A stretch of 64,000 bases of DNA, taken from positions 1 through 64,000 of the forward strand of contig NZ_LXEI01000008.1 in assembly GCF_001642835.1 (NCBI RefSeq). Reading direction: 5' to 3'. The notes beneath the pieces are model-generated. The model was not told the origin of the DNA. It worked only from the letters and a program-made list of their open reading frames with translations, and did no database searches. The stretch comes from Pseudotamlana agarivorans (lineage in GTDB: Bacteria; Bacteroidota; Bacteroidia; Flavobacteriales; Flavobacteriaceae). This document shows positions 1-64,000 of this stretch, one piece after another. Made by a program: the position numbers and the translations under genes. Position 1 is the first letter of the stretch. The number at the start of each line of letters is the position of its first letter.

Positions 1-437
1 TTTTTAGGGAAGGCTACAGATTGATATTCTGGAGAATAAAAATAAGGCAAGTATTGAAATTTATCATAAAGGTTATTTGAATTATGAAGACTTAAGGCAT
101 CAATATCAATAATTAAAATTTTTGGTGATTTATTTCTGTTGATATAAGAACGCCATCTAATTTTAAAAATAGGATAGGGAGTCCCGCTAAGTCCTAAGTT
201 ATATGTTCTTAATCCTGTTAGATTATTAATAATTTTAGTATTGTAATGCACCTCTGCTCTTGATGTTCCTATTATTGCAATATCGGTATTTAGTTTTCCT
301 TTAAATATTTTATGCCAAGTATTGTTATTACAAACATTCTCTTTTGATAAAAAATAATCCATTATAAAATGTATACTAAATAGCATTAAATAAATAAACA
401 AGAATGACTTCACTATTTTATACACAAACTTTCTCAC
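1..437 (-). CDS. SGNH/AlgX-like cell-surface protein, C-terminus off the window
   Basis: Read from the reverse complement, an open frame starts at a GTG two bases after the preceding O-acyltransferase stop and continues past base 1. An in-frame ATG at 386 is an alternative start. The N-terminus carries one hydrophobic segment (VKSFLFIYLMLFSIHF), then IGTSRAEVHYN and YNLGLSG. These resemble the G-[ST]-S-R-x and YNLG motifs of SGNH-fold proteins encoded beside AlgI-type O-acyltransferases. A role in polysaccharide O-acetylation is inferred from that motif and its place directly downstream of the MBOAT gene. The catalytic Ser is not clear and the C-terminal Asp/His region is outside the window. 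Confidence 0.6.
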   Translation of the reverse strand, partial: MRKFVYKIVKSFLFIYLMLFSIHFIMDYFLSKENVCNNNTWHKIFKGKLNTDIAIIGTSRAEVHYNTKIINNLTGLRTYNLGLSGTPYPIFKIRWRSYINRNKSPKILIIDIDALSLHNSNNLYDKFQYLPYFYSPEYQSVAFPK

Positions 438-439
438 GA

Positions 440-1899
440 TTAAAATTGAAAATATATAAAGTTAGACGACTGATTTTTTATTGAAAGTATAATCCCTATA
501 ATAGCAAATAAATAAATTAAGTACTTAAATATTATTTTGCCTTTAGTTGGAGTGTAAATTGTAAAAACAACATCATCATTTCTAAAATACCAATCAACAA
601 TTATGAAAAAACTCAAGTAACCAATTAATGGTCTAATATCAGATATATAAGTTTGAGCTGTTTGTAGTTTAAAGAAATTATTTTGATTAAATATACCCTT
701 TATGTATTCAAATGCATCAAATATTGATTTTGATCTAAAGAATATCCAAGCAAACGTAGTTAGCATGAAAGTTAAAAATATACTACAACTCTCCTTAATA
801 CTTGGAAAAAACTTATTAAATTTTGTTGTGTTGAGATATTTCCTGTTCCTTTTCATTAAAAATATTGGCAAAAAATAAATAGCATTTAAAATTCCCCAAA
901 TTACATAGGTCCAATTTGCACCATACCAAAATCCACTAACTATAAAAATTATAAAAACATTGCGAATTGTTCTTATCTTGGATCCTTTTGATCCTCCTAA
1001 TGGTATGTAAAGATAATCTCTAAACCAAGTAGACAACGAAATATGCCATCTTCTCCAAAATTCAGCTATATTTCTTGAAAAATAAGGGGTTCTAAAATTT
1101 GTCATTAATGTAATTCCAAATAATTTAGCTGTACCGATAGCTATATCTGAATATCCTGAAAAGTCACAATAAATCTGAAATGAAAATAAAATCGCTCCAA
1201 TTATTAAAATGCTCCCGGAATAATTAGAATAATTTTGAAATATATCATCCACGAAAATTGAGCATCTATCTGCTATTACTATTTTTTTAAATAAGCCCCA
1301 TAGAATTTGCTTCACACCCTCTGATGCTTTATTATATTCAAAATATCGTTTTGAAAAAAATTGTGGTAATAATTTTGTTGCTCTTTCAATTGGCCCAGCA
1401 ACTAATTGAGGAAAAAAACACACAAAGGCAGAAAAGGCAATAAAGTCCCTAGTAGGTTCAAGTTTACCTCTGTAAACGTCTATAGTATAACTTAATGTTT
1501 GAAATGTATAAAAACTAATGCCTACAGGTAAAACTATGTTTAATGAATTTGTTGTCAGGTTGCCTCCAAAAAATGAAAAAGCAGTTATAAAATTATCTAG
1601 GAAAAAGTTATAGTACTTAAAATATACTAGAAGACCGATATTTACAAGTACACTTATCCATAGTAAAGTTTTTCTATTGAAACTATTTTTTCCCTGAACA
1701 ACTTTAAACCGATAGAATAATCTACAACAGTACTAAAAAATATTAGAGCTAAAAACTCCCATTCCCACCAACCATAAAAAATATAACTCGAAACGGCAAT
1801 TAATGCATTTTGTGTTTTTATGGTTTTGTTAAAGACAAACCAATATAAAATGAAAATAACAGGCAAAAATATTGCAAAATCAATGGAGTTAAATAACAT
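440..1899 (-). pseudogene. AlgI-like MBOAT O-acyltransferase, frameshifted
   Basis: Two frames together encode a complete AlgI/DltB-like membrane O-acyltransferase of about 486 residues. The first (from the ATG at 1899) gives MLFNSIDFAIFLPVIFILYW and reaches LKLFREK before running to a stop. The frame then continues at RKTLLWISVLV through VGISFYTFQTLSYTIDVYRG, QLVAGPIER and WRRWHISLSTWFRDYLYIPL to the stop at 440. One extra base in the T6 run at 1686-1691 (A6 on the coding strand) would restore the frame. The usual catalytic W-H-G motif reads FWYGANW (Tyr codon at 923-925), a second lesion. The family transfers acyl groups across the membrane onto exopolysaccharide. A sequencing error could explain the frameshift alone, but not the Tyr. 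Confidence 0.82.
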
Positions 1900-1942
1900 T
1901 TTTTTATTCTACTAGTTTTTTTACTTTTTAATGGTTTGTTAC

Positions 1943-2962
1943 CTAAAAAACCTTACAAACTATCTTGAAATACTCTTCTCTCCTCAGGTAATTAAGCCAT
2001 AGATGTCGGTTTGAGGCTTGTAAGGCTTCAAATTCTTCTGCAGTTAAACTATTATGAAAATTCAAAATTTGATTTTCTAAACTGTCTGGGCTCTGACTAT
2101 TTAAAATTACAACGTGTTTATTCCAATCGATGCTATCTTCTAAAGGTAACTTACAATCTGTATCTAATAATATGGGAATACGTCCAACGGCTAAGGTTTC
2201 ATAAAATCGTACCGAAAAATTGCCCCGTCCTCGAATGCAAAACGTGTACGCATTCACATAAATATTTTGAAAAAACTCTTTTTCTGTTAGTTTTTTTCCT
2301 TCTTCAATGCTTAAATCACCGCGATACTTATTTCTTAAAATAAAATTTGTTTTTAGACTTTGACTTTGCTCTAACTTTCGAAGTAATTTGGCGCGTTTTA
2401 TACTTGAAGGGAAAAATGATTGTGAATCTACCGTTAGCCTGTAGGCTTGTCTTGTAGCGTGAAATTTTAAATGATTTACTAATTCTTTTGTATATTTTAA
2501 AATACCTGATTGTGCATGACCAACAAAACCAATCGAGGGCTTTTCAGCTTTTTTAACCGCAACGAACCCTCTGTATTCCAACACCATGTCATAAGGATCG
2601 TTTATAAATGATGGCATCACAAAAGTGTGTTTGGGCAACTGACTTTTAAACCCGCCTAACCTAAAGGTATACGCGTTTTCAATAGAATTGGTAAAACCAT
2701 AATCCCCAGCTGTATAAATCCACAATGGCATTTTATATGTTTTAGACAACATTAGTAAAGTGTCGAATGCTTTTTGATGCTTTATAAACTTGGCATAATC
2801 TATGGGCATAATCATGATATCACAATCCTTTGCCTCTTCAACCAAACTGAAATATTCTACTAAACCCTTATGCTTTAAATAGCACAAATCAAAAAGTAAG
2901 GGAAACACTTTTTTACGGTATGCTTCCGTTAAAAATGTTTTGTTGGTGTAGATTTTAAGCAT
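1943..2962 (-). CDS. Exostosin-like (GT47-type) glycosyltransferase
   Basis: A soluble protein of about 339 residues. The ATG at 2962 (MLKIYTNKTFL) is preferred over a GTG at 3007 because it leaves only an 8-base overlap with the upstream gene. The C-terminal half contains CIRGRGNFSVRFYETLAVGR followed by IPILLDTDCKLPLE and an acidic DxW segment, the arrangement seen in exostosin-like GT-B glycosyltransferases. The donor and acceptor are unknown. It lies in the run of polysaccharide glycosyltransferases transcribed leftward and probably adds one residue of the repeat unit in the cytoplasm. Confidence 0.65.
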   Translation of the reverse strand: MLKIYTNKTFLTEAYRKKVFPLLFDLCYLKHKGLVEYFSLVEEAKDCDIMIMPIDYAKFIKHQKAFDTLLMLSKTYKMPLWIYTAGDYGFTNSIENAYTFRLGGFKSQLPKHTFVMPSFINDPYDMVLEYRGFVAVKKAEKPSIGFVGHAQSGILKYTKELVNHLKFHATRQAYRLTVDSQSFFPSSIKRAKLLRKLEQSQSLKTNFILRNKYRGDLSIEEGKKLTEKEFFQNIYVNAYTFCIRGRGNFSVRFYETLAVGRIPILLDTDCKLPLEDSIDWNKHVVILNSQSPDSLENQILNFHNSLTAEEFEALQASNRHLWLNYLRREEYFKIVCKVF

Positions 2963-4490
2963 AGGTGTTTTGACTTTTTTCTGACAGTAATTCCGCCCAT
3001 TTTTCACTTTGCTTCCAACGTTTCAAGAAAAATCTTACCTTAAAAACATTTAATTTATGCATTTTAAAAAAAAGAAGTAATTGATAACCTTGAATTTGTT
3101 GTTTGGTATAATGCTTCTGCTTTAAATACATGATGGTTGGAGATGGCTTAGGCTGAACTTTTTCATGTTCCCAAGGCTGAATAAATGTTGATCGAAATCC
3201 GCCTCTAGGTGCCTTTAGATGCGTTATACTCAAGTTCGGAAAATAAATAACGTCAACGCCAATATTACGTAACTGCATGCCAAAATCGGTATCTTCACCA
3301 TACCCAAATTCTAAACTCATATCAAAATTCACCTTAGACAAATATTTAGCTTTAACAAAACTATTCCCAGATCCGAAGATAGAGGTTTGGTGAACTTTTT
3401 TATACCGTAGGTTTTCATCGGGCTGTAAATAACTGGTTAAAATAGCTTCTACACCGTACTGTTTGGCATATTGTAAAACTTCAGTTAAAAGATTATGAGC
3501 AAACCTATTATCATCATCATTTAAAAACACCCATTCACTTTGTACTTTACTTAAGGCCAAATTTCTTGCAAAACATGCCCCAGTTTGATGTGTAAAGGTA
3601 TGGTCAATTTCAAAAGGCCAGGTTTCAGTATGTAAATAATGTAAATCGGAAACACTTTCAGGAGCGGGATTTTGCTCTACAATTATAACCCGTTTTGGCA
3701 GATGACTTTGCTTTCTTAAATCGGCAAGCACATCATATAAATAATCGGGACGACCTATGGTTGGAATGATAACGTCTATGGTCGAATGACCATCACCTTC
3801 TTTATTTCCCTTTTTTATGGAAATTGATTGTAGTTTGAATGACACTTGAGTCCGTTTGGTTGTAAACGTATGACACAAGGCATATAAAGAAAAGCTTCCT
3901 TCATAAATCCATTTATTTAAAAATAGCAACCACACCCATACCCATTTATAATGCTGCTTTACAAAGTTAAAAAGTAAATAAGTACTTGCTTGTTTCTCGT
4001 GAGAAGGCAGTTCTTGTTTTAATAACCTGGGTTCGGAATAGCACCACAAACCTTGAGGCATTCCTAACTTAGCTATCGCATTTAAGGCATAGGAAAAATT
4101 TATCGAATTCACTTCCTTTTTAAACTGTAATAAATTACTAGCTTTGATGACACCAACCAGTCCAGACATCTGCCATGTGGGGTAGCACACCTCTTTCTTG
4201 ATATTAATAAAGGGTGATTGTTCTACATAACCAATAGCATCTGGGAAAAAAGATTGTGAACAGTAGGACAGACATTTTCTTTCTAATGCTGGAATTCTTT
4301 CAATATAATCGAAATTGACATGAGATTCTGCTGATAAATGTTGCCAAACCAAAATGTGGTTCGGAAACTGCTCGGCCAAACCATACATTACATTTAAAAT
4401 GGTATGAGTTGCTTGAAAAAGAATATCGGTGTTTTCACTAATATCCTCAACACGAAGCACATATTGGTTATTGTGGGTCAGTACTATCAT
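2955..4490 (-). CDS. Family 2 glycosyltransferase with an extra N-terminal domain
   Basis: 511 residues. The C-terminal half, from about residue 240, is a GT-A/GT2 domain: IDVIIPTIGRPDYLYDVL, RVIIVEQNP, CFARNLAL, FLNDDDNRF (DxD-like metal site), then a GYGEDTDFGMQLR acceptor-loop motif. The first about 230 residues belong to no family I can name. They contain CWQMSGL-like hydrophobic stretches and a hydrophobic WVWVWLLFLNKW segment that may sit on the membrane. It overlaps the upstream GT4 gene by 4 bases (ATGA), which indicates translational coupling. Sugar specificity cannot be read from the sequence. Confidence 0.75.
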   Translation of the reverse strand: MIVLTHNNQYVLRVEDISENTDILFQATHTILNVMYGLAEQFPNHILVWQHLSAESHVNFDYIERIPALERKCLSYCSQSFFPDAIGYVEQSPFINIKKEVCYPTWQMSGLVGVIKASNLLQFKKEVNSINFSYALNAIAKLGMPQGLWCYSEPRLLKQELPSHEKQASTYLLFNFVKQHYKWVWVWLLFLNKWIYEGSFSLYALCHTFTTKRTQVSFKLQSISIKKGNKEGDGHSTIDVIIPTIGRPDYLYDVLADLRKQSHLPKRVIIVEQNPAPESVSDLHYLHTETWPFEIDHTFTHQTGACFARNLALSKVQSEWVFLNDDDNRFAHNLLTEVLQYAKQYGVEAILTSYLQPDENLRYKKVHQTSIFGSGNSFVKAKYLSKVNFDMSLEFGYGEDTDFGMQLRNIGVDVIYFPNLSITHLKAPRGGFRSTFIQPWEHEKVQPKPSPTIMYLKQKHYTKQQIQGYQLLLFFKMHKLNVFKVRFFLKRWKQSEKWAELLSEKSQNTYA

Positions 4491-5635
4491 GATTTTATAA
4501 GTTTCTTATAAAATTCAACATTCCTAACCACTTGTTTCTCCATATCAAAATGATTTTCAACATACGCTCTTGCGGCATTTCCCACTTCCAAGCATTTCGA
4601 TTTATTATTAAAAAGTACTTTGATTTTTTCAGCGTACACACCATGATCTTTGGGATGGACTAAATAACCACTTTGACCATCTTCCATAAGTTCTTGTGCC
4701 CAGCCAATATTACTATTCACCACAGGCTTTTGCATGGCCATGGATTCTATAGTCACCATACCCAAAGTTTCTGCGTAGGTAGGAAACACACAAACATGAG
4801 CATCTTGAATATGGTTTTTAATGGCATCATAGGGTAATCTTCCTAAATAATGCACATGATTTAAATCTTCTTCAGAAAAACTTTCCTTTAGCAAACTCCA
4901 TGTTGAATGGTTACCTGCTTGAATATCGGAAGCATCATTACCAATAAGTTTTAACGTTGCTTGAGGGTATTCCTGCCTAACTTTTTTAAAAATTTCAGGT
5001 AGTTCAAGAACCCCTTTTTTGCGTATAAGTGTCCCTAAATACAAAATACTGTATGGTGTATACATTTCTGGATGAGTATTCGTGAACTTTTCTAACTGTA
5101 AGCCGTAGTGAATGGTTTTAATAGGTATATTTTTAATATTGAACAGCATTTTAGACTGTTCTCCTGCAAAATTAGTGGGAGCTATATAAGCTTGAGCCCC
5201 ACGAACAGCTATGGTTTCAAACCACTTATTTTTAAGTTTTTGTGTACGCTGTTCTAAATGGCAAAAATAGGTATCACTACCATGAAACCTCATCACTACA
5301 GGCACCGAAAACTTCATAAAAGCAGAAATCCCTGTCCAATCTGGAACCTCTAGAATCTGGATTTGCTCTTTATTTATTATTTTCTGAACTTCCTTTTGAA
5401 CGTATTTACGATAGTAAAACCATTTTGCAAAAGCAAAGTCTTTATCAGCTATTAAGTAAAAATGAATCCCATCTTCGACAAAGTCTTCCGTTTGTTTTTG
5501 ACCATATACAAATACATAAACAGCATGCCCATGCCTGACTAAGGCCTTTGTTAAATTACCGATACTAGTTCCTAATCCTGCAGCATGATTTACTTTAGGA
5601 TGTGGATATTCAGGGGTTAGGAAGCCAATGCGCAT
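4487..5635 (-). CDS. Family 4 glycosyltransferase
   Basis: 382 residues, a normal length for a GT4/GT-B enzyme. The N-terminus (MRIGFLTPEYPHP, GLGTSIGNLTKALVRHGH) is the Rossmann acceptor domain. The donor domain has ILYLGTLIRKKGVLELPEIF, a KLIGND strand, VCVFPTYAETLGMVTIESMAM (the E-x7-E motif) and KPVVNSNIGWAQELMEDGQ. It is cytoplasmic and uses a nucleotide sugar to extend the lipid-linked glycan. It lies between a sulfotransferase and a GT2 gene in the leftward polysaccharide operon, with a 4-base overlap downstream. Donor specificity is unknown. Confidence 0.85.
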   Translation of the reverse strand: MRIGFLTPEYPHPKVNHAAGLGTSIGNLTKALVRHGHAVYVFVYGQKQTEDFVEDGIHFYLIADKDFAFAKWFYYRKYVQKEVQKIINKEQIQILEVPDWTGISAFMKFSVPVVMRFHGSDTYFCHLEQRTQKLKNKWFETIAVRGAQAYIAPTNFAGEQSKMLFNIKNIPIKTIHYGLQLEKFTNTHPEMYTPYSILYLGTLIRKKGVLELPEIFKKVRQEYPQATLKLIGNDASDIQAGNHSTWSLLKESFSEEDLNHVHYLGRLPYDAIKNHIQDAHVCVFPTYAETLGMVTIESMAMQKPVVNSNIGWAQELMEDGQSGYLVHPKDHGVYAEKIKVLFNNKSKCLEVGNAARAYVENHFDMEKQVVRNVEFYKKLIKS

Positions 5636-5654
5636 TAATAAATTTCTTAAAAGA

Positions 5655-6347
5655 TTATTTATAATAAATTCGTTTTAATTCTTTTTTAATTTTTACCATA
5701 AGCTTATTTCTATCCTCAGATTTATTTACATAAGGAAACTTCTGATTAGGCTTTTTTACATTTAGAAAATTGGCTAGTTCCTCCCATCCATCAGTAATAG
5801 GATCAAAGACTAAAAAATTGCCTTTATTAGAAAAAAAATCCTGTACATTGGTATTGTGTGCATTATAAACATTTAAATAAATGGATTCATCTTTTAATGA
5901 ATTATTTGTACCATAAATGAAATCATGATATTTGATTTTTTGTATTCCAAAATGATTCTGTACACTTTTAGCCCATTGTTCTGGGTGACGCTTGGTTAGA
6001 ATAAATTTAGCTTCGGGATAAAGTTTGTATAACTCTTGATACAATAGAAACCAAGGGGTATCTTGAAAAGCGTCATAACTAGATAGAAGAGGCTTTGCTT
6101 TTTTTAAAATATAGCTTTTCACATCTAATGCTGTGTCATAATCATAAGCTTCCTTTATACTTCCACATACTCTATAACCTAAAATTTGTAATGCTTTTCC
6201 CAAAGAAGAGGTTCCTGTTTTATGAAACCCTATGATAAAAACTTTATCCCTGTCATGTTTAAAAACTCTTCTATACAGGCCTTGAAAAAACGCCATAGAC
6301 GCTTTCATACTATTTACCTCATGTCTATGTAATTCAGGAAAAATCAT
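5655..6347 (-). CDS. P-loop sulfotransferase family protein
   Basis: 230 residues. VFIIGFHKTGTSSLGKAL near residue 37 is the 5'-phosphosulfate-binding P-loop of PAPS-dependent sulfotransferases (FHKTGTSSL form). ILTKRHPEQWAKS is the typical KRxPxxWxxS 3'-phosphate-binding strand, and FLVFDPITDGWEELANFLN is the usual C-terminal motif. It probably sulfates a sugar of the surface glycan made by the surrounding enzymes. The start is the ATG at 6347, though a Met at residue 13 (MKASMAFF) is also possible. It lies 69 bases downstream of a sulfotransferase-like remnant. Confidence 0.8.
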   Translation of the reverse strand: MIFPELHRHEVNSMKASMAFFQGLYRRVFKHDRDKVFIIGFHKTGTSSLGKALQILGYRVCGSIKEAYDYDTALDVKSYILKKAKPLLSSYDAFQDTPWFLLYQELYKLYPEAKFILTKRHPEQWAKSVQNHFGIQKIKYHDFIYGTNNSLKDESIYLNVYNAHNTNVQDFFSNKGNFLVFDPITDGWEELANFLNVKKPNQKFPYVNKSEDRNKLMVKIKKELKRIYYK

Positions 6348-6415
6348 TTTAGATTAGTTTAATATCAACCTCATAATTATTAAACTTAATTAAGAGCCTT
6401 AATTCTTTACTATTA

Positions 6416-6517
6416 TTATGTATTATAAGTAAAAACTTTTAGTGCTTCAGAAGCAAAATTATGTCCTGTTCTCGGGCCATAAGAGTTAGAAAATATAATT
6501 GTTTTATTTTTCATCAT
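6416..6517 (-). pseudogene. Truncated N-terminal fragment, sulfotransferase-like
   Basis: A 33-codon frame begins with ATG-ATG, overlapping the stop of the upstream 463-residue gene (ATGATGA), as expected for a translationally coupled operon gene. It reads MMKNKTIIFSNSYGPRTG then HNFASEALKVF and ends at TAA (6418-6416). The pattern beta-strand, G-P-R-T-G, helix is what a P-loop sulfotransferase N-terminus looks like. About 70 non-coding bases follow before the next gene. This is best read as the stump of a deleted gene; a genuine micropeptide is less likely. Confidence 0.5.
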
Positions 6518-7905
6518 ATTATATTTTTTATGGTTTTCCATATTTTTTCAGATGCTCCATTAGGATTTTCACCCGCAACTATTTTAAACCATTGTTTTCC
6601 TTCCTCAACATTAGAAAGTTCCCCATCTAATATTTGTTTAACCAGTCCTTCTAGTTCCGTTTTATCTCTACAGAAAACAGCGGCACAATCACTTGGCATG
6701 CTTCTAAAGTGCACATATTTATAATTCTGACCAATATCTCGAATACCTTTTTTTAATTGTGGTTGTTCGTAGTTATAATAAATACACGGTTTGTTATGCG
6801 CCACAAAATCGAATACTGTGGAAGAACATACGTTGGTAACCAATTCACTATGTTCACAAACGTTATACAGCATTTTAAAATCTTCAGGAGTTGGCAGGAC
6901 TTGGTTCCATTGTTCGCCCACTTGTTTCCATAAAGGATCTAGAACGTGTATAATATCTTTGTTAGCTTCTATTACGTCATCATATCTTGTAGTAAAATCA
7001 ACCGGGCATTTTCTGTAAATAACCCCCAAGTTGTATCCTTTATCATTTAAACGTCTTACCGCATGGGCTAAATCTTCCAAATAATATTGATCTAGTGGTG
7101 ATGTGGTTTCATCATCGCCAGAGTAACAAATGTATTTCTTGTTAGGATCTAAGCCGTACTGATTAAAAAATTCTGCTTTAGTTTGTTTTAAGCGTGGATC
7201 AAAATGCGGTTCAAACTGAGGCGTTCCGGTAACAAACACCTGTTTTTCTTTAACAAAAGGATAATATTTTAAAAGCTCTTCCTTCATTAAATCACTCCAA
7301 ACGCAGTAATAATCGGTTTCAACCACCTGCATGGCTTTAGGTACGTTATCCCAAGAGTACACAAAAGCCACGGTTGGAATCCCTAAATCCTTAGCTGCCA
7401 ATAAAGCGCTTATGGATTGGGTAGCTCGTTGTGTGGTACAAAAAACAACATCGGGTTTATGCTTTTCTAATTGCGCTTTGCAATAGCTGTATTTTGAGGT
7501 TGAACGTTCTAATATGTTTATTTTATGTCGTAATTTAACGAGTCCTTTCTCCGAATTATAAAGACCAATTAACGCTTGAGTATACAAACTTTTTAAACTG
7601 TTTTTAGTACCTGAGTAATTAAAAGGGAACTTATAAGTGGGATAGACGGCATCATTAAATTTATCACGAGAAATATTTAATTCTACTCTTTTCCTTGCTC
7701 TGGAATAAAAAGGTAGTAAGGGGTGTGCTGTATGGTCTTCTATTTTTACTTCTTTGAATCCTAAATTATCTTTTAAAGAAAAAACAGTATTATTCCAATA
7801 CGTTATATCGAACCCCATCTGTTCTCCATTCTTCTTAAAATCGGTAAAAGCAAAATTTCTTAAACCAACACCATCGGGGAAAAATATAAAAACCTTTTTA
7901 TTCAT
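6514..7905 (-). CDS. GT-B fold surface-glycan transferase (CDP-glycerol transferase-like)
   Basis: 463 residues, soluble. The N-terminus MNKKVFIFFPDGVGLRNFA is a Rossmann strand-loop. VVFCTTQRATQSISALLAAK, TVAFVYSWDNVPK, VFVTGTPQFEPHFD and SELVTNVCSSTVFDFVAHN fit the GT-B group containing CDP-glycerol glycerophosphotransferases and UDP-GlcNAc 2-epimerase-like proteins. The C-terminal SS-T-x-FDF element is the usual donor-binding site. It lies 7 bases downstream of the NeuB-like gene, so transfer of the nonulosonate or of a neighbouring residue is possible. It does not look like a NeuC epimerase, and the exact reaction is unknown. Confidence 0.6.
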   Translation of the reverse strand: MNKKVFIFFPDGVGLRNFAFTDFKKNGEQMGFDITYWNNTVFSLKDNLGFKEVKIEDHTAHPLLPFYSRARKRVELNISRDKFNDAVYPTYKFPFNYSGTKNSLKSLYTQALIGLYNSEKGLVKLRHKINILERSTSKYSYCKAQLEKHKPDVVFCTTQRATQSISALLAAKDLGIPTVAFVYSWDNVPKAMQVVETDYYCVWSDLMKEELLKYYPFVKEKQVFVTGTPQFEPHFDPRLKQTKAEFFNQYGLDPNKKYICYSGDDETTSPLDQYYLEDLAHAVRRLNDKGYNLGVIYRKCPVDFTTRYDDVIEANKDIIHVLDPLWKQVGEQWNQVLPTPEDFKMLYNVCEHSELVTNVCSSTVFDFVAHNKPCIYYNYEQPQLKKGIRDIGQNYKYVHFRSMPSDCAAVFCRDKTELEGLVKQILDGELSNVEEGKQWFKIVAGENPNGASEKIWKTIKNII

Positions 7906-7912
7906 TACTATT

Positions 7913-8788
7913 CTAGCCTTTTTTATTTTTTAATTTGTCGCGTTGCACTTGCTCAATAGGTAAGACATCTTGACTTTTATAGCTAAGCGCTTGATAAACG
8001 GCATTCAAATCTCTTGTTAATTTACGTAATCCCATAGGTTCTAATGAGGCTGCGTGATCGGTACCTTTCCAGGTTCTATCTATGGTATAATGGCGTTCAA
8101 TAATATTCGCACCTAAGGTATAAGCAGCAACATCTACAGCGATTCCTAAATGATGCCCCGAAAACCCAATATGTTTAACCTCATCTTTATATTTTTCAAT
8201 TAGCAAATTGATATCCAACAGACAAACATCTTCAAAAGGCACAGGATAGCCCGAGGTACAGTTATAAAGCACTAAATCTTTATTTCTATTGTATTTTTTA
8301 AAAAGCTTGACTAAATTTTCAATTTCATCTTTAGTCGTCATTCCAGTTGAAATGTGCAGTTCACCCTTATAGTTTTCACACAACCATACCAACATAGCTT
8401 CATTGTTATTACACGCCGACGGAATTTTAATAAATTCTGGATTTAAAGATGTAATTTCTTTAGCTGATGTTACATCCCAAACCGATGTGGAATAGGTAAT
8501 CCCAATTTCCTCACAATAGTTTTTTAATTCTTGATGTTGTGTAACATCAAACTCTAAAAACTCACGATGGGCCCCATAAGTATCTCCATATGAATTTGCA
8601 GGATTTGGATGGGGTTGATTGTATTGGTCTTCCGTTAGTAGCTCTCTATTATTTCTTTTTTGAAACTTTACGGCATCGGCATCACAAAAAATTTTTGCCA
8701 CTTTTATAAGTTCTTTGGCAATAGTCATATCGCCTTTATGATTACAGCCTATTTCTGCAATAACATATGGTTTTTTATATGAAGTCAT
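7913..8788 (-). CDS. Nonulosonic acid synthase, NeuB/SpsE-like, without SAF domain
   Basis: 291 residues forming a TIM-barrel synthase that condenses phosphoenolpyruvate with a hexose (or hexose 6-phosphate). Seen are YVIAEIGCNHKGDMTIAKEL, DAVKFQKR, FIKIPSACNNNEAML, LHISTGMTT, LVLYNCTSGYP, HIGFSGHHLGIAVDVAA and IIERHYTIDRTWKGTDHAAS, all typical of NeuB-type enzymes. The protein ends soon after the barrel, so the C-terminal antifreeze-like SAF domain, normally another 55-60 residues, is absent. It overlaps the upstream sulfotransferase-like gene by one base (TAATG). The CMP-activating fusion enzyme lies one gene upstream. The product could be KDN, a sialic acid or another nonulosonate. Confidence 0.85.
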   Translation of the reverse strand: MTSYKKPYVIAEIGCNHKGDMTIAKELIKVAKIFCDADAVKFQKRNNRELLTEDQYNQPHPNPANSYGDTYGAHREFLEFDVTQHQELKNYCEEIGITYSTSVWDVTSAKEITSLNPEFIKIPSACNNNEAMLVWLCENYKGELHISTGMTTKDEIENLVKLFKKYNRNKDLVLYNCTSGYPVPFEDVCLLDINLLIEKYKDEVKHIGFSGHHLGIAVDVAAYTLGANIIERHYTIDRTWKGTDHAASLEPMGLRKLTRDLNAVYQALSYKSQDVLPIEQVQRDKLKNKKG

Positions 8789-9441
8789 TATTTCCTTAGT
8801 TTACTTTTTATAAATTTCTTTAGCTTATTGTACCTTTTTCTTAAACTGCTCACTCTTGAGTATCTTGCTTTTACAGGAATAATTTTTTCATTACTAATAG
8901 TTAAATTAAAAAAATGCTCTATCTCATTTATTACTTTATTTGTGTTATTTATATAATCCTTATAATATATAACTAAGGTATTACGAGGATCCATAGACTC
9001 GAGCCATTTATTTTTAAAGAATTCTAAATCATCATTAAACCCATCTCTTTTGGCCTTTTCTAAAAAAACCTTATTGGATAATTTAACCGAATATCCTTCT
9101 GGCAATCCATTATGAGCTTCCTTTGCTCCTCTTTTATAAGCAAGTAATATTTCACTACTATCTCTCAATAAAATGACTTTTTTTCTATCCTTTAATAAGT
9201 TTAAATTGTTTTCGGAAGGAAAAATATGCTGTTTATAAAAAACATCATCTCTACAAAACCTATCTACATCAGTCCTTGTTAACTCCCGGATATCAGAATG
9301 TACTGTGTGTACAACATTAGACATAATTGGGGTACTTTGATTTCTAAATGAAAAGTCTTGAAACGCCACTAGATTATGTAATTTTCCTAAGGTTGTTAAA
9401 AGAGAGGAACTTGCACTCTTGGGAATAGCAACTATCAGCAT
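8788..9441 (-). CDS. Sulfotransferase-like P-loop protein
   Basis: 217 residues. It begins MLIVAIPKSASSSLLTTLGK, a P-loop of the KSASSSL kind found in Golgi-type sulfotransferases. VILLRDSSEILLAYKRGAKE matches the R-D-x-x-E/S strand that contacts the 3'-phosphate of PAPS. The C-terminus is very basic. It sits between the NeuB-like and NeuA-like genes, 6 bases after the latter and overlapping the former by one base, so sulfation of the nonulosonate or of its acceptor is a reasonable inference. The family assignment rests on motifs only. Confidence 0.65.
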   Translation of the reverse strand: MLIVAIPKSASSSLLTTLGKLHNLVAFQDFSFRNQSTPIMSNVVHTVHSDIRELTRTDVDRFCRDDVFYKQHIFPSENNLNLLKDRKKVILLRDSSEILLAYKRGAKEAHNGLPEGYSVKLSNKVFLEKAKRDGFNDDLEFFKNKWLESMDPRNTLVIYYKDYINNTNKVINEIEHFFNLTISNEKIIPVKARYSRVSSLRKRYNKLKKFIKSKLRK

Positions 9442-9447
9442 ATAAGA

Positions 9448-10602
9448 CTAAAATCTTTTATTATAATTCATGATGAACTGACAAGCTTCTCGAATAGCCC
9501 CTGCTCCTGAAGGTTTGGAAAGCACCACATCGACATGACTTTTAACAATATCGGTAGCGTTATTAGGCGCTAAGGACCAGCCCACACTACAAATATTAGT
9601 TAAATCGTTTACATCATCGCCAACATAGGCCACATTGTTCATGCTTATCCCGTGCTCTAATACCAGTTTATGAAGCAGGGTATATTTATCTTTCACACCT
9701 AAAAACACATGGTCTATATTTAATTTTTCCATGCGTTTTGCCACAAGCTGGGAATTTTCTGAAGTCATAATCATCACCTGAATATCAAACTGCCTTAAAA
9801 TTTCAAGTCCCATGCCATCACGCATGTCGAAACTTTTGGTATGCTCGCCATCTTTGGTGTATGTAATGGTTCCATCGGTAAAAACGCCATCGACATCGAA
9901 AACCACATGAGTGATTTTTGCTGATATTTTAGATCGTTTTTGACGCTCGATGAGCAAACTCTCTACAGCAATCCAATCGGGTTCACTATCAATTTCCAAT
10001 AGAGAATCTTCAGGCATCTTTACAACCGCTGTATGTTCACCTAATCTATTTTTATGCTTTTGCAACACCACCTTTGTAGCTGTGTAAACCGCACCATTCT
10101 CAACTAAAAGTCCGTTAAAATCTTGTCGTCGTGGTCTGTTTAAGGGATCGTAATTTATTGGTGTACCGTTTTCATTCCATAAAAAACGATGGGTATTAAC
10201 CACAGTTAAAGCCGAATCGTAATCCTTATTTAATGGTTCTAAGCAGGCATTTATATCGGTTCGTGTTGTAAAAGGAGATGTCGCTTGAAGTAAACAAAAG
10301 ATATCGAATTGATAGTTGAGAGACTCACAAAACTCTAGCATAGCGTACTCGGTAGACGCCGTATCGGTAGCACTTTCGTCACTTCTTAAAACTGCTTTTA
10401 CTTTGGATGTCCAGTGATATTCTTTTTTTATAAAGTTTATCACCCATTCGTCATCTGTAAACACATAAACTTCGTCCAAATTAGAAAAAATAGCTTCCCC
10501 CAACACCCAGGTAAACAATGGTCGTCCCACCATTTTACGTTTATTTTTATTTGGTATGCCTTTGGAATTTTTTCTAAGCGGAATGAATCCAATTTTTTTC
10601 AT
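9448..10602 (-). CDS. CMP-nonulosonate synthetase fused to KdsC-like HAD phosphatase
   Basis: 384 residues in two domains. Residues 1 to about 225 are a cytidylyltransferase: IPLRKNSKGIPNKN (CTP-binding), FVFTDD-like strand, LLQATSPFTTRTDI and a conserved ENGAVY segment. Residues from about 230 are a HAD phosphatase: VVFDVDGVFTDGTITY (nucleophile Asp and acid/base Asp), MIMTSEN (motif II), a GVKDK lysine and AYVGDDVNDL (motif IV). All catalytic residues are present in both halves. The fusion resembles animal CMAS. With the adjacent NeuB-like synthase it would cover dephosphorylation and CMP activation of a nonulosonate 9-phosphate (or 8-phosphate). It begins 56 bases downstream of the next gene in the operon. 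Confidence 0.88.
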   Translation of the reverse strand: MKKIGFIPLRKNSKGIPNKNKRKMVGRPLFTWVLGEAIFSNLDEVYVFTDDEWVINFIKKEYHWTSKVKAVLRSDESATDTASTEYAMLEFCESLNYQFDIFCLLQATSPFTTRTDINACLEPLNKDYDSALTVVNTHRFLWNENGTPINYDPLNRPRRQDFNGLLVENGAVYTATKVVLQKHKNRLGEHTAVVKMPEDSLLEIDSEPDWIAVESLLIERQKRSKISAKITHVVFDVDGVFTDGTITYTKDGEHTKSFDMRDGMGLEILRQFDIQVMIMTSENSQLVAKRMEKLNIDHVFLGVKDKYTLLHKLVLEHGISMNNVAYVGDDVNDLTNICSVGWSLAPNNATDIVKSHVDVVLSKPSGAGAIREACQFIMNYNKRF

Positions 10603-10658
10603 AAATTCAGTATAGTAAATATCCTTAATTTACGCTAAAATACATTTTTTAATGACAT

Positions 10659-12128
10659 TTAAAGGTCTATCGGATTAGGAATTTCAATGCGTTGAATGTC
10701 TTTATTTTTATTTAAACAAACCTCTAATACGGAATGAAACTTTTCAATAAAATTATCATGTTTCTGGTCTAAATAATAAACTTTATTGTTATCTAAATAA
10801 TTCTCAAACATTTCAAAACCTACATTATGAATAATAATACTCGGAACACTTAACATTAAAGCTTCAAGAACACATCCTGAATAATTTGTAACATGTAGAA
10901 CGGATTCAAGTAAAACAGTTGGTAACGGAGTACTTTTAGAGTCTTGAAGGGTTACAATATCTTGTAAATCCTTTTCATTTAAATAAGCTTGCAACTCTAC
11001 CATAGGCACGTTATTTCTCGGGTGTAGCCTGAATACCCAATGATACTTAGTTGATCTTACGAGTTCTAAAAACCTATCTGTAAACAGATCTACCGGAGAC
11101 GTTTGCATACTAAACAGGATAATTTGTTGATCTCTGTTCGTTTTGTAAGTTTTCAAACAGTAAGCCACATAAGGGTGTCCTGCAACTTTAGATTTTATAT
11201 CTGTATACTTTGCCCATGAGTCAATATTACTCTTTGAAAATACATCCCAGTTCCAATATTCATCTGGCATTATATTAAACCCATGATATGGCATTTTACT
11301 CCAAGAAACGTAAGCCATATGGACATTCGTCTGAGGACCGTGCTGAAAATCTATTGTTTTAATATTTAATTGTTTAGCAACAAATATTAAAGCATAATTA
11401 TCATCAAAACCATAATAACTTAAAAATATAATTTTTTCAGGTCGAACTTTCTTCAATATTTTAGAATAAAATTCTTTTAAGCCTACTATTTTCTTCGACC
11501 ATTTATCTAAATGGTTTTCCGTCAAATAAAAGGCATTACCCCCCGGAATATGTTTATCTAAATAACTTTTAAAGTTAGTATAATCTTCTAATTGGATTGA
11601 GCTTTTTGTTTTTTTAAAACGACTAGAAATCTTATTAAGTAATTTAAAGGCTTCTAAATATTTAGCTAATGGAACTACTGCCTTTTGATTAAAATAGTTG
11701 TTATAGAATTTTTGAAATTCAAAAATATAAACTCGATTATGAAGATTAAATTTTTCTATTAAAGGATCGAAAAATTTATTGTAGTATAAATTATTTTGAT
11801 TTAAAATTCTATGAAAGTGGGAACCGACAAAAATAATTTCCTTTGGTTTCAAACTTAAATAAAACCACTTTAAACTTACATAAGATTTAAGGAACTTAGC
11901 GCATTTTTTAAATATGTTGATATTGGTAGAAACTTCTACATGTTCCGTTGACAACCCGGGAGTACCCGTTTTATTATCTTCATTTACATTTAATAAATGA
12001 TAGTATAATTTTATCCTGATATAAGGCCAAACATGAACGCCGTTTACAACCCATTCATCCACAGGAAACTTTAATTCTATGTCTCCGAAAAGATTCTTTA
12101 TTTCCTGTTGAGAATTTAAATGCGACAT
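10659..12128 (-). CDS. Capsule-type GT-B transferase, candidate sialyl/nonulosonate transferase
   Basis: 489 residues, soluble. I recognise no exact family, but the C-terminal half has a set of motifs shared by KpsC/KpsS, CDP-glycerol transferases and bacterial sialyltransferases. These are IKTIDFQHGPQ, a G-H-P-Y loop, WVFRLHPRN (the HP motif) and VTNYSGCVLEALML (the nucleotide-binding S/E region). The N-terminal 200 residues are basic and helical (KFLKSYVSLKWFYLSLKPKE). Its position immediately upstream of the CMP-nonulosonate synthetase makes it the best candidate in the window for the enzyme that uses the CMP-sugar. This is inference from motif and neighbourhood. Confidence 0.55.
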   Translation of the reverse strand: MSHLNSQQEIKNLFGDIELKFPVDEWVVNGVHVWPYIRIKLYYHLLNVNEDNKTGTPGLSTEHVEVSTNINIFKKCAKFLKSYVSLKWFYLSLKPKEIIFVGSHFHRILNQNNLYYNKFFDPLIEKFNLHNRVYIFEFQKFYNNYFNQKAVVPLAKYLEAFKLLNKISSRFKKTKSSIQLEDYTNFKSYLDKHIPGGNAFYLTENHLDKWSKKIVGLKEFYSKILKKVRPEKIIFLSYYGFDDNYALIFVAKQLNIKTIDFQHGPQTNVHMAYVSWSKMPYHGFNIMPDEYWNWDVFSKSNIDSWAKYTDIKSKVAGHPYVAYCLKTYKTNRDQQIILFSMQTSPVDLFTDRFLELVRSTKYHWVFRLHPRNNVPMVELQAYLNEKDLQDIVTLQDSKSTPLPTVLLESVLHVTNYSGCVLEALMLSVPSIIIHNVGFEMFENYLDNNKVYYLDQKHDNFIEKFHSVLEVCLNKNKDIQRIEIPNPIDL

Positions 12129-12135
12129 ATTATAA

Positions 12136-12957
12136 TTACTCTTTAAAAGGACACACCTCCATTAACCCTGTTTTAATTTCAGTAATAACCTCCGGTTTTG
12201 GCAAAGTATTCGGACTTTTAAGTAACTCTTCCAATTGAGCATAAGTTAATTCCTTATTAATTATTTCAGGTGTATAAGGTTGTATTTGTACGGACTCAAA
12301 ATAGTCCTGAAACTTAATATCATCGCCAAATAATTTATCGGAAAACCGTTGCCACACCGCTGGTATGCCATAAGCATGTGCTACAATAATGCCATGAAGT
12401 GAGGAAGATACTATGGCTTCACATTCCAAAAACCTAATCGTTGTCTCCTCGACATTATTCGTCATTAAGTCTAATACTACAATATTATTTTCTGATAGAA
12501 ACCATTTTTTTACCACAGCATAATCATCATAATGCGGAACGACACCTATTTTGTATTTTTTACTAACCTTTGGAAAAAAATAATCTGGAAGTAATAATGC
12601 AGGGTCTCCATACACTTTGGGCACTTCATACCCTTGATTTACCAAAAACTGTCTAGTTTGCGGACCTCGAACTGCTAAAAACTTGGCTTTTTTTATTGGA
12701 TAATCCTTAGATATAATACCACTACCCCAAACCACACATTTTTTGTTAACGTGGGTTAAAATACTCCCTATAGTCGCATAAATGGGTTGAAAATGATTTA
12801 AGATTGAAAAATCTTTAGGACGCACCCAAACTACTTCTTTCTTCGAAATTTTTTCTACCAGATAAGCACCCAATAAATCACCGTAATTTTCTTTTGACTT
12901 ATTTTGAATTTTAACCTCATTCCACCAGAAGAGGCGTATTTTATTGCTTTTTATCAT
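12136..12957 (-). CDS. Polysaccharide pyruvyltransferase family protein
   Basis: 273 residues. ENYGDLLGAYLVEKI is the N-terminal N-x-G-D-x-L signature of polysaccharide pyruvyltransferases. KCVVWGSGIISKDYPI, KFLAVRGPQTRQFL, KVYGDPALLLPDYF, VSSSLHGIIVAHAYGIP and the C-terminal KLFGDDIKFQDYF complete the pattern. The family adds pyruvate ketals (or, in some members, other groups) to sugars, giving the polymer negative charge. It is tightly spaced (6-7 bases) with both neighbours in the polysaccharide operon. The substrate sugar is unknown. Confidence 0.82.
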   Translation of the reverse strand: MIKSNKIRLFWWNEVKIQNKSKENYGDLLGAYLVEKISKKEVVWVRPKDFSILNHFQPIYATIGSILTHVNKKCVVWGSGIISKDYPIKKAKFLAVRGPQTRQFLVNQGYEVPKVYGDPALLLPDYFFPKVSKKYKIGVVPHYDDYAVVKKWFLSENNIVVLDLMTNNVEETTIRFLECEAIVSSSLHGIIVAHAYGIPAVWQRFSDKLFGDDIKFQDYFESVQIQPYTPEIINKELTYAQLEELLKSPNTLPKPEVITEIKTGLMEVCPFKE

Positions 12958-12963
12958 GAATTA

Positions 12964-14148
12964 TTAGCTCTTATTAAAAAGTAAAACTTTTAGTTTTTTC
13001 TTGTTTTTATTTATTCTATTTCTGATTCTAATTCTAAATCCTATAAAATAATGTATTAGTTCTATATTTTTCTTTTTTTTAAGAAGGCTTAACAACTCTT
13101 TATCAATCTGATCCAATTTATCTCTAAATAACAACTCTGCTATATAATAATCTTTATTAAACTCGTAAACATCCAAATTAAATACTTTATCATATAATTT
13201 AAGTTTTCCTAATAATTCCAATGTTAATTGTGTTCTCATACACTTTGAACATTGTGAACAATTAATTTTAATAGCACTAAATGAATTCGTACAAACATCT
13301 AAATGTTTATAAGTACTTGGCTCTTCTGAAATAATTTCTGTTCTTTTTAAACGAGTATATTGTACAACAGAAGAAAAGAAACTTAAGGATTCTGTTTGCA
13401 AATATTGAATTAATACAATATCCCATCCGCTAGTATCCTTGTTAGATAAATTAAAATAGTCAAACCTATAAGCTGAAGCATAATAATAAACAGATATAGC
13501 TTTTTGTATGGTTAACACACATGATAACTGAAGAATACTATGTAACTTTTGAAAATTTATACGAACAACTTCACCTATATTAGATTCTATAACTATAATT
13601 GGCAAATTAACTTCTCTTGCATATAACTTAGCATTCTCTAACCCTTTAGCAAAAGCTATTTCAGACAGTCTTCCTTCAAAAACACCGTGAGCTCCTGCTT
13701 TAAAATATGTTAAATAATTTAAAGCATATTCTTTTTTATCTTCCTTCTTATGTGTCGCAATTGTAGAAAGTGAATCTATTCCACATGAAATACCCGTAGC
13801 TACTTTAAAACAACCTTCATTTAGTCGTTTAAAATTTAAGTTCTCAGCATTAATCGTTATTATATGGTAATCATTATCAGTAAAATTTAACGCAGGAATT
13901 AAATAAGAAATGAGCGTATAGTGTAGTCTTGCTGAAATTTGACCTTTTACCGCAATATTTTCATTGTTTTTCATTGCTAACGGCAACAAAGCAACCACTG
14001 CTGCATCTTGATTCTCAGTTACAAAAAACTCTTTATACTGAGAAGCCAATTTATACCATAAAGCTTGTTCCTTGCCATCAGTTTCAAACACTATCTTTAA
14101 AATAGCGTATTCTCCTTGTTCTATAATTTCAGCTGGGTATATTATCAT
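12964..14148 (-). CDS. PP-loop (adenine nucleotide alpha-hydrolase-like) protein of unknown role
   Basis: 394 residues, soluble. Residues about 119-136 contain FKVATGISCGIDSLSTI, which resembles the S-G-G-x-D-S PP-loop of ATP pyrophosphatases, with Cys in place of the first Gly. Near residue 300, NCSQCSKCMRTQ supplies clustered cysteines like the zinc site of QueC-type enzymes. The first about 115 residues form an unrecognised beta-rich region. The C-terminal tail is strongly basic. ATP pyrophosphatases activate a carboxyl or carbonyl by adenylation, so an amidation or similar sugar modification is conceivable. PseA/WbpG sugar amidotransferases are PP-loop proteins too, but the motifs differ. 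Function is not assigned. Confidence 0.55.
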   Translation of the reverse strand: MIIYPAEIIEQGEYAILKIVFETDGKEQALWYKLASQYKEFFVTENQDAAVVALLPLAMKNNENIAVKGQISARLHYTLISYLIPALNFTDNDYHIITINAENLNFKRLNEGCFKVATGISCGIDSLSTIATHKKEDKKEYALNYLTYFKAGAHGVFEGRLSEIAFAKGLENAKLYAREVNLPIIVIESNIGEVVRINFQKLHSILQLSCVLTIQKAISVYYYASAYRFDYFNLSNKDTSGWDIVLIQYLQTESLSFFSSVVQYTRLKRTEIISEEPSTYKHLDVCTNSFSAIKINCSQCSKCMRTQLTLELLGKLKLYDKVFNLDVYEFNKDYYIAELLFRDKLDQIDKELLSLLKKKKNIELIHYFIGFRIRIRNRINKNKKKLKVLLFNKS

Positions 14149-14152
14149 AATA

Positions 14153-15301
14153 TTAATGGATACTATTATAGGCTGCTAATACTTCTCCTTTTATTCGCTT
14201 TCTTTCTAACCTAGGTTTATGCACTACTTGATTAATATTAAAAGCATTAATAAGTAAGTTCATATCAAATAAAGCTTTTAATACTAATTGCTCCATTTCT
14301 TCTACATCTTCAATATCTTCTATCAAAAAACCATTCTCTCCATGATTTATAATCTCAGATGTGGCATTTCCTGGGTTAGATTGCAACGGGAAAGCCCCCA
14401 TTGTAATGGCTTCCAATAAGGTGTTTGGCATACCATCAGACTGACTGTTTCCAATATAAATTAATGAAGCTCCCATTAATTTTAATATTTCTAAATGAGA
14501 TATAAATTTATCTTTATACAATAACTTTATATTTAGAATATCACAAATATTATTACCTTCAACATAAGAAACAACCTCTTCATCTGCTGCGAAAACTATA
14601 ATTTTATATTTTTTTAAATGGAATGACAACTTAATTAATGCCTTTATAACCTGTATACATCTACCATGCTCACCTTGATAGCCTTTTACTAAAATTATAG
14701 ATCTTCCACTTATGGGGGTTAATATAAACTCTTTTAATTTAGGAGTATAAAACCCTCCTCCTCCAGGAAAGCAGCCTAAATATTCACCCTTAAACCCATA
14801 GTTTAATGCAATTTGATAATCTCTTAAACAATCTGTAAAAAGATAATCTACTCTAAGTAACACCTCCCTTAAATCATTCTCATAATTCGGTTTATTATTT
14901 TTATAAAATAAATCACTTCCCCAAGCAGAATAAACCCATGTAGTATTAATGTACTTTTTCATAACATCAAGAATAGGAATACAAGATATCTGTAAAGCAA
15001 AACTATGCACCAAATCTGGTTTAATATCTTGAAGTAGGCTCTCAAAAGTATCTTCAACCTTATTTTCTATCAAAAAATTAAAACGCTCATATAGTTTAGG
15101 TAATTTCTTTTTAAAAAAGTGTCTCCCTTTTAAATTGGGATACTTTTGCTTCCACCCATGAATTTGTTTTACAAAAGGAATACGGTTGCTTGGTTCCCCA
15201 TCTCGAATATCAAACCAATACACCTCATGTCCGGCTTGTTCCAATTGGTTTGTCCACCTAAAGAAATGAATTGAAGACATTGAAACTAATAATATTCGCA
15301 T
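14153..15301 (-). CDS. Family 4 glycosyltransferase
   Basis: 382 residues. The N-terminus MRILLVSMSSIHFFRWTNQL and HEVYWFDIRDGEPS form the acceptor Rossmann domain, and VYSAWGSDLFYK is a typical interdomain segment. The donor domain shows IILVKGYQGEHGR, ASLIYIGNSQSDGMPNTLLE (E-x7-E region) and FPLQSNPGNATSEIINHGENG. It starts 4 bases upstream of the PP-loop gene and is part of the leftward polysaccharide operon. Donor and acceptor cannot be deduced. Confidence 0.78.
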   Translation of the reverse strand: MRILLVSMSSIHFFRWTNQLEQAGHEVYWFDIRDGEPSNRIPFVKQIHGWKQKYPNLKGRHFFKKKLPKLYERFNFLIENKVEDTFESLLQDIKPDLVHSFALQISCIPILDVMKKYINTTWVYSAWGSDLFYKNNKPNYENDLREVLLRVDYLFTDCLRDYQIALNYGFKGEYLGCFPGGGGFYTPKLKEFILTPISGRSIILVKGYQGEHGRCIQVIKALIKLSFHLKKYKIIVFAADEEVVSYVEGNNICDILNIKLLYKDKFISHLEILKLMGASLIYIGNSQSDGMPNTLLEAITMGAFPLQSNPGNATSEIINHGENGFLIEDIEDVEEMEQLVLKALFDMNLLINAFNINQVVHKPRLERKRIKGEVLAAYNSIH

Positions 15302-15325
15302 ATTTAAAGAGCTCTATTTTATGAT

Positions 15326-16150
15326 TTAGTAAAAGATGTAAGCTTTAGATTTATCCCAATCATCTTTATAAAAAGTAAGTAAATGCATTTTTAATTCTTC
15401 AGGTAGCTCGAATTTATCCGACTTCACTTCCTTTAATCTGATTTGACAAATATCTCTAGGTGTAATTTTATACTTCATAAATTTTGAATTATATAAACTA
15501 GGCAAAAACGGGAGATTCAATAATTTATAATTTATAGCATTCAACCTTTTTAACCATTCAACTTGTAGCTTAGTTGAAACGCCTTTATTCTCTTCCTTTT
15601 TTTCTAAAGTATCAAAATTAAAATAACAAGAAACATCCATAAAAAGAAATAAAGCCTTGAAAAATGATGAAGGTCGCGATTTTAAAGTCTCTTGAGAATA
15701 TATGAAGACGTTTGAAAACATTTCTTTTAACATCGCTATTCTTTCATAGAAAAATAAATCTCTTTGTTTTAACATCCCAGAGTCATCTTGATGATATAAA
15801 AGACTTAAATCTTTATATCCTTTTTGATGTAAATACTGTTTATAAAGCGAAAGTATAAATTCATCATGCCTTCTAATTCCAAAAATAATTTTCACATCCC
15901 CATATAAACGCTTTACATTCCTAATATTTCTTTTGAACTCATCTAAATAACTTCCATTCCATGGATCTCCTGAAATCCCTTCATCTGTAATTAAAATTTT
16001 TTCTTTAAAATTAAACTCTATAATTTTTCTATGAGTATCCCATGCTCGAATTACTGACAAAGATTCTATTCTAGGAAAAACATGTTTTTGTAAAAAAGTA
16101 GTTCCTGTTTTATGTAATCCTATATGTATTATTATTTCCTGATTCTTCAT
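15326..16150 (-). CDS. P-loop sulfotransferase family protein
   Basis: About 274 residues from the ATG at 16150; a TTG at 16162 would add four residues. IIIHIGLHKTGTTFLQKHVF is the PAPS-binding P-loop (LHKTGTTFLQ), and VKIIFGIRRHDEFILSLYKQ carries the R-x-x-x-E/F-x-S-x-Y strand that binds the 3'-phosphate. This is the third sulfotransferase-like gene in the polysaccharide locus. It is the most divergent of the three from the FHKTGTSSL form at 5655-6347, so it probably acts on a different hydroxyl or sugar. Confidence 0.78.
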   Translation of the reverse strand: MKNQEIIIHIGLHKTGTTFLQKHVFPRIESLSVIRAWDTHRKIIEFNFKEKILITDEGISGDPWNGSYLDEFKRNIRNVKRLYGDVKIIFGIRRHDEFILSLYKQYLHQKGYKDLSLLYHQDDSGMLKQRDLFFYERIAMLKEMFSNVFIYSQETLKSRPSSFFKALFLFMDVSCYFNFDTLEKKEENKGVSTKLQVEWLKRLNAINYKLLNLPFLPSLYNSKFMKYKITPRDICQIRLKEVKSDKFELPEELKMHLLTFYKDDWDKSKAYIFY

Positions 16151-16190
16151 AAAAACAAGCAATAATTCAAATTAATCGTATAAAAAATCA

Positions 16191-17261
16191 TTAAAGGACG
16201 ATTTTTAACTGTATTGTCTCCTTTTCCCTATCAAAACTATAATTATATGCCTGATTTCTATAGTTTTTTATTATTTCTATTAGCAACATATTATTGATGA
16301 CTTCCATATCTAAAAAACTTTGGTGTTTTTTACCTAATCGTTCTTTTAATTGTTCTTTAATTCTAACCTTAAGCGCAACTGGGGTAATTTGGATTAACAG
16401 TGTTTTGTTTTTTACATTCTTTAAATGTGCTAAAGCTGCATCAATTTGATCTTGATTATTATTTAGGGTTAAGGTTAAATCTTCCTGTAAATTCAACTTA
16501 TCGTAAAACTCCTTTTCTGTGGGTAGCCCCCAGCCCTGACTTAAATTCGCAACTGTTACATTATTGTGCTCCGAATTAATCATGTAGGCATGGTTAATTT
16601 TCTCTAGTTTAGAATGAAAAGGGTGCGTGCTAGATTTACTTCTATAGGCTTTAGGATGCCACTGGTGTTTTACTAAAGTTTCTGTTTCATGATAATAAAT
16701 GCTTAAACCTGCATTCTTAAGTCTTATATGTATATCGGTGTCTTCGGCACCCCAACCGTGATAAAACTCATCATAACCATGAACACTTTTTAAAACTTTT
16801 GCAGGAAACAGAGTAGTTCCTGTTACCTCTTCACCTCCATAAAAAGCTACTTTATAATTATGAAAGTCTTGTTGTTTCAAAGACTCTTCTTTAGATAAAA
16901 AACCATACTTGAAATAAGTGACTTTATTGTGATCACCAAAAGTCAATGCTTTTTCTACAAATTCTGGGTGAAACATTAAATCAATATCACCAACCATGAA
17001 ATAAGGTGTTTCACATTTTTTTAAAGCGATATTTATAGCCCTGCTTTTATTCCATAATTGTTGTTGGGTTTCACAATGAATTAGAGTTATAAACCCATAT
17101 AGTCTTACTAATTCCTGTAAGGTTTTTAAGTAAGTCGGATCACTACCATAATCCACCAAAGTCACTTCAAAGTGAGAATTACTTTGTCTTTTTAGAGAAT
17201 CTAAACAGTTTTTTACAATGCGTAAATCTCGGTTTCTGTTGGTGATAGTAATCGTTAACAC
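16191..17261 (-). CDS. Family 2 glycosyltransferase with galactosyltransferase-type C-terminal motif
   Basis: 356 residues. The N-terminal GT-A domain shows LTITITNRNRDLRIVKNCLD, VTLVDYGSDPTY and MVGDIDLMFHPEF, where DID is the metal-binding DxD. It is followed by FYHGWGAEDTDIHIRLKNAG, the W-G-W/G-x-E-D-x-D acceptor motif of the Glyco_transf_7C group. The last about 100 residues (QDQIDAALAHLKNVKNK onward) are an unrecognised helical extension. It is cytoplasmic and part of the polysaccharide operon. Confidence 0.82.
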   Translation of the reverse strand: MLTITITNRNRDLRIVKNCLDSLKRQSNSHFEVTLVDYGSDPTYLKTLQELVRLYGFITLIHCETQQQLWNKSRAINIALKKCETPYFMVGDIDLMFHPEFVEKALTFGDHNKVTYFKYGFLSKEESLKQQDFHNYKVAFYGGEEVTGTTLFPAKVLKSVHGYDEFYHGWGAEDTDIHIRLKNAGLSIYYHETETLVKHQWHPKAYRSKSSTHPFHSKLEKINHAYMINSEHNNVTVANLSQGWGLPTEKEFYDKLNLQEDLTLTLNNNQDQIDAALAHLKNVKNKTLLIQITPVALKVRIKEQLKERLGKKHQSFLDMEVINNMLLIEIIKNYRNQAYNYSFDREKETIQLKIVL

Positions 17262-17302
17262 ATGATTAATTTTAAAGTCAATTATTGAATTAGAAGTAAC
17301 AG

Positions 17303-18340
17303 TTAATCCTTATCCACATAGTTAATAACCTGTTCATTTGACAAGCCTTTATTTTTTAATAAGCTCTTTAGCACTATTTTATCTTTTAAAACACGTTTAA
17401 AAAGTTTATTTACTAAAAAATATTTAAAAGGCTGCCGATTCAATTTAGGAAGCCATGAATAATCAACTGTTTCTTGTTGCCTCTGATTTAAAGAATTAAA
17501 ATCTTTTTCCATCCAAGGCTCAAGAATATTCCCAAGATGATACGCGTTATTCGTGTATGTCGCTAACCTGTAACCATCCATTAAAACAACAGGTTTATCC
17601 ATAAAAGTGAATTCACTATCTCCATCAATTAAATAAATACAATTTTCATTAGGTAAAGCCTCAAATACTTCCTTTTTATAAGTCGCTACAAAGTGAGAAC
17701 ATCCTAAAACTGCAATAGTATCATCATCTGCTCTTAAAGTTCCTATACTATCACTAAATTTTTCTGGCAAATATGGCCAACCAATACTTTTCACAAATTT
17801 CTCTAACCCTGCTACGTCTTTAACTGGATTAAACCTCAATTTTTTAGAAAACCAATACTTAAACCAAATATTAGCCGTTAAATCTAAATGCTTTCTATAT
17901 ACAGGTACAGGGCAAACAGCTCCTGCTTTAGGAAAAGCCTTAAACACTTTTACCACCTCATCTTCCCATTGATTTAAAAACAGCACATCGGCATCGGTAA
18001 TTGTTACTAAACGCTCTTCCACTGTTCTAACAGCTTTTAAAATGCTATTAATTTTACCAATACCCTCCCGTTCAATGATTAATTCGTCAATTTCTTGTTC
18101 CCTATAGAGTTTTATAAGTCTTTCATTAATTTCATCACTACATTTATTACTTATAATAGAGACTTTTATTTTAGAAGTTGCCGTTTTTAGGATTGAGAAT
18201 AAACAAAGTTCGAAGATTTTATAAGCATCTTTGAAATAATCATTTTCATGAGGTATGTGCAATGGTATTATGACTCTATGATCACATGGTTCTTTTTGAA
18301 CTAGTTTACCTCCCTTGGTAGGATTATATCCCTTTCGCAT
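17303..18340 (-). CDS. GT-A type glycosyltransferase
   Basis: 345 residues. RVIIPLHIPHENDYFKDAYK opens a GT2-like domain, EERLVTITDADVLFLNQWED carries the DAD metal-binding motif, and KAGAVCPVPVYRK lies on the following strand. YLIDGDSEFTFMDKPVV replaces the usual E-D-x-D acceptor motif. No membrane segment is seen. It starts 6 bases after the epimerase gene and is probably translated with it. The specificity is unknown, and its GT2 assignment is by motif only. Confidence 0.7.
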   Translation of the reverse strand: MRKGYNPTKGGKLVQKEPCDHRVIIPLHIPHENDYFKDAYKIFELCLFSILKTATSKIKVSIISNKCSDEINERLIKLYREQEIDELIIEREGIGKINSILKAVRTVEERLVTITDADVLFLNQWEDEVVKVFKAFPKAGAVCPVPVYRKHLDLTANIWFKYWFSKKLRFNPVKDVAGLEKFVKSIGWPYLPEKFSDSIGTLRADDDTIAVLGCSHFVATYKKEVFEALPNENCIYLIDGDSEFTFMDKPVVLMDGYRLATYTNNAYHLGNILEPWMEKDFNSLNQRQQETVDYSWLPKLNRQPFKYFLVNKLFKRVLKDKIVLKSLLKNKGLSNEQVINYVDKD

Positions 18341-18346
18341 AAAAAA

Positions 18347-19270
18347 TTAACCTTTATAAAATTTAAGTAACTCCATAACGCCCTCTTTTAAAGGTTTTAA
18401 TTCCCTGCCCAATACTTTTTTCATTTTTGAAGTATCGGGACACCTTCTCGCCATATCGCCCTCTTTCAGGGCAGGAAGATGAACAATCTGACTTTTTGAA
18501 TTGGTTATTTTAATGATCTCTTCAGCTAAAGACAAAATAGTCTGTTCCTTATCACTACCAACATTAAGGACGGTATTTATACAGGATGAATCATTGATAG
18601 CGTTTACACAGGTTTGCACATTGTCATCTACATAACAAAAGGACCGCGTTTGCAAACCATCTCCATATAAGGTAATATCTTTATTAGCTAATGCTAATTT
18701 TAAAAATTTAGGAAGCACAAAGTCATCACTCTGGTTAGGACCATAAGTATTAAAAAATCGAAATATTGTATATTCTAACCCATACTCTTTATAGTAAGAT
18801 TTAAAAAAAGCTTCTCCAACATTCTTAACGATAGCATATGGAAGTCTTGAGTTTAAAGGCGTCGTTTTCTCATTTTGAGGGATTTCAAATGGCTCTCCAT
18901 AAACTTCTGATGAGCTTGAGTAAAATACCCTTTTTACCCCTGTATTTTTTGACAATGAAAGGACATGTTTAATCCCTTCAATATCCTCTAAAACCATCAT
19001 CGGATGTTCTAAAGTTCGCTTTACCCCCACTAAAGCCGCATAATGAAACACATAATCAAAATCGTATCGTGCAAAAACAGGCGCAATATCATTATAATAA
19101 TTAACATTCGATTTTATGAATTTCACGTTAGGAAGGTTTGGTACTTTTTCCAATGAACCCGTTGATAAATTATCGATAATTACAATCTTATTAGAACTAT
19201 CTTTCGCTAAGTGCATCGCTAAGGCACTGCCAACATTTCCCGCTCCTCCTGTTATTAAATATGTGCTCAT
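18347..19270 (-). CDS. NAD-dependent nucleotide-sugar epimerase/dehydratase (GalE-like)
   Basis: 307 residues of an extended short-chain dehydrogenase. YLITGGAGNVGSALAMHLAK is the G-x-x-G-x-x-G NAD site (here GGAGNVG), FHYAALVG and RVFYSSSSEVYGEP give the catalytic Ser/Thr strand, and LPYAIVKNVGE is the Y-x-x-x-K pair. FRFFNTYGPNQS and TRSFCYVDD are typical sugar-nucleotide epimerase motifs. It most likely interconverts UDP-sugars (4-epimerase type) for the glycan made by this locus. It is the only sugar-interconversion enzyme of this type in the window. Confidence 0.85.
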   Translation of the reverse strand: MSTYLITGGAGNVGSALAMHLAKDSSNKIVIIDNLSTGSLEKVPNLPNVKFIKSNVNYYNDIAPVFARYDFDYVFHYAALVGVKRTLEHPMMVLEDIEGIKHVLSLSKNTGVKRVFYSSSSEVYGEPFEIPQNEKTTPLNSRLPYAIVKNVGEAFFKSYYKEYGLEYTIFRFFNTYGPNQSDDFVLPKFLKLALANKDITLYGDGLQTRSFCYVDDNVQTCVNAINDSSCINTVLNVGSDKEQTILSLAEEIIKITNSKSQIVHLPALKEGDMARRCPDTSKMKKVLGRELKPLKEGVMELLKFYKG

Positions 19271-19284
19271 TTTGTAGTCTTTAT

Positions 19285-20439
19285 TTAAATAAGTCTCTCA
19301 ACTGCATTTATATATTTTTTTTCAATGAATGAAATTTTATAGTTACTCAGGTATCGTCTTCTAAGTTTTTCTGATAAATTTGAAATTTGACTTTCCGACA
19401 TACTTGTAATTAGTTTCATTTTATTTTCTAAATCTTCTTGACTTCCATCATACCAGAAACAATCATCCCCTAGCCTTTCTTCCATTGCACCAACTTTTGT
19501 TGATATAATAGGAGTCCCTGACGCCATAGCCTCTAAAGCGGTTAACGGGCCTGCTTCTTCAGAAGATGATATCACTAAACAATCACAATTTTTGAATACA
19601 TTCACTATTTCAGAATTTTCGACATAACCTTTTAATACTATATTCCCATCATTAACTGCTAAATTAACTAAATTCCGTTTCTCATCTCCTTCCCCAAAAA
19701 TAAAAAGTCTTCCCTCTTTTTTAGAAACATTTTTAAATGCATTTATTACTACATTTATTTGCTTTTCTTTCGAAAGACGAGACAAAACAAAAAAGTTATC
19801 AATTCTTTTATTCTTTAGTGGTAACCTTAGTAATTCACTTTCTTTAATTGCACATTGATCTATTAATAAATAAGGAGGCTCAAAATAATATTTTTCAAAA
19901 TTTTTAGAATTCTTTTGGGAGTGAAAAATAAACAAATCTACTTTATTAAAAATATCTGGGTTAGATATAGTGTGTCGTTTAACAGTTGTGGTAACCCTAA
20001 AAACCAAAGGCTTTTTATTTTTTTTTGATACAGTAATTATATCTGAAATCATTACTGAAGAAAGCTGAGCACATATTAAAACTAAGTCATATTGAGGTAT
20101 TAACAGATTCAATAAATCTGTTCTTTTTTTATCATAATTAAAATAACTTTTAGCTATTTTGTTATTAATAAGACTAAAAATATCTTTATGCCTATTATTT
20201 TTAATATAACTTACCTTGGCTAAAAGCCTCAAAAAAACATCATTTTTATAAAGAAGTTGATTTAAAGTATAAACTTTAAATTTTCTCCTACAATTATATA
20301 TTTCTGAGTTTTTTGAGATATTTCCAGTACTGCATACTGAAACCTCATATTTTGAGCTTAATGACTTTGCAATGAATCCTGCTTCTAATTCTGTACCCCC
20401 AAAATCACCAATAGGCCCGACTATTAACACTTTACCCAA
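19285..20439 (-). CDS. Family 4 glycosyltransferase
   Basis: 384 residues. KVLIVGPIGDFGGTELEAGF is a standard GT4 N-terminus (G-G-x-E). The donor domain contains NFFVLSRLSKEKQINVVINA, LFIFGEGDEKRNL, CDCLVISSSEEAGPLTALEA (E-x7-E) and TPIISTKVGAMEERL. It overlaps the next gene upstream by 8 bases. AT content is high even for this locus, and lysine codons dominate. The sugar transferred is unknown. Confidence 0.85.
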   Translation of the reverse strand: MGKVLIVGPIGDFGGTELEAGFIAKSLSSKYEVSVCSTGNISKNSEIYNCRRKFKVYTLNQLLYKNDVFLRLLAKVSYIKNNRHKDIFSLINNKIAKSYFNYDKKRTDLLNLLIPQYDLVLICAQLSSVMISDIITVSKKNKKPLVFRVTTTVKRHTISNPDIFNKVDLFIFHSQKNSKNFEKYYFEPPYLLIDQCAIKESELLRLPLKNKRIDNFFVLSRLSKEKQINVVINAFKNVSKKEGRLFIFGEGDEKRNLVNLAVNDGNIVLKGYVENSEIVNVFKNCDCLVISSSEEAGPLTALEAMASGTPIISTKVGAMEERLGDDCFWYDGSQEDLENKMKLITSMSESQISNLSEKLRRRYLSNYKISFIEKKYINAVERLI

Positions 20440-21340
20440 AATATTTTTTCTTTATTTTAGTAAATAATTCATCTTTAAAAAAAATAAAATTGCCTAAAAC
20501 GATATCAGCGTAACGAAAGTTCATACTATTCAATATATACTTTTTAGCATTTTTGACATACTGCGTATTTTTTAAACCTTCGAACTCAAAAATATGGTTC
20601 TCAATTAATTTCCAACTTTTAATAGCGCTTAAAACACCAATCCTATTATCTAATCGACTTAGCTTAAAATCACTTTGATGATCTCTATAATACACTGTGG
20701 CTGGTTCAACAAAAATAACTTCTGAAACATTTAGGAGTATCCTAGTAAAAAACTCCCCATCATCATTATTACTTAAAGACTCATCCCATCCCCCCGCTAA
20801 TTCAATAAGTTTTTTTGGAATTAAATAAGTCATTGGAGGTAAAAACTCATTATGTTTTCCAAAACATAATAGTAAATCTATACCATTTTTAAAATTTTGA
20901 TACGATTTAAACCCCTCCTTCGACTTCAACAGGTTTACAATTTTAAATCTCCCCCATCTACAAGTTGAAATAGTTAAACTATCCTTTTTTTGCAAAGCAT
21001 TAACCTGATCTAATAACTTATTGTTCGAAAGCAAATCATCTGAATCTAAAAACTGAATATATACCCCTTTCGATTTTTCTATACCTATATTTCTACAGGA
21101 ACTGGCTCCTTTTATAATATTAGAATTTCTAAGGTACAATTGAAATCTTGAATCTTTAGCTACATATTTTTCTACAATTAAACACGTATCATCTGTACTA
21201 CCATCATCAACAACAATGCACTCCCAATTATCATAAGTTTGGGCCAGCACACTTTCCAATGTTTCACCTATAAAATTGGCTCGATTATAAGAAGGAATAA
21301 CTATGGAAACTATGGGTTTTATATCTTTAATCTCATCCAT
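20432..21340 (-). CDS. Family 2 glycosyltransferase (tandem paralogue 1)
   Basis: 302 residues. The first about 110 residues form a standard GT-A domain: VSIVIPSYNRANFIGETLES, CIVVDDGSTDDT, and QFLDSDDLLS with the D-S-D metal motif. The segment AGGWDESLSNNDDGEFFTRI is the acceptor-side ED-like motif. The N-terminal 60 residues are very similar to those of the adjacent GT2 gene at 21319-22287 (both have SVLAQTY-x-NWEC), pointing to tandem duplication. It overlaps that gene by 22 bases. Confidence 0.85.
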   Translation of the reverse strand: MDEIKDIKPIVSIVIPSYNRANFIGETLESVLAQTYDNWECIVVDDGSTDDTCLIVEKYVAKDSRFQLYLRNSNIIKGASSCRNIGIEKSKGVYIQFLDSDDLLSNNKLLDQVNALQKKDSLTISTCRWGRFKIVNLLKSKEGFKSYQNFKNGIDLLLCFGKHNEFLPPMTYLIPKKLIELAGGWDESLSNNDDGEFFTRILLNVSEVIFVEPATVYYRDHQSDFKLSRLDNRIGVLSAIKSWKLIENHIFEFEGLKNTQYVKNAKKYILNSMNFRYADIVLGNFIFFKDELFTKIKKKYFG

Positions 21341-22287
21341 CGTTTTTCAATTTTAAAACTACCCCTTCTAATCCCAATAAAAATCCCTCCTATTAACAAA
21401 AATTCTAAAAACATTTTACTTTTCAATTTAAATAATAATTTGGATAATTCTGAAAAAACATGTTTTGAGGTTTTAATATCACCATTTTTTAAGGCTAGAA
21501 AAAAATAACCTATAGTTTCAACATAAAAATGGTTTATCAACTCTGAATCTCTTAAAATTAATACTCTTTTAAAATTTGTTATGCAGTTTAATGCAAGTGA
21601 ATTTTTAAATTCTGGAACATATGTTTTATTTTTAGAAGTCTTTGTTGCCTCATGTTGCCTATATAAAAACAATGAACTATTTATAATAAAATATTGCTCT
21701 TTAGGTAATTCAAAAAAAAGCCTTGATAAAAACTCTGTTTCTTGACCTCTTAATATTTCTGTTTTAAACAAGTCCTTATTTGCTAAAAAATCCTTCTTAA
21801 ACAAAACTGAAGGTGTTAACACCTTCAAATTCCATTGCGAATAATCCTTATATAAATAACTAGTTATTTTTAAATCTATAACATTATGATTTTTAAGAGA
21901 ACTATCAGCAAAACTACCTGAACAAATTACTAACTGTAGTGTTTTAATTCGCTCAAAAGCATATATTTTTTTACTTATAAATTCCGGTAACATAATATCA
22001 TCATCATCAAACCAATTCACATACTCACCTTTGCTAACTTCAAATCCATAATTTCGAGCTGCATTCCCTCCCGGCAAACGATCTTTTGGACGATGATAGT
22101 ATTGGAAACGCGCATCTTTTGCACAGTATTCAGCCATAATAGCATCAGTGCCATCCGTACTCCCATCATCTACCACAAGACACTCCCAGTTGGTGTAAGT
22201 TTGAGCCAGTACCGAATCTAAAGTTCCCCTTATTAAATGGGCACGGTTAAATGTGGGAATTATAATGGATATAAGGGGTTCGCTCAT
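21319..22287 (-). CDS. Family 2 glycosyltransferase (tandem paralogue 2)
   Basis: 322 residues. ISIIIPTFNRAHLIRGTLDS, CLVVDDGSTDGT, and NWFDDDDIMLPEF with the DDDD metal-binding run define a GT2 catalytic domain. The C-terminal part has a hydrophobic MFLEFLLIGGIFIGI stretch that may associate with the membrane, followed by a basic tail. It is a tandem paralogue of the downstream gene, with the near-identical segment SVLAQTYTNWEC. It starts 96 bases after the next GT2 gene upstream, one of the larger gaps in this operon. Confidence 0.85.
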   Translation of the reverse strand: MSEPLISIIIPTFNRAHLIRGTLDSVLAQTYTNWECLVVDDGSTDGTDAIMAEYCAKDARFQYYHRPKDRLPGGNAARNYGFEVSKGEYVNWFDDDDIMLPEFISKKIYAFERIKTLQLVICSGSFADSSLKNHNVIDLKITSYLYKDYSQWNLKVLTPSVLFKKDFLANKDLFKTEILRGQETEFLSRLFFELPKEQYFIINSSLFLYRQHEATKTSKNKTYVPEFKNSLALNCITNFKRVLILRDSELINHFYVETIGYFFLALKNGDIKTSKHVFSELSKLLFKLKSKMFLEFLLIGGIFIGIRRGSFKIEKRWMRLKI

Positions 22288-22383
22288 GATTTAGTATATG
22301 AAGCTAAAATAAAAATTAAATTTGAGAGAGGAAGGTTCTGGAGAGAAGATCATTGATGAACTCTCAAATAATTAAAAAAAGGG

Positions 22384-23316
22384 TTATTTATTCTCACTAA
22401 AACTTAAATAAGAAAACCCTTTCGTTCTGTTTTTTCTCACACTCTCTATAATCTCAAACTTAGCTTGCTTAATCAATAACAACTCCAGTTTTAAATTTAT
22501 AAACTGAGATATACTTCCTTTAAGGATAGCCTTAAATAAGAGTTTTTTATAAAATATCAACTTTTTATTTAACCCAGCTTCATTAAATGTATTAACATTT
22601 GCATGTATATATTTAAATTCTCTAACTTTGTTGGAATAATAAGCTTCAGAAAACGGTTTTATTACTTGGGATTTTCTATTTTCTCTATCATGAATCACCT
22701 TAGCTGTAGGAATCACTCCAACTTTACCCCCATGGTATAGCACACGTTGACAATAATTATCATCTTCTCCATAATGGTAAAAAATAGGATCGAAACCACC
22801 TACAGTTGCTAAGCATTTTTTAGACAATAACCATGCTGCTGCATTCACAAAAGGAATAGGGTATACATCCTTTAACGTATTACCTAAAACAAAATCGGAA
22901 TAAAAATCTGGGTTTTTATCAAAACTCATATAGTTTGAAAATTTCCTGTCTAACCGTTGCTCATCACCTTGAACGTGCAACGGACTTAGTACCCAATATA
23001 GAGGATTACGTTTTTGAAAATCTAGTAAAACCTCAATAGTATCTGGAAATAAATAAGCATCTTGATTTAATAAAAAAACGTGTTCTGCACCTTCTTTTAA
23101 AGCATAGCTCATTCCAAGATTATTTGCTTGACCGAAACCTAAATTTTTGTCCTGGGCTAATATTTTAACCTCGGGAAATTGCTTTTTAACAAAAGCAACC
23201 GTCTCGTCGGTAGAAGCATTATCAATGACTACAGTAGAGTATTTGGCACAACTTTCCAAACAACGTTTTATCCATGGCATTCCGTTGTATGTTACTATTA
23301 CTATAGTTGTTAGCAT
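22384..23316 (-). CDS. Family 2 glycosyltransferase, rhamnosyltransferase-like
   Basis: 310 residues. LTTIVIVTYNGMPWIKRCLE, STVVIDNASTDETV, NLGFGQANNLGMSYA and VFLLNQDAYLFPDT match the GT2 group that includes WbbL-type rhamnosyltransferases (N-x-G-x-G-x-x-N-N and N-Q-D motifs). FYHYGEDDNYCQRVLYHGG is the acceptor E-D-D motif. It is probably cytoplasmic. It sits 12 bases downstream of the two-domain 597-residue glycosyltransferase. The actual sugar is an inference from the subgroup only. Confidence 0.82.
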   Translation of the reverse strand: MLTTIVIVTYNGMPWIKRCLESCAKYSTVVIDNASTDETVAFVKKQFPEVKILAQDKNLGFGQANNLGMSYALKEGAEHVFLLNQDAYLFPDTIEVLLDFQKRNPLYWVLSPLHVQGDEQRLDRKFSNYMSFDKNPDFYSDFVLGNTLKDVYPIPFVNAAAWLLSKKCLATVGGFDPIFYHYGEDDNYCQRVLYHGGKVGVIPTAKVIHDRENRKSQVIKPFSEAYYSNKVREFKYIHANVNTFNEAGLNKKLIFYKKLLFKAILKGSISQFINLKLELLLIKQAKFEIIESVRKNRTKGFSYLSFSENK

Positions 23317-23328
23317 ATTTTATTTTTT

Positions 23329-25122
23329 TCAAAAGGAATTGTATACTATTTTGAAGTTTAATTTTTTTATAGTTTTTTTTAAAATATTTAAAACTTTCTT
23401 TTTTATTTTTTTTACAATGTTTTTTAGTTTAGTAGAAAACCTACGATTGTATTCTAGTTCCTTTAAAACTAAATAATAGTCAATATATTTCGCAATATTT
23501 TTTCTAATATCTAATTCCTTTTTTGAAAAATCTCTAAAAAACATACTGTCATAAAAATTATACTTCTTGACTTCCTTTTTTAAGTCCTCTATAGTCAATT
23601 GTTTTTTACTATATCTTCCAGAACAATTATTAAGCAAACTGAATCCCAAAATATTTTTGACATAACCATCGGAATAACTCGGAAAATATCTTCTAGCATC
23701 ATACACTAAGACTGGTCGTCCACAAGACATAGCCTCATAAGCAGATCGACCTAGTCCAAAAACAATGTCTGCTTGATTAATCAAATCCTCTACTTTCCAA
23801 ATAGGATCTTTATATTTGTAAGCCTCTAAATACGCTAACTCTAGTTGCTCTGCTAATTCTTTAATTGTTTTATTTGCATCTTCTGAATGACATAAACTTA
23901 ATAAAACTTTTGGGATCTTATTAATAGTTTTTTTGGGGTAAAAACGAGTAAGGTTAATCGAATTATAAATTAACTTACTTACAACCCCCTTATTTGCTAA
24001 ATGACTTTGAACCTCTTGGGATATTGCAACATAACCATTAGCCTTCTTACTCGGCTGTTCTAATTTCGGATAAATTCCATGACAGGTTTGAATGACAAAA
24101 CCGAATTTATATAGTTCATTTACTACTGTATAATGATTTGCTAAGATCAAATCATACTTTTTTAGAGACATAAAGTTGATTCCCAACACTTTCTCAATTC
24201 TATTTGAGATCTCTCCTTTATTAAAAGTAAAATATTCTACATTAAAATTTGGATATTTTTTTAATTCTTCTAAAACAGCATAAGTAAAAGTTTCTGAACC
24301 TCCAACAGTATCTAAACTACTATTAGCCACAAGAATATTAAGGTTTATAGTTGTTAATTTTTCTATTTCTGCAGAAAGCTCAACTCCAAACTCATTTTTA
24401 TCCTCCCATTTAATTAAGTCATTAAAAAAATCTGATTTTTCATGTATAGCTTTCCCTAATCGTTTTTGCCACTTTTCACTGATATCAATATCTCCCGGTT
24501 GTTTTTCTATTAAATGATTTATATAGTATCTACACTTTCTTTCCCAAGATTCTATCGTTATCGCTTTTCCATAATGTTTAACATAACCTCCAAATTTCTT
24601 ATTTTGAAACCCTCTAGGTACTCTAGAATGAAATTTCAAATCTAAAGTAGCCCTAAACATCATAGGTATATCCCTATATTCTGGACCAATAAACTCTCTT
24701 TCTGAATATTTTTTATTTACGTCTTTAGCTGTTATATAATAATCAAACAGTCTAAAGTAGTAGGCATCTACATTATTGTCTGCAATGTTTAAATTTTCTT
24801 TAAATTCTACAAACTCATCAGCATCAAATACATAAATCCACTCTGGCTTATATGCTTTAGCTTTATCAAACAACAACTGCCTATGTCCCCCTTCAGCTTT
24901 ACTTCTTTGTTCTCTATCAGATTCCCAAATTTTATTTTCAATTACTTCTAATACTAAATGGTGTCTCTTTAATATATGTAATGTTTTATCAGTAGAGGCA
25001 TCATCATACACAATAACACCATCTAAATAATTAGCTAAATGATCTAAAACATCTTTTATTAAAAACTCTTCGTTTCTAACTCGAGTTACTCCTATTATTT
25101 GTTTTTTACTGTGACCAATCAT
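23329..25122 (-). CDS. Two-domain glycosyltransferase: GT2-like fused to GT-B/GT4-like
   Basis: 597 residues. Residues 1 to about 260 are a GT-A domain of the Glyco_tranf_2_4 kind: IIGVTRVRNEEFLIKDVLDH, GVIVYDDASTDKT and WIYVFDADEFVEF. Residues from about 270 begin a second fold: NILVANSSLDTVGGSETFTY (a GT4 N-terminus with G-G-x-E), a LAQTCHG-like loop, SLCHSEDANKTI and ADIVFGLGRSAYEAMSCGRP (E-x7-E-like). One protein may therefore add two sugars. The N-terminal 17 bases overlap the Wzt-like gene. The C-terminal tail is extremely Lys-rich. Confidence 0.75.
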   Translation of the reverse strand: MIGHSKKQIIGVTRVRNEEFLIKDVLDHLANYLDGVIVYDDASTDKTLHILKRHHLVLEVIENKIWESDREQRSKAEGGHRQLLFDKAKAYKPEWIYVFDADEFVEFKENLNIADNNVDAYYFRLFDYYITAKDVNKKYSEREFIGPEYRDIPMMFRATLDLKFHSRVPRGFQNKKFGGYVKHYGKAITIESWERKCRYYINHLIEKQPGDIDISEKWQKRLGKAIHEKSDFFNDLIKWEDKNEFGVELSAEIEKLTTINLNILVANSSLDTVGGSETFTYAVLEELKKYPNFNVEYFTFNKGEISNRIEKVLGINFMSLKKYDLILANHYTVVNELYKFGFVIQTCHGIYPKLEQPSKKANGYVAISQEVQSHLANKGVVSKLIYNSINLTRFYPKKTINKIPKVLLSLCHSEDANKTIKELAEQLELAYLEAYKYKDPIWKVEDLINQADIVFGLGRSAYEAMSCGRPVLVYDARRYFPSYSDGYVKNILGFSLLNNCSGRYSKKQLTIEDLKKEVKKYNFYDSMFFRDFSKKELDIRKNIAKYIDYYLVLKELEYNRRFSTKLKNIVKKIKKKVLNILKKTIKKLNFKIVYNSF

Positions 25123-26392
25123 GATTTATTTGTATCATTTCACGTGGAAACTTAGTTATATTTCTTTCTGTTGATATTATATTTTCAACATTTATTATTA
25201 AAGAATCTTTAATAAAATCTTCTAATCCATTTAAATCAGATTTACAAGATAGATTTAAAACATATTCCCCTTCTGTTAATGGTAAAGATGGTATACTAAG
25301 TTTAATCACTTTTATTTCTTTTCCATCAATATAAATCTTTTCAAGAAAATATTCTGAGCCACTTGCTGTCAAAAGTTGGCCTTTCGTAGAAAATAGTGAC
25401 ATACCTATATGTATATCTCTTTTTTGTGAAGATAAATTTTCAACCTTAATTTCAAATTTATAATCATACCCACTCTTAAATTGATTTAAATTAATTTTTT
25501 TTAATTTATCGTTAAATACATCCAAATCTATTATTCTAACATGACCTTTACCTTGTCTATTTTTATACTGAGAGATATCAACAACATCATTTCTTTCAGC
25601 GGATAAATACTGATCTATACAATTATCAACATTTCCATTAAATGTAATTATACCATTTTCTAAAAGTAATGCTCTACTACATAGATTTTTTACCGCTGCC
25701 ATATTATGACTTACAAAAAGAACGGTACGGCCTTCTCCTTTAGAAATATCCTGCATTTTCCCAATAGCTTTCTTTTGAAATTCGGCATCACCTACGGCAA
25801 GCACCTCATCGATCACTAAAATTTCAGGTTCTAAAAAAGCCGCTACAGCAAAGGCTAAACGCACCGTCATACCCGAACTGTACCTTTTTACAGGCGTATC
25901 GATATAACGTTGGCAGCCAGAAAAATCTATAATTTCATCTATTTTAGAAACAATCTCCTTTTTGGTCATTCCTAAAATAGCACCGTTTAGGTATATGTTT
26001 TCACGCCCTGTCATTTCGCCGTGAAAACCTGTACCCACTTCTAAAAGCGACGCAATACGTCCTTTCGTTTTTATTTCGCCAGTTGTGGGACTTGTAACTT
26101 TGGATAAAATTTTCAGCAACGTTGATTTTCCTGCCCCGTTTTTACCGATAATACCCACGACTTCACCACGTTCTACTTCAAAATTAATATCTTGAAGTGC
26201 CCAAACATAATCGGAACTCCCTTTCGTGCTACGGTCGTTACTTTCTCCTATTTTTAAAAACGGATTTTCTTTACCTCTTATTTTGTACCACCAACGTTTT
26301 AAGTCGTCATTAATAGAACCCGTACCAACTAAGCCTAATTTATATTGCTTAGAAATTTTATCTGCTTTTAAAATAATATCTTTTTCCATCAT
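25106..26392 (-). CDS. wzt: Polysaccharide ABC exporter ATPase with Wzt-type C-terminal domain
   Basis: 428 residues. The ATPase domain has VVGIIGKNGAGKSTLLKIL (Walker A), RYSSGMTVRLAFAVA (a signature of the Y-S-S-G-M form used by Wzt/TagH/KpsT) and PEILVIDEVLAVGDAEFQKK (Walker B). A C-terminal domain from about residue 275 (beta-rich, YKFEIKVENLSSQKRDIHIG) matches the glycan-binding extension of O-antigen Wzt proteins. Such extensions recognise the finished, often capped, polymer. It is paired with the Wzm-like permease, which starts one base beyond the stop-to-start junction. This pair exports the polymer across the inner membrane. Confidence 0.88.
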   Translation of the reverse strand: MMEKDIILKADKISKQYKLGLVGTGSINDDLKRWWYKIRGKENPFLKIGESNDRSTKGSSDYVWALQDINFEVERGEVVGIIGKNGAGKSTLLKILSKVTSPTTGEIKTKGRIASLLEVGTGFHGEMTGRENIYLNGAILGMTKKEIVSKIDEIIDFSGCQRYIDTPVKRYSSGMTVRLAFAVAAFLEPEILVIDEVLAVGDAEFQKKAIGKMQDISKGEGRTVLFVSHNMAAVKNLCSRALLLENGIITFNGNVDNCIDQYLSAERNDVVDISQYKNRQGKGHVRIIDLDVFNDKLKKINLNQFKSGYDYKFEIKVENLSSQKRDIHIGMSLFSTKGQLLTASGSEYFLEKIYIDGKEIKVIKLSIPSLPLTEGEYVLNLSCKSDLNGLEDFIKDSLIINVENIISTERNITKFPREMIQINHDWSQ

Positions 26393-26393
26393 T

Positions 26394-27266
26394 TTAAACG
26401 GTATCTATAAAGCTTTTTTCTGTTCTATTAAAAACGATTAAACCAAGTAAAAAACAAACTACACTCATGCCTAAAGCGTATAAAAAAGCAGTCACAGAAA
26501 ACTGCCCTACTCCTAAAGTCATATATCGAAACAACTCGATAAATGTGGTAACGGGATTATACTCTATGATCCACGAATACTCTGGTAATTTTTCTTTAAA
26601 ATATGATAAGGGATACATAACTGCCGAGCCATACATGAGTAGTTGCATTCCAAAACCTACCAAATAGGTTAAATCTCTATACTTTGTGGTTAACGAAGAT
26701 ATTATCATCCCAATACCTAAGCCTAATAAAGCCATGAGCGCTATTAATACAGGTAGCAACAATAAGGCATATGTAGGAGAAGCATTAGACGCGGCATCTG
26801 TAAAAAACACGAAATAAACATAAAAGCCTGTGAACACCAATAATCGAATTCCGAAACGAACCAAATTTGAAATGACTACCGACAACGGTGTTATTACTCT
26901 TGGAAAGTACACTTTTCCAAAAATGCCTTGGTTAGACTTGAAAGTATTACTCGTACTGGTTAAACAGGTACTAAAATAATCCCAGCAGCTTAATCCTGCC
27001 AAATTAAATAAAAACGCAGGAATACCATTTCCGGTTGGAATATTGGCTAAATTATTAAATATTAGAGTGAAAGTAAGGGTTGTAAATAAAGGCTGAATTA
27101 AATACCATAAAGGTCCCAAAATGGTTTGTTTGTAAACCGTAATAATATCACGTTTAACAAAAAGGAACAACAAATCCTTATAGCGCCAAATTTCTTCAAA
27201 ATTCAGCTCTATTAATTTTCTTTTAGGTGATATGGTATAAAGCCACTTGTCTTTATTTTGATTCAA
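26394..27266 (-). CDS. wzm: Polysaccharide ABC exporter permease (Wzm-like)
   Basis: 290 residues with about six membrane segments, of the ABC2 membrane family. RDLLFLFVKRDIITVYKQTI followed by LGPLWYLIQPLFTTLTFTLI is the hallmark N-terminus, and KYRDLTYLVGFGMQLLMYGS and FNRTEKSFIDTV are the usual later motifs. The start is a TTG at 27266; no ATG lies in a better place. It works with the ATPase encoded immediately downstream to move the lipid-linked glycan through the inner membrane. Confidence 0.9.
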   Translation of the reverse strand: MNQNKDKWLYTISPKRKLIELNFEEIWRYKDLLFLFVKRDIITVYKQTILGPLWYLIQPLFTTLTFTLIFNNLANIPTGNGIPAFLFNLAGLSCWDYFSTCLTSTSNTFKSNQGIFGKVYFPRVITPLSVVISNLVRFGIRLLVFTGFYVYFVFFTDAASNASPTYALLLLPVLIALMALLGLGIGMIISSLTTKYRDLTYLVGFGMQLLMYGSAVMYPLSYFKEKLPEYSWIIEYNPVTTFIELFRYMTLGVGQFSVTAFLYALGMSVVCFLLGLIVFNRTEKSFIDTV

Positions 27267-27329
27267 TATTATGCTTATTTAATAATTAACAACTTAAAAA
27301 TCACTTGTTCATTCTAATAAACGTCCTTT

Positions 27330-29792
27330 TTAGCCCTTTACAAACATCTTTTTAATTTTATTCCAAATCCCACCTTTAGCTTTAGCCTCTTCATGATACC
27401 CATTAGCATAGTTCCCATAGCCGTAGCCATAACCGTAGCCATAGCCATAACCGTAGCCGTATTTGGCTTTTTGATCGTAACCATTATACACTAAGCTAAT
27501 GTTTTTAATTTGCTTGCTTTTATGCTTTTCATTAATAAAATTAAGCATATCTCTTTTTGTATAATCCTGACGCACCACATAAATGGAAGCATCCACAAAA
27601 TCGAGTAACTCTAGGGCATCGGCAACCAGTCCCACCGGCGGTGTATCCAGAACGATATAATCGTATTTGGATTTTAATTCGGAAATTAAAGCTTTCATAC
27701 GTTCGCCAAGCAATAACTCCGAAGGATTAGGCGGTATAGGTCCAGAAACAATCAAATCTAGATTCTCGACATCTGTTTTCTGGGTTACTTCTTCCAAAGT
27801 AGATTGCCCAATCAAGTAGTTTACAACACCTAAATCGTTTTTAATCTTAAAATCACCGAAAATTTTAGGTTTCCTAAGGTCTAACCCTAACAGTACCGTT
27901 TTCTTTCCGCTTAAAGCGAAAACCGTAGCCATATTAATGGAACAAAAAGTTTTTCCTTCACCACTAACCGATGAAGTGATCATTAATGTTTTCGTACTTT
28001 CAAAATCCTTTGTACGATAATAATACTGTAAATTGCTTCGAATAGCACGGAAAGACTCAGCTACAGCCGATTTAGGTTTTCTATGCACTACCAAATTATC
28101 ATCTAAAACATTCTTCCCAATAACTCCTAATAGCGGGATAGACGTTAATTTTTCGATATCTACCGGGCTGTGGATATTGCGGTCTAAAAACGTGAGTATA
28201 AACGCTATAACCATAGGAACTAATAAAGCTGCAAAAAACGCAAAAACGTAACGTACATTTAAATTTCTACCTAAAACCGTGGCTCCTGTATTTTTAGCTT
28301 TATCGACTACCAAAATATCGGAAACATTGGAGGCTTTAATGATTTCGGCTTCCCCGCGCTTGGCTAAAAACACGTTATAGGTTTGCTCGCTAAGGGTATA
28401 TTGGCGCTTCATGGTTAGCAGCTTCTGCTGATCTTCTGGGAGTTTGCTAAATTCCGATTCCAATTTATGAAGATTACCATAAACGCTTTCCAAATCACGG
28501 CGTAATACACTGGATACCGAACTGATGTTCTCTAAAAGCACGTTTTTCAAGCCTTCTATTTGTCGGTTTAAATCACTAAAAATAGAAGCATCTTCTTTAA
28601 CCGAATATTGTAATTTTGATTTTTGAACCGAAAGCTCATTAATTTTAGAAACGTTGGATAGAATATTCCCGTCGGTTACTCCCGCAATAGATGGTGCAGG
28701 AACTTCTGTAAATGAATTACTAGTCAGTAAGTAGTTTTTAAGATTTGCATAATAATCCAATTGCTTATTTATAGCCTCCTTCTCTAACTCATAGTTGGAA
28801 AGCTTCTCATTCAATAAACTCCCATCTGTGTCTAGTTGATAGATTTTATTTTCCTTGCGGTAATCGTTGAGTTCTTCAACATTATCGGTCATTTCAACTT
28901 TAACACGTGCAATTTGTTCATCTATAAACTTAATGGCATTGGTTACATATTGGTTTTTCCGACTTAACTCATCTTCACTTAAAACATCGACAACCATATT
29001 TAAGTAGTCAACAATTTTTTCTTTGTTTTTATCGATTAGTGTGATATCTAAAATGGGAGACGTACGCTCGTTTGAAATCGCCATGCGCGCATTATAACTT
29101 GCCACAACGCCGTCGAAATTATTAAATTGAATAAAAAACGTATCTCCCGAGGTTGCTATGCGGTTTTCGGCTAACCTTACAACTCCTTTTAAAAAGGGCA
29201 ACTCAATAGATTCTCCTAACTTAAACCGTTGCTTAAATACCCCCAAAGGCACATCCACATGAGTAATTTCTTTAGTATTAAAATTTTGAACCGTGGCTGT
29301 CGTTCCTGTAAAATCTACTTCAAGTTCAAAAGCATCTTGTTCTAAAAAGGTGATTTTAATAGGATTATTAATAAGCTGCGGATAGCTATTATCTTGATAA
29401 AAACGAAACGGCGCTGCTTTATAAATATCTTGTTTTCTGAAGCGTCCTTCTTTTAAATAGGTTTTATAAAACTCCAAGCGCTCTACCACTTTTTCATGAT
29501 GCGATCTGGATTTTAGTGTCACAATCATGGTTTGCACTTTTGCCGTAACCCCACCCCAGTTAAAAGTTAAACTGGCGTTGGATGTGAACAATGGGTTACT
29601 ATCGTCTTCAATAGAAATTTTGGTTCCTAAGCGGTATGAAAACTCCTCACGTATGTTTTTTTGATACACGAAGAAAATCCCAATAGCAAGAAGCAACACA
29701 AATAACTTCCAATAGCTAAGGGCTCTAAATAAAAACTTTTTTATGTCAAAGCTCGCTGCCGATGATTCTGAAGTTTCAAATTCTTCTGTCAT
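27330..29792 (-). CDS. wzc: Polysaccharide co-polymerase / tyrosine autokinase (Wzc-like)
   Basis: 820 residues. A first membrane segment lies near residues 30-48 and a second near 515-535, enclosing a large Wzz-type periplasmic domain with coiled coil (VEEL...RKENKIYQL region). The cytoplasmic BY-kinase domain carries ITSSVSGEGKTFCSINMA (Walker A), LLGLDLRKPKIFGDF (Walker A') and YDYIVLDTPPVGLVADAL (Walker B). The tail contains eight Tyr-Gly dipeptides, replacing the usual scattered tyrosine cluster. It controls polymer export with the Wza-like gene encoded 9 bases upstream. Confidence 0.92.
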   Translation of the reverse strand: MTEEFETSESSAASFDIKKFLFRALSYWKLFVLLLAIGIFFVYQKNIREEFSYRLGTKISIEDDSNPLFTSNASLTFNWGGVTAKVQTMIVTLKSRSHHEKVVERLEFYKTYLKEGRFRKQDIYKAAPFRFYQDNSYPQLINNPIKITFLEQDAFELEVDFTGTTATVQNFNTKEITHVDVPLGVFKQRFKLGESIELPFLKGVVRLAENRIATSGDTFFIQFNNFDGVVASYNARMAISNERTSPILDITLIDKNKEKIVDYLNMVVDVLSEDELSRKNQYVTNAIKFIDEQIARVKVEMTDNVEELNDYRKENKIYQLDTDGSLLNEKLSNYELEKEAINKQLDYYANLKNYLLTSNSFTEVPAPSIAGVTDGNILSNVSKINELSVQKSKLQYSVKEDASIFSDLNRQIEGLKNVLLENISSVSSVLRRDLESVYGNLHKLESEFSKLPEDQQKLLTMKRQYTLSEQTYNVFLAKRGEAEIIKASNVSDILVVDKAKNTGATVLGRNLNVRYVFAFFAALLVPMVIAFILTFLDRNIHSPVDIEKLTSIPLLGVIGKNVLDDNLVVHRKPKSAVAESFRAIRSNLQYYYRTKDFESTKTLMITSSVSGEGKTFCSINMATVFALSGKKTVLLGLDLRKPKIFGDFKIKNDLGVVNYLIGQSTLEEVTQKTDVENLDLIVSGPIPPNPSELLLGERMKALISELKSKYDYIVLDTPPVGLVADALELLDFVDASIYVVRQDYTKRDMLNFINEKHKSKQIKNISLVYNGYDQKAKYGYGYGYGYGYGYGYGNYANGYHEEAKAKGGIWNKIKKMFVKG
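27414..27461 (-). repeat. (Tyr-Gly)8 coding repeat in the wzc tail
   Basis: Sixteen codons alternate TAC/TAT with GGC/GGT/GGG, giving eight Tyr-Gly units, followed by NYANGYHEE. Hexamers such as the complement of CCATAG and CCGTAG repeat within 48 bases, so slippage could change the number of tyrosines without shifting the frame. In Wzc proteins this end of the chain carries the autophosphorylated tyrosine cluster. Confidence 0.9.
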
Positions 29793-29801
29793 AGTCTGGC
29801 T

Positions 29802-30608
29802 TTATAAACTTTTGGTTAATACGTAAATAGACGTCATTCCCGCTAAAATAGACATGATTGTTGCAAAATTTTGCATCACTGTTTGTCCGGCACCAATAAC
29901 TTTACGTTTTAATGGTTTTACTAAAATAATATCGTTAGGCTGAATGTAATAATAGGGTGAATTCATTGCTTTAATATCGGTTAAATCGATATGATGAATC
30001 CGTTGTCCGTCGGGATACTGCCTTACAATAAGCACATCTTTTCTATTACCCGTTAAACTGATGTCTCCTGCATTAGCGAGTGCATCAATAATATTTACAC
30101 GGTCTTCAAAAATGGTATAAATACCGGTTCCGTTAACCTCACCAGTTACCGTATAGGTAACTCCTGGAAGCCTAACGGTGACAAATAACTCAGCCGTTTC
30201 TTTAAAGTACTGATCTAACAATTCCTGTTTAACAATTTCTTCAATTTCAGTTGTGGTATACCCTAAAACGGTAATTTCTCCTAAAATAGGAAACTTTATT
30301 TTACCATGATCATCTACCGTAAAACCATTAAAATACAGAGAAGCCTGACTTTGTCCATTATTTCCACCGGCCGTCGAAGTGGTTGCAACCGGGTTAAAAA
30401 TTCTGGTAAGTTCTTCGTCCAAAGCCTTAACATTAATACTTAAAAGGTCGTTAACTTGAACTTTATACGGTTTTGGCAACTCTCGTAATACAGGGATACT
30501 ATCGGTACCATCGCCGTTATCTTGTAAATACACGACATCTTTGTTTGTAATACAGGACACGAAAACAGTGTTTATTATGACCAAAATCACAAGAAACCAT
30601 TTCTTCAT
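29802..30608 (-). CDS. wza: Outer-membrane polysaccharide export lipoprotein (Wza-like)
   Basis: 268 residues. The N-terminus MKKWFLVILVIINTVFVSC is a lipoprotein signal with lipobox V-x-S-C. KPYKVQVNDLLSINVKALDE starts the polysaccharide export domain, and GFTVDDHGKIKFPILGEITV and VTGEVNGTGIYTIFEDRVNI belong to the SLBB-type repeats. A short hydrophobic C-terminus (MSILAGMTSIYVLTK) could form the outer-membrane helix. It is the first gene of the leftward polysaccharide operon, 22 bases downstream of a TATATTTG box. It forms the outer-membrane channel working with the Wzc-like protein. Confidence 0.9.
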   Translation of the reverse strand: MKKWFLVILVIINTVFVSCITNKDVVYLQDNGDGTDSIPVLRELPKPYKVQVNDLLSINVKALDEELTRIFNPVATTSTAGGNNGQSQASLYFNGFTVDDHGKIKFPILGEITVLGYTTTEIEEIVKQELLDQYFKETAELFVTVRLPGVTYTVTGEVNGTGIYTIFEDRVNIIDALANAGDISLTGNRKDVLIVRQYPDGQRIHHIDLTDIKAMNSPYYYIQPNDIILVKPLKRKVIGAGQTVMQNFATIMSILAGMTSIYVLTKSL

Positions 30609-30629
30609 ACAGGGTTCGTTTTATTCACA

Positions 30630-30637
30630 CAAATATA
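30630..30637 (-). promoter_or_regulatory. Putative -7 box of the polysaccharide operon
   Basis: The minus strand reads TATATTTG, matching the Bacteroidota -7 consensus TANNTTTG, about 22 bases upstream of the wza-like start codon. No convincing TTG at -33 was seen. It is the only such box noted ahead of the 30-kb gene run. Confidence 0.5.
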
Positions 30638-30691
30638 ACTTTTCGATATGAACCATGAAACTTATGCTGTTTTTTTTGTTTTGTTGGGGGA

Positions 30692-30877
30692 TTACACCCC
30701 TATTAGCTACGCTAGGTAATATGTCAAACCTCTAAAAACACCCCTATAATCCCCTCCAGGGGATATTGGTTCTCGTTTTTGATTTGGCTTTTGGGGTAAA
30801 ATTATGGTTTGTGCTTTCAATTTTTACAAATAGTAAACGTAAGGCATTGTCCCCTTGAGGGGACCACAGGGGTGTAA
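30692..30877. repeat. Multi-palindrome repeat element, copy 1
   Basis: 186 bases, with terminal inverted ends ttacacccct and aggggtgtaa. Inside are two palindromes, tcccctccagggga and tccccttgagggga, near the two ends, separated by a spacer with tttggggtaaaattatgg. The left (cacccctataatcccct) and right (cacaggggtg) arms can pair with each other. The copy at 31356-31538 is nearly identical and has the same orientation. It sits between the polysaccharide operon start and the DUF559 gene. Confidence 0.85.
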
Positions 30878-30880
30878 CGC

Positions 30881-31243
30881 CTACTTCAACTCATCAACAG
30901 CTTCCTGAATCGTTAATAACACGCTAAATAAATTATTTTTCACCTCTGAATTTGAAAACCTTAAAAACCTAATACCATACGCTTCTAAATCACCTTGACG
31001 TTTAGCATCATATAAAAAACTATAATCATGACTACTTCCATCTATTTCAATAGCTAATCCTATTTCGTGACAAAAAAAATCAACGATGTATTTTAACATT
31101 GGTACTTGTCTATGAAACTGAACACCAAAAGCTCGTTTTTTTATTTTTTGCCAAAGAATAACTTCTGGTAGGGTGCTGTTTTTTCGAAGTTGTCTTGCTA
31201 AATCTTTTAATTCTGGATTATAGGGGATAATTTTATTTCTCAA
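30881..31243 (-). CDS. DUF559 endonuclease-like protein (Vsr-like fold)
   Basis: 120 residues. PEVILWQKIKKRAFGVQFHR and KYIVDFFCHEIGLAIEIDG followed by SSHDYSFLYDAKRQGDLEAYG are the conserved DUF559 blocks. D in VDF, E and D in IEID and the following H form the PD-(D/E)xK-like/Vsr-like active site, and all are present. GIRFLRFSNSEVKNNLFSVL ends the domain. The start is a TTG at 31243. The gene stands alone, bracketed by two nearly identical repeat elements only a few bases to 112 bases away. The DNA target and role are unknown. Confidence 0.85.
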   Translation of the reverse strand: MRNKIIPYNPELKDLARQLRKNSTLPEVILWQKIKKRAFGVQFHRQVPMLKYIVDFFCHEIGLAIEIDGSSHDYSFLYDAKRQGDLEAYGIRFLRFSNSEVKNNLFSVLLTIQEAVDELK

Positions 31244-31355
31244 AATAGTTTGGTTTGATTTATTTCTTTGTAGTAAAAATACTTCAAATTAAATATATTG
31301 CAAGTATATGTGAATATGGTATTAATATTTACCACTGAATTTAGCTCACATAAAA

Positions 31356-31538
31356 TACACCCCTATTAGCTGCGCTCTGTAATACCCCAACCTTTAAAAC
31401 ACCCCTATGATCCCCTCTAGGGGATATTGGTATGCGTTTTTGATTTTGCTTTTGGGGTAAAATTATGGTTTGTGCTTTCAATTTTTACAAATAGTAAACG
31501 CAAGGCATTGTCCCCTTGAGGGGACCACAGGGGTGTAA
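31356..31538. repeat. Multi-palindrome repeat element, copy 2
   Basis: Direct repeat of copy 1. From tattgg to gtaacgcc (about 118 bases) I count only about four mismatches by eye. It has tcccctctagggga and tccccttgagggga palindromes and ends in aggggtgtaa. It lies upstream of the DUF559 gene start, so the gene is flanked on both sides by the same element in the same orientation. Confidence 0.85.
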
Positions 31539-31541
31539 CGC

Positions 31542-31730
31542 CAAGCCCCCCTCAATTAGCTACGCTAGGTATCTTCAATAAAAACAATGTTTCCATCTTG
31601 ATTGTCCTCAAGAGGATACTGGTTATCGCCATTGATTTGGCTTTTGGGGTAAATTTGTGCTTCGTTCTTTGAATTTTTACAAATGGAAACGCGAGGCATT
31701 GTCCCCTAGAGGGGACTACAGGCGGTGTGA
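31542..31730. repeat. Multi-palindrome repeat element, diverged copy 3
   Basis: It starts directly after copy 2 with a different left arm (attagctacgctaggtatc, then aacaatgttt and tcctcaagagga). It then rejoins the family at gatttggcttttggggtaaa and ends with gtcccctagaggggac and ggcggtgtga. The space between 31244 and 31826 holds nothing else except copy 2 and AT-rich DNA. The short open frame seen across it on the minus strand is a by-product of the repeat. Confidence 0.75.
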
Positions 31731-31826
31731 CATCCCACTTCCTCACTCCCTTTTCAACAAAAACCACCTACCCTTATAAGGCCTTTTTAGTTTTTTGTCC
31801 GTTATTTGCAAAAAAATAAATAGACT

Positions 31827-33692
31827 TTGAATTATTTAACGGTTGAAAACATATCAAAATCATACGGGGAGCATGTGCTTTTTGAAGACATTTCTTTTAG
31901 TGTTCATAAAGATCAAAAAATAGCCTTTGTAGCTAAAAATGGGACTGGAAAAACGTCCATTTTAAATATTCTTTCAGGAGATGATCAAGCCGATTCAGGA
32001 AATGTGATTTACAGGAAAGACATTAAAGTGTCCTTTTTGTCTCAGGATCCTAAATTTGATCCGGCGCTCACTGTTGAAGAAACCATTTTTGCCAGCGACA
32101 ATCCGATTTTAAAGGTGATTGCTAATTACGAAAAATCACTTTTAAACCCGAATGACACTGATGCTTACCAAGCGGCTTTTGACGCTATGGAACGTCATCA
32201 GGCCTGGGATTTTGAAACCTTATATAAACAAATTCTTTTCAAACTTAAACTTGAAAAATTAGATCAAAAGGTTAGTGTGCTTTCAGGCGGACAAAAAAAA
32301 CGTCTGGCGCTTGCCAATGCTTTAATTAACAAACCAGATTTGTTAATTCTTGATGAGCCTACCAACCATTTAGATCTGGAGATGATTGAGTGGCTTGAAG
32401 CATTTTTTGCCAAGGAAAATATCACCCTTTTTATGGTAACGCACGACCGTTACTTTTTAGAACGTGTGTGTAACGAGATTATCGAGTTGGATGAAGGTCA
32501 GATGTACAGCTACAAGGGTAACTACTCCTATTACCTCGAAAAACGTGAAGCGCGTATTGAACGTGAAGCCGTTGAAACCGGTAAAGCCAAACAACTCTTT
32601 AAAAAGGAACTGGATTGGATGCGTCGCCAACCTAAAGCGAGAACAACCAAATCGAAATCTAGAATTGACGATTTTGCCGATATTAAACACCGCGCTCACC
32701 AACGCAGAAACGACCACCAGGTACAGTTAGAACTCAACATGGAACGTCTGGGAAGTAAAATCCTTGAGTTTCATAAAGTAGGGAAAGCCTTTAAGGAGAA
32801 GGTGATTCTTGACGGATTCGATTACACGTTCAAAAAAGGTGAACGCGTCGGTATTATAGGTAAAAACGGTACGGGAAAAACCACTTTTTTAAATATCCTT
32901 ACCCAAACTGCGCAACCAGACGCCGGAAAAGTGGTTAAAGGTGAAACGGTGAAATTTGGATACTACACACAAAGTGGTATTACCATTAAACCAGAGCAAA
33001 AGGTTATTGATGTGATTCGTGAATTTGGCGATTATATCCCCTTAAAAAAAGGTCGTCAAATTAGTGCACAACAACTTTTAGAACGCTTTCTATTTAGTAG
33101 AAAAAAGCAATATGATTTTGTTGAAAAACTTAGTGGTGGCGAACGTAAACGCTTGTATTTGTGTACGGTTTTAATTCAAAATCCGAATTTTTTAATTCTT
33201 GATGAGCCTACTAACGACCTTGATATAGTCACCTTAAATGTCCTTGAAAGTTTCCTTCTGGACTTCCCTGGTTGTATCATTGTAGTATCGCACGACCGTT
33301 ATTTCATGGATAAGGTGGTCGATCATTTATTTGTTTTTAGAGGCGAAGGCGTCATTGAAGATTTCCCTGGAAACTATACGGATTACCGCGTTTATGAAGA
33401 CAGCCAGCCTGTAATTTCAACCACTACAGAAGACAAAAAAGACAGCAAATCGAAACAACAAAACGAAGCTGCTAAACTCTCGTATAACGAAGAAAAGGAG
33501 TTAAAAAACATTGAAAGCAAGCTAAACTCCTTAGCCTACGATAAAAAAGAACTAGAAAACAAATTCAACAATCCAGACCTCACACAGGAACAAATAAATA
33601 AACTCTCTGAAGATTTACAGAAAATTATTGATACCATGGATGAGAAAGAAGCGCGTTGGTTTGAGTTATCGGCTAAATTGGAGGGGGAATAA
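31827..33692 (+). CDS. ABC-F family ATPase (Uup-like)
   Basis: 621 residues with two ABC domains and no membrane segment. Domain 1 has VAKNGTGKTSILNIL (Walker A, with Ala in place of the first Gly), SGGQKKRLALANAL and LLILDEPTNHLDLEMI. Domain 2 has IIGKNGTGKTTFLNIL, SGGERKRLYLCTVL and FLILDEPTNDLDIVTL. The C-terminal about 85 residues (YNEEKELKNIESKLNSLAYD) form the coiled coil typical of Uup. Such proteins act on ribosomes or DNA intermediates. The start is a TTG. It is transcribed away from the polysaccharide operon. Confidence 0.9.
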   Translation: MNYLTVENISKSYGEHVLFEDISFSVHKDQKIAFVAKNGTGKTSILNILSGDDQADSGNVIYRKDIKVSFLSQDPKFDPALTVEETIFASDNPILKVIANYEKSLLNPNDTDAYQAAFDAMERHQAWDFETLYKQILFKLKLEKLDQKVSVLSGGQKKRLALANALINKPDLLILDEPTNHLDLEMIEWLEAFFAKENITLFMVTHDRYFLERVCNEIIELDEGQMYSYKGNYSYYLEKREARIEREAVETGKAKQLFKKELDWMRRQPKARTTKSKSRIDDFADIKHRAHQRRNDHQVQLELNMERLGSKILEFHKVGKAFKEKVILDGFDYTFKKGERVGIIGKNGTGKTTFLNILTQTAQPDAGKVVKGETVKFGYYTQSGITIKPEQKVIDVIREFGDYIPLKKGRQISAQQLLERFLFSRKKQYDFVEKLSGGERKRLYLCTVLIQNPNFLILDEPTNDLDIVTLNVLESFLLDFPGCIIVVSHDRYFMDKVVDHLFVFRGEGVIEDFPGNYTDYRVYEDSQPVISTTTEDKKDSKSKQQNEAAKLSYNEEKELKNIESKLNSLAYDKKELENKFNNPDLTQEQINKLSEDLQKIIDTMDEKEARWFELSAKLEGE

Positions 33693-33862
33693 TGAAGAGT
33701 GAATAATTAATAATGAATAATGGATAGTTTCAAAGTGGCTGAGTTTCAAAGAACCAAAGTTGCACAGTAATAAAGTAATAAGGTTATAAAGTGTGGCACA
33801 GCTAATGTAGAACATTCTAAACTTGACTCAGGTCTGTAAACTGAAACTGACAACTGAAAACC

Positions 33863-33916
33863 GAGACTGAGACTGAGACTGAGACTGAGACTGAGACTGA
33901 GACTGAGACTGAGACT
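33863..33916 (+). repeat. Nine tandem GAGACT hexamers
   Basis: Nine uninterrupted GAGACT units, ending 13 bases before the ATG of the methyltransferase gene and preceded by imperfect aactga-type units. Copy-number change would alter the distance between promoter and start codon. The 33693-33929 gap otherwise holds only low-complexity sequence. Confidence 0.95.
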
Positions 33917-33929
33917 GAAAACTAAAAAA

Positions 33930-34703
33930 ATGACCTACCAAATCATTCAATATTTTAAATTCCTCCTAAAATCTACAAATCAACATGGGGTGCATTCGCC
34001 TTTTGTTTATGATTTAGTGACGAAATGTTTTTATGACCGTAAGCAGTACGCCGCATACGATCGTATTTCAGATTATAGAAAAAAGCTGCTTCAAAATCAT
34101 GAGCTTATTAAAGTCACCGATTTAGGTGCGGGTTCCCAAGTGATGAGTCACCAAAAGCGTAAGATTTCTAGCATGGCAAAAAACGCTGGATCTACAACAA
34201 AACGCGCCAAGCTTTTATACCGCTTAAGCGCTTATCTTAAACCTCAAAACATTCTTGAATTAGGAACTTCCTTAGGGATTGCTACGCAAGCTTTAAGTCT
34301 TGGTAATCCGAGTGCCAACATCACCACCATTGAAGGGTGTCCGAATATTTCATCATTCTCGAAAGCAGCATTTAAAGACCAAAACCTTAATAATATAACC
34401 GCTATTACAGGAGATTTTTCTTCGGAAATACAAAAACTTCATTCAAATACTTACGATCTGATTTTCTTTGATGGCAATCATCAAAAGGAAGCCACTTTAG
34501 CCTATTTTGAGGCCTTGTTACCAACTGCTACAAATGATTCTGTTTTTATTTTTGATGATATTTATTGGTCTGAAGGCATGACTGAAGCCTGGGAAATCAT
34601 AAAAAAACATCCTAAAGTCACCGTGAGTATCAATACTTTTTTCTGGGGATTTGTTTTTTTTAGAAAGGAACAGGTTCGGGAGGATTTTGTGGTTCGAGGG
34701 TAG
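33930..34703 (+). CDS. Class I SAM-dependent methyltransferase (O-methyltransferase-like)
   Basis: 257 residues. KPQNILELGTSLGIATQALS is the SAM-binding motif I, ANITTIEGCPNISSFSKAA gives the motif II acidic residue, and YDLIFFDGNHQKEATLAYFE and DSVFIFDDIYWSEGM are later motifs similar to those of catechol-type O-methyltransferases. The N-terminus YFKFLLKSTNQHGVHSPFV is characteristic of a flavobacterial family of unknown substrate. It is monocistronic, with a nine-unit hexamer tract immediately upstream. Confidence 0.82.
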   Translation: MTYQIIQYFKFLLKSTNQHGVHSPFVYDLVTKCFYDRKQYAAYDRISDYRKKLLQNHELIKVTDLGAGSQVMSHQKRKISSMAKNAGSTTKRAKLLYRLSAYLKPQNILELGTSLGIATQALSLGNPSANITTIEGCPNISSFSKAAFKDQNLNNITAITGDFSSEIQKLHSNTYDLIFFDGNHQKEATLAYFEALLPTATNDSVFIFDDIYWSEGMTEAWEIIKKHPKVTVSINTFFWGFVFFRKEQVREDFVVRG

Positions 34704-34768
34704 GATTATTGTTGATTTGTGTAATTGTGTAATTGAGGGTTCAATAGACGGCTTTTTATTGATAGAAG

Positions 34769-35056
34769 CTACAATTTTTCATTCAAATCTTGTCTTCCTA
34801 TAATTGCCATTATCTCTACAATGTCCTTATTTACTTTAAAATAAATACTATCAACGCCACAAACACAACGTCTGTAGTCCTTTTTTATATAGTCAACCGA
34901 TTCGAATGAAAAGGGTCTTTGAGCAATAATTTCAAAATATTTAAAAAATGATTCAAAGTATTTGTCCGCTTGAGTAATTCCAAATTTTTTCACACCATAA
35001 TGATGAATGCGTATCAAATCATTTTTAGCTTCATTACTTAATCTATATTTAGCCAT
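34769..35056 (-). CDS. parE: ParE/RelE-type toxin
   Basis: 95 residues. YRLSNEAKNDLIRIHHYGVK followed by FGITQADKYFESFFKYFEII and RRCVCGVDSIYFKV matches ParE-like ribbon-helix-helix-partnered toxins (family plasmid stabilisation ParE). The overlap of 8 bases with the upstream antitoxin gene is the normal type II arrangement. The last residues (IMAIIGRQDLNEKL) include the I-x-x-x-R-x-D toxin end. It probably targets gyrase or the ribosome. Confidence 0.85.
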   Translation of the reverse strand: MAKYRLSNEAKNDLIRIHHYGVKKFGITQADKYFESFFKYFEIIAQRPFSFESVDYIKKDYRRCVCGVDSIYFKVNKDIVEIMAIIGRQDLNEKL

Positions 35057-35288
35057 TAAGCAAAGACTTTGATTGCGCTAGGATGTCATTTTTACTTTCA
35101 CTTGTAAACCCGTTATCTTCGGCTTTCTCTAATTTAGCTCGTATCCAGTTAACTTCAATTTGCTGTTTTCGAGCTTGTCTAATTAAATCATTTACTAGTT
35201 CGCTCTTACTTGAATATTCTTTACTATCCACTTGAGTTTTTAGCCATTCATCGTTTGGCTTTGTGAATGATATACTTTGTCTTGGCAT
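35049..35288 (-). CDS. parD: ParD-like ribbon-helix-helix antitoxin
   Basis: 79 residues. The N-terminus SISFTKPNDEWLKTQVDSKE leads into YSSKSELVNDLIRQARKQQ, a ribbon-helix-helix fold as in ParD. The C-terminal half is the charged toxin-binding region. It is upstream of and overlaps the toxin gene by 8 bases. Upstream lies a TATATTTA box at 35306-35313 (minus) next to cgaattcg, a possible self-regulated operator. The repeat element at 35397-35567 begins 109 bases upstream. Confidence 0.85.
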   Translation of the reverse strand: MPRQSISFTKPNDEWLKTQVDSKEYSSKSELVNDLIRQARKQQIEVNWIRAKLEKAEDNGFTSESKNDILAQSKSLLNG

Positions 35289-35305
35289 AATTTATTTGTT
35301 TGATG

Positions 35306-35324
35306 TAAATATACACCGAATTCG
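35306..35324 (-). promoter_or_regulatory. Putative parDE promoter and small palindrome
   Basis: The minus strand has TATATTTA, one base off TANNTTTG, about 18 bases ahead of the parD start. Beside it is the 8-base palindrome cgaattcg at 35317-35324, a candidate ParD operator. Confidence 0.35.
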
Positions 35325-35396
35325 AATCAATAAAAAATAATTACCAACTTATAGGTTTCAACATTTGTTTTCCAGTAATCACAGCTCAACAATGAA

Positions 35397-35567
35397 ACAC
35401 CCCTATAATCCCCTAAAGGGGATAGTGATTCGCGTTCTTAATTCATCAGTTGGCTGAAATTAATCTTCATACTTTCAACAATTAATAGTACATGTGTCGC
35501 ATTGTGTCCTCGAGGATTATCGAGATGAAAACCACTGGTTTTATCGAAGATACCTAGCGGAGCTAAC
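35397..35567. repeat. Multi-palindrome repeat element, mosaic copy 4
   Basis: It begins acacccctataatcccct with aaagggga, like the left arm of copies 1-2. It ends with tcctcgagga, an aaaaccactggtttt hairpin and gaagatacctagcggagcta, which is the reverse complement of the left arm of copy 3. It therefore joins two arm types and has lost the gggg-rich centre. The 379-base gap between parD and hutI contains this element, then short tracts such as acacagttaaacaattac. Confidence 0.7.
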
Positions 35568-35667
35568 AGAAATGTTTTGAAAATGGCTTTTCTAGCTAAA
35601 ACCAGATCTACACACATCTACTCTTACCGATTACACAGTTAAACAATTACATAATTAAACACCAATA

Positions 35668-36906
35668 TCAAACCACCTCTACCCCATTCAAATAAACACG
35701 TTCGATTTGATGATTTCCGAATGAATATGGTATAAAGTGATAAGAACTGATAGCTTTTGTTAAGATCAAGTTGGCTTGTTTTCCTTTGGTAATTGACCCT
35801 ACTTTATGTTCTAGGCCCATGGCGTAGGCGCCGTTTATAGTCGCTGCATTGATGGCTTCTTCTGGCGTTAATTTCATTTTTATACAGGCTGCCGATACCG
35901 CAAAATTCATATTTCCTGAAGGTGACGACCCCGGATTATAATCGGTGGCAAGTGCTAAAGGCAGTCCGGCATCAATCATTTTTCTGCCTGGAGCAAATGG
36001 AATGCTTAAAAAGAAGGAACAACCTGGCAAGGCTACAGGCATGGTTTTAGAATTTTCTAAAACCACAATATCTTCATATTTCATGACTTCCAAATGGTCT
36101 ACCGATAATGCTTTTTGTTTCACTCCTGCTTGCACCCCTCCTATTGAATTAAACTGATTCACATGAATTTTGGCTTGTAAACCATGCAACTTTCCGGCTT
36201 CTAAGATGCGATTAGTATCTTCAACAGTAAAATACCCCTTTTCACAAAACACATCTACAAAATCGGCAAGCCTAGCTTCAGCAACTAAAGGAATCATTTC
36301 TTTAATGATATGATCGACGTAACCGACTTTATTATTCTTATACTCTTCAGGAACAGCATGAGCCCCCAAAAATGTGGCCTTAATAGGGATTTGATGATTT
36401 TCCTTTAAGCGCTTAATCACGCTAAGCATTTTTAATTCAGCTTCTAAAGTTAACCCGTACCCTGATTTAATTTCAACAGCACCTGTACCTAAGGCTATGA
36501 TTTCATCTAAGCGTCTTTTGGTTTGCTTATACAGTTCACTTTCTGATATATTTTGAACTTTTTTAGCAGAGTTTAATATCCCTCCACCTTTATTGGCAAT
36601 GTCTTGATAGCTTAATCCTTTTATTTTATCTACAAATTCGCCTTCACGCTGACCAGCATAAACCAAATGGGTGTGTGAATCGCACCAAGTTGGTAAAACC
36701 ATTTTACCTGTAGCATCAACCACATGGTCTACCGCTCCATCGGGACAGTCTTTCATCGGACCAAAATCATAAATCACATCATTTTTTACGAGAAGAAAAG
36801 CATCTTTAATCGTTGGTAACTCATTCATGGATTTTCCAGAGACAAAACGAGTGTTTTCATCTCTAATTTGAAGTAATTCCTTGATGTTTTTAAATAAAAC
36901 TTTCAT
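35668..36906 (-). CDS. hutI: Imidazolonepropionase
   Basis: 412 residues, typical for the family. It hydrolyses 4-imidazolone-5-propanoate to N-formimidoyl-glutamate in histidine breakdown. VLPTWCDSHTHLVYAGQREG holds the metal-binding H-T-H, GAVEIKSGYGL and FLGAHAVPEEY the substrate and metal residues, and LATDYNPGSSPSGNMNFAVS the conserved Asp. It is the last gene in the leftward hut cluster (hutH, hutU, hutI). The next enzyme, HutG or HutF, is not in the window. Confidence 0.95.
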   Translation of the reverse strand: MKVLFKNIKELLQIRDENTRFVSGKSMNELPTIKDAFLLVKNDVIYDFGPMKDCPDGAVDHVVDATGKMVLPTWCDSHTHLVYAGQREGEFVDKIKGLSYQDIANKGGGILNSAKKVQNISESELYKQTKRRLDEIIALGTGAVEIKSGYGLTLEAELKMLSVIKRLKENHQIPIKATFLGAHAVPEEYKNNKVGYVDHIIKEMIPLVAEARLADFVDVFCEKGYFTVEDTNRILEAGKLHGLQAKIHVNQFNSIGGVQAGVKQKALSVDHLEVMKYEDIVVLENSKTMPVALPGCSFFLSIPFAPGRKMIDAGLPLALATDYNPGSSPSGNMNFAVSAACIKMKLTPEEAINAATINGAYAMGLEHKVGSITKGKQANLILTKAISSYHFIPYSFGNHQIERVYLNGVEVV

Positions 36907-36993
36907 GTGTTAATATTTATTGTTTTTTAGTGGTCACATGGAACACCCAATTATCATTTCGCCGTGTGAGTAAGCTTAATAATGGGTGCTTCA

Positions 36994-38991
36994 TTAAAAC
37001 AGGTTTTCTAGTAATTGATTATCGACTAAGTTAGGTAAAGTTACTTTTAAATTTGGAGTACGATTCATTTCACGTCTAATCGCAAAAAGTGCTTCCTCGT
37101 TTCTGGCCCAACTTCTACGAGCAATACCATTATTCACATCAAAAAACAACATACTTTTTAGGCGTTCTTCAGCTTCCGAAGAACCATCCAGTAACATTCC
37201 AAATCCGCCATTCATCACTTCACCCCAGCCTACGCCTCCGCCATTGTGAATGGACACCCAAGTAGCGCCTCTAAAGCTATCACCAATCACGTTATGAATA
37301 GCCATATCAGCGGTGAATTTACTACCATCATAGATGTTAGAAGTTTCACGATAAGGTGAATCTGTACCGCTCACATCATGATGATCGCGCCCTAAAACCA
37401 CAGGTCCAATCTCGCCATTGGCCACAGCATTATTAAAAGCTTCAGCTATTTTAGCACGACCTTCGGCATCGGCATACAAGATGCGCGCCTGCGAACCGAC
37501 AACCATTTTATTTTTCTTGGCATCCTTAATCCATGTGATATTATCTTGCATTTGCAATTTAATTTCATCTGGTGCCGTTTTCATAATTCCTTCTAAAACA
37601 GACGCAGCAATATCATCAGTTTTATCAAGATCTTCCGGTTTTCCTGAAGTACAGACCCAACGGAAGGGTCCGAATCCATAATCGAAACACATCGGACCTA
37701 AAATATCTTGAACGTAAGACGGGTATTTAAAATCGATATTATTTTCGGCCATCACATCAGCTCCAGCACGAGAGGCTTCTAATAAAAAGGCATTTCCATA
37801 ATCGAAGAAATACGTGCCCTTGGCCACATGATTATTAATAGCATGAGCATGACGGCGTAACGATTCTTGCACTTTTTCCTTAAAAGTCTCTGGTTCTTCG
37901 CGAATTAATCGGTTGGATTCTTCATAAGTTAATCCTGCAGGGTAATAACCTCCTGTCCAAGGAATATGTAATGAAGTTTGATCGGACCCCACGTGAATAA
38001 AAATATTTTCTTCATCAAAACGCTCCCAAACTTCAACCACATTACCAATAAACGCGATAGAAACCACTTCTTTTGAAATTTTTGCTTGTTTAACTCTAGT
38101 AACTAAATCGTCTATGTTATCAATTAACACATCAACCCAACCTTGTTCGTGACGTTTTGTAGCTGCTTTGGCATTCACCTCAGCACAAATGGTAATACAA
38201 CCTGCTATATTTCCTGCTTTAGGTTGCGCCCCACTCATACCGCCTAATCCTGCGGTTAAAAATATTTTACCTTCTGAAGTATCGACTTTTTCCAACACTT
38301 TTCTAAAGGCATTCATAACCGTAATTGTGGTACCGTGTACGATGCCTTGCGGACCAATATACATGAACGATCCTGCTGTCATTTGCCCATATTGCGTAAC
38401 ACCTAGCGCATTAAATTTTTCCCAATCGTCTGGTTTGGAGTAATTAGGAATCATCATACCGTTAGTTACAATCACACGAGGTGCATTTTTTGACGATGGA
38501 AATAATCCCATAGGGTGACCAGAATACAGATGCAACGTTTGCTCATCGGACATTTGAGACAAGTATTGCATGGTTAACAGGTACTGCGCCCAATTTTGAA
38601 AAACCGCGCCATTACCACCATAGGTAATTAATTCTTCGGGATGTTGAGCCACAGCAGGATCTAAATTATTCTGAATCATGAGCATGATAGCCGCTGCCTG
38701 CGTTGATTTTGCAGGATATTCTGAAATCCCTCGTGCAAATATTTTATAATCGGGTTTGAATCTATACATATAAATTCTACCGTATTCTTTAAGTTCTTGA
38801 GCAAATTCTGAAGCCAATTCCTCATGCCAATCTTTAGGAAAATAACGCAAAGCATTTCGAATCGCTAATTGTTTTTCTTCCTTAGATAGAATATCTTTTC
38901 GCTTTGGCGCGCGATTAGCACCTTCAGGGTAAGTATATTTTGATGGCATTTTTGTTGGAATGCCTTGTAAAATTTGTTCTTTGAATGTCAT
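36994..38991 (-). CDS. hutU: Urocanate hydratase
   Basis: 665 residues, the long Bacteroidota form of urocanase (about 550 in gammaproteobacteria). YPEGANRAPKRKDILSKEEK is the N-terminus. YGGNGAVFQNWAQYLLTMQY, GHPMGLFPSS, ITVMNAFRK, GGMSGAQPKAGNIAGCI (NAD-binding), DQTSLHIPWTGGYYPAGLTY and ISIHNGGGVGWGE-like blocks are all present. It converts urocanate to imidazolonepropionate. It lies between hutI (87-base gap) and hutH, from which it is separated by a 307-base gap containing a repeat element. Confidence 0.96.
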   Translation of the reverse strand: MTFKEQILQGIPTKMPSKYTYPEGANRAPKRKDILSKEEKQLAIRNALRYFPKDWHEELASEFAQELKEYGRIYMYRFKPDYKIFARGISEYPAKSTQAAAIMLMIQNNLDPAVAQHPEELITYGGNGAVFQNWAQYLLTMQYLSQMSDEQTLHLYSGHPMGLFPSSKNAPRVIVTNGMMIPNYSKPDDWEKFNALGVTQYGQMTAGSFMYIGPQGIVHGTTITVMNAFRKVLEKVDTSEGKIFLTAGLGGMSGAQPKAGNIAGCITICAEVNAKAATKRHEQGWVDVLIDNIDDLVTRVKQAKISKEVVSIAFIGNVVEVWERFDEENIFIHVGSDQTSLHIPWTGGYYPAGLTYEESNRLIREEPETFKEKVQESLRRHAHAINNHVAKGTYFFDYGNAFLLEASRAGADVMAENNIDFKYPSYVQDILGPMCFDYGFGPFRWVCTSGKPEDLDKTDDIAASVLEGIMKTAPDEIKLQMQDNITWIKDAKKNKMVVGSQARILYADAEGRAKIAEAFNNAVANGEIGPVVLGRDHHDVSGTDSPYRETSNIYDGSKFTADMAIHNVIGDSFRGATWVSIHNGGGVGWGEVMNGGFGMLLDGSSEAEERLKSMLFFDVNNGIARRSWARNEEALFAIRREMNRTPNLKVTLPNLVDNQLLENLF

Positions 38992-39056
38992 TTTTTTTGT
39001 TTTTTGATGGTTGACAGTTGGCCTTTGACGGTTGACTCTTGACTCTTGACGACTCG

Positions 39057-39180
39057 CCCCCCCTATTAGCTGTGCTATATACCTTCAACGAAAACGATGT
39101 TTTCATTTCGGTAGTCCTCAAGGATAAACACCCCGTGATCTCCGAGGATGAACACCCCTATAATCCCCTCAAGGGGATAA
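39057..39180. repeat. Multi-palindrome repeat element, partial copy 5
   Basis: It starts cccctattagctgtgctat with a cgaaaacgatgttttcat hairpin and tcctcaagga. It ends with cacccctataatcccct and the palindrome tcccctcaagggga. The bases 38992-39056 before it are direct-repeat-like (gttgac and gactcttgac units), and 39181-39297 are AT-rich with an acacggttaaacaattacac tract. This fills the 307-base hutU-hutH gap. Confidence 0.7.
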
Positions 39181-39298
39181 CGCTCGTTTTCAATTCGAAG
39201 ATGCGTCTATCGCTCTTCATGTCATGTTTCATAATTAGCGCTTCAAGCTTTCCTATTACACGGTTAAACAATTACACGAATAAACTATATAAATAAAA

Positions 39299-40798
39299 CT
39301 ACCTTAAATTAAACGCTTGAGTTTTCACCAAATCAATCATATTATTGATATCATCTTTTAAAAGTCTATCATCCTCTAATTTCGGAACTTTTTCTCTAAT
39401 TATTCTGTGGTTTTCTTCAATAATATCTGAAAAAGTATTCGGACGCCTAAACTCTAAAGCCTGAGCACCGTACATCAATTCGATGGCCAATATTTTTTCT
39501 AGATTCCCTAAAATCTGATTGAATTTACGCCCTGAAATACTGCCCATAGACACGTGATCTTCCTGCCCTAGTGAGGTTGGAATACTATCTGCTGAAGGCG
39601 GAAAACACAGCGATTTATTTTCAGTAACCAAGGCAGCCGTAGTGTATTGCGGGATCATAAACCCAGAATTCAGTCCGCCACCAGTCGTTAATAAACGTGG
39701 CAATCCGAATTTACCTTCAATTAAAAGGTAACAACGTCGGTCTGAAATATTACCCAATTCCGCGGCAGCGATAGATCCATAATCTAAAGCCATCGCTAAA
39801 GGTTGTCCGTGAAAATTACCACCCGAAATCGCCTCGGTATCACTTAAAACAATTGGGTTATCGGTCACTGAATTCATTTCTATTTCTGCCAGTTCTAACA
39901 GATGATAATAGGCATTTCGAGACGCCCCATGCACTTGCGGAATACAACGCATAGAATATGGATCTTGAACACGCTCGCAGTTTTCATGAGAGTTTACATT
40001 TTGTGAAGAATACAACAACATCGTCATACGCTCGGCCACTTCGATACAGCCTTTAAACGGACGAATTCTGTGCAACTCATCTCTAAAAGGCGACGAACTG
40101 CCTTGATAGCCTTCAATACTCATAGCACCACAAACATCGGCCAAATCTAATAGGTATTCCATTTTATTCAACCCTACAATCGCATGAGCAAGAATGAATT
40201 GTGTACCATTTATTAAGCCTAAACCTTCTTTAGCTTGGAGCTCTATTGGTTCTAAATTATGCTCTTTTAATATCGCTTTCGCGGATTTAATAGAATCTCC
40301 AATCCAAAATTCGCCTTCACCCAGAAGCGGTAAAAACAAATGTGACAAGGGTGCTAAATCACCTGAAGCGCCTACTGAACCTTGCTCTGGAACCGTTGGT
40401 AGCAAATCGTTTTCAATGAAATATAAAATACGCTCTACAAGTTCTAAACGTACCCCGGAATACCCCTGACTTAAAGCATGTACTTTACAAATCATCATGA
40501 TTTTAGACAGGTTTTTATCTATAGGGTTCCCTACGCCAACAGCGTGCGTAATGAGTAAATTTTCTTGAAGTTTATTAGTTTCCTCTGGTGTAATTTGCAC
40601 ATCGCAAAGTGGACCAAATCCTGTATTTATACCATAAACCGCTTTGTTGGAGCTTGCCATTTTTTCAACTTTAGCACGACAAATTTGAATTTGTTCGATA
40701 GCTTCTTCACACAAGACCGCTTCCAAGCTTCCGTTAGCAATGGCTAGTACTTTTTTTACCGTTAAGGTGTCAATTCCGTATTTAAATATCTTTTTCAT
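39299..40798 (-). CDS. hutH: Histidine ammonia-lyase
   Basis: 499 residues, the standard length. It deaminates histidine to urocanate. PEQGSVGASGDLAPLSHLFL carries the Ala-Ser-Gly that forms the MIO cofactor. YGINTGFGPLCDVQIT has the conserved Tyr, and GNFHGQPLAMALDYG and MGSISGRKFNQIL are later catalytic blocks. It is the first gene of the leftward hut group and is divergent from a LysR gene, with a 20-bp palindrome between them. Confidence 0.96.
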   Translation of the reverse strand: MKKIFKYGIDTLTVKKVLAIANGSLEAVLCEEAIEQIQICRAKVEKMASSNKAVYGINTGFGPLCDVQITPEETNKLQENLLITHAVGVGNPIDKNLSKIMMICKVHALSQGYSGVRLELVERILYFIENDLLPTVPEQGSVGASGDLAPLSHLFLPLLGEGEFWIGDSIKSAKAILKEHNLEPIELQAKEGLGLINGTQFILAHAIVGLNKMEYLLDLADVCGAMSIEGYQGSSSPFRDELHRIRPFKGCIEVAERMTMLLYSSQNVNSHENCERVQDPYSMRCIPQVHGASRNAYYHLLELAEIEMNSVTDNPIVLSDTEAISGGNFHGQPLAMALDYGSIAAAELGNISDRRCYLLIEGKFGLPRLLTTGGGLNSGFMIPQYTTAALVTENKSLCFPPSADSIPTSLGQEDHVSMGSISGRKFNQILGNLEKILAIELMYGAQALEFRRPNTFSDIIEENHRIIREKVPKLEDDRLLKDDINNMIDLVKTQAFNLR

Positions 40799-40829
40799 GG
40801 GTATTCAAGCATTAATAGTGGTACAATTA

Positions 40830-40849
40830 CAAAATTATCGATAATTTTG
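40830..40849. promoter_or_regulatory. Perfect 20-bp palindrome: divergent hutH/LysR promoters and likely operator
   Basis: caaaattatcgataattttg is identical to its own reverse complement. It consists of two TAATTTTG boxes (TANNTTTG consensus) pointing outward and separated by TCGA. One points to hutH (start 32 bases away) and one to the LysR gene (start 39 bases away). For hutH a TTTG lies 16 bases upstream of the box, near the expected -33 position. A regulator bound here would block both start sites. Confidence 0.6.
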
Positions 40850-40887
40850 ATACCAAATAAGATCATTAGTTTAACCAATTAATAACT

Positions 40888-41784
40888 ATGAGTTATCAAA
40901 TAGAACTAAGACATATCAAATATTTTTTGGCTGTTGCCGAAGAATTACACTTCCGAAAAGCTGCCGAAAAGCTATACATATCGCAGCCTGGCTTAAGCCG
41001 ACAGATTAAAGAAATGGAGGACTCCCTAGGCATAACGCTTTTCCACCGACACAACCGAAATGTGCAACTCACTCTTGCTGGTCAATATTTACAAGAAGAG
41101 CTTTCCAAAAACTTGAAGCAACTCGATAACATTTTACATCACGCCAAACTTTTGGAAGACGGTAAAGATGGTGAACTGAATTTCGGCTATGTGGGTTCGG
41201 CCATGCAACGAATTATCCCCGAATTGCTTATCAAGTTTACAAAAAACCACCCGAACGTTTTATTCAGTTTAAAGGAAATGGATAATATCAAGCAAATTGA
41301 TGGTTTGTTGGCTCAAGATATTGATATAGGTTTTGTACGTTTGGAACGTATTCCACGAGGCTTATCCAGTCAACTGGTGTTAAAAGAACCTTTTTGTTTA
41401 GTGCTACCCAAAAACCACAGCATTTCTCACGACACCTTCAAAAGTGTGAGTCAGTTAAAAAACGAATCCTTTATTTTATTTGATCCTGAATACAGTGCCG
41501 CCTATTATGAGAAAGTCATGGGTATTTTTGACGATAGCGGCTTCACCCCCATTACTTCTCACAACACCATACATGCCGATTCTATATATAAATTGGTAGA
41601 AAACGGCTTCGGAATATCCATCGTTCCTAAATCTTTAAAATCTTCAGAAAACAGCAATCTTAAGTTTATAGATTTGGATATGATTCCGCAGCGCACCTCA
41701 CTTTCGGCGGTTTGGAAAAAGGATAATAGTAACCCGATTCTAGCCAAGGCGATTGCCTTAATTCATAAGGATATCACAAATTAA
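40888..41784 (+). CDS. LysR-family transcriptional regulator, likely of the hut genes
   Basis: 298 residues. LRHIKYFLAVAEELHFRKAA followed by EKLYISQPGLSRQIKEMEDS is a textbook LysR winged-helix motif, and the rest is the periplasmic-binding-protein-like effector domain (GELNFGYVGSAMQRIIPELL). It is divergent from hutH with an 89-base gap holding a perfect palindrome, so control of histidine utilisation and of itself is inferred. The ligand may be urocanate or histidine; the sequence does not show which. Confidence 0.9.
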   Translation: MSYQIELRHIKYFLAVAEELHFRKAAEKLYISQPGLSRQIKEMEDSLGITLFHRHNRNVQLTLAGQYLQEELSKNLKQLDNILHHAKLLEDGKDGELNFGYVGSAMQRIIPELLIKFTKNHPNVLFSLKEMDNIKQIDGLLAQDIDIGFVRLERIPRGLSSQLVLKEPFCLVLPKNHSISHDTFKSVSQLKNESFILFDPEYSAAYYEKVMGIFDDSGFTPITSHNTIHADSIYKLVENGFGISIVPKSLKSSENSNLKFIDLDMIPQRTSLSAVWKKDNSNPILAKAIALIHKDITN

Positions 41785-41805
41785 TGTCATTCTAAAATAA
41801 AAGAC

Positions 41806-41813
41806 TATCTTTG
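41806..41813 (+). promoter_or_regulatory. Putative -7 box for the DEAD-box helicase gene
   Basis: TATCTTTG, an exact TANNTTTG match, about 130 bases ahead of the helicase start, which implies a long 5' leader. Confidence 0.55.
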
Positions 41814-41819
41814 CCGCTT

Positions 41820-41943
41820 GAAACTCAGAAAAATGGGTTTAAATTCCTCAGAGTGAGGATGTGTTACTAGAAGTTTAAGGTTAAGTATGTCGATTCGCTT
41901 CTTATGTAACACCACATAAAACAATCGAATACTTACATATAGA
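41820..41943 (+). promoter_or_regulatory. Structured 5' leader of the DEAD-box helicase gene
   Basis: The leader contains a cctca-gag-tgagg hairpin (41846-41858), a gtgttac / gtaacac pair (41861-41867 with 41906-41912), and taagtatgtcgattcg facing cgaatactta. Cold-inducible helicase mRNAs often have such leaders, so regulation by RNA structure or temperature is plausible but not shown. Confidence 0.4.
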
Positions 41944-43761
41944 ATGAGCACATTCCAAGAATTAGGTCTTAATAATGACCTATTACAAGCTATTACAGAT
42001 TTAGGATTTACAGAACCTAGTGAGGTTCAAGCCAAAGCCATCCCTATTTTATTAGGATCTGAAGGCGATTTAGTGGCCCTAGCCCAAACTGGAACAGGAA
42101 AAACAGCCGCTTTTGGTTTTCCAATGTTAGAAAAAATTGATGTTGATAGCCGCACCACCCAAGGTTTAATTTTATCACCTACACGTGAGCTTTGTTTACA
42201 AATTGCCAACGAAATGAAATTGTATGGTAAATATTGTAAAGGTTTAAATGTGGTTGCCGTTTATGGTGGATCTAGTATCACCGATCAAGCCAGAGATATT
42301 AAGCGTGGCGCACAAATTATTGTAGCGACTCCAGGTCGTATGAAAGATATGATTAGCCGTAGAATGGTTGATATTTCTAAAATACAATATGCGGTTTTAG
42401 ATGAAGCCGATGAGATGTTAAACATGGGCTTTAAGGAGGATATCACCGATATTTTATCCCACACACCAAAGGACAAAAGTACTTGGTTATTTTCTGCAAC
42501 CATGCCTAGAGAAGTTGCTGCTATTGCAAAAAACTTCATGCACGATCCGCAAGAAATTACCGTTGGAAATAAAAATGAAAGTACCAGTAACGTATCTCAC
42601 GAATACTATTTAGTAAACGCTAGAGACCGTTACCAAGCTTTAAAACGTTTAGCAGATGCTAACCCAGATATTTTTTCTGTGGTGTTCTGTAGAACAAAAC
42701 GTGATACTCAAAAAGTAGCCGAACAACTTATTGAAGATGGCTACAATGCTGGGGCTTTACACGGCGATTTGAGTCAGAATCAACGTGATTTAGTCATGAA
42801 TGCCTTCCGTAAAAATCAAATTCAAATGCTTGTTGCAACCGATGTTGCGGCTCGTGGTATTGATGTTGATGATGTTACGCACGTTATAAACTACCAATTA
42901 CCTGACGAAATTGAAACCTACACCCACCGTTCTGGTCGTACCGGACGTGCTGGTAAAACAGGGGTTTCTATGGTTATTGTTTCTAAAAGTGAAGTACGTA
43001 AAATTAAAAGTATCGAGCGTATTATTAAACGTCAGTTTGATAAGAAAGAAATTCCAGATGGTATGGAAATCTGCGAAGTTCAGTTGATGTCTTTAGCCAA
43101 TAAGATTCATAATACTGAGGTTAACCCAGAAATTGAAAAGTACCTTACGGAAATTAATGAAAAGTTTGCTGATACTTCTAAAGATGAATTAATTAAAAAA
43201 TTCTTCTCGGTTGAGTTTACACGTTTCTTCAATTACTATAACAAATCTAAAAACCTAAATATTGCTGAAGGTTCTTATGATAGAGATGGTGGTCGTGAAG
43301 GCGGAAGAGATTTTAAAGGTGGAAAATCAGATTCGACACGCTACTTTATAAACGTAGGTAGTAAAGATGGTTTCGATTGGATGCAGTTGAAAGACTTCTT
43401 AAAAGAGAAATTAGAACTTGGTAGAGATGATGTTTTTAAAGTTGAAGTAAAAGACAGTTTTTCATTCTTTAATACTGAAAATGAAGCAAAAGAAAAGGTA
43501 TTATCTTTTTTCACCGATTTCAAACACGAAGGTCGTTTTGTAAACGTTGAAGTGTCTGAAAACCGTGGTGGCGGAAGACGTAATGACAGACGTGGCGGCG
43601 GACGTCGTGATGGCGGAAAACGCGCCGGAGGAAGACGTGACGATCGTAAAGGTGCTTCTGGAAACCGAAGTGAAAGACGTCGTAGCGAAGGAAGTTCAAA
43701 ACCAAGACGCTCGGATTCTGGCGGAGGAAACTTCGATAGACCAAGACGTTCTAGAAGATAG
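41944..43761 (+). CDS. DEAD-box ATP-dependent RNA helicase
   Basis: 605 residues. Q-motif and LVALAQTGTGKTAAFGFPML (motif I), LSPTRELCLQIA (Ia), AVLDEADEML (II), WLFSATMPR (III), VATDVAARGIDVDDVTHV (V) and YTHRSGRTGRAGKTG (VI) are all present. A DbpA-type RNA-binding domain follows (RYFINVGSKDGFDWMQLKDF). The last 50-60 residues are an Arg/Gly-rich tail (RRGGGRR units) that should bind RNA unspecifically. It probably acts in ribosome assembly or mRNA decay, in the manner of DeaD/CshA. Confidence 0.95.
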   Translation: MSTFQELGLNNDLLQAITDLGFTEPSEVQAKAIPILLGSEGDLVALAQTGTGKTAAFGFPMLEKIDVDSRTTQGLILSPTRELCLQIANEMKLYGKYCKGLNVVAVYGGSSITDQARDIKRGAQIIVATPGRMKDMISRRMVDISKIQYAVLDEADEMLNMGFKEDITDILSHTPKDKSTWLFSATMPREVAAIAKNFMHDPQEITVGNKNESTSNVSHEYYLVNARDRYQALKRLADANPDIFSVVFCRTKRDTQKVAEQLIEDGYNAGALHGDLSQNQRDLVMNAFRKNQIQMLVATDVAARGIDVDDVTHVINYQLPDEIETYTHRSGRTGRAGKTGVSMVIVSKSEVRKIKSIERIIKRQFDKKEIPDGMEICEVQLMSLANKIHNTEVNPEIEKYLTEINEKFADTSKDELIKKFFSVEFTRFFNYYNKSKNLNIAEGSYDRDGGREGGRDFKGGKSDSTRYFINVGSKDGFDWMQLKDFLKEKLELGRDDVFKVEVKDSFSFFNTENEAKEKVLSFFTDFKHEGRFVNVEVSENRGGGRRNDRRGGGRRDGGKRAGGRRDDRKGASGNRSERRRSEGSSKPRRSDSGGGNFDRPRRSRR

Positions 43762-43840
43762 AATTTGGCTGTAGGCAGTAAACTATAAGCAATATGTTTT
43801 AGGCTTACTGCATATTGCACATAGCCTATAATCATACAGT

Positions 43841-43912
43841 TGTCACATTGAGCTTGTCGAAATGCACTATTTTAAACATAATGACTTGAGCTTCGACAAG
43901 CTCAGCTTGACA
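43841..43912. repeat. REP-like inverted repeat, possible terminator
   Basis: tgtcacattgagcttgtcga at 43841-43860 faces its inverse (tcgacaagctcagcttgaca) at 43893-43912, with a loop of about 30 bases. A related half-copy occurs at 44943-44966. Such GAGCTTGTCGAA repeats are dispersed in flavobacterial intergenic DNA. Following the helicase gene, it may end transcription. The rest of the 269-base gap is ordinary, with a TATCTTTC box at 43976 for the next gene. Confidence 0.7.
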
Positions 43913-44030
43913 ACAAGAAAACCAAATTGTGGTTAAACTATTTTGTTAATTTTTAGTCAAAATAAAAAAGATACCTATCTTTCAAACTTATTGTTTATTA
44001 CTTTTATCCCATAATCAACTAAAAGGATTT

Positions 44031-44810
44031 ATGAAACGTTACCTCATCTTATTAACTGTACTACTTATTTCTACCGTGGGTTTCTCACAAGAAGAAGCTG
44101 ACAGGGTTTTAGGTGTGGTTATAAACGCTTCAACCGATAAGCCTTTAGAAAGCGTTAATATTGTAAACCTTAATCAGGTGATTGGAACCACCACTAATAG
44201 TAAAGGTGAGTTCTCTATTTCGGCGAAAGTTAACGATACACTTCACTTTTCATATCTGGGTTTTAAATCTATTAAAGTACGTGTTACCAATGACTGGTTA
44301 AAATTTGGAAGTTCGAATATCGAATTAACCGAATTGGCTTTAGCTTTAGAAGAAGTGGTTGTAAATCAATTAAAACTTACAGGCTATTTAGAAGTTGATA
44401 TTGCTCAAGTTCCTGCTGTTAACGACAATTACCGATACAGTATATCTGGACTAGAAGGTACAGGCTACGAAGCCAGTAAAGAATCTGGTCTAACCAAAGT
44501 GGTAGGGTCCTTATTTAATCCCGCCGATTTCTTACACCGTATGTTTGGTAAAAAACCAAATGAGCTTAAGAAATTAAAGAAAATGAAAGAGGATGATGAA
44601 ATTAGAAACCTCTTAGCTTCACGTTTCGACAGAGAAATGCTTACCGTTTTACTACAAGTAGATCGTGTGGATTTAGACGAAATTGTGAGTCAGTGTAACT
44701 ACTCCAAAGGGTTTATTCAAACCGCAAACGACCTACAAATTCTTGATGCCATTAGCGAGTGCTACGAAGAGTACAAGGTGCTTAGCCGTGGTAGAAATCG
44801 TAAAATCTAA
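44031..44810 (+). CDS. Exported protein with carboxypeptidase-like regulatory (CarboxypepD_reg) domain
   Basis: 259 residues. MKRYLILLTVLLISTVGFSQ is a Sec signal peptide. GVVINASTDKPLESVNIVNL, GTTTNSKGEFSISAKVNDTL and HFSYLGFKSIKV form the small beta-sandwich (PF13715 type) often found at the N-terminus of SusC-like receptors, here without a barrel. The C-terminal half is helical and charged (KKPNELKKLKKMKEDDE). It is probably periplasmic or outer-membrane associated. Function is unknown. It is monocistronic with a possible -7 box at 43976-43983. Confidence 0.75.
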   Translation: MKRYLILLTVLLISTVGFSQEEADRVLGVVINASTDKPLESVNIVNLNQVIGTTTNSKGEFSISAKVNDTLHFSYLGFKSIKVRVTNDWLKFGSSNIELTELALALEEVVVNQLKLTGYLEVDIAQVPAVNDNYRYSISGLEGTGYEASKESGLTKVVGSLFNPADFLHRMFGKKPNELKKLKKMKEDDEIRNLLASRFDREMLTVLLQVDRVDLDEIVSQCNYSKGFIQTANDLQILDAISECYEEYKVLSRGRNRKI

Positions 44811-44942
44811 ATATTATTTATTGTTTAATTGTTGATGTGTTTAACTGTATAATCGGGTAAAAACTAAGCGCTTGTTCGTTTTAGCGTAAGGCCTTAAGCT
44901 ATATGCAAGTTACTTTCAACGATTAAGCCTAAAAACAAACAT

Positions 44943-44966
44943 TGTCACACTGAGCTCGTCGAAGTG
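44943..44966 (+). repeat. Half copy of the REP-like repeat plus low-complexity tract
   Basis: tgtcacactgagctcgtcga with gaagtg is a single arm of the repeat at 43841-43912. It is followed at 44981-45020 by imperfect actttg units (gactttgctactttgcaac), a low-complexity pattern at the 3' end of the trmH-like gene. Nothing else was seen in 44811-45025. Confidence 0.6.
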
Positions 44967-45025
44967 TTATTCCTCCCTTTTGACTTTGCTACTTTGCAAC
45001 TTTGTTACTTTGAAACTTTAAAATT

Positions 45026-45682
45026 TTACAACTTTTCATAAAACCGAGCAACAATATCATCATAACTCTTCAAAGTCTTCTTACACCAATCCAAACGCTT
45101 CTCATTAATTTCATCTTCAGAGAGTTGCCAATTTATATCACTTCGTCTTAATTTTGTGGTAACATGCTGTAAAATAATAGCAGCAGACACCGAAATATTC
45201 AAACTTTCAGTAAAGCCAACCATAGGAATTTTCAGAAAACAATCGGCTTCATCTAAAACTTCTTGAGACAATCCTTCTGTTTCTCTTCCGAAGAAAAAAC
45301 AAGATTTTTTAGTCACATCGAAATCATGCAATTCACAATCGTTGGTATGTGGTGTCGTGGCAACAATTTGATAGCCTTTTTGTTTCAAATCACTCATACA
45401 ACTTTTCACATGATGATAGCGATTTAAATCCACCCATTTTTGGGCACCCATAGCGATTTCTCGATCAATGCGTTTTGAATTGCGCTCTTCAACTATATTC
45501 ACCTCTTGAATGCCAAAAACATCGCAACTTCGTATCACAGCACTTGTATTATGCAGTTGATATACATCTTCGGTAGCTACAGTAAAATGTTTTGTGCGCT
45601 GTGGCAGTACGGTATCAAAACGTTGCTTGCGGTTTTCGGTGAGGTAAGTTTCTAGGTATTCTAAGAGTTTTAAATCTATCAT
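45026..45682 (-). CDS. trmH: tRNA (guanosine-2'-O-)-methyltransferase, TrmH/SpoU-like
   Basis: 218 residues, the right length for TrmH. It methylates the 2'-O of tRNA G18. HNTSAVIRSCDVFGIQEVNI (a variant of N-x-x-A-x-x-R), CFFFGRETEGLSQEVLDEAD (motif 2) and IPMVGFTESLNISVSAAIIL (motif 3, S-L-N-x-S) are diagnostic of the SPOUT fold with its C-terminal knot. The C-terminal arm is short. It is convergent with the upstream gene and divergent from the sirtuin gene. Confidence 0.9.
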   Translation of the reverse strand: MIDLKLLEYLETYLTENRKQRFDTVLPQRTKHFTVATEDVYQLHNTSAVIRSCDVFGIQEVNIVEERNSKRIDREIAMGAQKWVDLNRYHHVKSCMSDLKQKGYQIVATTPHTNDCELHDFDVTKKSCFFFGRETEGLSQEVLDEADCFLKIPMVGFTESLNISVSAAIILQHVTTKLRRSDINWQLSEDEINEKRLDWCKKTLKSYDDIVARFYEKL

Positions 45683-45804
45683 GACGCAAAATTAGTAAAC
45701 TTCTTAAAAATTAAACGAACTATCCATTACTGATGTAACCATAATTTCAAGATTAAGGACTCCTCTTTTTTTCACGATGCCATAAAAAATAATACCTTTA
45801 TAAC

Positions 45805-46488
45805 ATGAAACATTTAGTCGTACTTACAGGAGCTGGCGTTAGCGCCGAAAGCGGTATAAACACTTTTAGGGATGCCAATGGTTTGTGGGAAGGCCATGAT
45901 GTTATGGAAGTTGCCACACCCGAAGGTTTTGCTGCCAACCCTGAATTGGTGCTGAATTTTTACAATCAGCGACGTAAACAATTGTTTGAGGTTGAACCCA
46001 ACCAAGCGCATTTTGATTTGGCTGAGTTGGAGAATGATTTCAAAGTGAGTATTATCACTCAAAATGTAGACGATTTACACGAACGTGCTGGCAGTAGCAA
46101 TGTGATTCATTTACATGGCGAGTTACGAAAGGTAAAAAGCTGCTTTGATGAAAACGATATCATGCCATGGGAGAACGATATATTTCTAGGTGATCTTTGC
46201 AAAAAAGGCCATCAATTACGTCCGCATATCGTGTGGTTCGAAGAAGCCGTTCCTATGATGGACAAAGCCATTGACATTTGTGAAACCGCCGATATTTTAA
46301 TGATTATTGGCACATCCATGCAAGTTTATCCCGCTGCAGGATTAAAAGATTATGTTCCCGATAACACCCCAACCTATTTTATAGACCCTAAGCCGAATAT
46401 CAGCAGTAGAAAAAATCTAATTGTTATGGCTGAAACTGCAACCGTAGGCGTTCGTAAATTAATGCCGATTTTAAAGGCAAATCATTAA
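45805..46488 (+). CDS. cobB: NAD-dependent protein deacylase, SIR2 family (class III-like)
   Basis: 227 residues. LTGAGVSAESGINTFRDANG is the NAD-binding motif, ITQNVDDLHERAGSSNVIHL provides the N-V-D triad, and HLHGEL the catalytic His. IVWFEEAVPMM and IIGTSMQVYPAAGL complete the fold. NFYNQRRKQL has the Tyr-x-x-Arg pair that in class III sirtuins favours succinyl or malonyl lysine. Only two cysteines occur in the usual zinc region, so the zinc site is probably absent. Confidence 0.92.
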   Translation: MKHLVVLTGAGVSAESGINTFRDANGLWEGHDVMEVATPEGFAANPELVLNFYNQRRKQLFEVEPNQAHFDLAELENDFKVSIITQNVDDLHERAGSSNVIHLHGELRKVKSCFDENDIMPWENDIFLGDLCKKGHQLRPHIVWFEEAVPMMDKAIDICETADILMIIGTSMQVYPAAGLKDYVPDNTPTYFIDPKPNISSRKNLIVMAETATVGVRKLMPILKANH

Positions 46489-46520
46489 AGTGAACTCTTA
46501 TACAAATCAAGCTTAACTTG

Positions 46521-46528
46521 TATCTTTA
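46521..46528 (+). promoter_or_regulatory. Putative -7 box for the alginate lyase gene
   Basis: TATCTTTA, one base off the TANNTTTG consensus, 26 bases ahead of the PL7 start codon. Confidence 0.35.
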
Positions 46529-46554
46529 CAAGAACAATCTAAATACTAAAAATC

Positions 46555-47622
46555 ATGAAATCCATAAGTCGTAAAGTATTCCCTTTAGCCTTTTTTTGTG
46601 CTATCATGTCATTAACTAGTTGCGTTAATAAAGCAAAGAAAACTACCGAAAACGCCATTGTGAAAACCGAAAAAAGCAAGGTTTACCCTAGTGATGTGAT
46701 TCCATTTATGGACCAATGGAAAATTCTTTTGGGTAATGGCGAATCGTCGAAAGATTTAAAAAATTACGAGCATGAAGATTTCTTTTATGTAGCGAACGAT
46801 CAAGATACCAATTGGGTGGTTTATAAAACCCCAAATTCAGGAATTACCTCTAGAACCTCTAGTAACACGAGAACCGAATTAGGTCAGAAAGCGCATTGGA
46901 CTCCAGAAACAGGAGGCAAACTAACAGGAACCTTAAAAGTAATGCATGTTTCTACAAGTGGAGATGCACGTGTAGCGGCTTCTTTTTCAACCGTCGTTGG
47001 ACAAATTCATAGTGATGAAGGACACGAGAATGAACCTATAAAAATATTCTACAAGAAATTTCCTGGCCACACGAAAGGCTCTGTTTTTTGGAACTATGAA
47101 ATCAATACGAAAGGCGATAACTCGAAACGATGGGATTATTCTACCGCGGTTTGGGGTTACGATATGTCGGTTGTTGGAGAAACCGCAACCACTTTCCCTG
47201 AAGAACCAAAGGACGGGATTGCTTTAGGAGAAACCTTTACATACGAAATAAACGTTTATCAAGGCATCATGTATTTAACATTTACAAGTGAAGGTCATGA
47301 AACGGTAAAATTCACCAAAGATTTAACAAAATCAGATTTTGCTACAAAAGCCGATATTCCAGAACAAATATGGACTTTATACGCTAGTATTGGTCGTGAT
47401 GGTGTCGAGCGTGAAACGGCTTACTCAAACGAAATGCAGTATTTTAAACAAGGGGCTTACAACCAATCGAATGGTAAAAATCCGGAAGACAATATGGTTT
47501 GGAGCACAGGATCCGATCATTTTAATGGTGATATCGAGAAACAATATCAAAACAGAGCCTACACAGAAGTATGGTTTAAAGAAGGGACTGTAGGTCCTGG
47601 TGCACCCCCAGACAAAGAGTAA
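46555..47622 (+). CDS. Polysaccharide lyase family 7 (alginate lyase) lipoprotein
   Basis: 355 residues. A lipoprotein signal ends at LTSC near residue 22-23. The catalytic jelly roll has the PL7 signatures SNTRTELGQ near residue 105 (R-T-E-L), VVGQIHS near 148 (Q-I-H) and MQYFKQGAYNQ near 295 (Y-F-K-x-G-x-Y-x-Q). These hold the Arg, Gln, His and Tyr used in beta-elimination of alginate. A C-terminal stretch after about 310 is extra. No SusCD pair, other lyase or sugar kinase is adjacent, so it is an isolated alginate-degrading enzyme at the cell surface. Confidence 0.9.
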   Translation: MKSISRKVFPLAFFCAIMSLTSCVNKAKKTTENAIVKTEKSKVYPSDVIPFMDQWKILLGNGESSKDLKNYEHEDFFYVANDQDTNWVVYKTPNSGITSRTSSNTRTELGQKAHWTPETGGKLTGTLKVMHVSTSGDARVAASFSTVVGQIHSDEGHENEPIKIFYKKFPGHTKGSVFWNYEINTKGDNSKRWDYSTAVWGYDMSVVGETATTFPEEPKDGIALGETFTYEINVYQGIMYLTFTSEGHETVKFTKDLTKSDFATKADIPEQIWTLYASIGRDGVERETAYSNEMQYFKQGAYNQSNGKNPEDNMVWSTGSDHFNGDIEKQYQNRAYTEVWFKEGTVGPGAPPDKE

Positions 47623-47656
47623 AAAGCATATTTATAAAGTAAAAGGATGTAGATTA

Positions 47657-48889
47657 TTAAGCATTTTTTGCTTCAATCCACTTACTCATAAACTTGGTGC
47701 TTTGCATGGTATGATGTTGTAACATCTGTCCTGTAAAATTATGCAAGCGCTTGTCGTGAAGGTCTGTTAAAGTGTTTTCTAAAACTTCAAAAAACAGGTT
47801 AACGTGTTGCTGCTTATTAAACCGTTCATTAATCACCGGAAAACCATAGTGTTGTTTTTCAGTCCAAAGTGTTTCATTTTCGTAGAGTTGCACCGCTTTG
47901 TTTGAAAACTCTTGAGCATCATCGGCTATAAAACCATTGGGTTCAAAATCACCAAACATGCCTTCCGCAGCAATGCTAGACATCACACAAGGCGTCCCGT
48001 TTTGCATGGCATCAATGAGTTTTCCTTTTAAGCCAGCACCAAAACGTAAAGGCGCCAAACACACTTTGGCTTTCTGCATGACCTCATGAACATCTCCAGC
48101 AAAACCTTTTATAAAAAAACCCTGTTTTTCGTTATGCAATTGGGTCACTTTTTGAGAAGCATAAGCCCCGTAAATATGAAGTTCGGCTTGTGGTATTTGT
48201 TTTTTTATAAGCGGCCAAATGGTTTCTTTTAAGTACAAAACCCCGTTGTAATTGGGTTCGTGTAAAAAGTTACCGATGGTAATAAAATGTTCTCGGTTTT
48301 CAAATGTTGGAAGTTTTTTTATCGCTTCCGCGGAAATAGTCTCTAATAAAAACGGCAGATAAACTAAGAGTGCCCCATCGACCTTAAACTGATTTCTCAG
48401 AATATCCATCTCCACTTCCGAAATCATTAAACTCAAATCGCACCTGTAAATACTGGCGATTTCGCGTTTCGCCACATCGTTAAATAAATAGGACGTATCA
48501 AAAACCTGTTTGTCTTTAAAAGCTTGTTGACGCCCCTTTCTTAAGCAATGTAAATCTTCAGTATCTAATAACTTAATGGCATTCGGACAATTTTCAGTCA
48601 CCCGCCATCCAAATTGCTCCTCCATCATAAAGCGATCGAACAAGACCACATCGGGATTTAAATCGACAATAAATTCATCAAAACTTGAATTATTGAGGGC
48701 TATCGCCACTTGTGAAACGCCGATACTATCTAAATTAAACGCGTTATCACTTTTAGCACACGGACTAGCAAAAGTGATGCTATAATCCGCTTTTTGAAAC
48801 GCCTCAATAAGCTGCATCATCCTACTACCAGCTGCAGAACTTTTAGGTTCTGGCCATACGAATCCGATGATGAGTAGTTGATTGGGCAT
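47657..48889 (-). CDS. Family 4-type glycosyltransferase, orphan
   Basis: About 410 residues from the ATG at 48889; a TTG at 48895 would add two. LLIIGFVWPEPKSSAAGSRM is a GT4 N-terminus. HFITIGNFLHEPNYNGVLYL, ELHIYGAYASQKVTQLH, VCLAPLRFGAGLKGKLIDAM and CVMSSIAAEGMFGDFE form the donor domain, similar to the Glyco_trans_1_4 group. It is outside the main polysaccharide locus and convergent with the PL7 gene. A heptamer repeat tract begins 7 bases upstream of the start codon. Confidence 0.8.
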   Translation of the reverse strand: MPNQLLIIGFVWPEPKSSAAGSRMMQLIEAFQKADYSITFASPCAKSDNAFNLDSIGVSQVAIALNNSSFDEFIVDLNPDVVLFDRFMMEEQFGWRVTENCPNAIKLLDTEDLHCLRKGRQQAFKDKQVFDTSYLFNDVAKREIASIYRCDLSLMISEVEMDILRNQFKVDGALLVYLPFLLETISAEAIKKLPTFENREHFITIGNFLHEPNYNGVLYLKETIWPLIKKQIPQAELHIYGAYASQKVTQLHNEKQGFFIKGFAGDVHEVMQKAKVCLAPLRFGAGLKGKLIDAMQNGTPCVMSSIAAEGMFGDFEPNGFIADDAQEFSNKAVQLYENETLWTEKQHYGFPVINERFNKQQHVNLFFEVLENTLTDLHDKRLHNFTGQMLQHHTMQSTKFMSKWIEAKNA

Positions 48890-48895
48890 TGACAA

Positions 48896-48937
48896 GTTAG
48901 AAGTTAGAAGTTAGAAGTTAGAAGTTAGAAGTTAGAA
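48896..48937 (-). repeat. Six tandem GTTAGAA heptamers ahead of a glycosyltransferase start
   Basis: Six exact GTTAGAA units (TTCTAAC on the coding strand) occupy the bases right before the ATG at 48889, that is, the translation initiation region. Copy number could change ribosome loading. The rest of the gap to 49126 is AT-rich low-complexity DNA of ttaattattaact type. Confidence 0.95.
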
Positions 48938-49126
48938 AAGTGATCAATAAAAATTAAGCAAAATATGAACAATGAAAAAAGTAATAATTATATATAAACA
49001 ACATTGATAATTATTATCTTTTTCATTATTAATTATTAACTGTTAATTATTCACTATTAATTGTTAGTTATTCAATATTAACTTTTCATTGCTAATCGTC
49101 AATTGTACATTGTACATTGTTAATTA

Positions 49127-49600
49127 TTACTCCGCTTTCGGCTCCAAACCATATTTAATACGAACGGTTTTTGCCCAGTTAATTACTGATTCTATTTGTG
49201 CGTCGCTAAGTTTGGCTTCAGAATGCGTCCATGTGTATGAAGGTAAAGGCATTTCTTTTTCTTCAACCATTTCAATCAATTCTTCAAATTTGTGGTCTTT
49301 ACGCTTTGTTGAATTATCCACCCAATCAGAAAAATTAAAATGTTTTTTTCCGTCTTTAACATGACTTGCTAACCAATAATTTACAGGCGTAATATTATTG
49401 TACCATGGGTAACGCGTCACATCACTGTGACAATCATAACAAGTTTCTTCCAAAATACGTTTTACATCTTCTGGCGGATTAGTCTCTGCCAAAAAAGGTT
49501 CGATAGATTTTAAATCACCTTCATTTTTTTCAGGCCCAAAAAACTGAGCGATAACAAATAATACCAATAAGGCTAACAGGATCTTTTTTAATATCTTCAT
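49127..49600 (-). CDS. Haem-binding domain protein (CxxCH)
   Basis: 157 residues. The N-terminus MKILKKILLALLVLFVIAQF is a signal anchor or uncleaved signal. RILEETCYDCHSDVTRYPWY holds one CxxCH motif (CYDCH) near residue 54, and NITPVNYWLASHVKDGKKHF is the characteristic block of the Haem_bd (PF14376) family, with HSDVTRYPWY. It is likely a periplasmic c-type haem protein of unknown electron partner. It is divergently transcribed from the following gene with 37 bases between. Confidence 0.82.
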   Translation of the reverse strand: MKILKKILLALLVLFVIAQFFGPEKNEGDLKSIEPFLAETNPPEDVKRILEETCYDCHSDVTRYPWYNNITPVNYWLASHVKDGKKHFNFSDWVDNSTKRKDHKFEELIEMVEEKEMPLPSYTWTHSEAKLSDAQIESVINWAKTVRIKYGLEPKAE

Positions 49601-49637
49601 TTTGATTAGTTTTAGGCATTAAAAATAAGAAAAGCAT

Positions 49638-50213
49638 TTGACTACTTCTCAACTTTACGAGGAATTAAATAAGGTAGACCACTCCAAAGAAAAACGTTTA
49701 CACTATGCTCATTTAATTTTAGCCAACCCCGAACTATTACCTCAACTCTTAGAAGTACTTTTTGTGGTTGACGATAAAATCTCATCAAAAGCAGGTTGGG
49801 TATTAGAAGCTATGTGCAGATTAAATCTAGAACCGCTTCTGCCCTACTTGAATCTATTTACAGAAAATATTAATAAGGTACATATCGACTCGGCGGTGCG
49901 TCCGGTGGCGAAAATCTGCGAACTTATAGCCTTGAGCTACACAGGGAAAGAACCGCATGCCGTGAAAACAGCATTAACAGCCACCCACAAAGAACGTATT
50001 ATTGAAACCTGTTTTGATTACATGATTAACGAAGAAAAAGTTGCCGCTAAAGCCTATGGTATGACGACACTTTTTATGCTAGGCAAAGAATACGATTGGG
50101 TACACCCAGAATTAAAAATCATTTTAGATCGTGATTTTGCTGGCCAAAGTGCTGCTTTTAAAGCGCGTGCTCGTCATATTTTGAAAAAAATGAATAAAAC
50201 CAAGAATTTATAG
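49638..50213 (+). CDS. Conserved hypothetical protein, HEAT-like helical, upstream of purB
   Basis: 191 residues, starting at TTG (49638). It is all-helical with no signal peptide: HLILANPELLPQLLEVLFVV, SSKAGWVLEAMCRLNLEPLL and EEKVAAKAYGMTTLFMLGKE repeat roughly every 35-40 residues as in HEAT/ARM-type repeats. No family of known function is recognised. It precedes purB by 93 bases, with a separate -7 box between, so they need not share one transcript. Confidence 0.7.
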   Translation: MTTSQLYEELNKVDHSKEKRLHYAHLILANPELLPQLLEVLFVVDDKISSKAGWVLEAMCRLNLEPLLPYLNLFTENINKVHIDSAVRPVAKICELIALSYTGKEPHAVKTALTATHKERIIETCFDYMINEEKVAAKAYGMTTLFMLGKEYDWVHPELKIILDRDFAGQSAAFKARARHILKKMNKTKNL

Positions 50214-50276
50214 TAGAATTAGATTTAACACGTAAAAACTTAAGCTTCTCATATTCTGTATTCGCGTTAAAAAACC

Positions 50277-50284
50277 TATCTTTG
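50277..50284 (+). promoter_or_regulatory. Putative -7 box of purB
   Basis: TATCTTTG, an exact TANNTTTG match, 22 bases ahead of the purB ATG. Confidence 0.6.
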
Positions 50285-50306
50285 CGACTTCTTAAAATCA
50301 AAATTT

Positions 50307-51650
50307 ATGTCACTATCAGCATTAAATGCCATCTCACCAATTGATGGTCGTTATAGAAGTAAAGTTAGCGAATTAGCTCCTTATTTTTCGGAGGAAGCTT
50401 TAATCAAATACCGCGTTTTAGTAGAAATAGAATACTTTATTGCACTTTGCGAAATTCCGTTACCACAATTAAAATCGGTTGATGCTTCGCTTTTTGATAG
50501 TTTACGAGCGATTTACAAAGATTTTTCTTCGGAAGATGCCCTTGCCATAAAAAAAATTGAAAGTGTTACCAACCACGATGTTAAAGCAGTTGAATATTTC
50601 ATTAAAGAAAAATTTGATGCCTTAGGATTGTCTGAATACAAAGAGTTTATTCACTTTGGTTTAACCTCTCAAGATATTAACAATACCGCTATTCCGTTAA
50701 GTATTAAGGAGGCTATAAACGATGTTTATATTCCAGAATATACGACGGTTGTAGATAAATTAAAAGAATTATCGAAAGATTGGTCTGCCATTTCTATGCT
50801 TGCTAGAACGCATGGACAACCAGCATCTCCAACACGTTTAGGGAAAGAAATTGAAGTTTTTGTAGTGCGTTTAGAAGCACAATTTGAGGTTTTAAAAACC
50901 ATTCCAAACGCAGCCAAATTTGGTGGTGCAACAGGTAATTTTAACGCGCACCATGTGGCTTACCCAAATAATGACTGGAAAGCTTTTGGAAGCCATTTTG
51001 TTGAAGAAAAACTAGGGTTACACCACTCGTTTCCAACAACTCAAATTGAGCATTACGATTTTATGGCTGCTTTATTTGATGCCTTAAAACGTATTAACAC
51101 GATTATTATCGATTTAAATAGAGATATCTGGACATACGTGTCTAATGATTATTTCAAACAAAAAATTAAAGCAGGAGAAGTAGGAAGCTCAGCGATGCCA
51201 CATAAAGTAAACCCTATTGATTTTGAAAACTCTGAAGGGAATTTAGGTATAGCAAATGCCGTATTTGAACACCTTTCGGCTAAATTACCAATCTCTAGAT
51301 TACAACGTGATTTAACCGATAGCACCGTTTTACGTAATGTAGGTGTGCCTTTCGGACATACCCTTATTGGTTTTAAATCGACTTTAAAAGGCTTAAACAA
51401 ATTACTTTTAAATGAAGGTAAATTTGCTGAAGATTTAGAAAACAACTGGGCTGTAGTTGCTGAAGCTATTCAAACGATTTTACGTCGTGAGGCTTATCCG
51501 AATCCATATGAAGCTTTAAAAGGATTGACAAGAACAAACTCCAAAATAAATCAAGAGTCTATTTCTAGTTTTATCGATACTTTAGAGGTGTCTGACACAA
51601 TAAAAGCTGAATTAAAACGTATTACTCCTAGTAACTATACTGGAATTTAA
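50307..51650 (+). CDS. purB: Adenylosuccinate lyase
   Basis: 447 residues, a full-length member of the fumarase/aspartase superfamily. It acts twice in purine synthesis, on SAICAR and adenylosuccinate. Diagnostic blocks are ISPIDGRYRSKV at the N-terminus, TNHDVKAVEYFIKE, FGLTSQDINNTA, MLARTHGQPASPTRLGKE and GEVGSSAMPHKVNPIDFENS, which holds the signature S-S-x-M-P-x-K-x-N. It has its own -7 box. A 60-residue membrane-protein gene follows 8 bases after. Confidence 0.97.
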   Translation: MSLSALNAISPIDGRYRSKVSELAPYFSEEALIKYRVLVEIEYFIALCEIPLPQLKSVDASLFDSLRAIYKDFSSEDALAIKKIESVTNHDVKAVEYFIKEKFDALGLSEYKEFIHFGLTSQDINNTAIPLSIKEAINDVYIPEYTTVVDKLKELSKDWSAISMLARTHGQPASPTRLGKEIEVFVVRLEAQFEVLKTIPNAAKFGGATGNFNAHHVAYPNNDWKAFGSHFVEEKLGLHHSFPTTQIEHYDFMAALFDALKRINTIIIDLNRDIWTYVSNDYFKQKIKAGEVGSSAMPHKVNPIDFENSEGNLGIANAVFEHLSAKLPISRLQRDLTDSTVLRNVGVPFGHTLIGFKSTLKGLNKLLLNEGKFAEDLENNWAVVAEAIQTILRREAYPNPYEALKGLTRTNSKINQESISSFIDTLEVSDTIKAELKRITPSNYTGI

Positions 51651-51658
51651 TAATATTT

Positions 51659-51841
51659 ATGTTAAGCGATAAACAATCATTAGGATTAACCATGTTGATG
51701 GTAGCTGGAATTTTTTCATTCGGAATTCTAGACATCCTAGATAATTTTATTGTTTTAACTATAATGACACTTATTTTTTCTGCCGTTGTGATTAACATCA
51801 TTTACATGAAGACAAAATCACGACACAATCAGCAGAAGTAA
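51659..51841 (+). CDS. Small two-helix membrane protein
   Basis: 60 residues with two hydrophobic segments, LTMLMVAGIFSFGILDIL and FIVLTIMTLIFSAVVINIIY, and a basic C-terminus (MKTKSRHNQQK), so both ends probably lie in the cytoplasm. It starts 8 bases after purB and ends 20 bases before a strong hairpin terminator, so it is probably the last gene of the purB transcript. No known function. Confidence 0.6.
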   Translation: MLSDKQSLGLTMLMVAGIFSFGILDILDNFIVLTIMTLIFSAVVINIIYMKTKSRHNQQK

Positions 51842-51860
51842 TTTAAGCTTGTAATAAAAT

Positions 51861-51926
51861 AAAAAAGCTGTCTAAAAAGTAGCATCCTGTTAAACACAGA
51901 TCGTAATACTTTTAGACAGCTTTTTT
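51861..51926. terminator. Bidirectional terminator hairpin
   Basis: aaaaaagctgtctaaaaagt at 51861-51880 pairs with acttttagacagctttttt at 51908-51926, leaving a 27-base loop. A T run follows on both strands. It lies between the purB transcript and the convergent DUF4252 operon. Confidence 0.85.
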
Positions 51927-51962
51927 AGTATAAAGCATTTAGCTTACAGCCTATTGCTATGA

Positions 51963-52511
51963 TTACCTAAAAAAATCACCAATTTTTTGAAACTGCGCTT
52001 CATCAATATTCGCGTTTTTCATAGCTTCAACCAAACTAATCATTTTTTCGGGTGTCATATCATGGCCTAAAACCCGTACTACGGCGAAGCCCCTTTCTTT
52101 GGCATATCCAAACAAGATAAACTCATCGGCTTCATCATTTTCACCCAAATATTTTACGGAAAGATGTTTGCCTTTATCGCTTAAGTCGATTAACTCATTG
52201 TATTTTTCGTTACTTAAAATGGTTTTAACCTTAGCGAGCTCCGTGTCATAAACCAACTGATTTTCGGGATCTACTTTAAAACCTAAAAAGTTTAGTTTTT
52301 GTACAGACTGATAAGCCTCTTGCTGCTTTTCGGTGAAATTGGATTGATCAACCTCGATCATCGATAAAGGAAAATCCTGCGACACAAAACCTTTGGCTTC
52401 TTGGTGCTCTACAAAATAGCGCTGTAAACTTTCACTATTATCACAGCTCGTAAATAAAACCGCAATTAAAAGCAAAGGCATGATGTTTTTGAATATGTTT
52501 TTCATGGTCAT
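51963..52511 (-). CDS. DUF4252 lipoprotein
   Basis: 182 residues. A lipoprotein signal ends at LFTSC near residue 23. VKTILSNEKYNELIDLSDKG and DEFILFGYAKERGFAVVRVL match the DUF4252 family common in Bacteroidota. Function is unknown. It is the last gene of a four-gene operon headed by an ECF sigma factor and its likely anti-sigma, which suggests an envelope-stress target. It lies 11 bases downstream of the paralogous gene. Confidence 0.8.
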   Translation of the reverse strand: MTMKNIFKNIMPLLLIAVLFTSCDNSESLQRYFVEHQEAKGFVSQDFPLSMIEVDQSNFTEKQQEAYQSVQKLNFLGFKVDPENQLVYDTELAKVKTILSNEKYNELIDLSDKGKHLSVKYLGENDEADEFILFGYAKERGFAVVRVLGHDMTPEKMISLVEAMKNANIDEAQFQKIGDFFR

Positions 52512-52522
52512 GATGATTACGA

Positions 52523-53119
52523 TTATTTTTTCTTATCCAAATGTTTCCCTGCAGGTATATTCATTTTATCGGTAAGCTTAGAAATTTGCTTTAAATCGAT
52601 ATCACCTGTAAGAGAAACCACTACAGTTTCAATATCTCGATTTTCACCATTAACTTCTACCCCTTGATTCTTAAGCACTTTATCCACGCCATTTACAAAA
52701 ATTAGAAGCTCTTTAACATGGTCTGAATCTTTACCTTCCTTAACATAGAACTTAACATCGGTACCTTCGTCCTTAACCTCCATGAGCTCTTCTAAACTGT
52801 TTGATCTTGAAGACACCCATTTAGAGATATCTCCCGCAATACCTTTATTAGCTGTTACAATCGTTTTAAAACTGGTGATACTTTTAACCATATCCATGTA
52901 TGCTTCGGCCTCTGGGTCATCGACATTAATGCCCATTTTTGCAATCATCTGAAACATTTTTGGCTTGATTGAAACATAGGTCACTTCTGTATTATCGCTA
53001 TATTTTTCAAAAATATCGCTTTGCGCCCATCCAGATAATGGCCATAACACTACCGCAAATAGCAGTACTAAAAATTTATTTTTCATAGTTTTTGTATTTA
53101 TGTGATTTGAAGTTTTCAT
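52523..53119 (-). CDS. DUF4252 exported protein
   Basis: 198 residues if it starts at the ATG at 53119 (4-base overlap with the anti-sigma stop); a Met at 53086 (MKNKFLVLLFAVVLWPLSG) gives a more ordinary signal peptide. EVTYVSIKPKMFQMIAKMGI and VKELLIFVNGVDKVLKNQGV followed by DIETVVVSLTGDIDLKQISK are the DUF4252 core. It has no lipobox Cys, unlike the neighbouring paralogue. It probably works in the periplasm under control of the sigma factor; its action is unknown. Confidence 0.8.
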   Translation of the reverse strand: MKTSNHINTKTMKNKFLVLLFAVVLWPLSGWAQSDIFEKYSDNTEVTYVSIKPKMFQMIAKMGINVDDPEAEAYMDMVKSITSFKTIVTANKGIAGDISKWVSSRSNSLEELMEVKDEGTDVKFYVKEGKDSDHVKELLIFVNGVDKVLKNQGVEVNGENRDIETVVVSLTGDIDLKQISKLTDKMNIPAGKHLDKKK

Positions 53120-53601
53120 TTTTTCTCTTTTTTAAATATTATTTGTGTGGCATTTTCCATTTCATTCAGATAATTTAAAGTTGAAGTCCCTTTATTGACT
53201 TCATCTAAATAACCTACTGTTGAGGCGCCTTGATTAAACTTTGTTGAAATCATTTCTAACGACTTTGACACTTCCATAAAGGCCAACTCAGGATCGTTAA
53301 AAGTACCTAAGTCTTGATTTTTAGTTCGATTCCCCAGATAAAAACCTAAAAGCAATACTACCGTAGCCGCAACAGCCGTAAGCCATTTATAAGGAATAAC
53401 CGGTGTCTTTTTTAAAGGCAATGCTTTGTTAAAAGTTTCCTGCTGATTTACCGAAAAATAGGTGAAAAGTGATTTATAAACCTCTAAATGTTCGGGAACA
53501 TCAGATTCGGTAAAAAAACGTTTTAACTCCTGTTCCTCGGCTATAGAAGTTTCGCCATTTTCATATTTTTCTACTAATTTTTCTATCTTATTTAATACCA
53601 T
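53116..53601 (-). CDS. Putative anti-sigma factor with one membrane segment
   Basis: 161 residues. The N-terminal 80 residues are cytoplasmic and acidic (MVLNKIEKLVEKYENGETSI, EEQELKRFF), as in anti-sigma domains that hold an ECF sigma. A single membrane helix, WLTAVAATVVLLLGFYLGN, follows, then a periplasmic tail with a repeat-like NKGTSTLNYLNEMENA. It overlaps the sigma gene by 14 bases. Its role is inferred from layout and topology, not from a specific motif. Confidence 0.7.
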   Translation of the reverse strand: MVLNKIEKLVEKYENGETSIAEEQELKRFFTESDVPEHLEVYKSLFTYFSVNQQETFNKALPLKKTPVIPYKWLTAVAATVVLLLGFYLGNRTKNQDLGTFNDPELAFMEVSKSLEMISTKFNQGASTVGYLDEVNKGTSTLNYLNEMENATQIIFKKEKK

Positions 53602-54097
53602 AATTATGCGTATTAGTCAGTTTTTCTCTAATTGTTTTTCTTGCTCTCGATAAAGCCACCCGTACTGCTGTGGGATTCATATCTAGTATTTTAGAAATTT
53701 CATCAAAATCGTAAGCTTCAATATCCCGTAGCTGAACGATTAAACGTTGTTGCTCTGGTAGTTGTTCCATAATTTTTTCAACCCAATGCAGACTATCATT
53801 CAACTCCACTTGCTTTTGAACCCCAACCTGTTTGTCTTCATAATTGCTATGCACAATTTTTAGGTTTTGCGACTGCTTCGATTTCAACTTATCATAACAA
53901 TAATTTTTAGTCATCGTCATCGAAAAAGCCTCTACATTTTTATAGGCTGGGATTTTAGACTTATTATTCCATAATTTGATAAGAACCTCTTGGGTGGCAT
54001 CTTCGGCTTCTTCCGTAGAAACCAATAAGCGTTTAGCCATACGAAACAACTTATCTTTAAATGGTGATACTAAATCTAAAAACTCCTTTTGGTTCAT
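53588..54097 (-). CDS. ECF-type RNA polymerase sigma factor
   Basis: 169 residues. Region 2 is FKDKLFRMAKRLLVSTEEAE followed by DATQEVLIKLWNN, the D-A-x-Q-E-V core motif. Region 4 has LPEQQRLIVQLRDIEAYDFD and EISKILDMNPTAVRVALSRA, the helix-turn-helix. It heads a four-gene leftward operon with an anti-sigma and two DUF4252 genes, so autoregulation is likely. The 272-base gap to the divergent peptidase gene (54098-54369) holds both promoters, but no clear -7 box was seen. Confidence 0.92.
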   Translation of the reverse strand: MNQKEFLDLVSPFKDKLFRMAKRLLVSTEEAEDATQEVLIKLWNNKSKIPAYKNVEAFSMTMTKNYCYDKLKSKQSQNLKIVHSNYEDKQVGVQKQVELNDSLHWVEKIMEQLPEQQRLIVQLRDIEAYDFDEISKILDMNPTAVRVALSRARKTIREKLTNTHNYGIK

Positions 54098-54369
54098 TTT
54101 TGGTTTTCGTTATCAAAAAAAACAGTTTTTTTATGCTTTCTGTTATTACGACGAGTTAACGATCGTTTTGTTACATAGCAAAAATATTCCCTGTCAAATT
54201 TAGCTCCAACTTAAGCAATAAGTATCAGCTTTTATTAGTTCTATTCAAATCTAATTTAGTTTTCCTTTTGCTATATTATTTTAAGTAACAGTAACATTAT
54301 ATTTTTTATTACTCGATTTTGTAAGTAATTTAGCTAATTATTTACCAACTATTTTATTTACCAAACTTT

Positions 54370-55917
54370 ATGTACATTTTAAAACACTTCCCTCGACTTT
54401 TATTTTTTATTCTATGCTTCAATATAGTACTTACTAGCTGCTCCAAAGAAGATACACCTCCAACTCCCGATCCTGAAGAAGAACTACCTACTCCAGAAGA
54501 GGAAGGTCCTGTTGTATTACAAAATGAAGTGAATGATTTTGTTTGGTTGGGTTTGAATGAAATTTATTTGTGGCAGGATGAAATTCCAAATTTAGCAGAT
54601 GACAAGTTTTCTAACACAGATGATTATTATAAATTTCTTAACACTTACAATTCCCCTGAAAGTTTATTTGAAGACTTGCTTTATAACCGTAGTGATGTTG
54701 ATAAATTTAGCGAAATTGTAACAGACTACAACGACCTTGAAAACTATCTACAAGGAAACTCAAACTCAAATGGTTTAGATTTCAGATTATATAGAATAGA
54801 TGATTTCTCTAATGACATTATTGGAGTTGTAAGATATGTTGCCAATAATTCTGATGCAGCAACAAAGGACATTAAAAGAGGTGATTTTTTTATAAGCGTT
54901 GATGGCCAACAATTAACTATTGACAATTATGTTAATTTACTCTTTGGAGCAAACAATACCTATAGCCTTGGCATGGCAACGATTTCTAATGGTTCTATAA
55001 TGCCTATTAACAAATCGGTTTCATTAACAAAAACAGATTTTTCTGAAGACCCAATTCTTATTAATAAAGTTATTGAAACCAATGGGATTAAGGTAGGCTA
55101 CATGATGTTGAACCAATTTATTAATACTACTGAAAATAATCTGAACTCAAAATTTGCAGATTTAAAAGCCCAAGGCGTTACAGAACTTGTATTAGACTTA
55201 CGATATAACGGGGGTGGCCATGGCAGCACAGCTTTAGCTTTAAGCAGCATGATTACCGGTCAATTTAAAGACGACATTTTTTACCATAACATATGGAATA
55301 CAAAATATCAGTCTTATTGGGAAGATACTGATCCTGAATTTCTAATAAATCGTTTTTCAGATAAATTAAATGATGGTACCGCTATTAATTCATTACATCT
55401 TAACAAAGTGTATATTTTAACAACATCTAATTCAGCTTCATCTAGCGAATTAGTTATTAATGGTCTTAATCCTTATATTGATGTTGTGCAAATAGGAACT
55501 ACTACTTTTGGAAAATACGTAGGGTCTATAACTGTATATGATTCTCCAAGTTTCTTTTCCAAAACTGACATTAACCCGAACCATACCTACGCAATGCAGC
55601 CCATAATATTAAAAGCAGTAAATTCCATTGGTGTGTCTGATTATTTCAATGGTATAACTCCCGACTACACCATTACATATCAAACAAATTCGGGAAGTCA
55701 GGTTGAAGGAGAAAACATTTTAAATCTTGGTATTCTAGGTGATGAAAGCGAACCTTTCCTAGCAAAAGCATTATCTTTAATTGCCAGTGGCACTGCCAAA
55801 ACTAATTATGATAAACTTAGTGAAATTAAGGGATTAGATGTTGAACCTATCGCCAACACTAAAGAATTCTCTCCATTTGGAAAGGAAATGATTCCTATAA
55901 TAGAAACAATTGATTAA
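54370..55917 (+). CDS. S41 family peptidase lipoprotein (tandem copy 1)
   Basis: 515 residues. A lipoprotein signal ends at IVLTSC (about residue 24), and a Pro/Glu-rich spacer PPTPDPEEELPTPEEEGP follows. NDFVWLGLNEIYLWQDEIPN is the family N-terminus, RGDFFISVDGQQLTIDNY is PDZ-like, and VTELVLDLRYNGGG and SNSASSSELVINGL (catalytic Ser near residue 355) with GKYVGS (Lys) form the active site. It is a C-terminal-processing-like protease exposed at the periplasmic or outer face. It is a paralogue of the next gene, 3 bases apart. Confidence 0.88.
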   Translation: MYILKHFPRLLFFILCFNIVLTSCSKEDTPPTPDPEEELPTPEEEGPVVLQNEVNDFVWLGLNEIYLWQDEIPNLADDKFSNTDDYYKFLNTYNSPESLFEDLLYNRSDVDKFSEIVTDYNDLENYLQGNSNSNGLDFRLYRIDDFSNDIIGVVRYVANNSDAATKDIKRGDFFISVDGQQLTIDNYVNLLFGANNTYSLGMATISNGSIMPINKSVSLTKTDFSEDPILINKVIETNGIKVGYMMLNQFINTTENNLNSKFADLKAQGVTELVLDLRYNGGGHGSTALALSSMITGQFKDDIFYHNIWNTKYQSYWEDTDPEFLINRFSDKLNDGTAINSLHLNKVYILTTSNSASSSELVINGLNPYIDVVQIGTTTFGKYVGSITVYDSPSFFSKTDINPNHTYAMQPIILKAVNSIGVSDYFNGITPDYTITYQTNSGSQVEGENILNLGILGDESEPFLAKALSLIASGTAKTNYDKLSEIKGLDVEPIANTKEFSPFGKEMIPIIETID

Positions 55918-55920
55918 TTA

Positions 55921-57384
55921 ATGAAAACATTAAAAACCTCCATATTATTATTACTAATAGCTTTATTAAACATCAGTTGTTTTGAAGATTTAGATGATCA
56001 ACCTATTACCACCAGTGAAATAAATGATTTTGTATGGAGCGGTATGAATCTCTTTTATTTGTATAAAGATGATGTTCCCGATTTAGCAAACAACCGTTTT
56101 GCAAATAATGAAGCCTACGTTAATTATTTAAATGGATTTTCTAGACCTGAAGACCTATTTGAAAGCTTAATTTATGAACGCCCGACTGTAGATCGCTTTA
56201 GTTGGATTGTGGATGATTTTATTGCTTTAGAAGAATCTTTTCAAGGCGTGAGCATCACCAATGGCATGGAGTTTCAGCTGTATCGCTTTTCAAGTGCTTC
56301 CTCGTCGCTTTTTGGAGTGGTTACTTATGTACTTCCTGATACCCATGCTCAAAGCAAGGGGGTTGCCCGCGGTGATATTTTTTATGCGGTTGATGGCACA
56401 AGTCTTAATACTGGCAATTATTTACAGCTATTAAATCAGTCAAGCTACACCATAGATCTTGGTGAGTATAACACCAATGATACCGACGACACCTCTGATG
56501 ATAGCATCACGCCAATAAACAAAAGTATTTCACTAACGAAGACACAGTACGATGAAAATCCTGTTTATATTCAAAAAGTTATAGAACAAAGCCAAAGAAA
56601 AATTGGCTATTTAATGTATAATGCCTTCACGGGAACCGACGCTTATAATCAAGCTTTAAATCAAGCTTTTGGTACTTTTAAGAGTGCAGGTGTAAGCGAT
56701 TTAGTTTTAGATTTACGCTACAATTCTGGTGGCTCGGTAAATAGCGCCATTTTACTTTCTAGTATGATTACAGGACAGTTTAACGGAGACATATTCTGTA
56801 CCGAGCAATGGAATTCTGAAATCCAAGCTACTTTAGAGCAGGAAGCCCCAGAACAACTCATTAACCGTTTTGTAAACAGTCTTAACGGCTCTTCTCTTAA
56901 TAGTTTAAACCTTTCTAAGGTATATGTGCTTACCACCGGTAGAAGTGCTTCGGCAAGTGAACTGGTGATAAATGGTTTAAAGCCCTACATCCAAGTCATT
57001 CAAATAGGAACGACAACCGCTGGAAAATATCAAGCATCAACAACTTTATATGACTCTCCAGATTTTGGCCGTCAAGGGGCCAATCCAGCACATACTTATG
57101 CCATGCAACCCCTTATTTACAAATCCTTAAATGCAGATGGTGAAACCGATTATTTTAACGGTCTAACCCCTGCAATTGAATTGGGAGAACAGGTGACTAA
57201 CATGGGGGTTTTAGGTGATGTTAACGAACCGCTTCTATCTGCTGCCTTATCCACCATTACAGGAATAGCTAAAAAAGCACCATCTAAAACCTATCCACTT
57301 GAAATGATTAATAGCAGTGACGCTTTTAAAACCGTGCAACCAGGTATGCATGTGAATAAACCATTATCTTCAATACTCAAATAA
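55921..57384 (+). CDS. S41 family peptidase lipoprotein (tandem copy 2)
   Basis: 487 residues. Signal MKTLKTSILLLLIALLNISC ends in a lipobox Cys. The domain order is as in the upstream copy: NDFVWSGMNLFYLYKDDVPD, PDZ-like GVARGDIFYAVDGTSLNTGN, VSDLVLDLRYNSGGSVNSA, GRSASASELVINGLKPYIQV (Ser near 342) and AGKYQAST (Lys). Copy 2 lacks the acidic Pro/Glu spacer of copy 1. Tandem duplication is likely. The Dph6-like gene starts 11 bases downstream. Confidence 0.88.
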   Translation: MKTLKTSILLLLIALLNISCFEDLDDQPITTSEINDFVWSGMNLFYLYKDDVPDLANNRFANNEAYVNYLNGFSRPEDLFESLIYERPTVDRFSWIVDDFIALEESFQGVSITNGMEFQLYRFSSASSSLFGVVTYVLPDTHAQSKGVARGDIFYAVDGTSLNTGNYLQLLNQSSYTIDLGEYNTNDTDDTSDDSITPINKSISLTKTQYDENPVYIQKVIEQSQRKIGYLMYNAFTGTDAYNQALNQAFGTFKSAGVSDLVLDLRYNSGGSVNSAILLSSMITGQFNGDIFCTEQWNSEIQATLEQEAPEQLINRFVNSLNGSSLNSLNLSKVYVLTTGRSASASELVINGLKPYIQVIQIGTTTAGKYQASTTLYDSPDFGRQGANPAHTYAMQPLIYKSLNADGETDYFNGLTPAIELGEQVTNMGVLGDVNEPLLSAALSTITGIAKKAPSKTYPLEMINSSDAFKTVQPGMHVNKPLSSILK

Positions 57385-57394
57385 ATCTTAAATT

Positions 57395-58123
57395 TTGAAT
57401 ACGCATAAAATCTACTTCAATTGGAGCTCTGGAAAAGACTCTGCTTTAGCATTATATCATTTATTACAAGATGAAAATTACGCGATTGATGCCTTAATCA
57501 CTACCGTGAACAGTCATTATAATCGGGTATCGATGCATGGCTTAAGAAAAGAACTTTTACAAGCTCAAACTGATGCGATTAACATTCCTGCGCGACTTAT
57601 TGAACTTCCTGAAATGCCTAGCATGGAAGTTTATGAGCAAAAAATGAAAGAAACGGTTACCCAACTTAAAAACGAAGGGTTTACACACAGTGCTTTTGGC
57701 GATATTTTTTTAGAGGATTTACGTGTTTACAGAGAAAATCAATTGGCTAAACAAGGGTTTAAAGCTGTTTTTCCTATTTGGAAACGGGATACTAAAGCCC
57801 TTTTAAATGAATTTTTAGATTTAGGTTTTAAAACCATTATTGTTTGTGCCAACTCTAAATATTTTGGCGAAGACTTTGTGGGTACCGTAATTGATAAAGA
57901 CTTTATTGCTAACCTACCAGAAGGCGTAGATCCATGCGGTGAAAATGGCGAGTTTCACACCTTTTGCTTCGACGGACCTATTTTTAATAAACCAATCCCC
58001 TTTACCATTGGTGAAAAAGTGCTAAGAGAATATAACCGACCTAAAACAAATGATGACGATGATAACATCTGCAAAAGTGATTCGGAAAAATATGGTGTTT
58101 GGTATTGTGATTTAATACCATAA
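57395..58123 (+). CDS. Dph6-like PP-loop ATPase (diphthine-ammonia ligase family)
   Basis: 242 residues, starting at TTG. KIYFNWSSGKDSALALYHLL is the PP-loop S-S-G-K-D-S motif. VSMHGLRKELLQAQTDAINI, FGDIFLEDLRVYRENQLAKQ and DPCGENGEFHTFCFDGP (the E-N-G-E-F-H-T motif) are diagnostic of the family. In eukaryotes and archaea it amidates diphthine on EF2, a target bacteria lack, so the bacterial substrate is unknown. It follows the peptidases and is convergent with the B12-receptor genes. Confidence 0.85.
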   Translation: MNTHKIYFNWSSGKDSALALYHLLQDENYAIDALITTVNSHYNRVSMHGLRKELLQAQTDAINIPARLIELPEMPSMEVYEQKMKETVTQLKNEGFTHSAFGDIFLEDLRVYRENQLAKQGFKAVFPIWKRDTKALLNEFLDLGFKTIIVCANSKYFGEDFVGTVIDKDFIANLPEGVDPCGENGEFHTFCFDGPIFNKPIPFTIGEKVLREYNRPKTNDDDDNICKSDSEKYGVWYCDLIP

Positions 58124-58259
58124 AAAAGAGGCTTTCTTAGAAGTCTATTTTACGTCCATCTGAATTTATTTCAGATTCTCATAATCATTGAATTTCAATA
58201 TCAGGAGATTCTATATCGCGTACAGAATGACGTTTGTTTTAACTTTTAAGAAAACCTCT
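58123..58259. terminator. Long inverted repeat between Dph6-like and BtuG-like genes
   Basis: aaaagaggctttcttagaag at 58123-58142 pairs with cttttaagaaaacctct at 58243-58259, enclosing about 100 bases that include tacagaatgacg, a common flavobacterial intergenic motif. It may end transcription from both sides. Confidence 0.55.
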
Positions 58260-58287
58260 AATTAGTAAGGTTTACACCTAAATGATA

Positions 58288-59364
58288 TTAATTAAAATAT
58301 ATTTTAGAAGCTCCTAAAGCCACGCTTACTGTTTCTATTTTAGCTTGAGTTCCTAAATCGTAAACATGTAATTCACTTAAATCTGAAAAATTAGCATCAA
58401 GCAAATAAATATTATCATTTTCTACTTCTAATCCATATAAATAACCTTGAGATTCCACAATTGATGTCGTAGATAGTGAACCAGCGTTTTCATCAATAGT
58501 ATACACTTTTCCATTTGAAGCATAATAAATATCACCATTATTAACAACCATTAATGAAGGATGTTCACCTTCTGCGAACACAATCTCTGAATCTACTTCT
58601 AATGAGCTCGTATTAATAGTAGAAATACTTCCTTCAGTGTTACCAATCACATTCCAGTCGGCATCATAAATGGTTCTTCCTTCAGATAAAACAACTAAAT
58701 TACCTGCACTGTTAAACTCTAATTCATCAGGATTATCTTTTACAGTAATCTCTTGAAGGTTTTCAGTTGCTATATCAATAACCGAAACAATATTATTAGT
58801 AGTATATGCACCTTTATGAGACACAAATAACTTCCCGTCTTTTGCAATAATTCTTTCAGGTCCATTACCAACACTAATTGTACCTTCAACAGCGTAAGTA
58901 CTTAAATCGACTACAGCCACAAAATCGTCAGTGTCATCCGAAGTAGATCCCCAGTTCGTTACATAACCTTTGTTTCCAACAATAGTCATAAATCTAGGTC
59001 CTGATAAACCTTCTGAAATTTCACCTTCATATTCAAAAGTATATCGGTCCACTACTGTAATGGTATTGGTATTATCTACAACGATAAACGCTTTAGAATC
59101 ATTAAAAGCTATAGATTGCAAAAAAGTTCCTAGTTCAAGATCGTTGTTATTTTTTTTAAAAATTAAATTTTCAGAAAACGATAAATCTTCTGAAACAAAA
59201 GACACAGAACCGGTTCCAGCTCCGCTACCTTCACCGCTAATTAAAATACCATTTTCGTATGCGCCTTTTGGTAAGTTGTCACTCCCATCATCATCGTTAG
59301 AACATGAATTAAAAAGTAAAACACTAAAAATAAAAAGTGCTGATAATAATTTATTGATTTTCAT
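58288..59364 (-). CDS. BtuG-like surface beta-propeller lipoprotein (YncE/DUF5074-type)
   Basis: 358 residues. Signal MKINKLLSALFIFSVLLFNSC ends in a lipobox Cys followed by SNDDD, an acidic run as in surface-exposed Bacteroidota lipoproteins. The rest is beta-strand blades of about 45 residues: AFIVVDNTNTITVVDRYTFE, GYVTNWGSTSDDTDDFVAVV, GKLFVSHKGAYTTNNIVSVI and GDIYYASNGKVYTIDENAGS. It ends 4 bases before the BtuB-like gene. In Bacteroides, BtuG is a propeller lipoprotein that hands B12 to BtuB. The same role is inferred here from fold and pairing. Confidence 0.8.
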   Translation of the reverse strand: MKINKLLSALFIFSVLLFNSCSNDDDGSDNLPKGAYENGILISGEGSGAGTGSVSFVSEDLSFSENLIFKKNNNDLELGTFLQSIAFNDSKAFIVVDNTNTITVVDRYTFEYEGEISEGLSGPRFMTIVGNKGYVTNWGSTSDDTDDFVAVVDLSTYAVEGTISVGNGPERIIAKDGKLFVSHKGAYTTNNIVSVIDIATENLQEITVKDNPDELEFNSAGNLVVLSEGRTIYDADWNVIGNTEGSISTINTSSLEVDSEIVFAEGEHPSLMVVNNGDIYYASNGKVYTIDENAGSLSTTSIVESQGYLYGLEVENDNIYLLDANFSDLSELHVYDLGTQAKIETVSVALGASKIYFN

Positions 59365-59367
59365 AAT

Positions 59368-61239
59368 TTAAAAAATATAGTTTATATTAAAATTAAAGTT
59401 TCTATTTGGCATCGGGCGTCTAGGCTGGGTTACATAGTATTTATTAAATACATTATTTACCTTAAGCCCCATTTTTAATTGCTGATTTTGAGTATTTAAA
59501 AGCTTAAAATCTATACCTGTATTAGCAACAAAGTAATGCGGTATTACAAAATCTTCAGAATTACTTGCTGTAGTATACACTTTACCATTATACAACTGCT
59601 GATAAAAAAAACTGAATCTTCTATAGTTGTAGCCTAAATTTCCATTAAATAAATTCTTTGGTACAAATATGACCTGAAGATCGGTGGCACCATCAATGGC
59701 AAGGGTGTAATTATAATTGGCATTTAATACTAATTGATGCTTATTAAAATTCTTTTTATAAGACATAACGACCTCAAGCCCTTTATTAGTGACTTCCGAT
59801 AAGTTTATTGGCACCCAAACGCCTGGTCTATTTGCATCGCCATTAGGCGTCCAAATAATTTTATCTTTTGCCTGGATATAAAAGGCACCAACATCTATTG
59901 AAAACTGGTTGTTTTTATACCCCACTCCCACTTCTGATTGCAAAGCACTTTCGGGAATTAAATCTAGGTTCCCTTGACCTGGCCAATATAAATCGTTGTA
60001 AGTGGGCACTCTATAATTTTTAGACCCATTGGCTCTAATAAAAAAATGATTTAATGGTTTTATTTTTAATCCTAAAGCATACGTAAACGGCACTTGATAA
60101 TCGGAGTTAAAGTCTTTTCTAATTTTAGCATCAAAATATAGGATTCGGTTGATATGCTGGTCGTAAATAAAAGACTGAGAAAACTGTTTTCTGTTTCGTT
60201 TTGTTATTTGATCTGTTTTTCCAAAAGCAGATTCATATTCAGAATAAGAAGATACGGTTGCATGCCACTTGGGTAAACGATAACTCACATTATAATTTAA
60301 CAAATACCGATCTGATAACCCAAAATTGAATGTCTCAGAAGCTTTATCATCAAAATACCTATATTCTTGAAATAAATAAGCCAATTTGGCTTCATGGCTT
60401 AACCTTTTATTTTCGAAAGTGTATACCAATAAATTCCGGTAATTAATATCTTGATACTTATCATTAGCAGACGTCGGGTTTGGTAATTCTCCCGAAAATA
60501 AACGCTCTCCAAAATAGTTTGAACTGTAAAAATTTAGTTTAGAAAACTTCGTTAGCAAGAAAGAACCACTAACATTAAAACCCAAGTTTTCGTATGCGCC
60601 ATTCGTGTTTTTATAATCTGTACCTAATAACGGATAATCATTTTCCGATTGATTATAGGATAGTCCTGCGTTTATAGTCCATTTAGAATTTGAAACTTTT
60701 AATTTATACAAGCTGTTATAAGTATCATAACTCCCCAATGAAGCTATAAACTGATTACTGACAAGCTCATCATTTGAAAATTTCAAATTATCGTTCAAAT
60801 GAATCGTACCACCTATGGCTCCAGAACCATATTCTAAACTTCCACCGCCACTTCGAATATCAATAGCATCAAATAAACTAACCGTTAAAGAATTAAACCC
60901 TGTTTGCCCATTGTTAATGGAGTTAATATTAATACCATTCCAAATAACAGCAGTGTTGGAAGCGCTAGTACCCCTAAAACTAGCCGTACTAGTTCCTCCT
61001 GCCCCATATTCTTTAATGTATAAAGGAGAATTAAAACGTAACAAAGCGCTAAAGGATTCTAAATTGTTTACAATTATGGAATCGTTTAATGTTTCAACTT
61101 TATAACCTGCTGAATGATTTGTTAATTTTCTATCTGATACAATAACGACTTCACCTAAACGATTAACCAGGCTATCGTTTTGAGCAACACCATGAAACCA
61201 GACAAAAAACAATAATGTTTTAAAAAAGATTTTTTTCAT
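59368..61239 (-). CDS. btuB: TonB-dependent cobalamin receptor (BtuB-like)
   Basis: 623 residues. A signal peptide ends near GVAQ, and EVVIVSD is a likely TonB box. The plug shows SFRGTSASNTAVIWNGININ and LFDAIDIRSGGGSLEYGSGA, then a 22-strand-type barrel ends in NFNFNINYIF with the aromatic last residue. Its mRNA carries a cobalamin riboswitch, which supports B12 or another corrinoid as the substrate. The BtuG-like gene is immediately downstream and probably cotranscribed. Confidence 0.88.
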   Translation of the reverse strand: MKKIFFKTLLFFVWFHGVAQNDSLVNRLGEVVIVSDRKLTNHSAGYKVETLNDSIIVNNLESFSALLRFNSPLYIKEYGAGGTSTASFRGTSASNTAVIWNGININSINNGQTGFNSLTVSLFDAIDIRSGGGSLEYGSGAIGGTIHLNDNLKFSNDELVSNQFIASLGSYDTYNSLYKLKVSNSKWTINAGLSYNQSENDYPLLGTDYKNTNGAYENLGFNVSGSFLLTKFSKLNFYSSNYFGERLFSGELPNPTSANDKYQDINYRNLLVYTFENKRLSHEAKLAYLFQEYRYFDDKASETFNFGLSDRYLLNYNVSYRLPKWHATVSSYSEYESAFGKTDQITKRNRKQFSQSFIYDQHINRILYFDAKIRKDFNSDYQVPFTYALGLKIKPLNHFFIRANGSKNYRVPTYNDLYWPGQGNLDLIPESALQSEVGVGYKNNQFSIDVGAFYIQAKDKIIWTPNGDANRPGVWVPINLSEVTNKGLEVVMSYKKNFNKHQLVLNANYNYTLAIDGATDLQVIFVPKNLFNGNLGYNYRRFSFFYQQLYNGKVYTTASNSEDFVIPHYFVANTGIDFKLLNTQNQQLKMGLKVNNVFNKYYVTQPRRPMPNRNFNFNINYIF

Positions 61240-61283
61240 AATAACTAAACCTTTATCCCGAAAGTTTTATTTTTTTGTTATGA

Positions 61284-61486
61284 AAATGGCAGGTCTCCTG
61301 ACTTGCGTCTCCGTGTTGGTCTTCCCAAAGTTATCATGGCGCAGCAAATTATATTTGCTTTGGCAATCTCATACCTCAGTGACATTAAAGTGTAACACGA
61401 ATCTCTTTTAAAGAGATACCCAATAAATTGGGTACTAAGCTTACAGTTGCGGGAACAGTTCTGGATTTTAACCAGATTCCCTTTTA
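61284..61486 (-). promoter_or_regulatory. Cobalamin riboswitch upstream of btuB
   Basis: On the minus strand I read gggaatctggttaaaatcc, then cccgcaactgtaa, two hairpins, and near the end agtcaggagacctgcc, the conserved B12-box-containing 3' half. It lies between a TACATTTG box and the btuB start. Transcription in the presence of adenosylcobalamin should be reduced. Confidence 0.92.
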
Positions 61487-61554
61487 ATCGATAATGATAG
61501 TATTCTTATTCATTGTGAAGCATACTAAATTTGCTATCGAACCAAAATTCGCTG

Positions 61555-61562
61555 CAAATGTA
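61555..61562 (-). promoter_or_regulatory. Putative -7 box for the btuB transcript
   Basis: TACATTTG on the minus strand fits TANNTTTG and sits just before the riboswitch, about 75 bases from its start. It is also only 15 bases beyond the stop of the BtuF-like gene. Confidence 0.45.
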
Positions 61563-61576
61563 TAGTATTTTATTTA

Positions 61577-62521
61577 TTATTTGGATACTAATAGATCCTT
61601 ATAATTATAAAATTTTGAACTGAGTTCTGGTGATGTTTTATAGTAATCTGGATGAATCATTTTTGCTAAACTTTCAATACCATTTACCAACGTACTCGCC
61701 GAAGGTTGTGTAAACATATCAAAGTCTGCAATGTATACTTGATTATTTTGAACAGCTCTTAAACTGTTCCATTCTGGCTTTTCTTCCAAAAACTTCATAT
61801 CCTCTAATGTTCTTGCTACCGTATAGCCACATGGAGCGATAACCAAAACTTCAGGATTATATTTTACAATTTTATCCCAAGGAATAACAATACTATCTCC
61901 TGATGGATGTGACAGCATATCAATACCTCCGGCATAAGCAATTTGATGAGAAATCCAGTGCCCGCAATTAAATAAAGGGTCTATCCACTCTAACAGCAAA
62001 ACACTTTTAGGTTGCAATCTATTTTTTCTTTGAATATCAATAACGTCATCTATGCGCTGCATTAAGGCATCAACATGCGCTTTACCTTTTTTTTCTTGGC
62101 CAAGTACTTTTGCTATTGTTAAAACAGAATCAAAAACATCATCTAAAGACTGTGGTGTAATAGCAATAATTTCTGGTGTTTTTTCCAACATTGAAACTGC
62201 AGCTGCAGTACATTCGGTATCTATTTGGCATACTTCACAAACATCTTGGGTAAAAATGACATCGGGTAAAATCTGCTCTAACTTTTCTTGATCTACATAG
62301 TATAAACTTTCACCTTTATTTTTACTATTCGAAAATAACGTATCGATTTCCTTACTCGTATAATTTTTACCTTCCAAAACACATCTTACAACAGGTGTCT
62401 TTTCATTTAAAGCTTGGGCAGGGCATTCGAAGGTTATTCCCTCCAACAAATCTTGGAGTCCCATGTCATAAATCATTTGAGTTACTGCAGGTAAAAAAGA
62501 AGAAACAATCATAATTTTCAA
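61577..62521 (-). CDS. BtuF-like cobalamin-binding protein without signal peptide
   Basis: 314 residues in the periplasmic-binding (TroA) fold. MKIMIVSSFLPAVTQMIYDM, DVIFTQDVCEVCQIDTECTA, VSMLEKTPEIIAITPQSLDD, ESVLLLEWIDPLFNCGHWIS and MFLEEKPEWNSLRAVQNNQV-type blocks resemble BtuF, but the protein begins directly with a short beta-strand, not a signal peptide. Six or more cysteines are present. It precedes the btuB riboswitch. It could bind corrinoid in the cytoplasm or use a missed start; the upstream 90 bases show no in-frame signal. Confidence 0.78.
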   Translation of the reverse strand: MKIMIVSSFLPAVTQMIYDMGLQDLLEGITFECPAQALNEKTPVVRCVLEGKNYTSKEIDTLFSNSKNKGESLYYVDQEKLEQILPDVIFTQDVCEVCQIDTECTAAAVSMLEKTPEIIAITPQSLDDVFDSVLTIAKVLGQEKKGKAHVDALMQRIDDVIDIQRKNRLQPKSVLLLEWIDPLFNCGHWISHQIAYAGGIDMLSHPSGDSIVIPWDKIVKYNPEVLVIAPCGYTVARTLEDMKFLEEKPEWNSLRAVQNNQVYIADFDMFTQPSASTLVNGIESLAKMIHPDYYKTSPELSSKFYNYKDLLVSK

Positions 62522-62610
62522 ATATTAAAAAACAAAAATACATACTTTTAATATAGCTTTCCTGTTTAAGAAATGTTTTTAACCTTTGCTACTTAACATC
62601 AGATCGAATT

Positions 62611-63114
62611 ATGATTTACTACATCACAGGAGGCGAACGTTCAGGTAAAAGCAGTTACGCCCAAAACTTGGCTTTATCATTTTCTAACAGTCCAAAATAT
62701 ATTGCAACGTCACGAATTTGGGACGGTGATCACAGAAAACGCATAGAGAGACATCAAGCCGATCGTGATGAGCGCTGGACTTCCGTTGAAGAGGAAAAAG
62801 AAGTTGCTAATCACATCAACCCAAAAGATGTTGTTGTTATAGACTGCGTGACCTTGTGGCTTACCAATTTTTTTATCGACACAAAAAATGATATTGAAAA
62901 AGCTTTAGAATTAGCTAAAGTAGAATTCAACAAACTTTTAGATTTGGATGCTACCATTATCATCATTTCCAATGAAATTGGTATGGGCGTGCATGCCCAA
63001 ACCGAAATTGGTCGAAAATTCACCGAATTGCAAGGTTGGATGAATCAGCATATTGCCAAAAACGCCGATAAAGCCACTGTAATGATTTCAGGAATACCAC
63101 TAACGCTAAAATAA
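62611..63114 (+). CDS. cobU: Bifunctional adenosylcobinamide kinase / phosphate guanylyltransferase
   Basis: 167 residues. YYITGGERSGKSSYAQNLAL is the CobU P-loop (G-G-x-R-S-G-K-S). RIERHQADRDERWTSVEEEK holds the conserved H-x-x-x-R-x-x-x-W of the guanylylated His, and VVVIDCVTLWLTNFF and IISNEIGMGVHAQTEIGRKF follow. It activates cobinamide to GDP-cobinamide in late B12 assembly and salvage. It is 6 bases upstream of cobT and divergent from the BtuF-like gene. Confidence 0.93.
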   Translation: MIYYITGGERSGKSSYAQNLALSFSNSPKYIATSRIWDGDHRKRIERHQADRDERWTSVEEEKEVANHINPKDVVVIDCVTLWLTNFFIDTKNDIEKALELAKVEFNKLLDLDATIIIISNEIGMGVHAQTEIGRKFTELQGWMNQHIAKNADKATVMISGIPLTLK

Positions 63115-63120
63115 TTAATC

Positions 63121-64000
63121 ATGGTTAAAACCGATTTACAACAAGCCCTTCAACACAAAATAGACACTAAAACAAAACCGCTTGGTGCCTTAGGAAAATT
63201 AGAAAATCTAGCCTTTAAAATAGGCTGTATTCAAAATACTGAAACCCCAAAAATCACGAATCCAACCATCGTTGTTTTTGCTGGAGACCATGGTATTGCT
63301 GCCAAAGGTGAAGTGAATCCTTTTCCGCAGGAAGTAACCGCACAAATGGTTTATAATTTTGTAAACGGCGGTGCAGCAATCAATGTTTTTAGTAAAACAA
63401 ACGACATCGATTTAAAAGTTGTTGATGCTGGCGTTAATCATACGTTTGATAGCGAAATAGGTATTATTGACGCCAAGATTGATTTTGGTACTAAAAATTA
63501 CCAAAATGAGCCAGCCATGACATTGCAACAGTGCGAAGAAGCTTTCAAAAAGGCTGAAATCATTGTTGAAAACCTTCATAAAAATGGTTGTAACACCATA
63601 GGTTTTGGTGAAATGGGTATTAGTAATACCTCATCGGCTGCCTTGTTAATGAGTTATTTCACAAAAAACCCTGTTAAAGATTGTGTGGGTTCTGGTACTG
63701 GTTTAGACTCCCAAGGAATCTCGAAAAAAGCTGAAATTCTTGAAAGCGTTTTTCAAAAATATACCCCACAATCCCCTAAAGAAGCTCTGGCGACTTTCGG
63801 CGGATTTGAAATCGCCATGATTTGCGCAGCCATATTAAAAGCCAGTGCATTAAACATGGTTGTGGTTATTGATGGCTTTATTGTGACCTCAGCACTATTA
63901 GTCGCTAAAGCGATAAATCCTGAAGTGATTGATCATGTTGTTTTTGCCCATAACTCCAATGAGAAAGGCCATAAAAATATGTTAGCGTTTTTAAAGGCTG
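63121..64000 (+). CDS. cobT: Nicotinate-nucleotide:DMB phosphoribosyltransferase, C-terminus off the window
   Basis: About 293 residues are seen and the frame is still open at 64000; the family is about 340-350. TKPLGALGKLENLAFKIGCI is the T-K-P-x-G-x-L-G substrate loop, and VVFAGDHGIAAKGEVNPFPQ, VNGGAAINVF, GFGEMGISNTSSAALLMSYF, VGSGTGLDSQGISKKAEILE and VIDGFIVTSALLVAKAINPE are diagnostic. It makes alpha-ribazole phosphate for the lower ligand of B12. The final Glu-bearing catalytic region lies beyond the edge. Confidence 0.95.
   Translation, partial: MVKTDLQQALQHKIDTKTKPLGALGKLENLAFKIGCIQNTETPKITNPTIVVFAGDHGIAAKGEVNPFPQEVTAQMVYNFVNGGAAINVFSKTNDIDLKVVDAGVNHTFDSEIGIIDAKIDFGTKNYQNEPAMTLQQCEEAFKKAEIIVENLHKNGCNTIGFGEMGISNTSSAALLMSYFTKNPVKDCVGSGTGLDSQGISKKAEILESVFQKYTPQSPKEALATFGGFEIAMICAAILKASALNMVVVIDGFIVTSALLVAKAINPEVIDHVVFAHNSNEKGHKNMLAFLKA

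Follow-up and report, generated by a model that had tools for sequence, protein, structure and literature searches.

DUF559 nuclease genes and the triplex-type palindromes at their borders: a candidate mobile two-part element

Introduction

In the genome of Pseudotamlana agarivorans (Flavobacteriaceae), a gene coding for a DUF559 protein is enclosed by a palindromic element that is present in two direct copies. This locus raises the question of whether such a gene and the palindromes around it form a unit and, if they do, what kind of unit it is. The window analysed here is the whole stretch of 64,000 nucleotides that contains the locus. The original prediction, made from these letters, was that the DUF559 protein may recognise or cut the palindromes and spread or maintain them, as a transposase-free, REPtron-like system of which no description was known. 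The family (PF04480) remains filed in Pfam as being of unknown function. In the open-access literature, with subscription papers and preprints mostly outside it, no paper was found that joins DUF559 or ycjD, the DUF559 gene of Escherichia coli K-12, with intrastrand triplex motifs, BoxC or PIT; in this literature, the pairing is as undescribed as had been supposed.

Results

The cassette of the window

The following features were delimited in the window:

30692-30880, no strand: palindromic element copy 1, two inverted units and a spacer, with palindromes at 30750-30763 and 30850-30863
30881-31243, minus strand: DUF559 / Vsr-like PD-(D/E)XK nuclease gene, 120 amino acids, TTG start
31356-31541, no strand: palindromic element copy 2, in direct orientation, with palindromes at 31411-31424 and 31511-31524
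31548-31731, no strand: palindromic element copy 3, diverged (77% identity), with one intact palindrome at 31702-31715
35395-35515, no strand: partial dispersed element copy (72% identity), with a palindrome at 35409-35422
39151-39190, no strand: single dispersed unit (86% over 40 nt), with a palindrome at 39164-39177

The gene product matches PF04480 with an E-value of 1.5e-29 and 102.5 bits in a profile search, for a curated cut-off of 20.6. As noted at the outset, the gene has a TTG start and intact D and E-x-D residues, and it lies between direct copies of the element, which are 91% identical overall and 95% identical across 147 nt. Both copies display a REPIN-like layout, with paired TCCCCTNNAGGGGA palindromes placed in inverted units that are separated by a spacer. 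The two tcccct-NN-agggga palindromes announced for each copy are found as TCCCCTNNAGGGGA at 30750 and 30850 in copy 1 and at 31411 and 31511 in copy 2. Two details were corrected: the last 118 bases of the copies differ at five positions and not at about four, and only copy 1 has ttacacccct/aggggtgtaa as exact inverted ends, copy 2 beginning with atacacccct. Copy 3 and the partial copies at 35395-35515 and 39151-39190 had not been noticed before.

The 3.83-Mb genome contains 17 exact TCCCCTNNAGGGGA palindromes, five of which lie no farther than about 0.5 kb from the DUF559 gene, and the reversed control pattern has no occurrence; the palindromes are thus present beyond chance. The cassette is bordered by a Poly_export gene and an ABC_tran ATPase gene (Pfam), which we take to code for a Wza-like polysaccharide export protein and an ABC-F type ATPase. 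The dispersed copy at 35395-35515 directly adjoins a ParE_toxin gene (Pfam; 34769-35288 with its partner), and the small partner upstream of this gene, presumed to be an antitoxin, has no Pfam match.

Conservation and fold of the DUF559 protein

The residues D55, E66, D68 and H72 are invariant in 42 DUF559 sequences and are presumably the catalytic residues. In a larger set of 236 domains, including 35 from long frames, E27, W31, Q46 and D55 are conserved in 236/236 and E66, D68 and H72 in 234/236. This conserved active site shows, at the level of the alignments, that the putative nuclease is under strong constraint.

A structure model of the window protein (pLDDT 89.9) resembles the DUF559-like structure 3HRL (NGO0050) with a Z-score of 15.9, the catalytic domain of I-Bth0305I (3r3p) with a Foldseek E-value of 6.7e-4 and a Z-score of 12.3 (rmsd 2.3 over 93 residues), and Vsr with a Z-score of 9.7. 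Judged from this model, the closest solved structure of studied function is the homing endonuclease I-Bth0305I. PADLOC gave only weak matches, to mREase_II (3.5e-4) and DpdF (9.5e-4). Within the same family or fold, YcjD was earlier placed among the PD-(D/E)XK proteins (PMC1189080) and VsrA of Caulobacter, which has a DUF559 domain, has in vivo been associated with damage to DNA (PMC12907096). In the accessible parts of the literature on YcjD, VsrA and 3HRL, palindromic borders are not mentioned.

Repeats on both sides of DUF559 genes

The original prediction would lose its ground if the DUF559 genes of relatives lacked such flanks, and relatives do carry them. Many Flavobacteriaceae have window-type palindromes within about 100 bp of a DUF559 gene, often on both sides, and in other phyla many DUF559 loci have different C/G-rich palindromes in equivalent positions. 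For the counts, the best repeat common to the 300 bp on either side of the gene was scored, and a score of at least 30 was taken as positive. The Flavobacteriaceae sample comprised 249 genomes from 235 genera and gave 68 short-frame loci, the window's included, drawn from at least about 92 matches listed (mostly the better-scoring ones, with some stop-containing frames omitted). A scan with the window protein, restricted to one genome per species, gave 63 loci from many phyla. For Pseudomonadota and Cyanobacteriota, the best match per genome was kept among the best 30 at most of each search (30 and 29 loci used), and a mixed set was made of 28 out of 30 loci, after omission of two weak ones, with several loci per genome; this last set partly repeats loci of the species scan (L198 is L047 and L189 is L073, for example).

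A repeat common to both sides was found at 55/68 short-frame loci of Flavobacteriaceae and at 43/63 loci of the species scan, against 21 of 1016 control windows taken elsewhere in the fetched loci. Among the other open reading frames of the 63 loci, 4/83 have such a repeat (12/185 when direct neighbours are included). The association holds for the short frames of Pseudomonadota (15/23), Cyanobacteriota (12/13) and the mixed set (16/25), for which the distal controls gave 3/30, 0/29 and 0/27, respectively. These counts show that DUF559 genes are flanked far more often than the controls, a comparison that had been proposed. The score was not reached at 13/68 and 20/63 loci of the two main sets. 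Long-frame loci pass in 3/17 cases; they are no suitable negative control, as those scanned proved to be in-frame insertions that have their own palindromic borders. Chance or recombination alone, which the first reading of the locus had kept as another source of the linkage, was rejected on the comparison of both main sets with the control windows and the other reading frames.

The layout of the units could be read in 65 of 137 short-frame loci. In 40 of these the units form an inverted pair with the third tracts directed toward the gene; the remainder comprises eight inverted pairs with the third tracts directed away from the gene and 17 direct pairs. At one locus (L047/L198), the DUF559 gene lies within a 32-nt inverted pair without mismatch, in the manner of a transposon with terminal inverted repeats. 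The copies that flank DUF559 are often direct repeats, which indicates that tandem duplication contributes. In one genome (G073), two DUF559 matches in one orientation are 1.4 kb apart (L162/L163), suggesting a tandem duplication of the cassette. A metagenome-assembled genome of Neomarinimicrobiota (L069) has TCCCCATTGTGGGGA on either side of its DUF559 gene, a different palindrome in a like arrangement.

Among the first 24 of 80 DUF559 loci on viral contigs, 10 of the 22 that could be scored have a repeat common to both flanks. Plasmids were rejected as the main vehicle of DUF559, as only 35 of 72,556 plasmid records match.

Cognate pairing and co-occurrence in genomes

In 13 genomes, at least two DUF559 loci had been fetched, which allowed the repeats to be compared within one genome (L162/L163 were excluded from the between-locus counts). 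Inside one locus, the two flank repeats match each other in 25/29 cases; when flanks from different loci of a genome are compared, the figure is 13/72. Between loci, the proportion of pairs with a repeat similarity of at least 30 is 0.9% at 30-40% protein identity, 10% at 50-60% and 64% from 70% upward. Across 149 loci, the similarity of the repeats is correlated with that of the proteins (Spearman 0.22, a value reached in 0 of 999 permutations), and the coefficient is 0.34 in the Flavobacteriaceae subset (n=56). Each DUF559 gene is mostly paired with its own cognate repeat, and for this reason the flank repeats are more than sequences that are merely common in these genomes.

Genes and palindromes also co-occur in whole genomes. 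A DUF559 match was called clear at an E-value of about 1e-14 or better, after sorting by hand. Among 200 Pseudomonadota, at least two occurrences of CCCTCTCCCN{2,8}GGGAGAGGG were detected in 30 of the 47 genomes with a clear DUF559 and in 10 of the 153 without (Fisher 2e-15, in a test that ignores kinship). This pattern has 1741 copies in 54 of the 200 genomes and its reverse only one site in all 200. In the 249 Flavobacteriaceae, at least two TCCCCTNNAGGGGA are present in 20 of 64 genomes with a short-frame DUF559 among the matches listed, against 5 of 185 other genomes (Fisher 2.4e-9, kinship again ignored). Some palindrome-rich genomes have no clear DUF559: G278, G286, G309, G314, G349, G400, G411, G421 and G459 among the Pseudomonadota, with 107 copies in G400, 105 in G421 and 57 in G314, and, among the matches listed, G157 and G202 in the Flavobacteriaceae. 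These genomes indicate that the repeats can outlive the gene or lack it.

Occupied and unoccupied sites

Orthologous loci, whose comparison had been proposed as a search for empty sites, differ between congeners. In three of them (G084, G577 and G579), the export gene and the ABC gene are separated by a short interval that contains neither DUF559 nor palindrome, so that the site of the window cassette is empty there. In a fourth congener (G576, L306), the interval has no DUF559 and includes a C-rich, partly palindromic stretch, CCCCCCTCGAGGCGACTACAG, which looks like a decayed unit; as it stands without a gene, units and gene would not always travel together. In G578 (L305), short repeats that are unrelated to the cassette (CGTGCCTCCTTCTGAATGA and similar) form an array in the interval. 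The right border of this array is equal to that of the window cassette, and the position is possibly an insertion hot spot.

A second site lies between the genes for DsbD and a Wzc-like kinase. There, G084 has its own DUF559 gene and six CCCC-GGGG palindromes, four of them exact, and the window genome (G000) has two palindromes and no DUF559. A third site, between purE and the M3 peptidase gene, was read in 30 of 59 matched genomes of Flavobacterium, the genus of L047, and could be measured in 28. A DUF559 cassette with the 32-nt inverted pair is present in one of these 28 intervals, which is that of the query genome itself, and the other 27 contain no such palindrome and no DUF559. By eye, the borders at the window site and at the purE-M3 site are too diverged or of too low complexity for a target-site duplication to be called.

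DUF559 domains inside larger enzymes

Thirty-six frames bearing DUF559 were scanned with Pfam (E 1e-5 or 1e-8) and aligned to their E. coli homologues. In four enzymes, the domain has host sequence on both sides. In LeuRS, it is inserted at 14 loci, all at about residues 236-243; in MetH at three loci, at about residues 741-743, one frame (L091) having two DUF559; in RecG at two loci, at residues 414-421, between DEQHRFG and TATPIPR; and in PriA at five loci, just ahead of the Walker A motif. Each host enzyme has one site. The junctions in LeuRS, MetH and RecG leave no more than six residues of the E. coli homologue unmatched, whereas the N-terminal part of PriA aligns poorly to its homologue. 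The 17 long frames of Flavobacteriaceae that were scanned, from at least about 37 listed, are distributed among LeuRS (13), MetH (3) and RecG (1). The genome of the window has one of the RecG insertions (L009, G000:C47:235824-236126), in a protein of 852 amino acids in which the palindromic borders are translated as linkers. The only DUF559 match of G084 among those listed lies elsewhere than in RecG, and so the RecG insertion seems to be variable within the genus.

Palindrome-type hairpins accompany most long-frame DUF559: 33/35 have one in the 150 bp upstream and 31/35 in the 120 bp downstream, the figure for control windows being 105/560. The Pfam matches of the 36 frames at these E-values include no intein family. 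From the frames alone, the insertions in LeuRS, RecG, PriA and MetH are apparently unspliced and placed beside active-site motifs. Together with the bracketing seen in many bacterial groups, the presence of the same cassette inside essential genes suggests that nuclease gene and palindromes are the coding part and the termini of a single mobile element. A narrow search of the open-access literature found no paper on in-frame DUF559 insertions.

Other long frames combine DUF559 with domains of restriction-modification methylases, GHMP kinases, radical SAM proteins, M14 peptidases and histidinol dehydrogenase; several of these are terminal fusions or neighbours in the same frame and not demonstrated insertions. 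One GHMP kinase frame (L239) has two DUF559 domains. In a tree of the 236 domains, the insertions of MetH, RecG and PriA each form one clade, those of LeuRS are mostly included in a clade of 16 sequences together with RecG (weak support), and the domains from methylase, GHMP and M14 frames are scattered. Such grouping by host is compatible with homing and no less with vertical descent or with lineages specific to a site.

Relation to the BoxC and PIT elements of E. coli

The palindromes known in E. coli since the 1990s as BoxC and PIT were described as intrastrand triplex motifs and renamed TMECO by Holder et al. (2015, PMC4666352, in which the earlier work of Hoyne 2000 and Hoyne 2002 is cited). 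Such a motif combines a C-rich arm and the complementary G-rich arm with a third tract, again rich in G. In Table 1, that paper places TMECO no. 9 at 1351239-1351204 in MG1655, with printed letters identical to those of nos. 16, 19 and 22. From coordinates and letters, no. 9 is the unit that lies downstream of ycjD at a distance of about 170 bp. Gene and repeats are both present in K-12, which has 23 listed triplex motifs besides ycjD; at ycjD, triplex-type units stand on the downstream side only.

The third tract of the units that flank DUF559 was compared with the other tracts in 107 of 149 units: the scores are 0.74 for a mirror, 0.71 for a direct and 0.62 for a shuffled arrangement, and the mirror fits better in 40 units, the direct repeat in 19 and both equally in 48. 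A third tract is thus more frequent than in shuffled sequence, and its mirror symmetry is modest. On their layout, we assign the window-type repeats to the BoxC/PIT type of triplex motif. They resemble BoxC/PIT/TMECO in the succession of C-tract, G-tract and G-tract, the inverted pairs of units, the dispersed intergenic copies and the instability of the loci, which in E. coli are more variable among strains when they contain a triplex motif (PMC4666352). The difference is the presence of DUF559 partner genes here; in the accessible part of PMC4666352, whose main text never uses the term "endonuclease", no functional class is reported for the genes flanking TMECO.

The ycjD query is matched over at least 80% of its length in 3333 out of 5426 genomes of E. 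coli. With E-values up to 0.01, the 56-bp unit was detected in 5375 genomes, and the median number of its places in these is 18. In three genomes without the ycjD locus, fabI is adjoined by TetR/RND efflux genes. In the fabI region, two strains without ycjD (L269 and L271) retain a short stretch that resembles half a triplex unit. In another strain (L272), where ycjD is annotated as incomplete, a deletion between direct copies of the 3' end of ycjD took out the adjoining palindrome.

Discussion

Comparison with known systems

The bracketing of a gene by palindromes, with non-autonomous copies dispersed in the genome and often in inverted pairs, is reminiscent of REP/RAYT systems (REPtron, REPIN). 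Here, however, the bracketed gene codes for a PD-(D/E)XK/EDxHD nuclease (PF04480) and not for a Y1 HUH transposase. In palindrome-rich genomes, exact TCCCCTNNAGGGGA was found near 8/18 DUF559 loci (within 0.5 kb) and near 0/30 Y1_Tnp loci (within 1.5 kb; 12 of 16 genomes with a match). A RAYT was consequently rejected as the mover of the palindromes, and the notion of a transposase-free, REPtron-like system agrees with these counts and with the existence of dispersed copies.

With the EDxHD, Vsr-like homing endonuclease I-Bth0305I, the DUF559 proteins share the predicted fold and a placement beside conserved motifs of essential genes; unlike homing endonuclease genes, they have palindromic borders and an open host frame, with no intein family around them. 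The palindromic elements of Rickettsia are palindromic repeats located in frame within coding genes, as is the DUF559 cassette, which differs from them by its nuclease gene; to our knowledge, the Rickettsia elements carry none. The element departs from REP/RAYT by its enzyme and from inteins by the missing splicing domain.

Gene and palindromes as one element

We consider it somewhat more likely than not that the DUF559 gene constitutes one mobile two-part element with its bordering palindromes, which are C/G-rich and have a third G-tract. The association and the cognate pairing are observed; recognition, cutting and copying are inferred. The DUF559 protein would be a homing-type nuclease of EDxHD/Vsr fold, and the palindromes, BoxC/PIT included, would be both its cognate DNA ends and its recognition sites. 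The nuclease would recognise the unit, probably as a folded hairpin or triplex, and nick or break the DNA there, and repair could then copy either the whole cassette (unit, gene, unit) or a unit alone. Units copied alone would spread as non-autonomous repeats, of which BoxC/PIT may be dispersed offspring. Cassettes would land between genes or in frame within genes, where their translated borders would give linkers rich in proline and glycine. The wider proposal has only slightly better than even odds in our estimation: DUF559 genes and their cognate triplex-type palindromes would represent a class of selfish element that is widespread across many bacterial phyla and has gone unrecognised. Its driving force would be a nuclease of homing type in place of a transposase, the BoxC/PIT repeats would be its non-autonomous offspring, and it could colonise LeuRS, RecG, PriA and MetH in frame.

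Alternative explanations

In the main rival reading, the palindromes serve as target instead of ends: triplex repeats of other origin (slippage or another enzyme) would pre-exist, and a selfish homing DUF559 would insert by or into them. The DsbD site fits this reading, with two palindromes and no gene in the window genome and a gene among palindromes in G084, and so do the decayed unit without gene in G576 and the palindrome-rich genomes without DUF559. As the whole story it is opposed by the three congeners and the 27 Flavobacterium genomes in which gene and palindrome are both missing from the site, and the repeat sequence moreover follows the DUF559 clade. We regard it as unlikely, though worth keeping in mind.

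A resident repair function appears distinctly less probable. A Vsr-like enzyme would process hairpins or triplexes that block replication, and selection would keep gene and repeats together without self-mobility. The similarity to the fold of Vsr, the instability of triplex-motif loci among E. coli strains (PMC4666352, in its accessible part) and the link of Caulobacter VsrA with DNA damage (PMC12907096, likewise) are in its favour, but it explains neither the in-frame cassettes of LeuRS, MetH, RecG and PriA nor the sites that differ between congeners.

That the palindromes merely terminate, insulate or regulate the transcription of the gene, or are linked to it by chance through recombination between repeats, is very improbable: they are GC-rich hairpins, and the flanking copies are often direct repeats that recombination can make, but the few flanked reading frames and control windows of the same loci, the cognate pairing and the lack of promoter or terminator activity of PIT elements in earlier work (as related in the accessible part of PMC4666352) argue against it.

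Biological significance

If gene and palindromes are indeed the two parts of one mobile element, the link would give a testable role both to BoxC/PIT, repeats for which no origin or gene partner had been described, and to DUF559. It suggests a route by which palindromic repeats spread by means of a nuclease, without a transposase, and it may account for the instability of triplex-motif loci. Selfish DNA may, in addition, enter essential proteins without a splicing domain.
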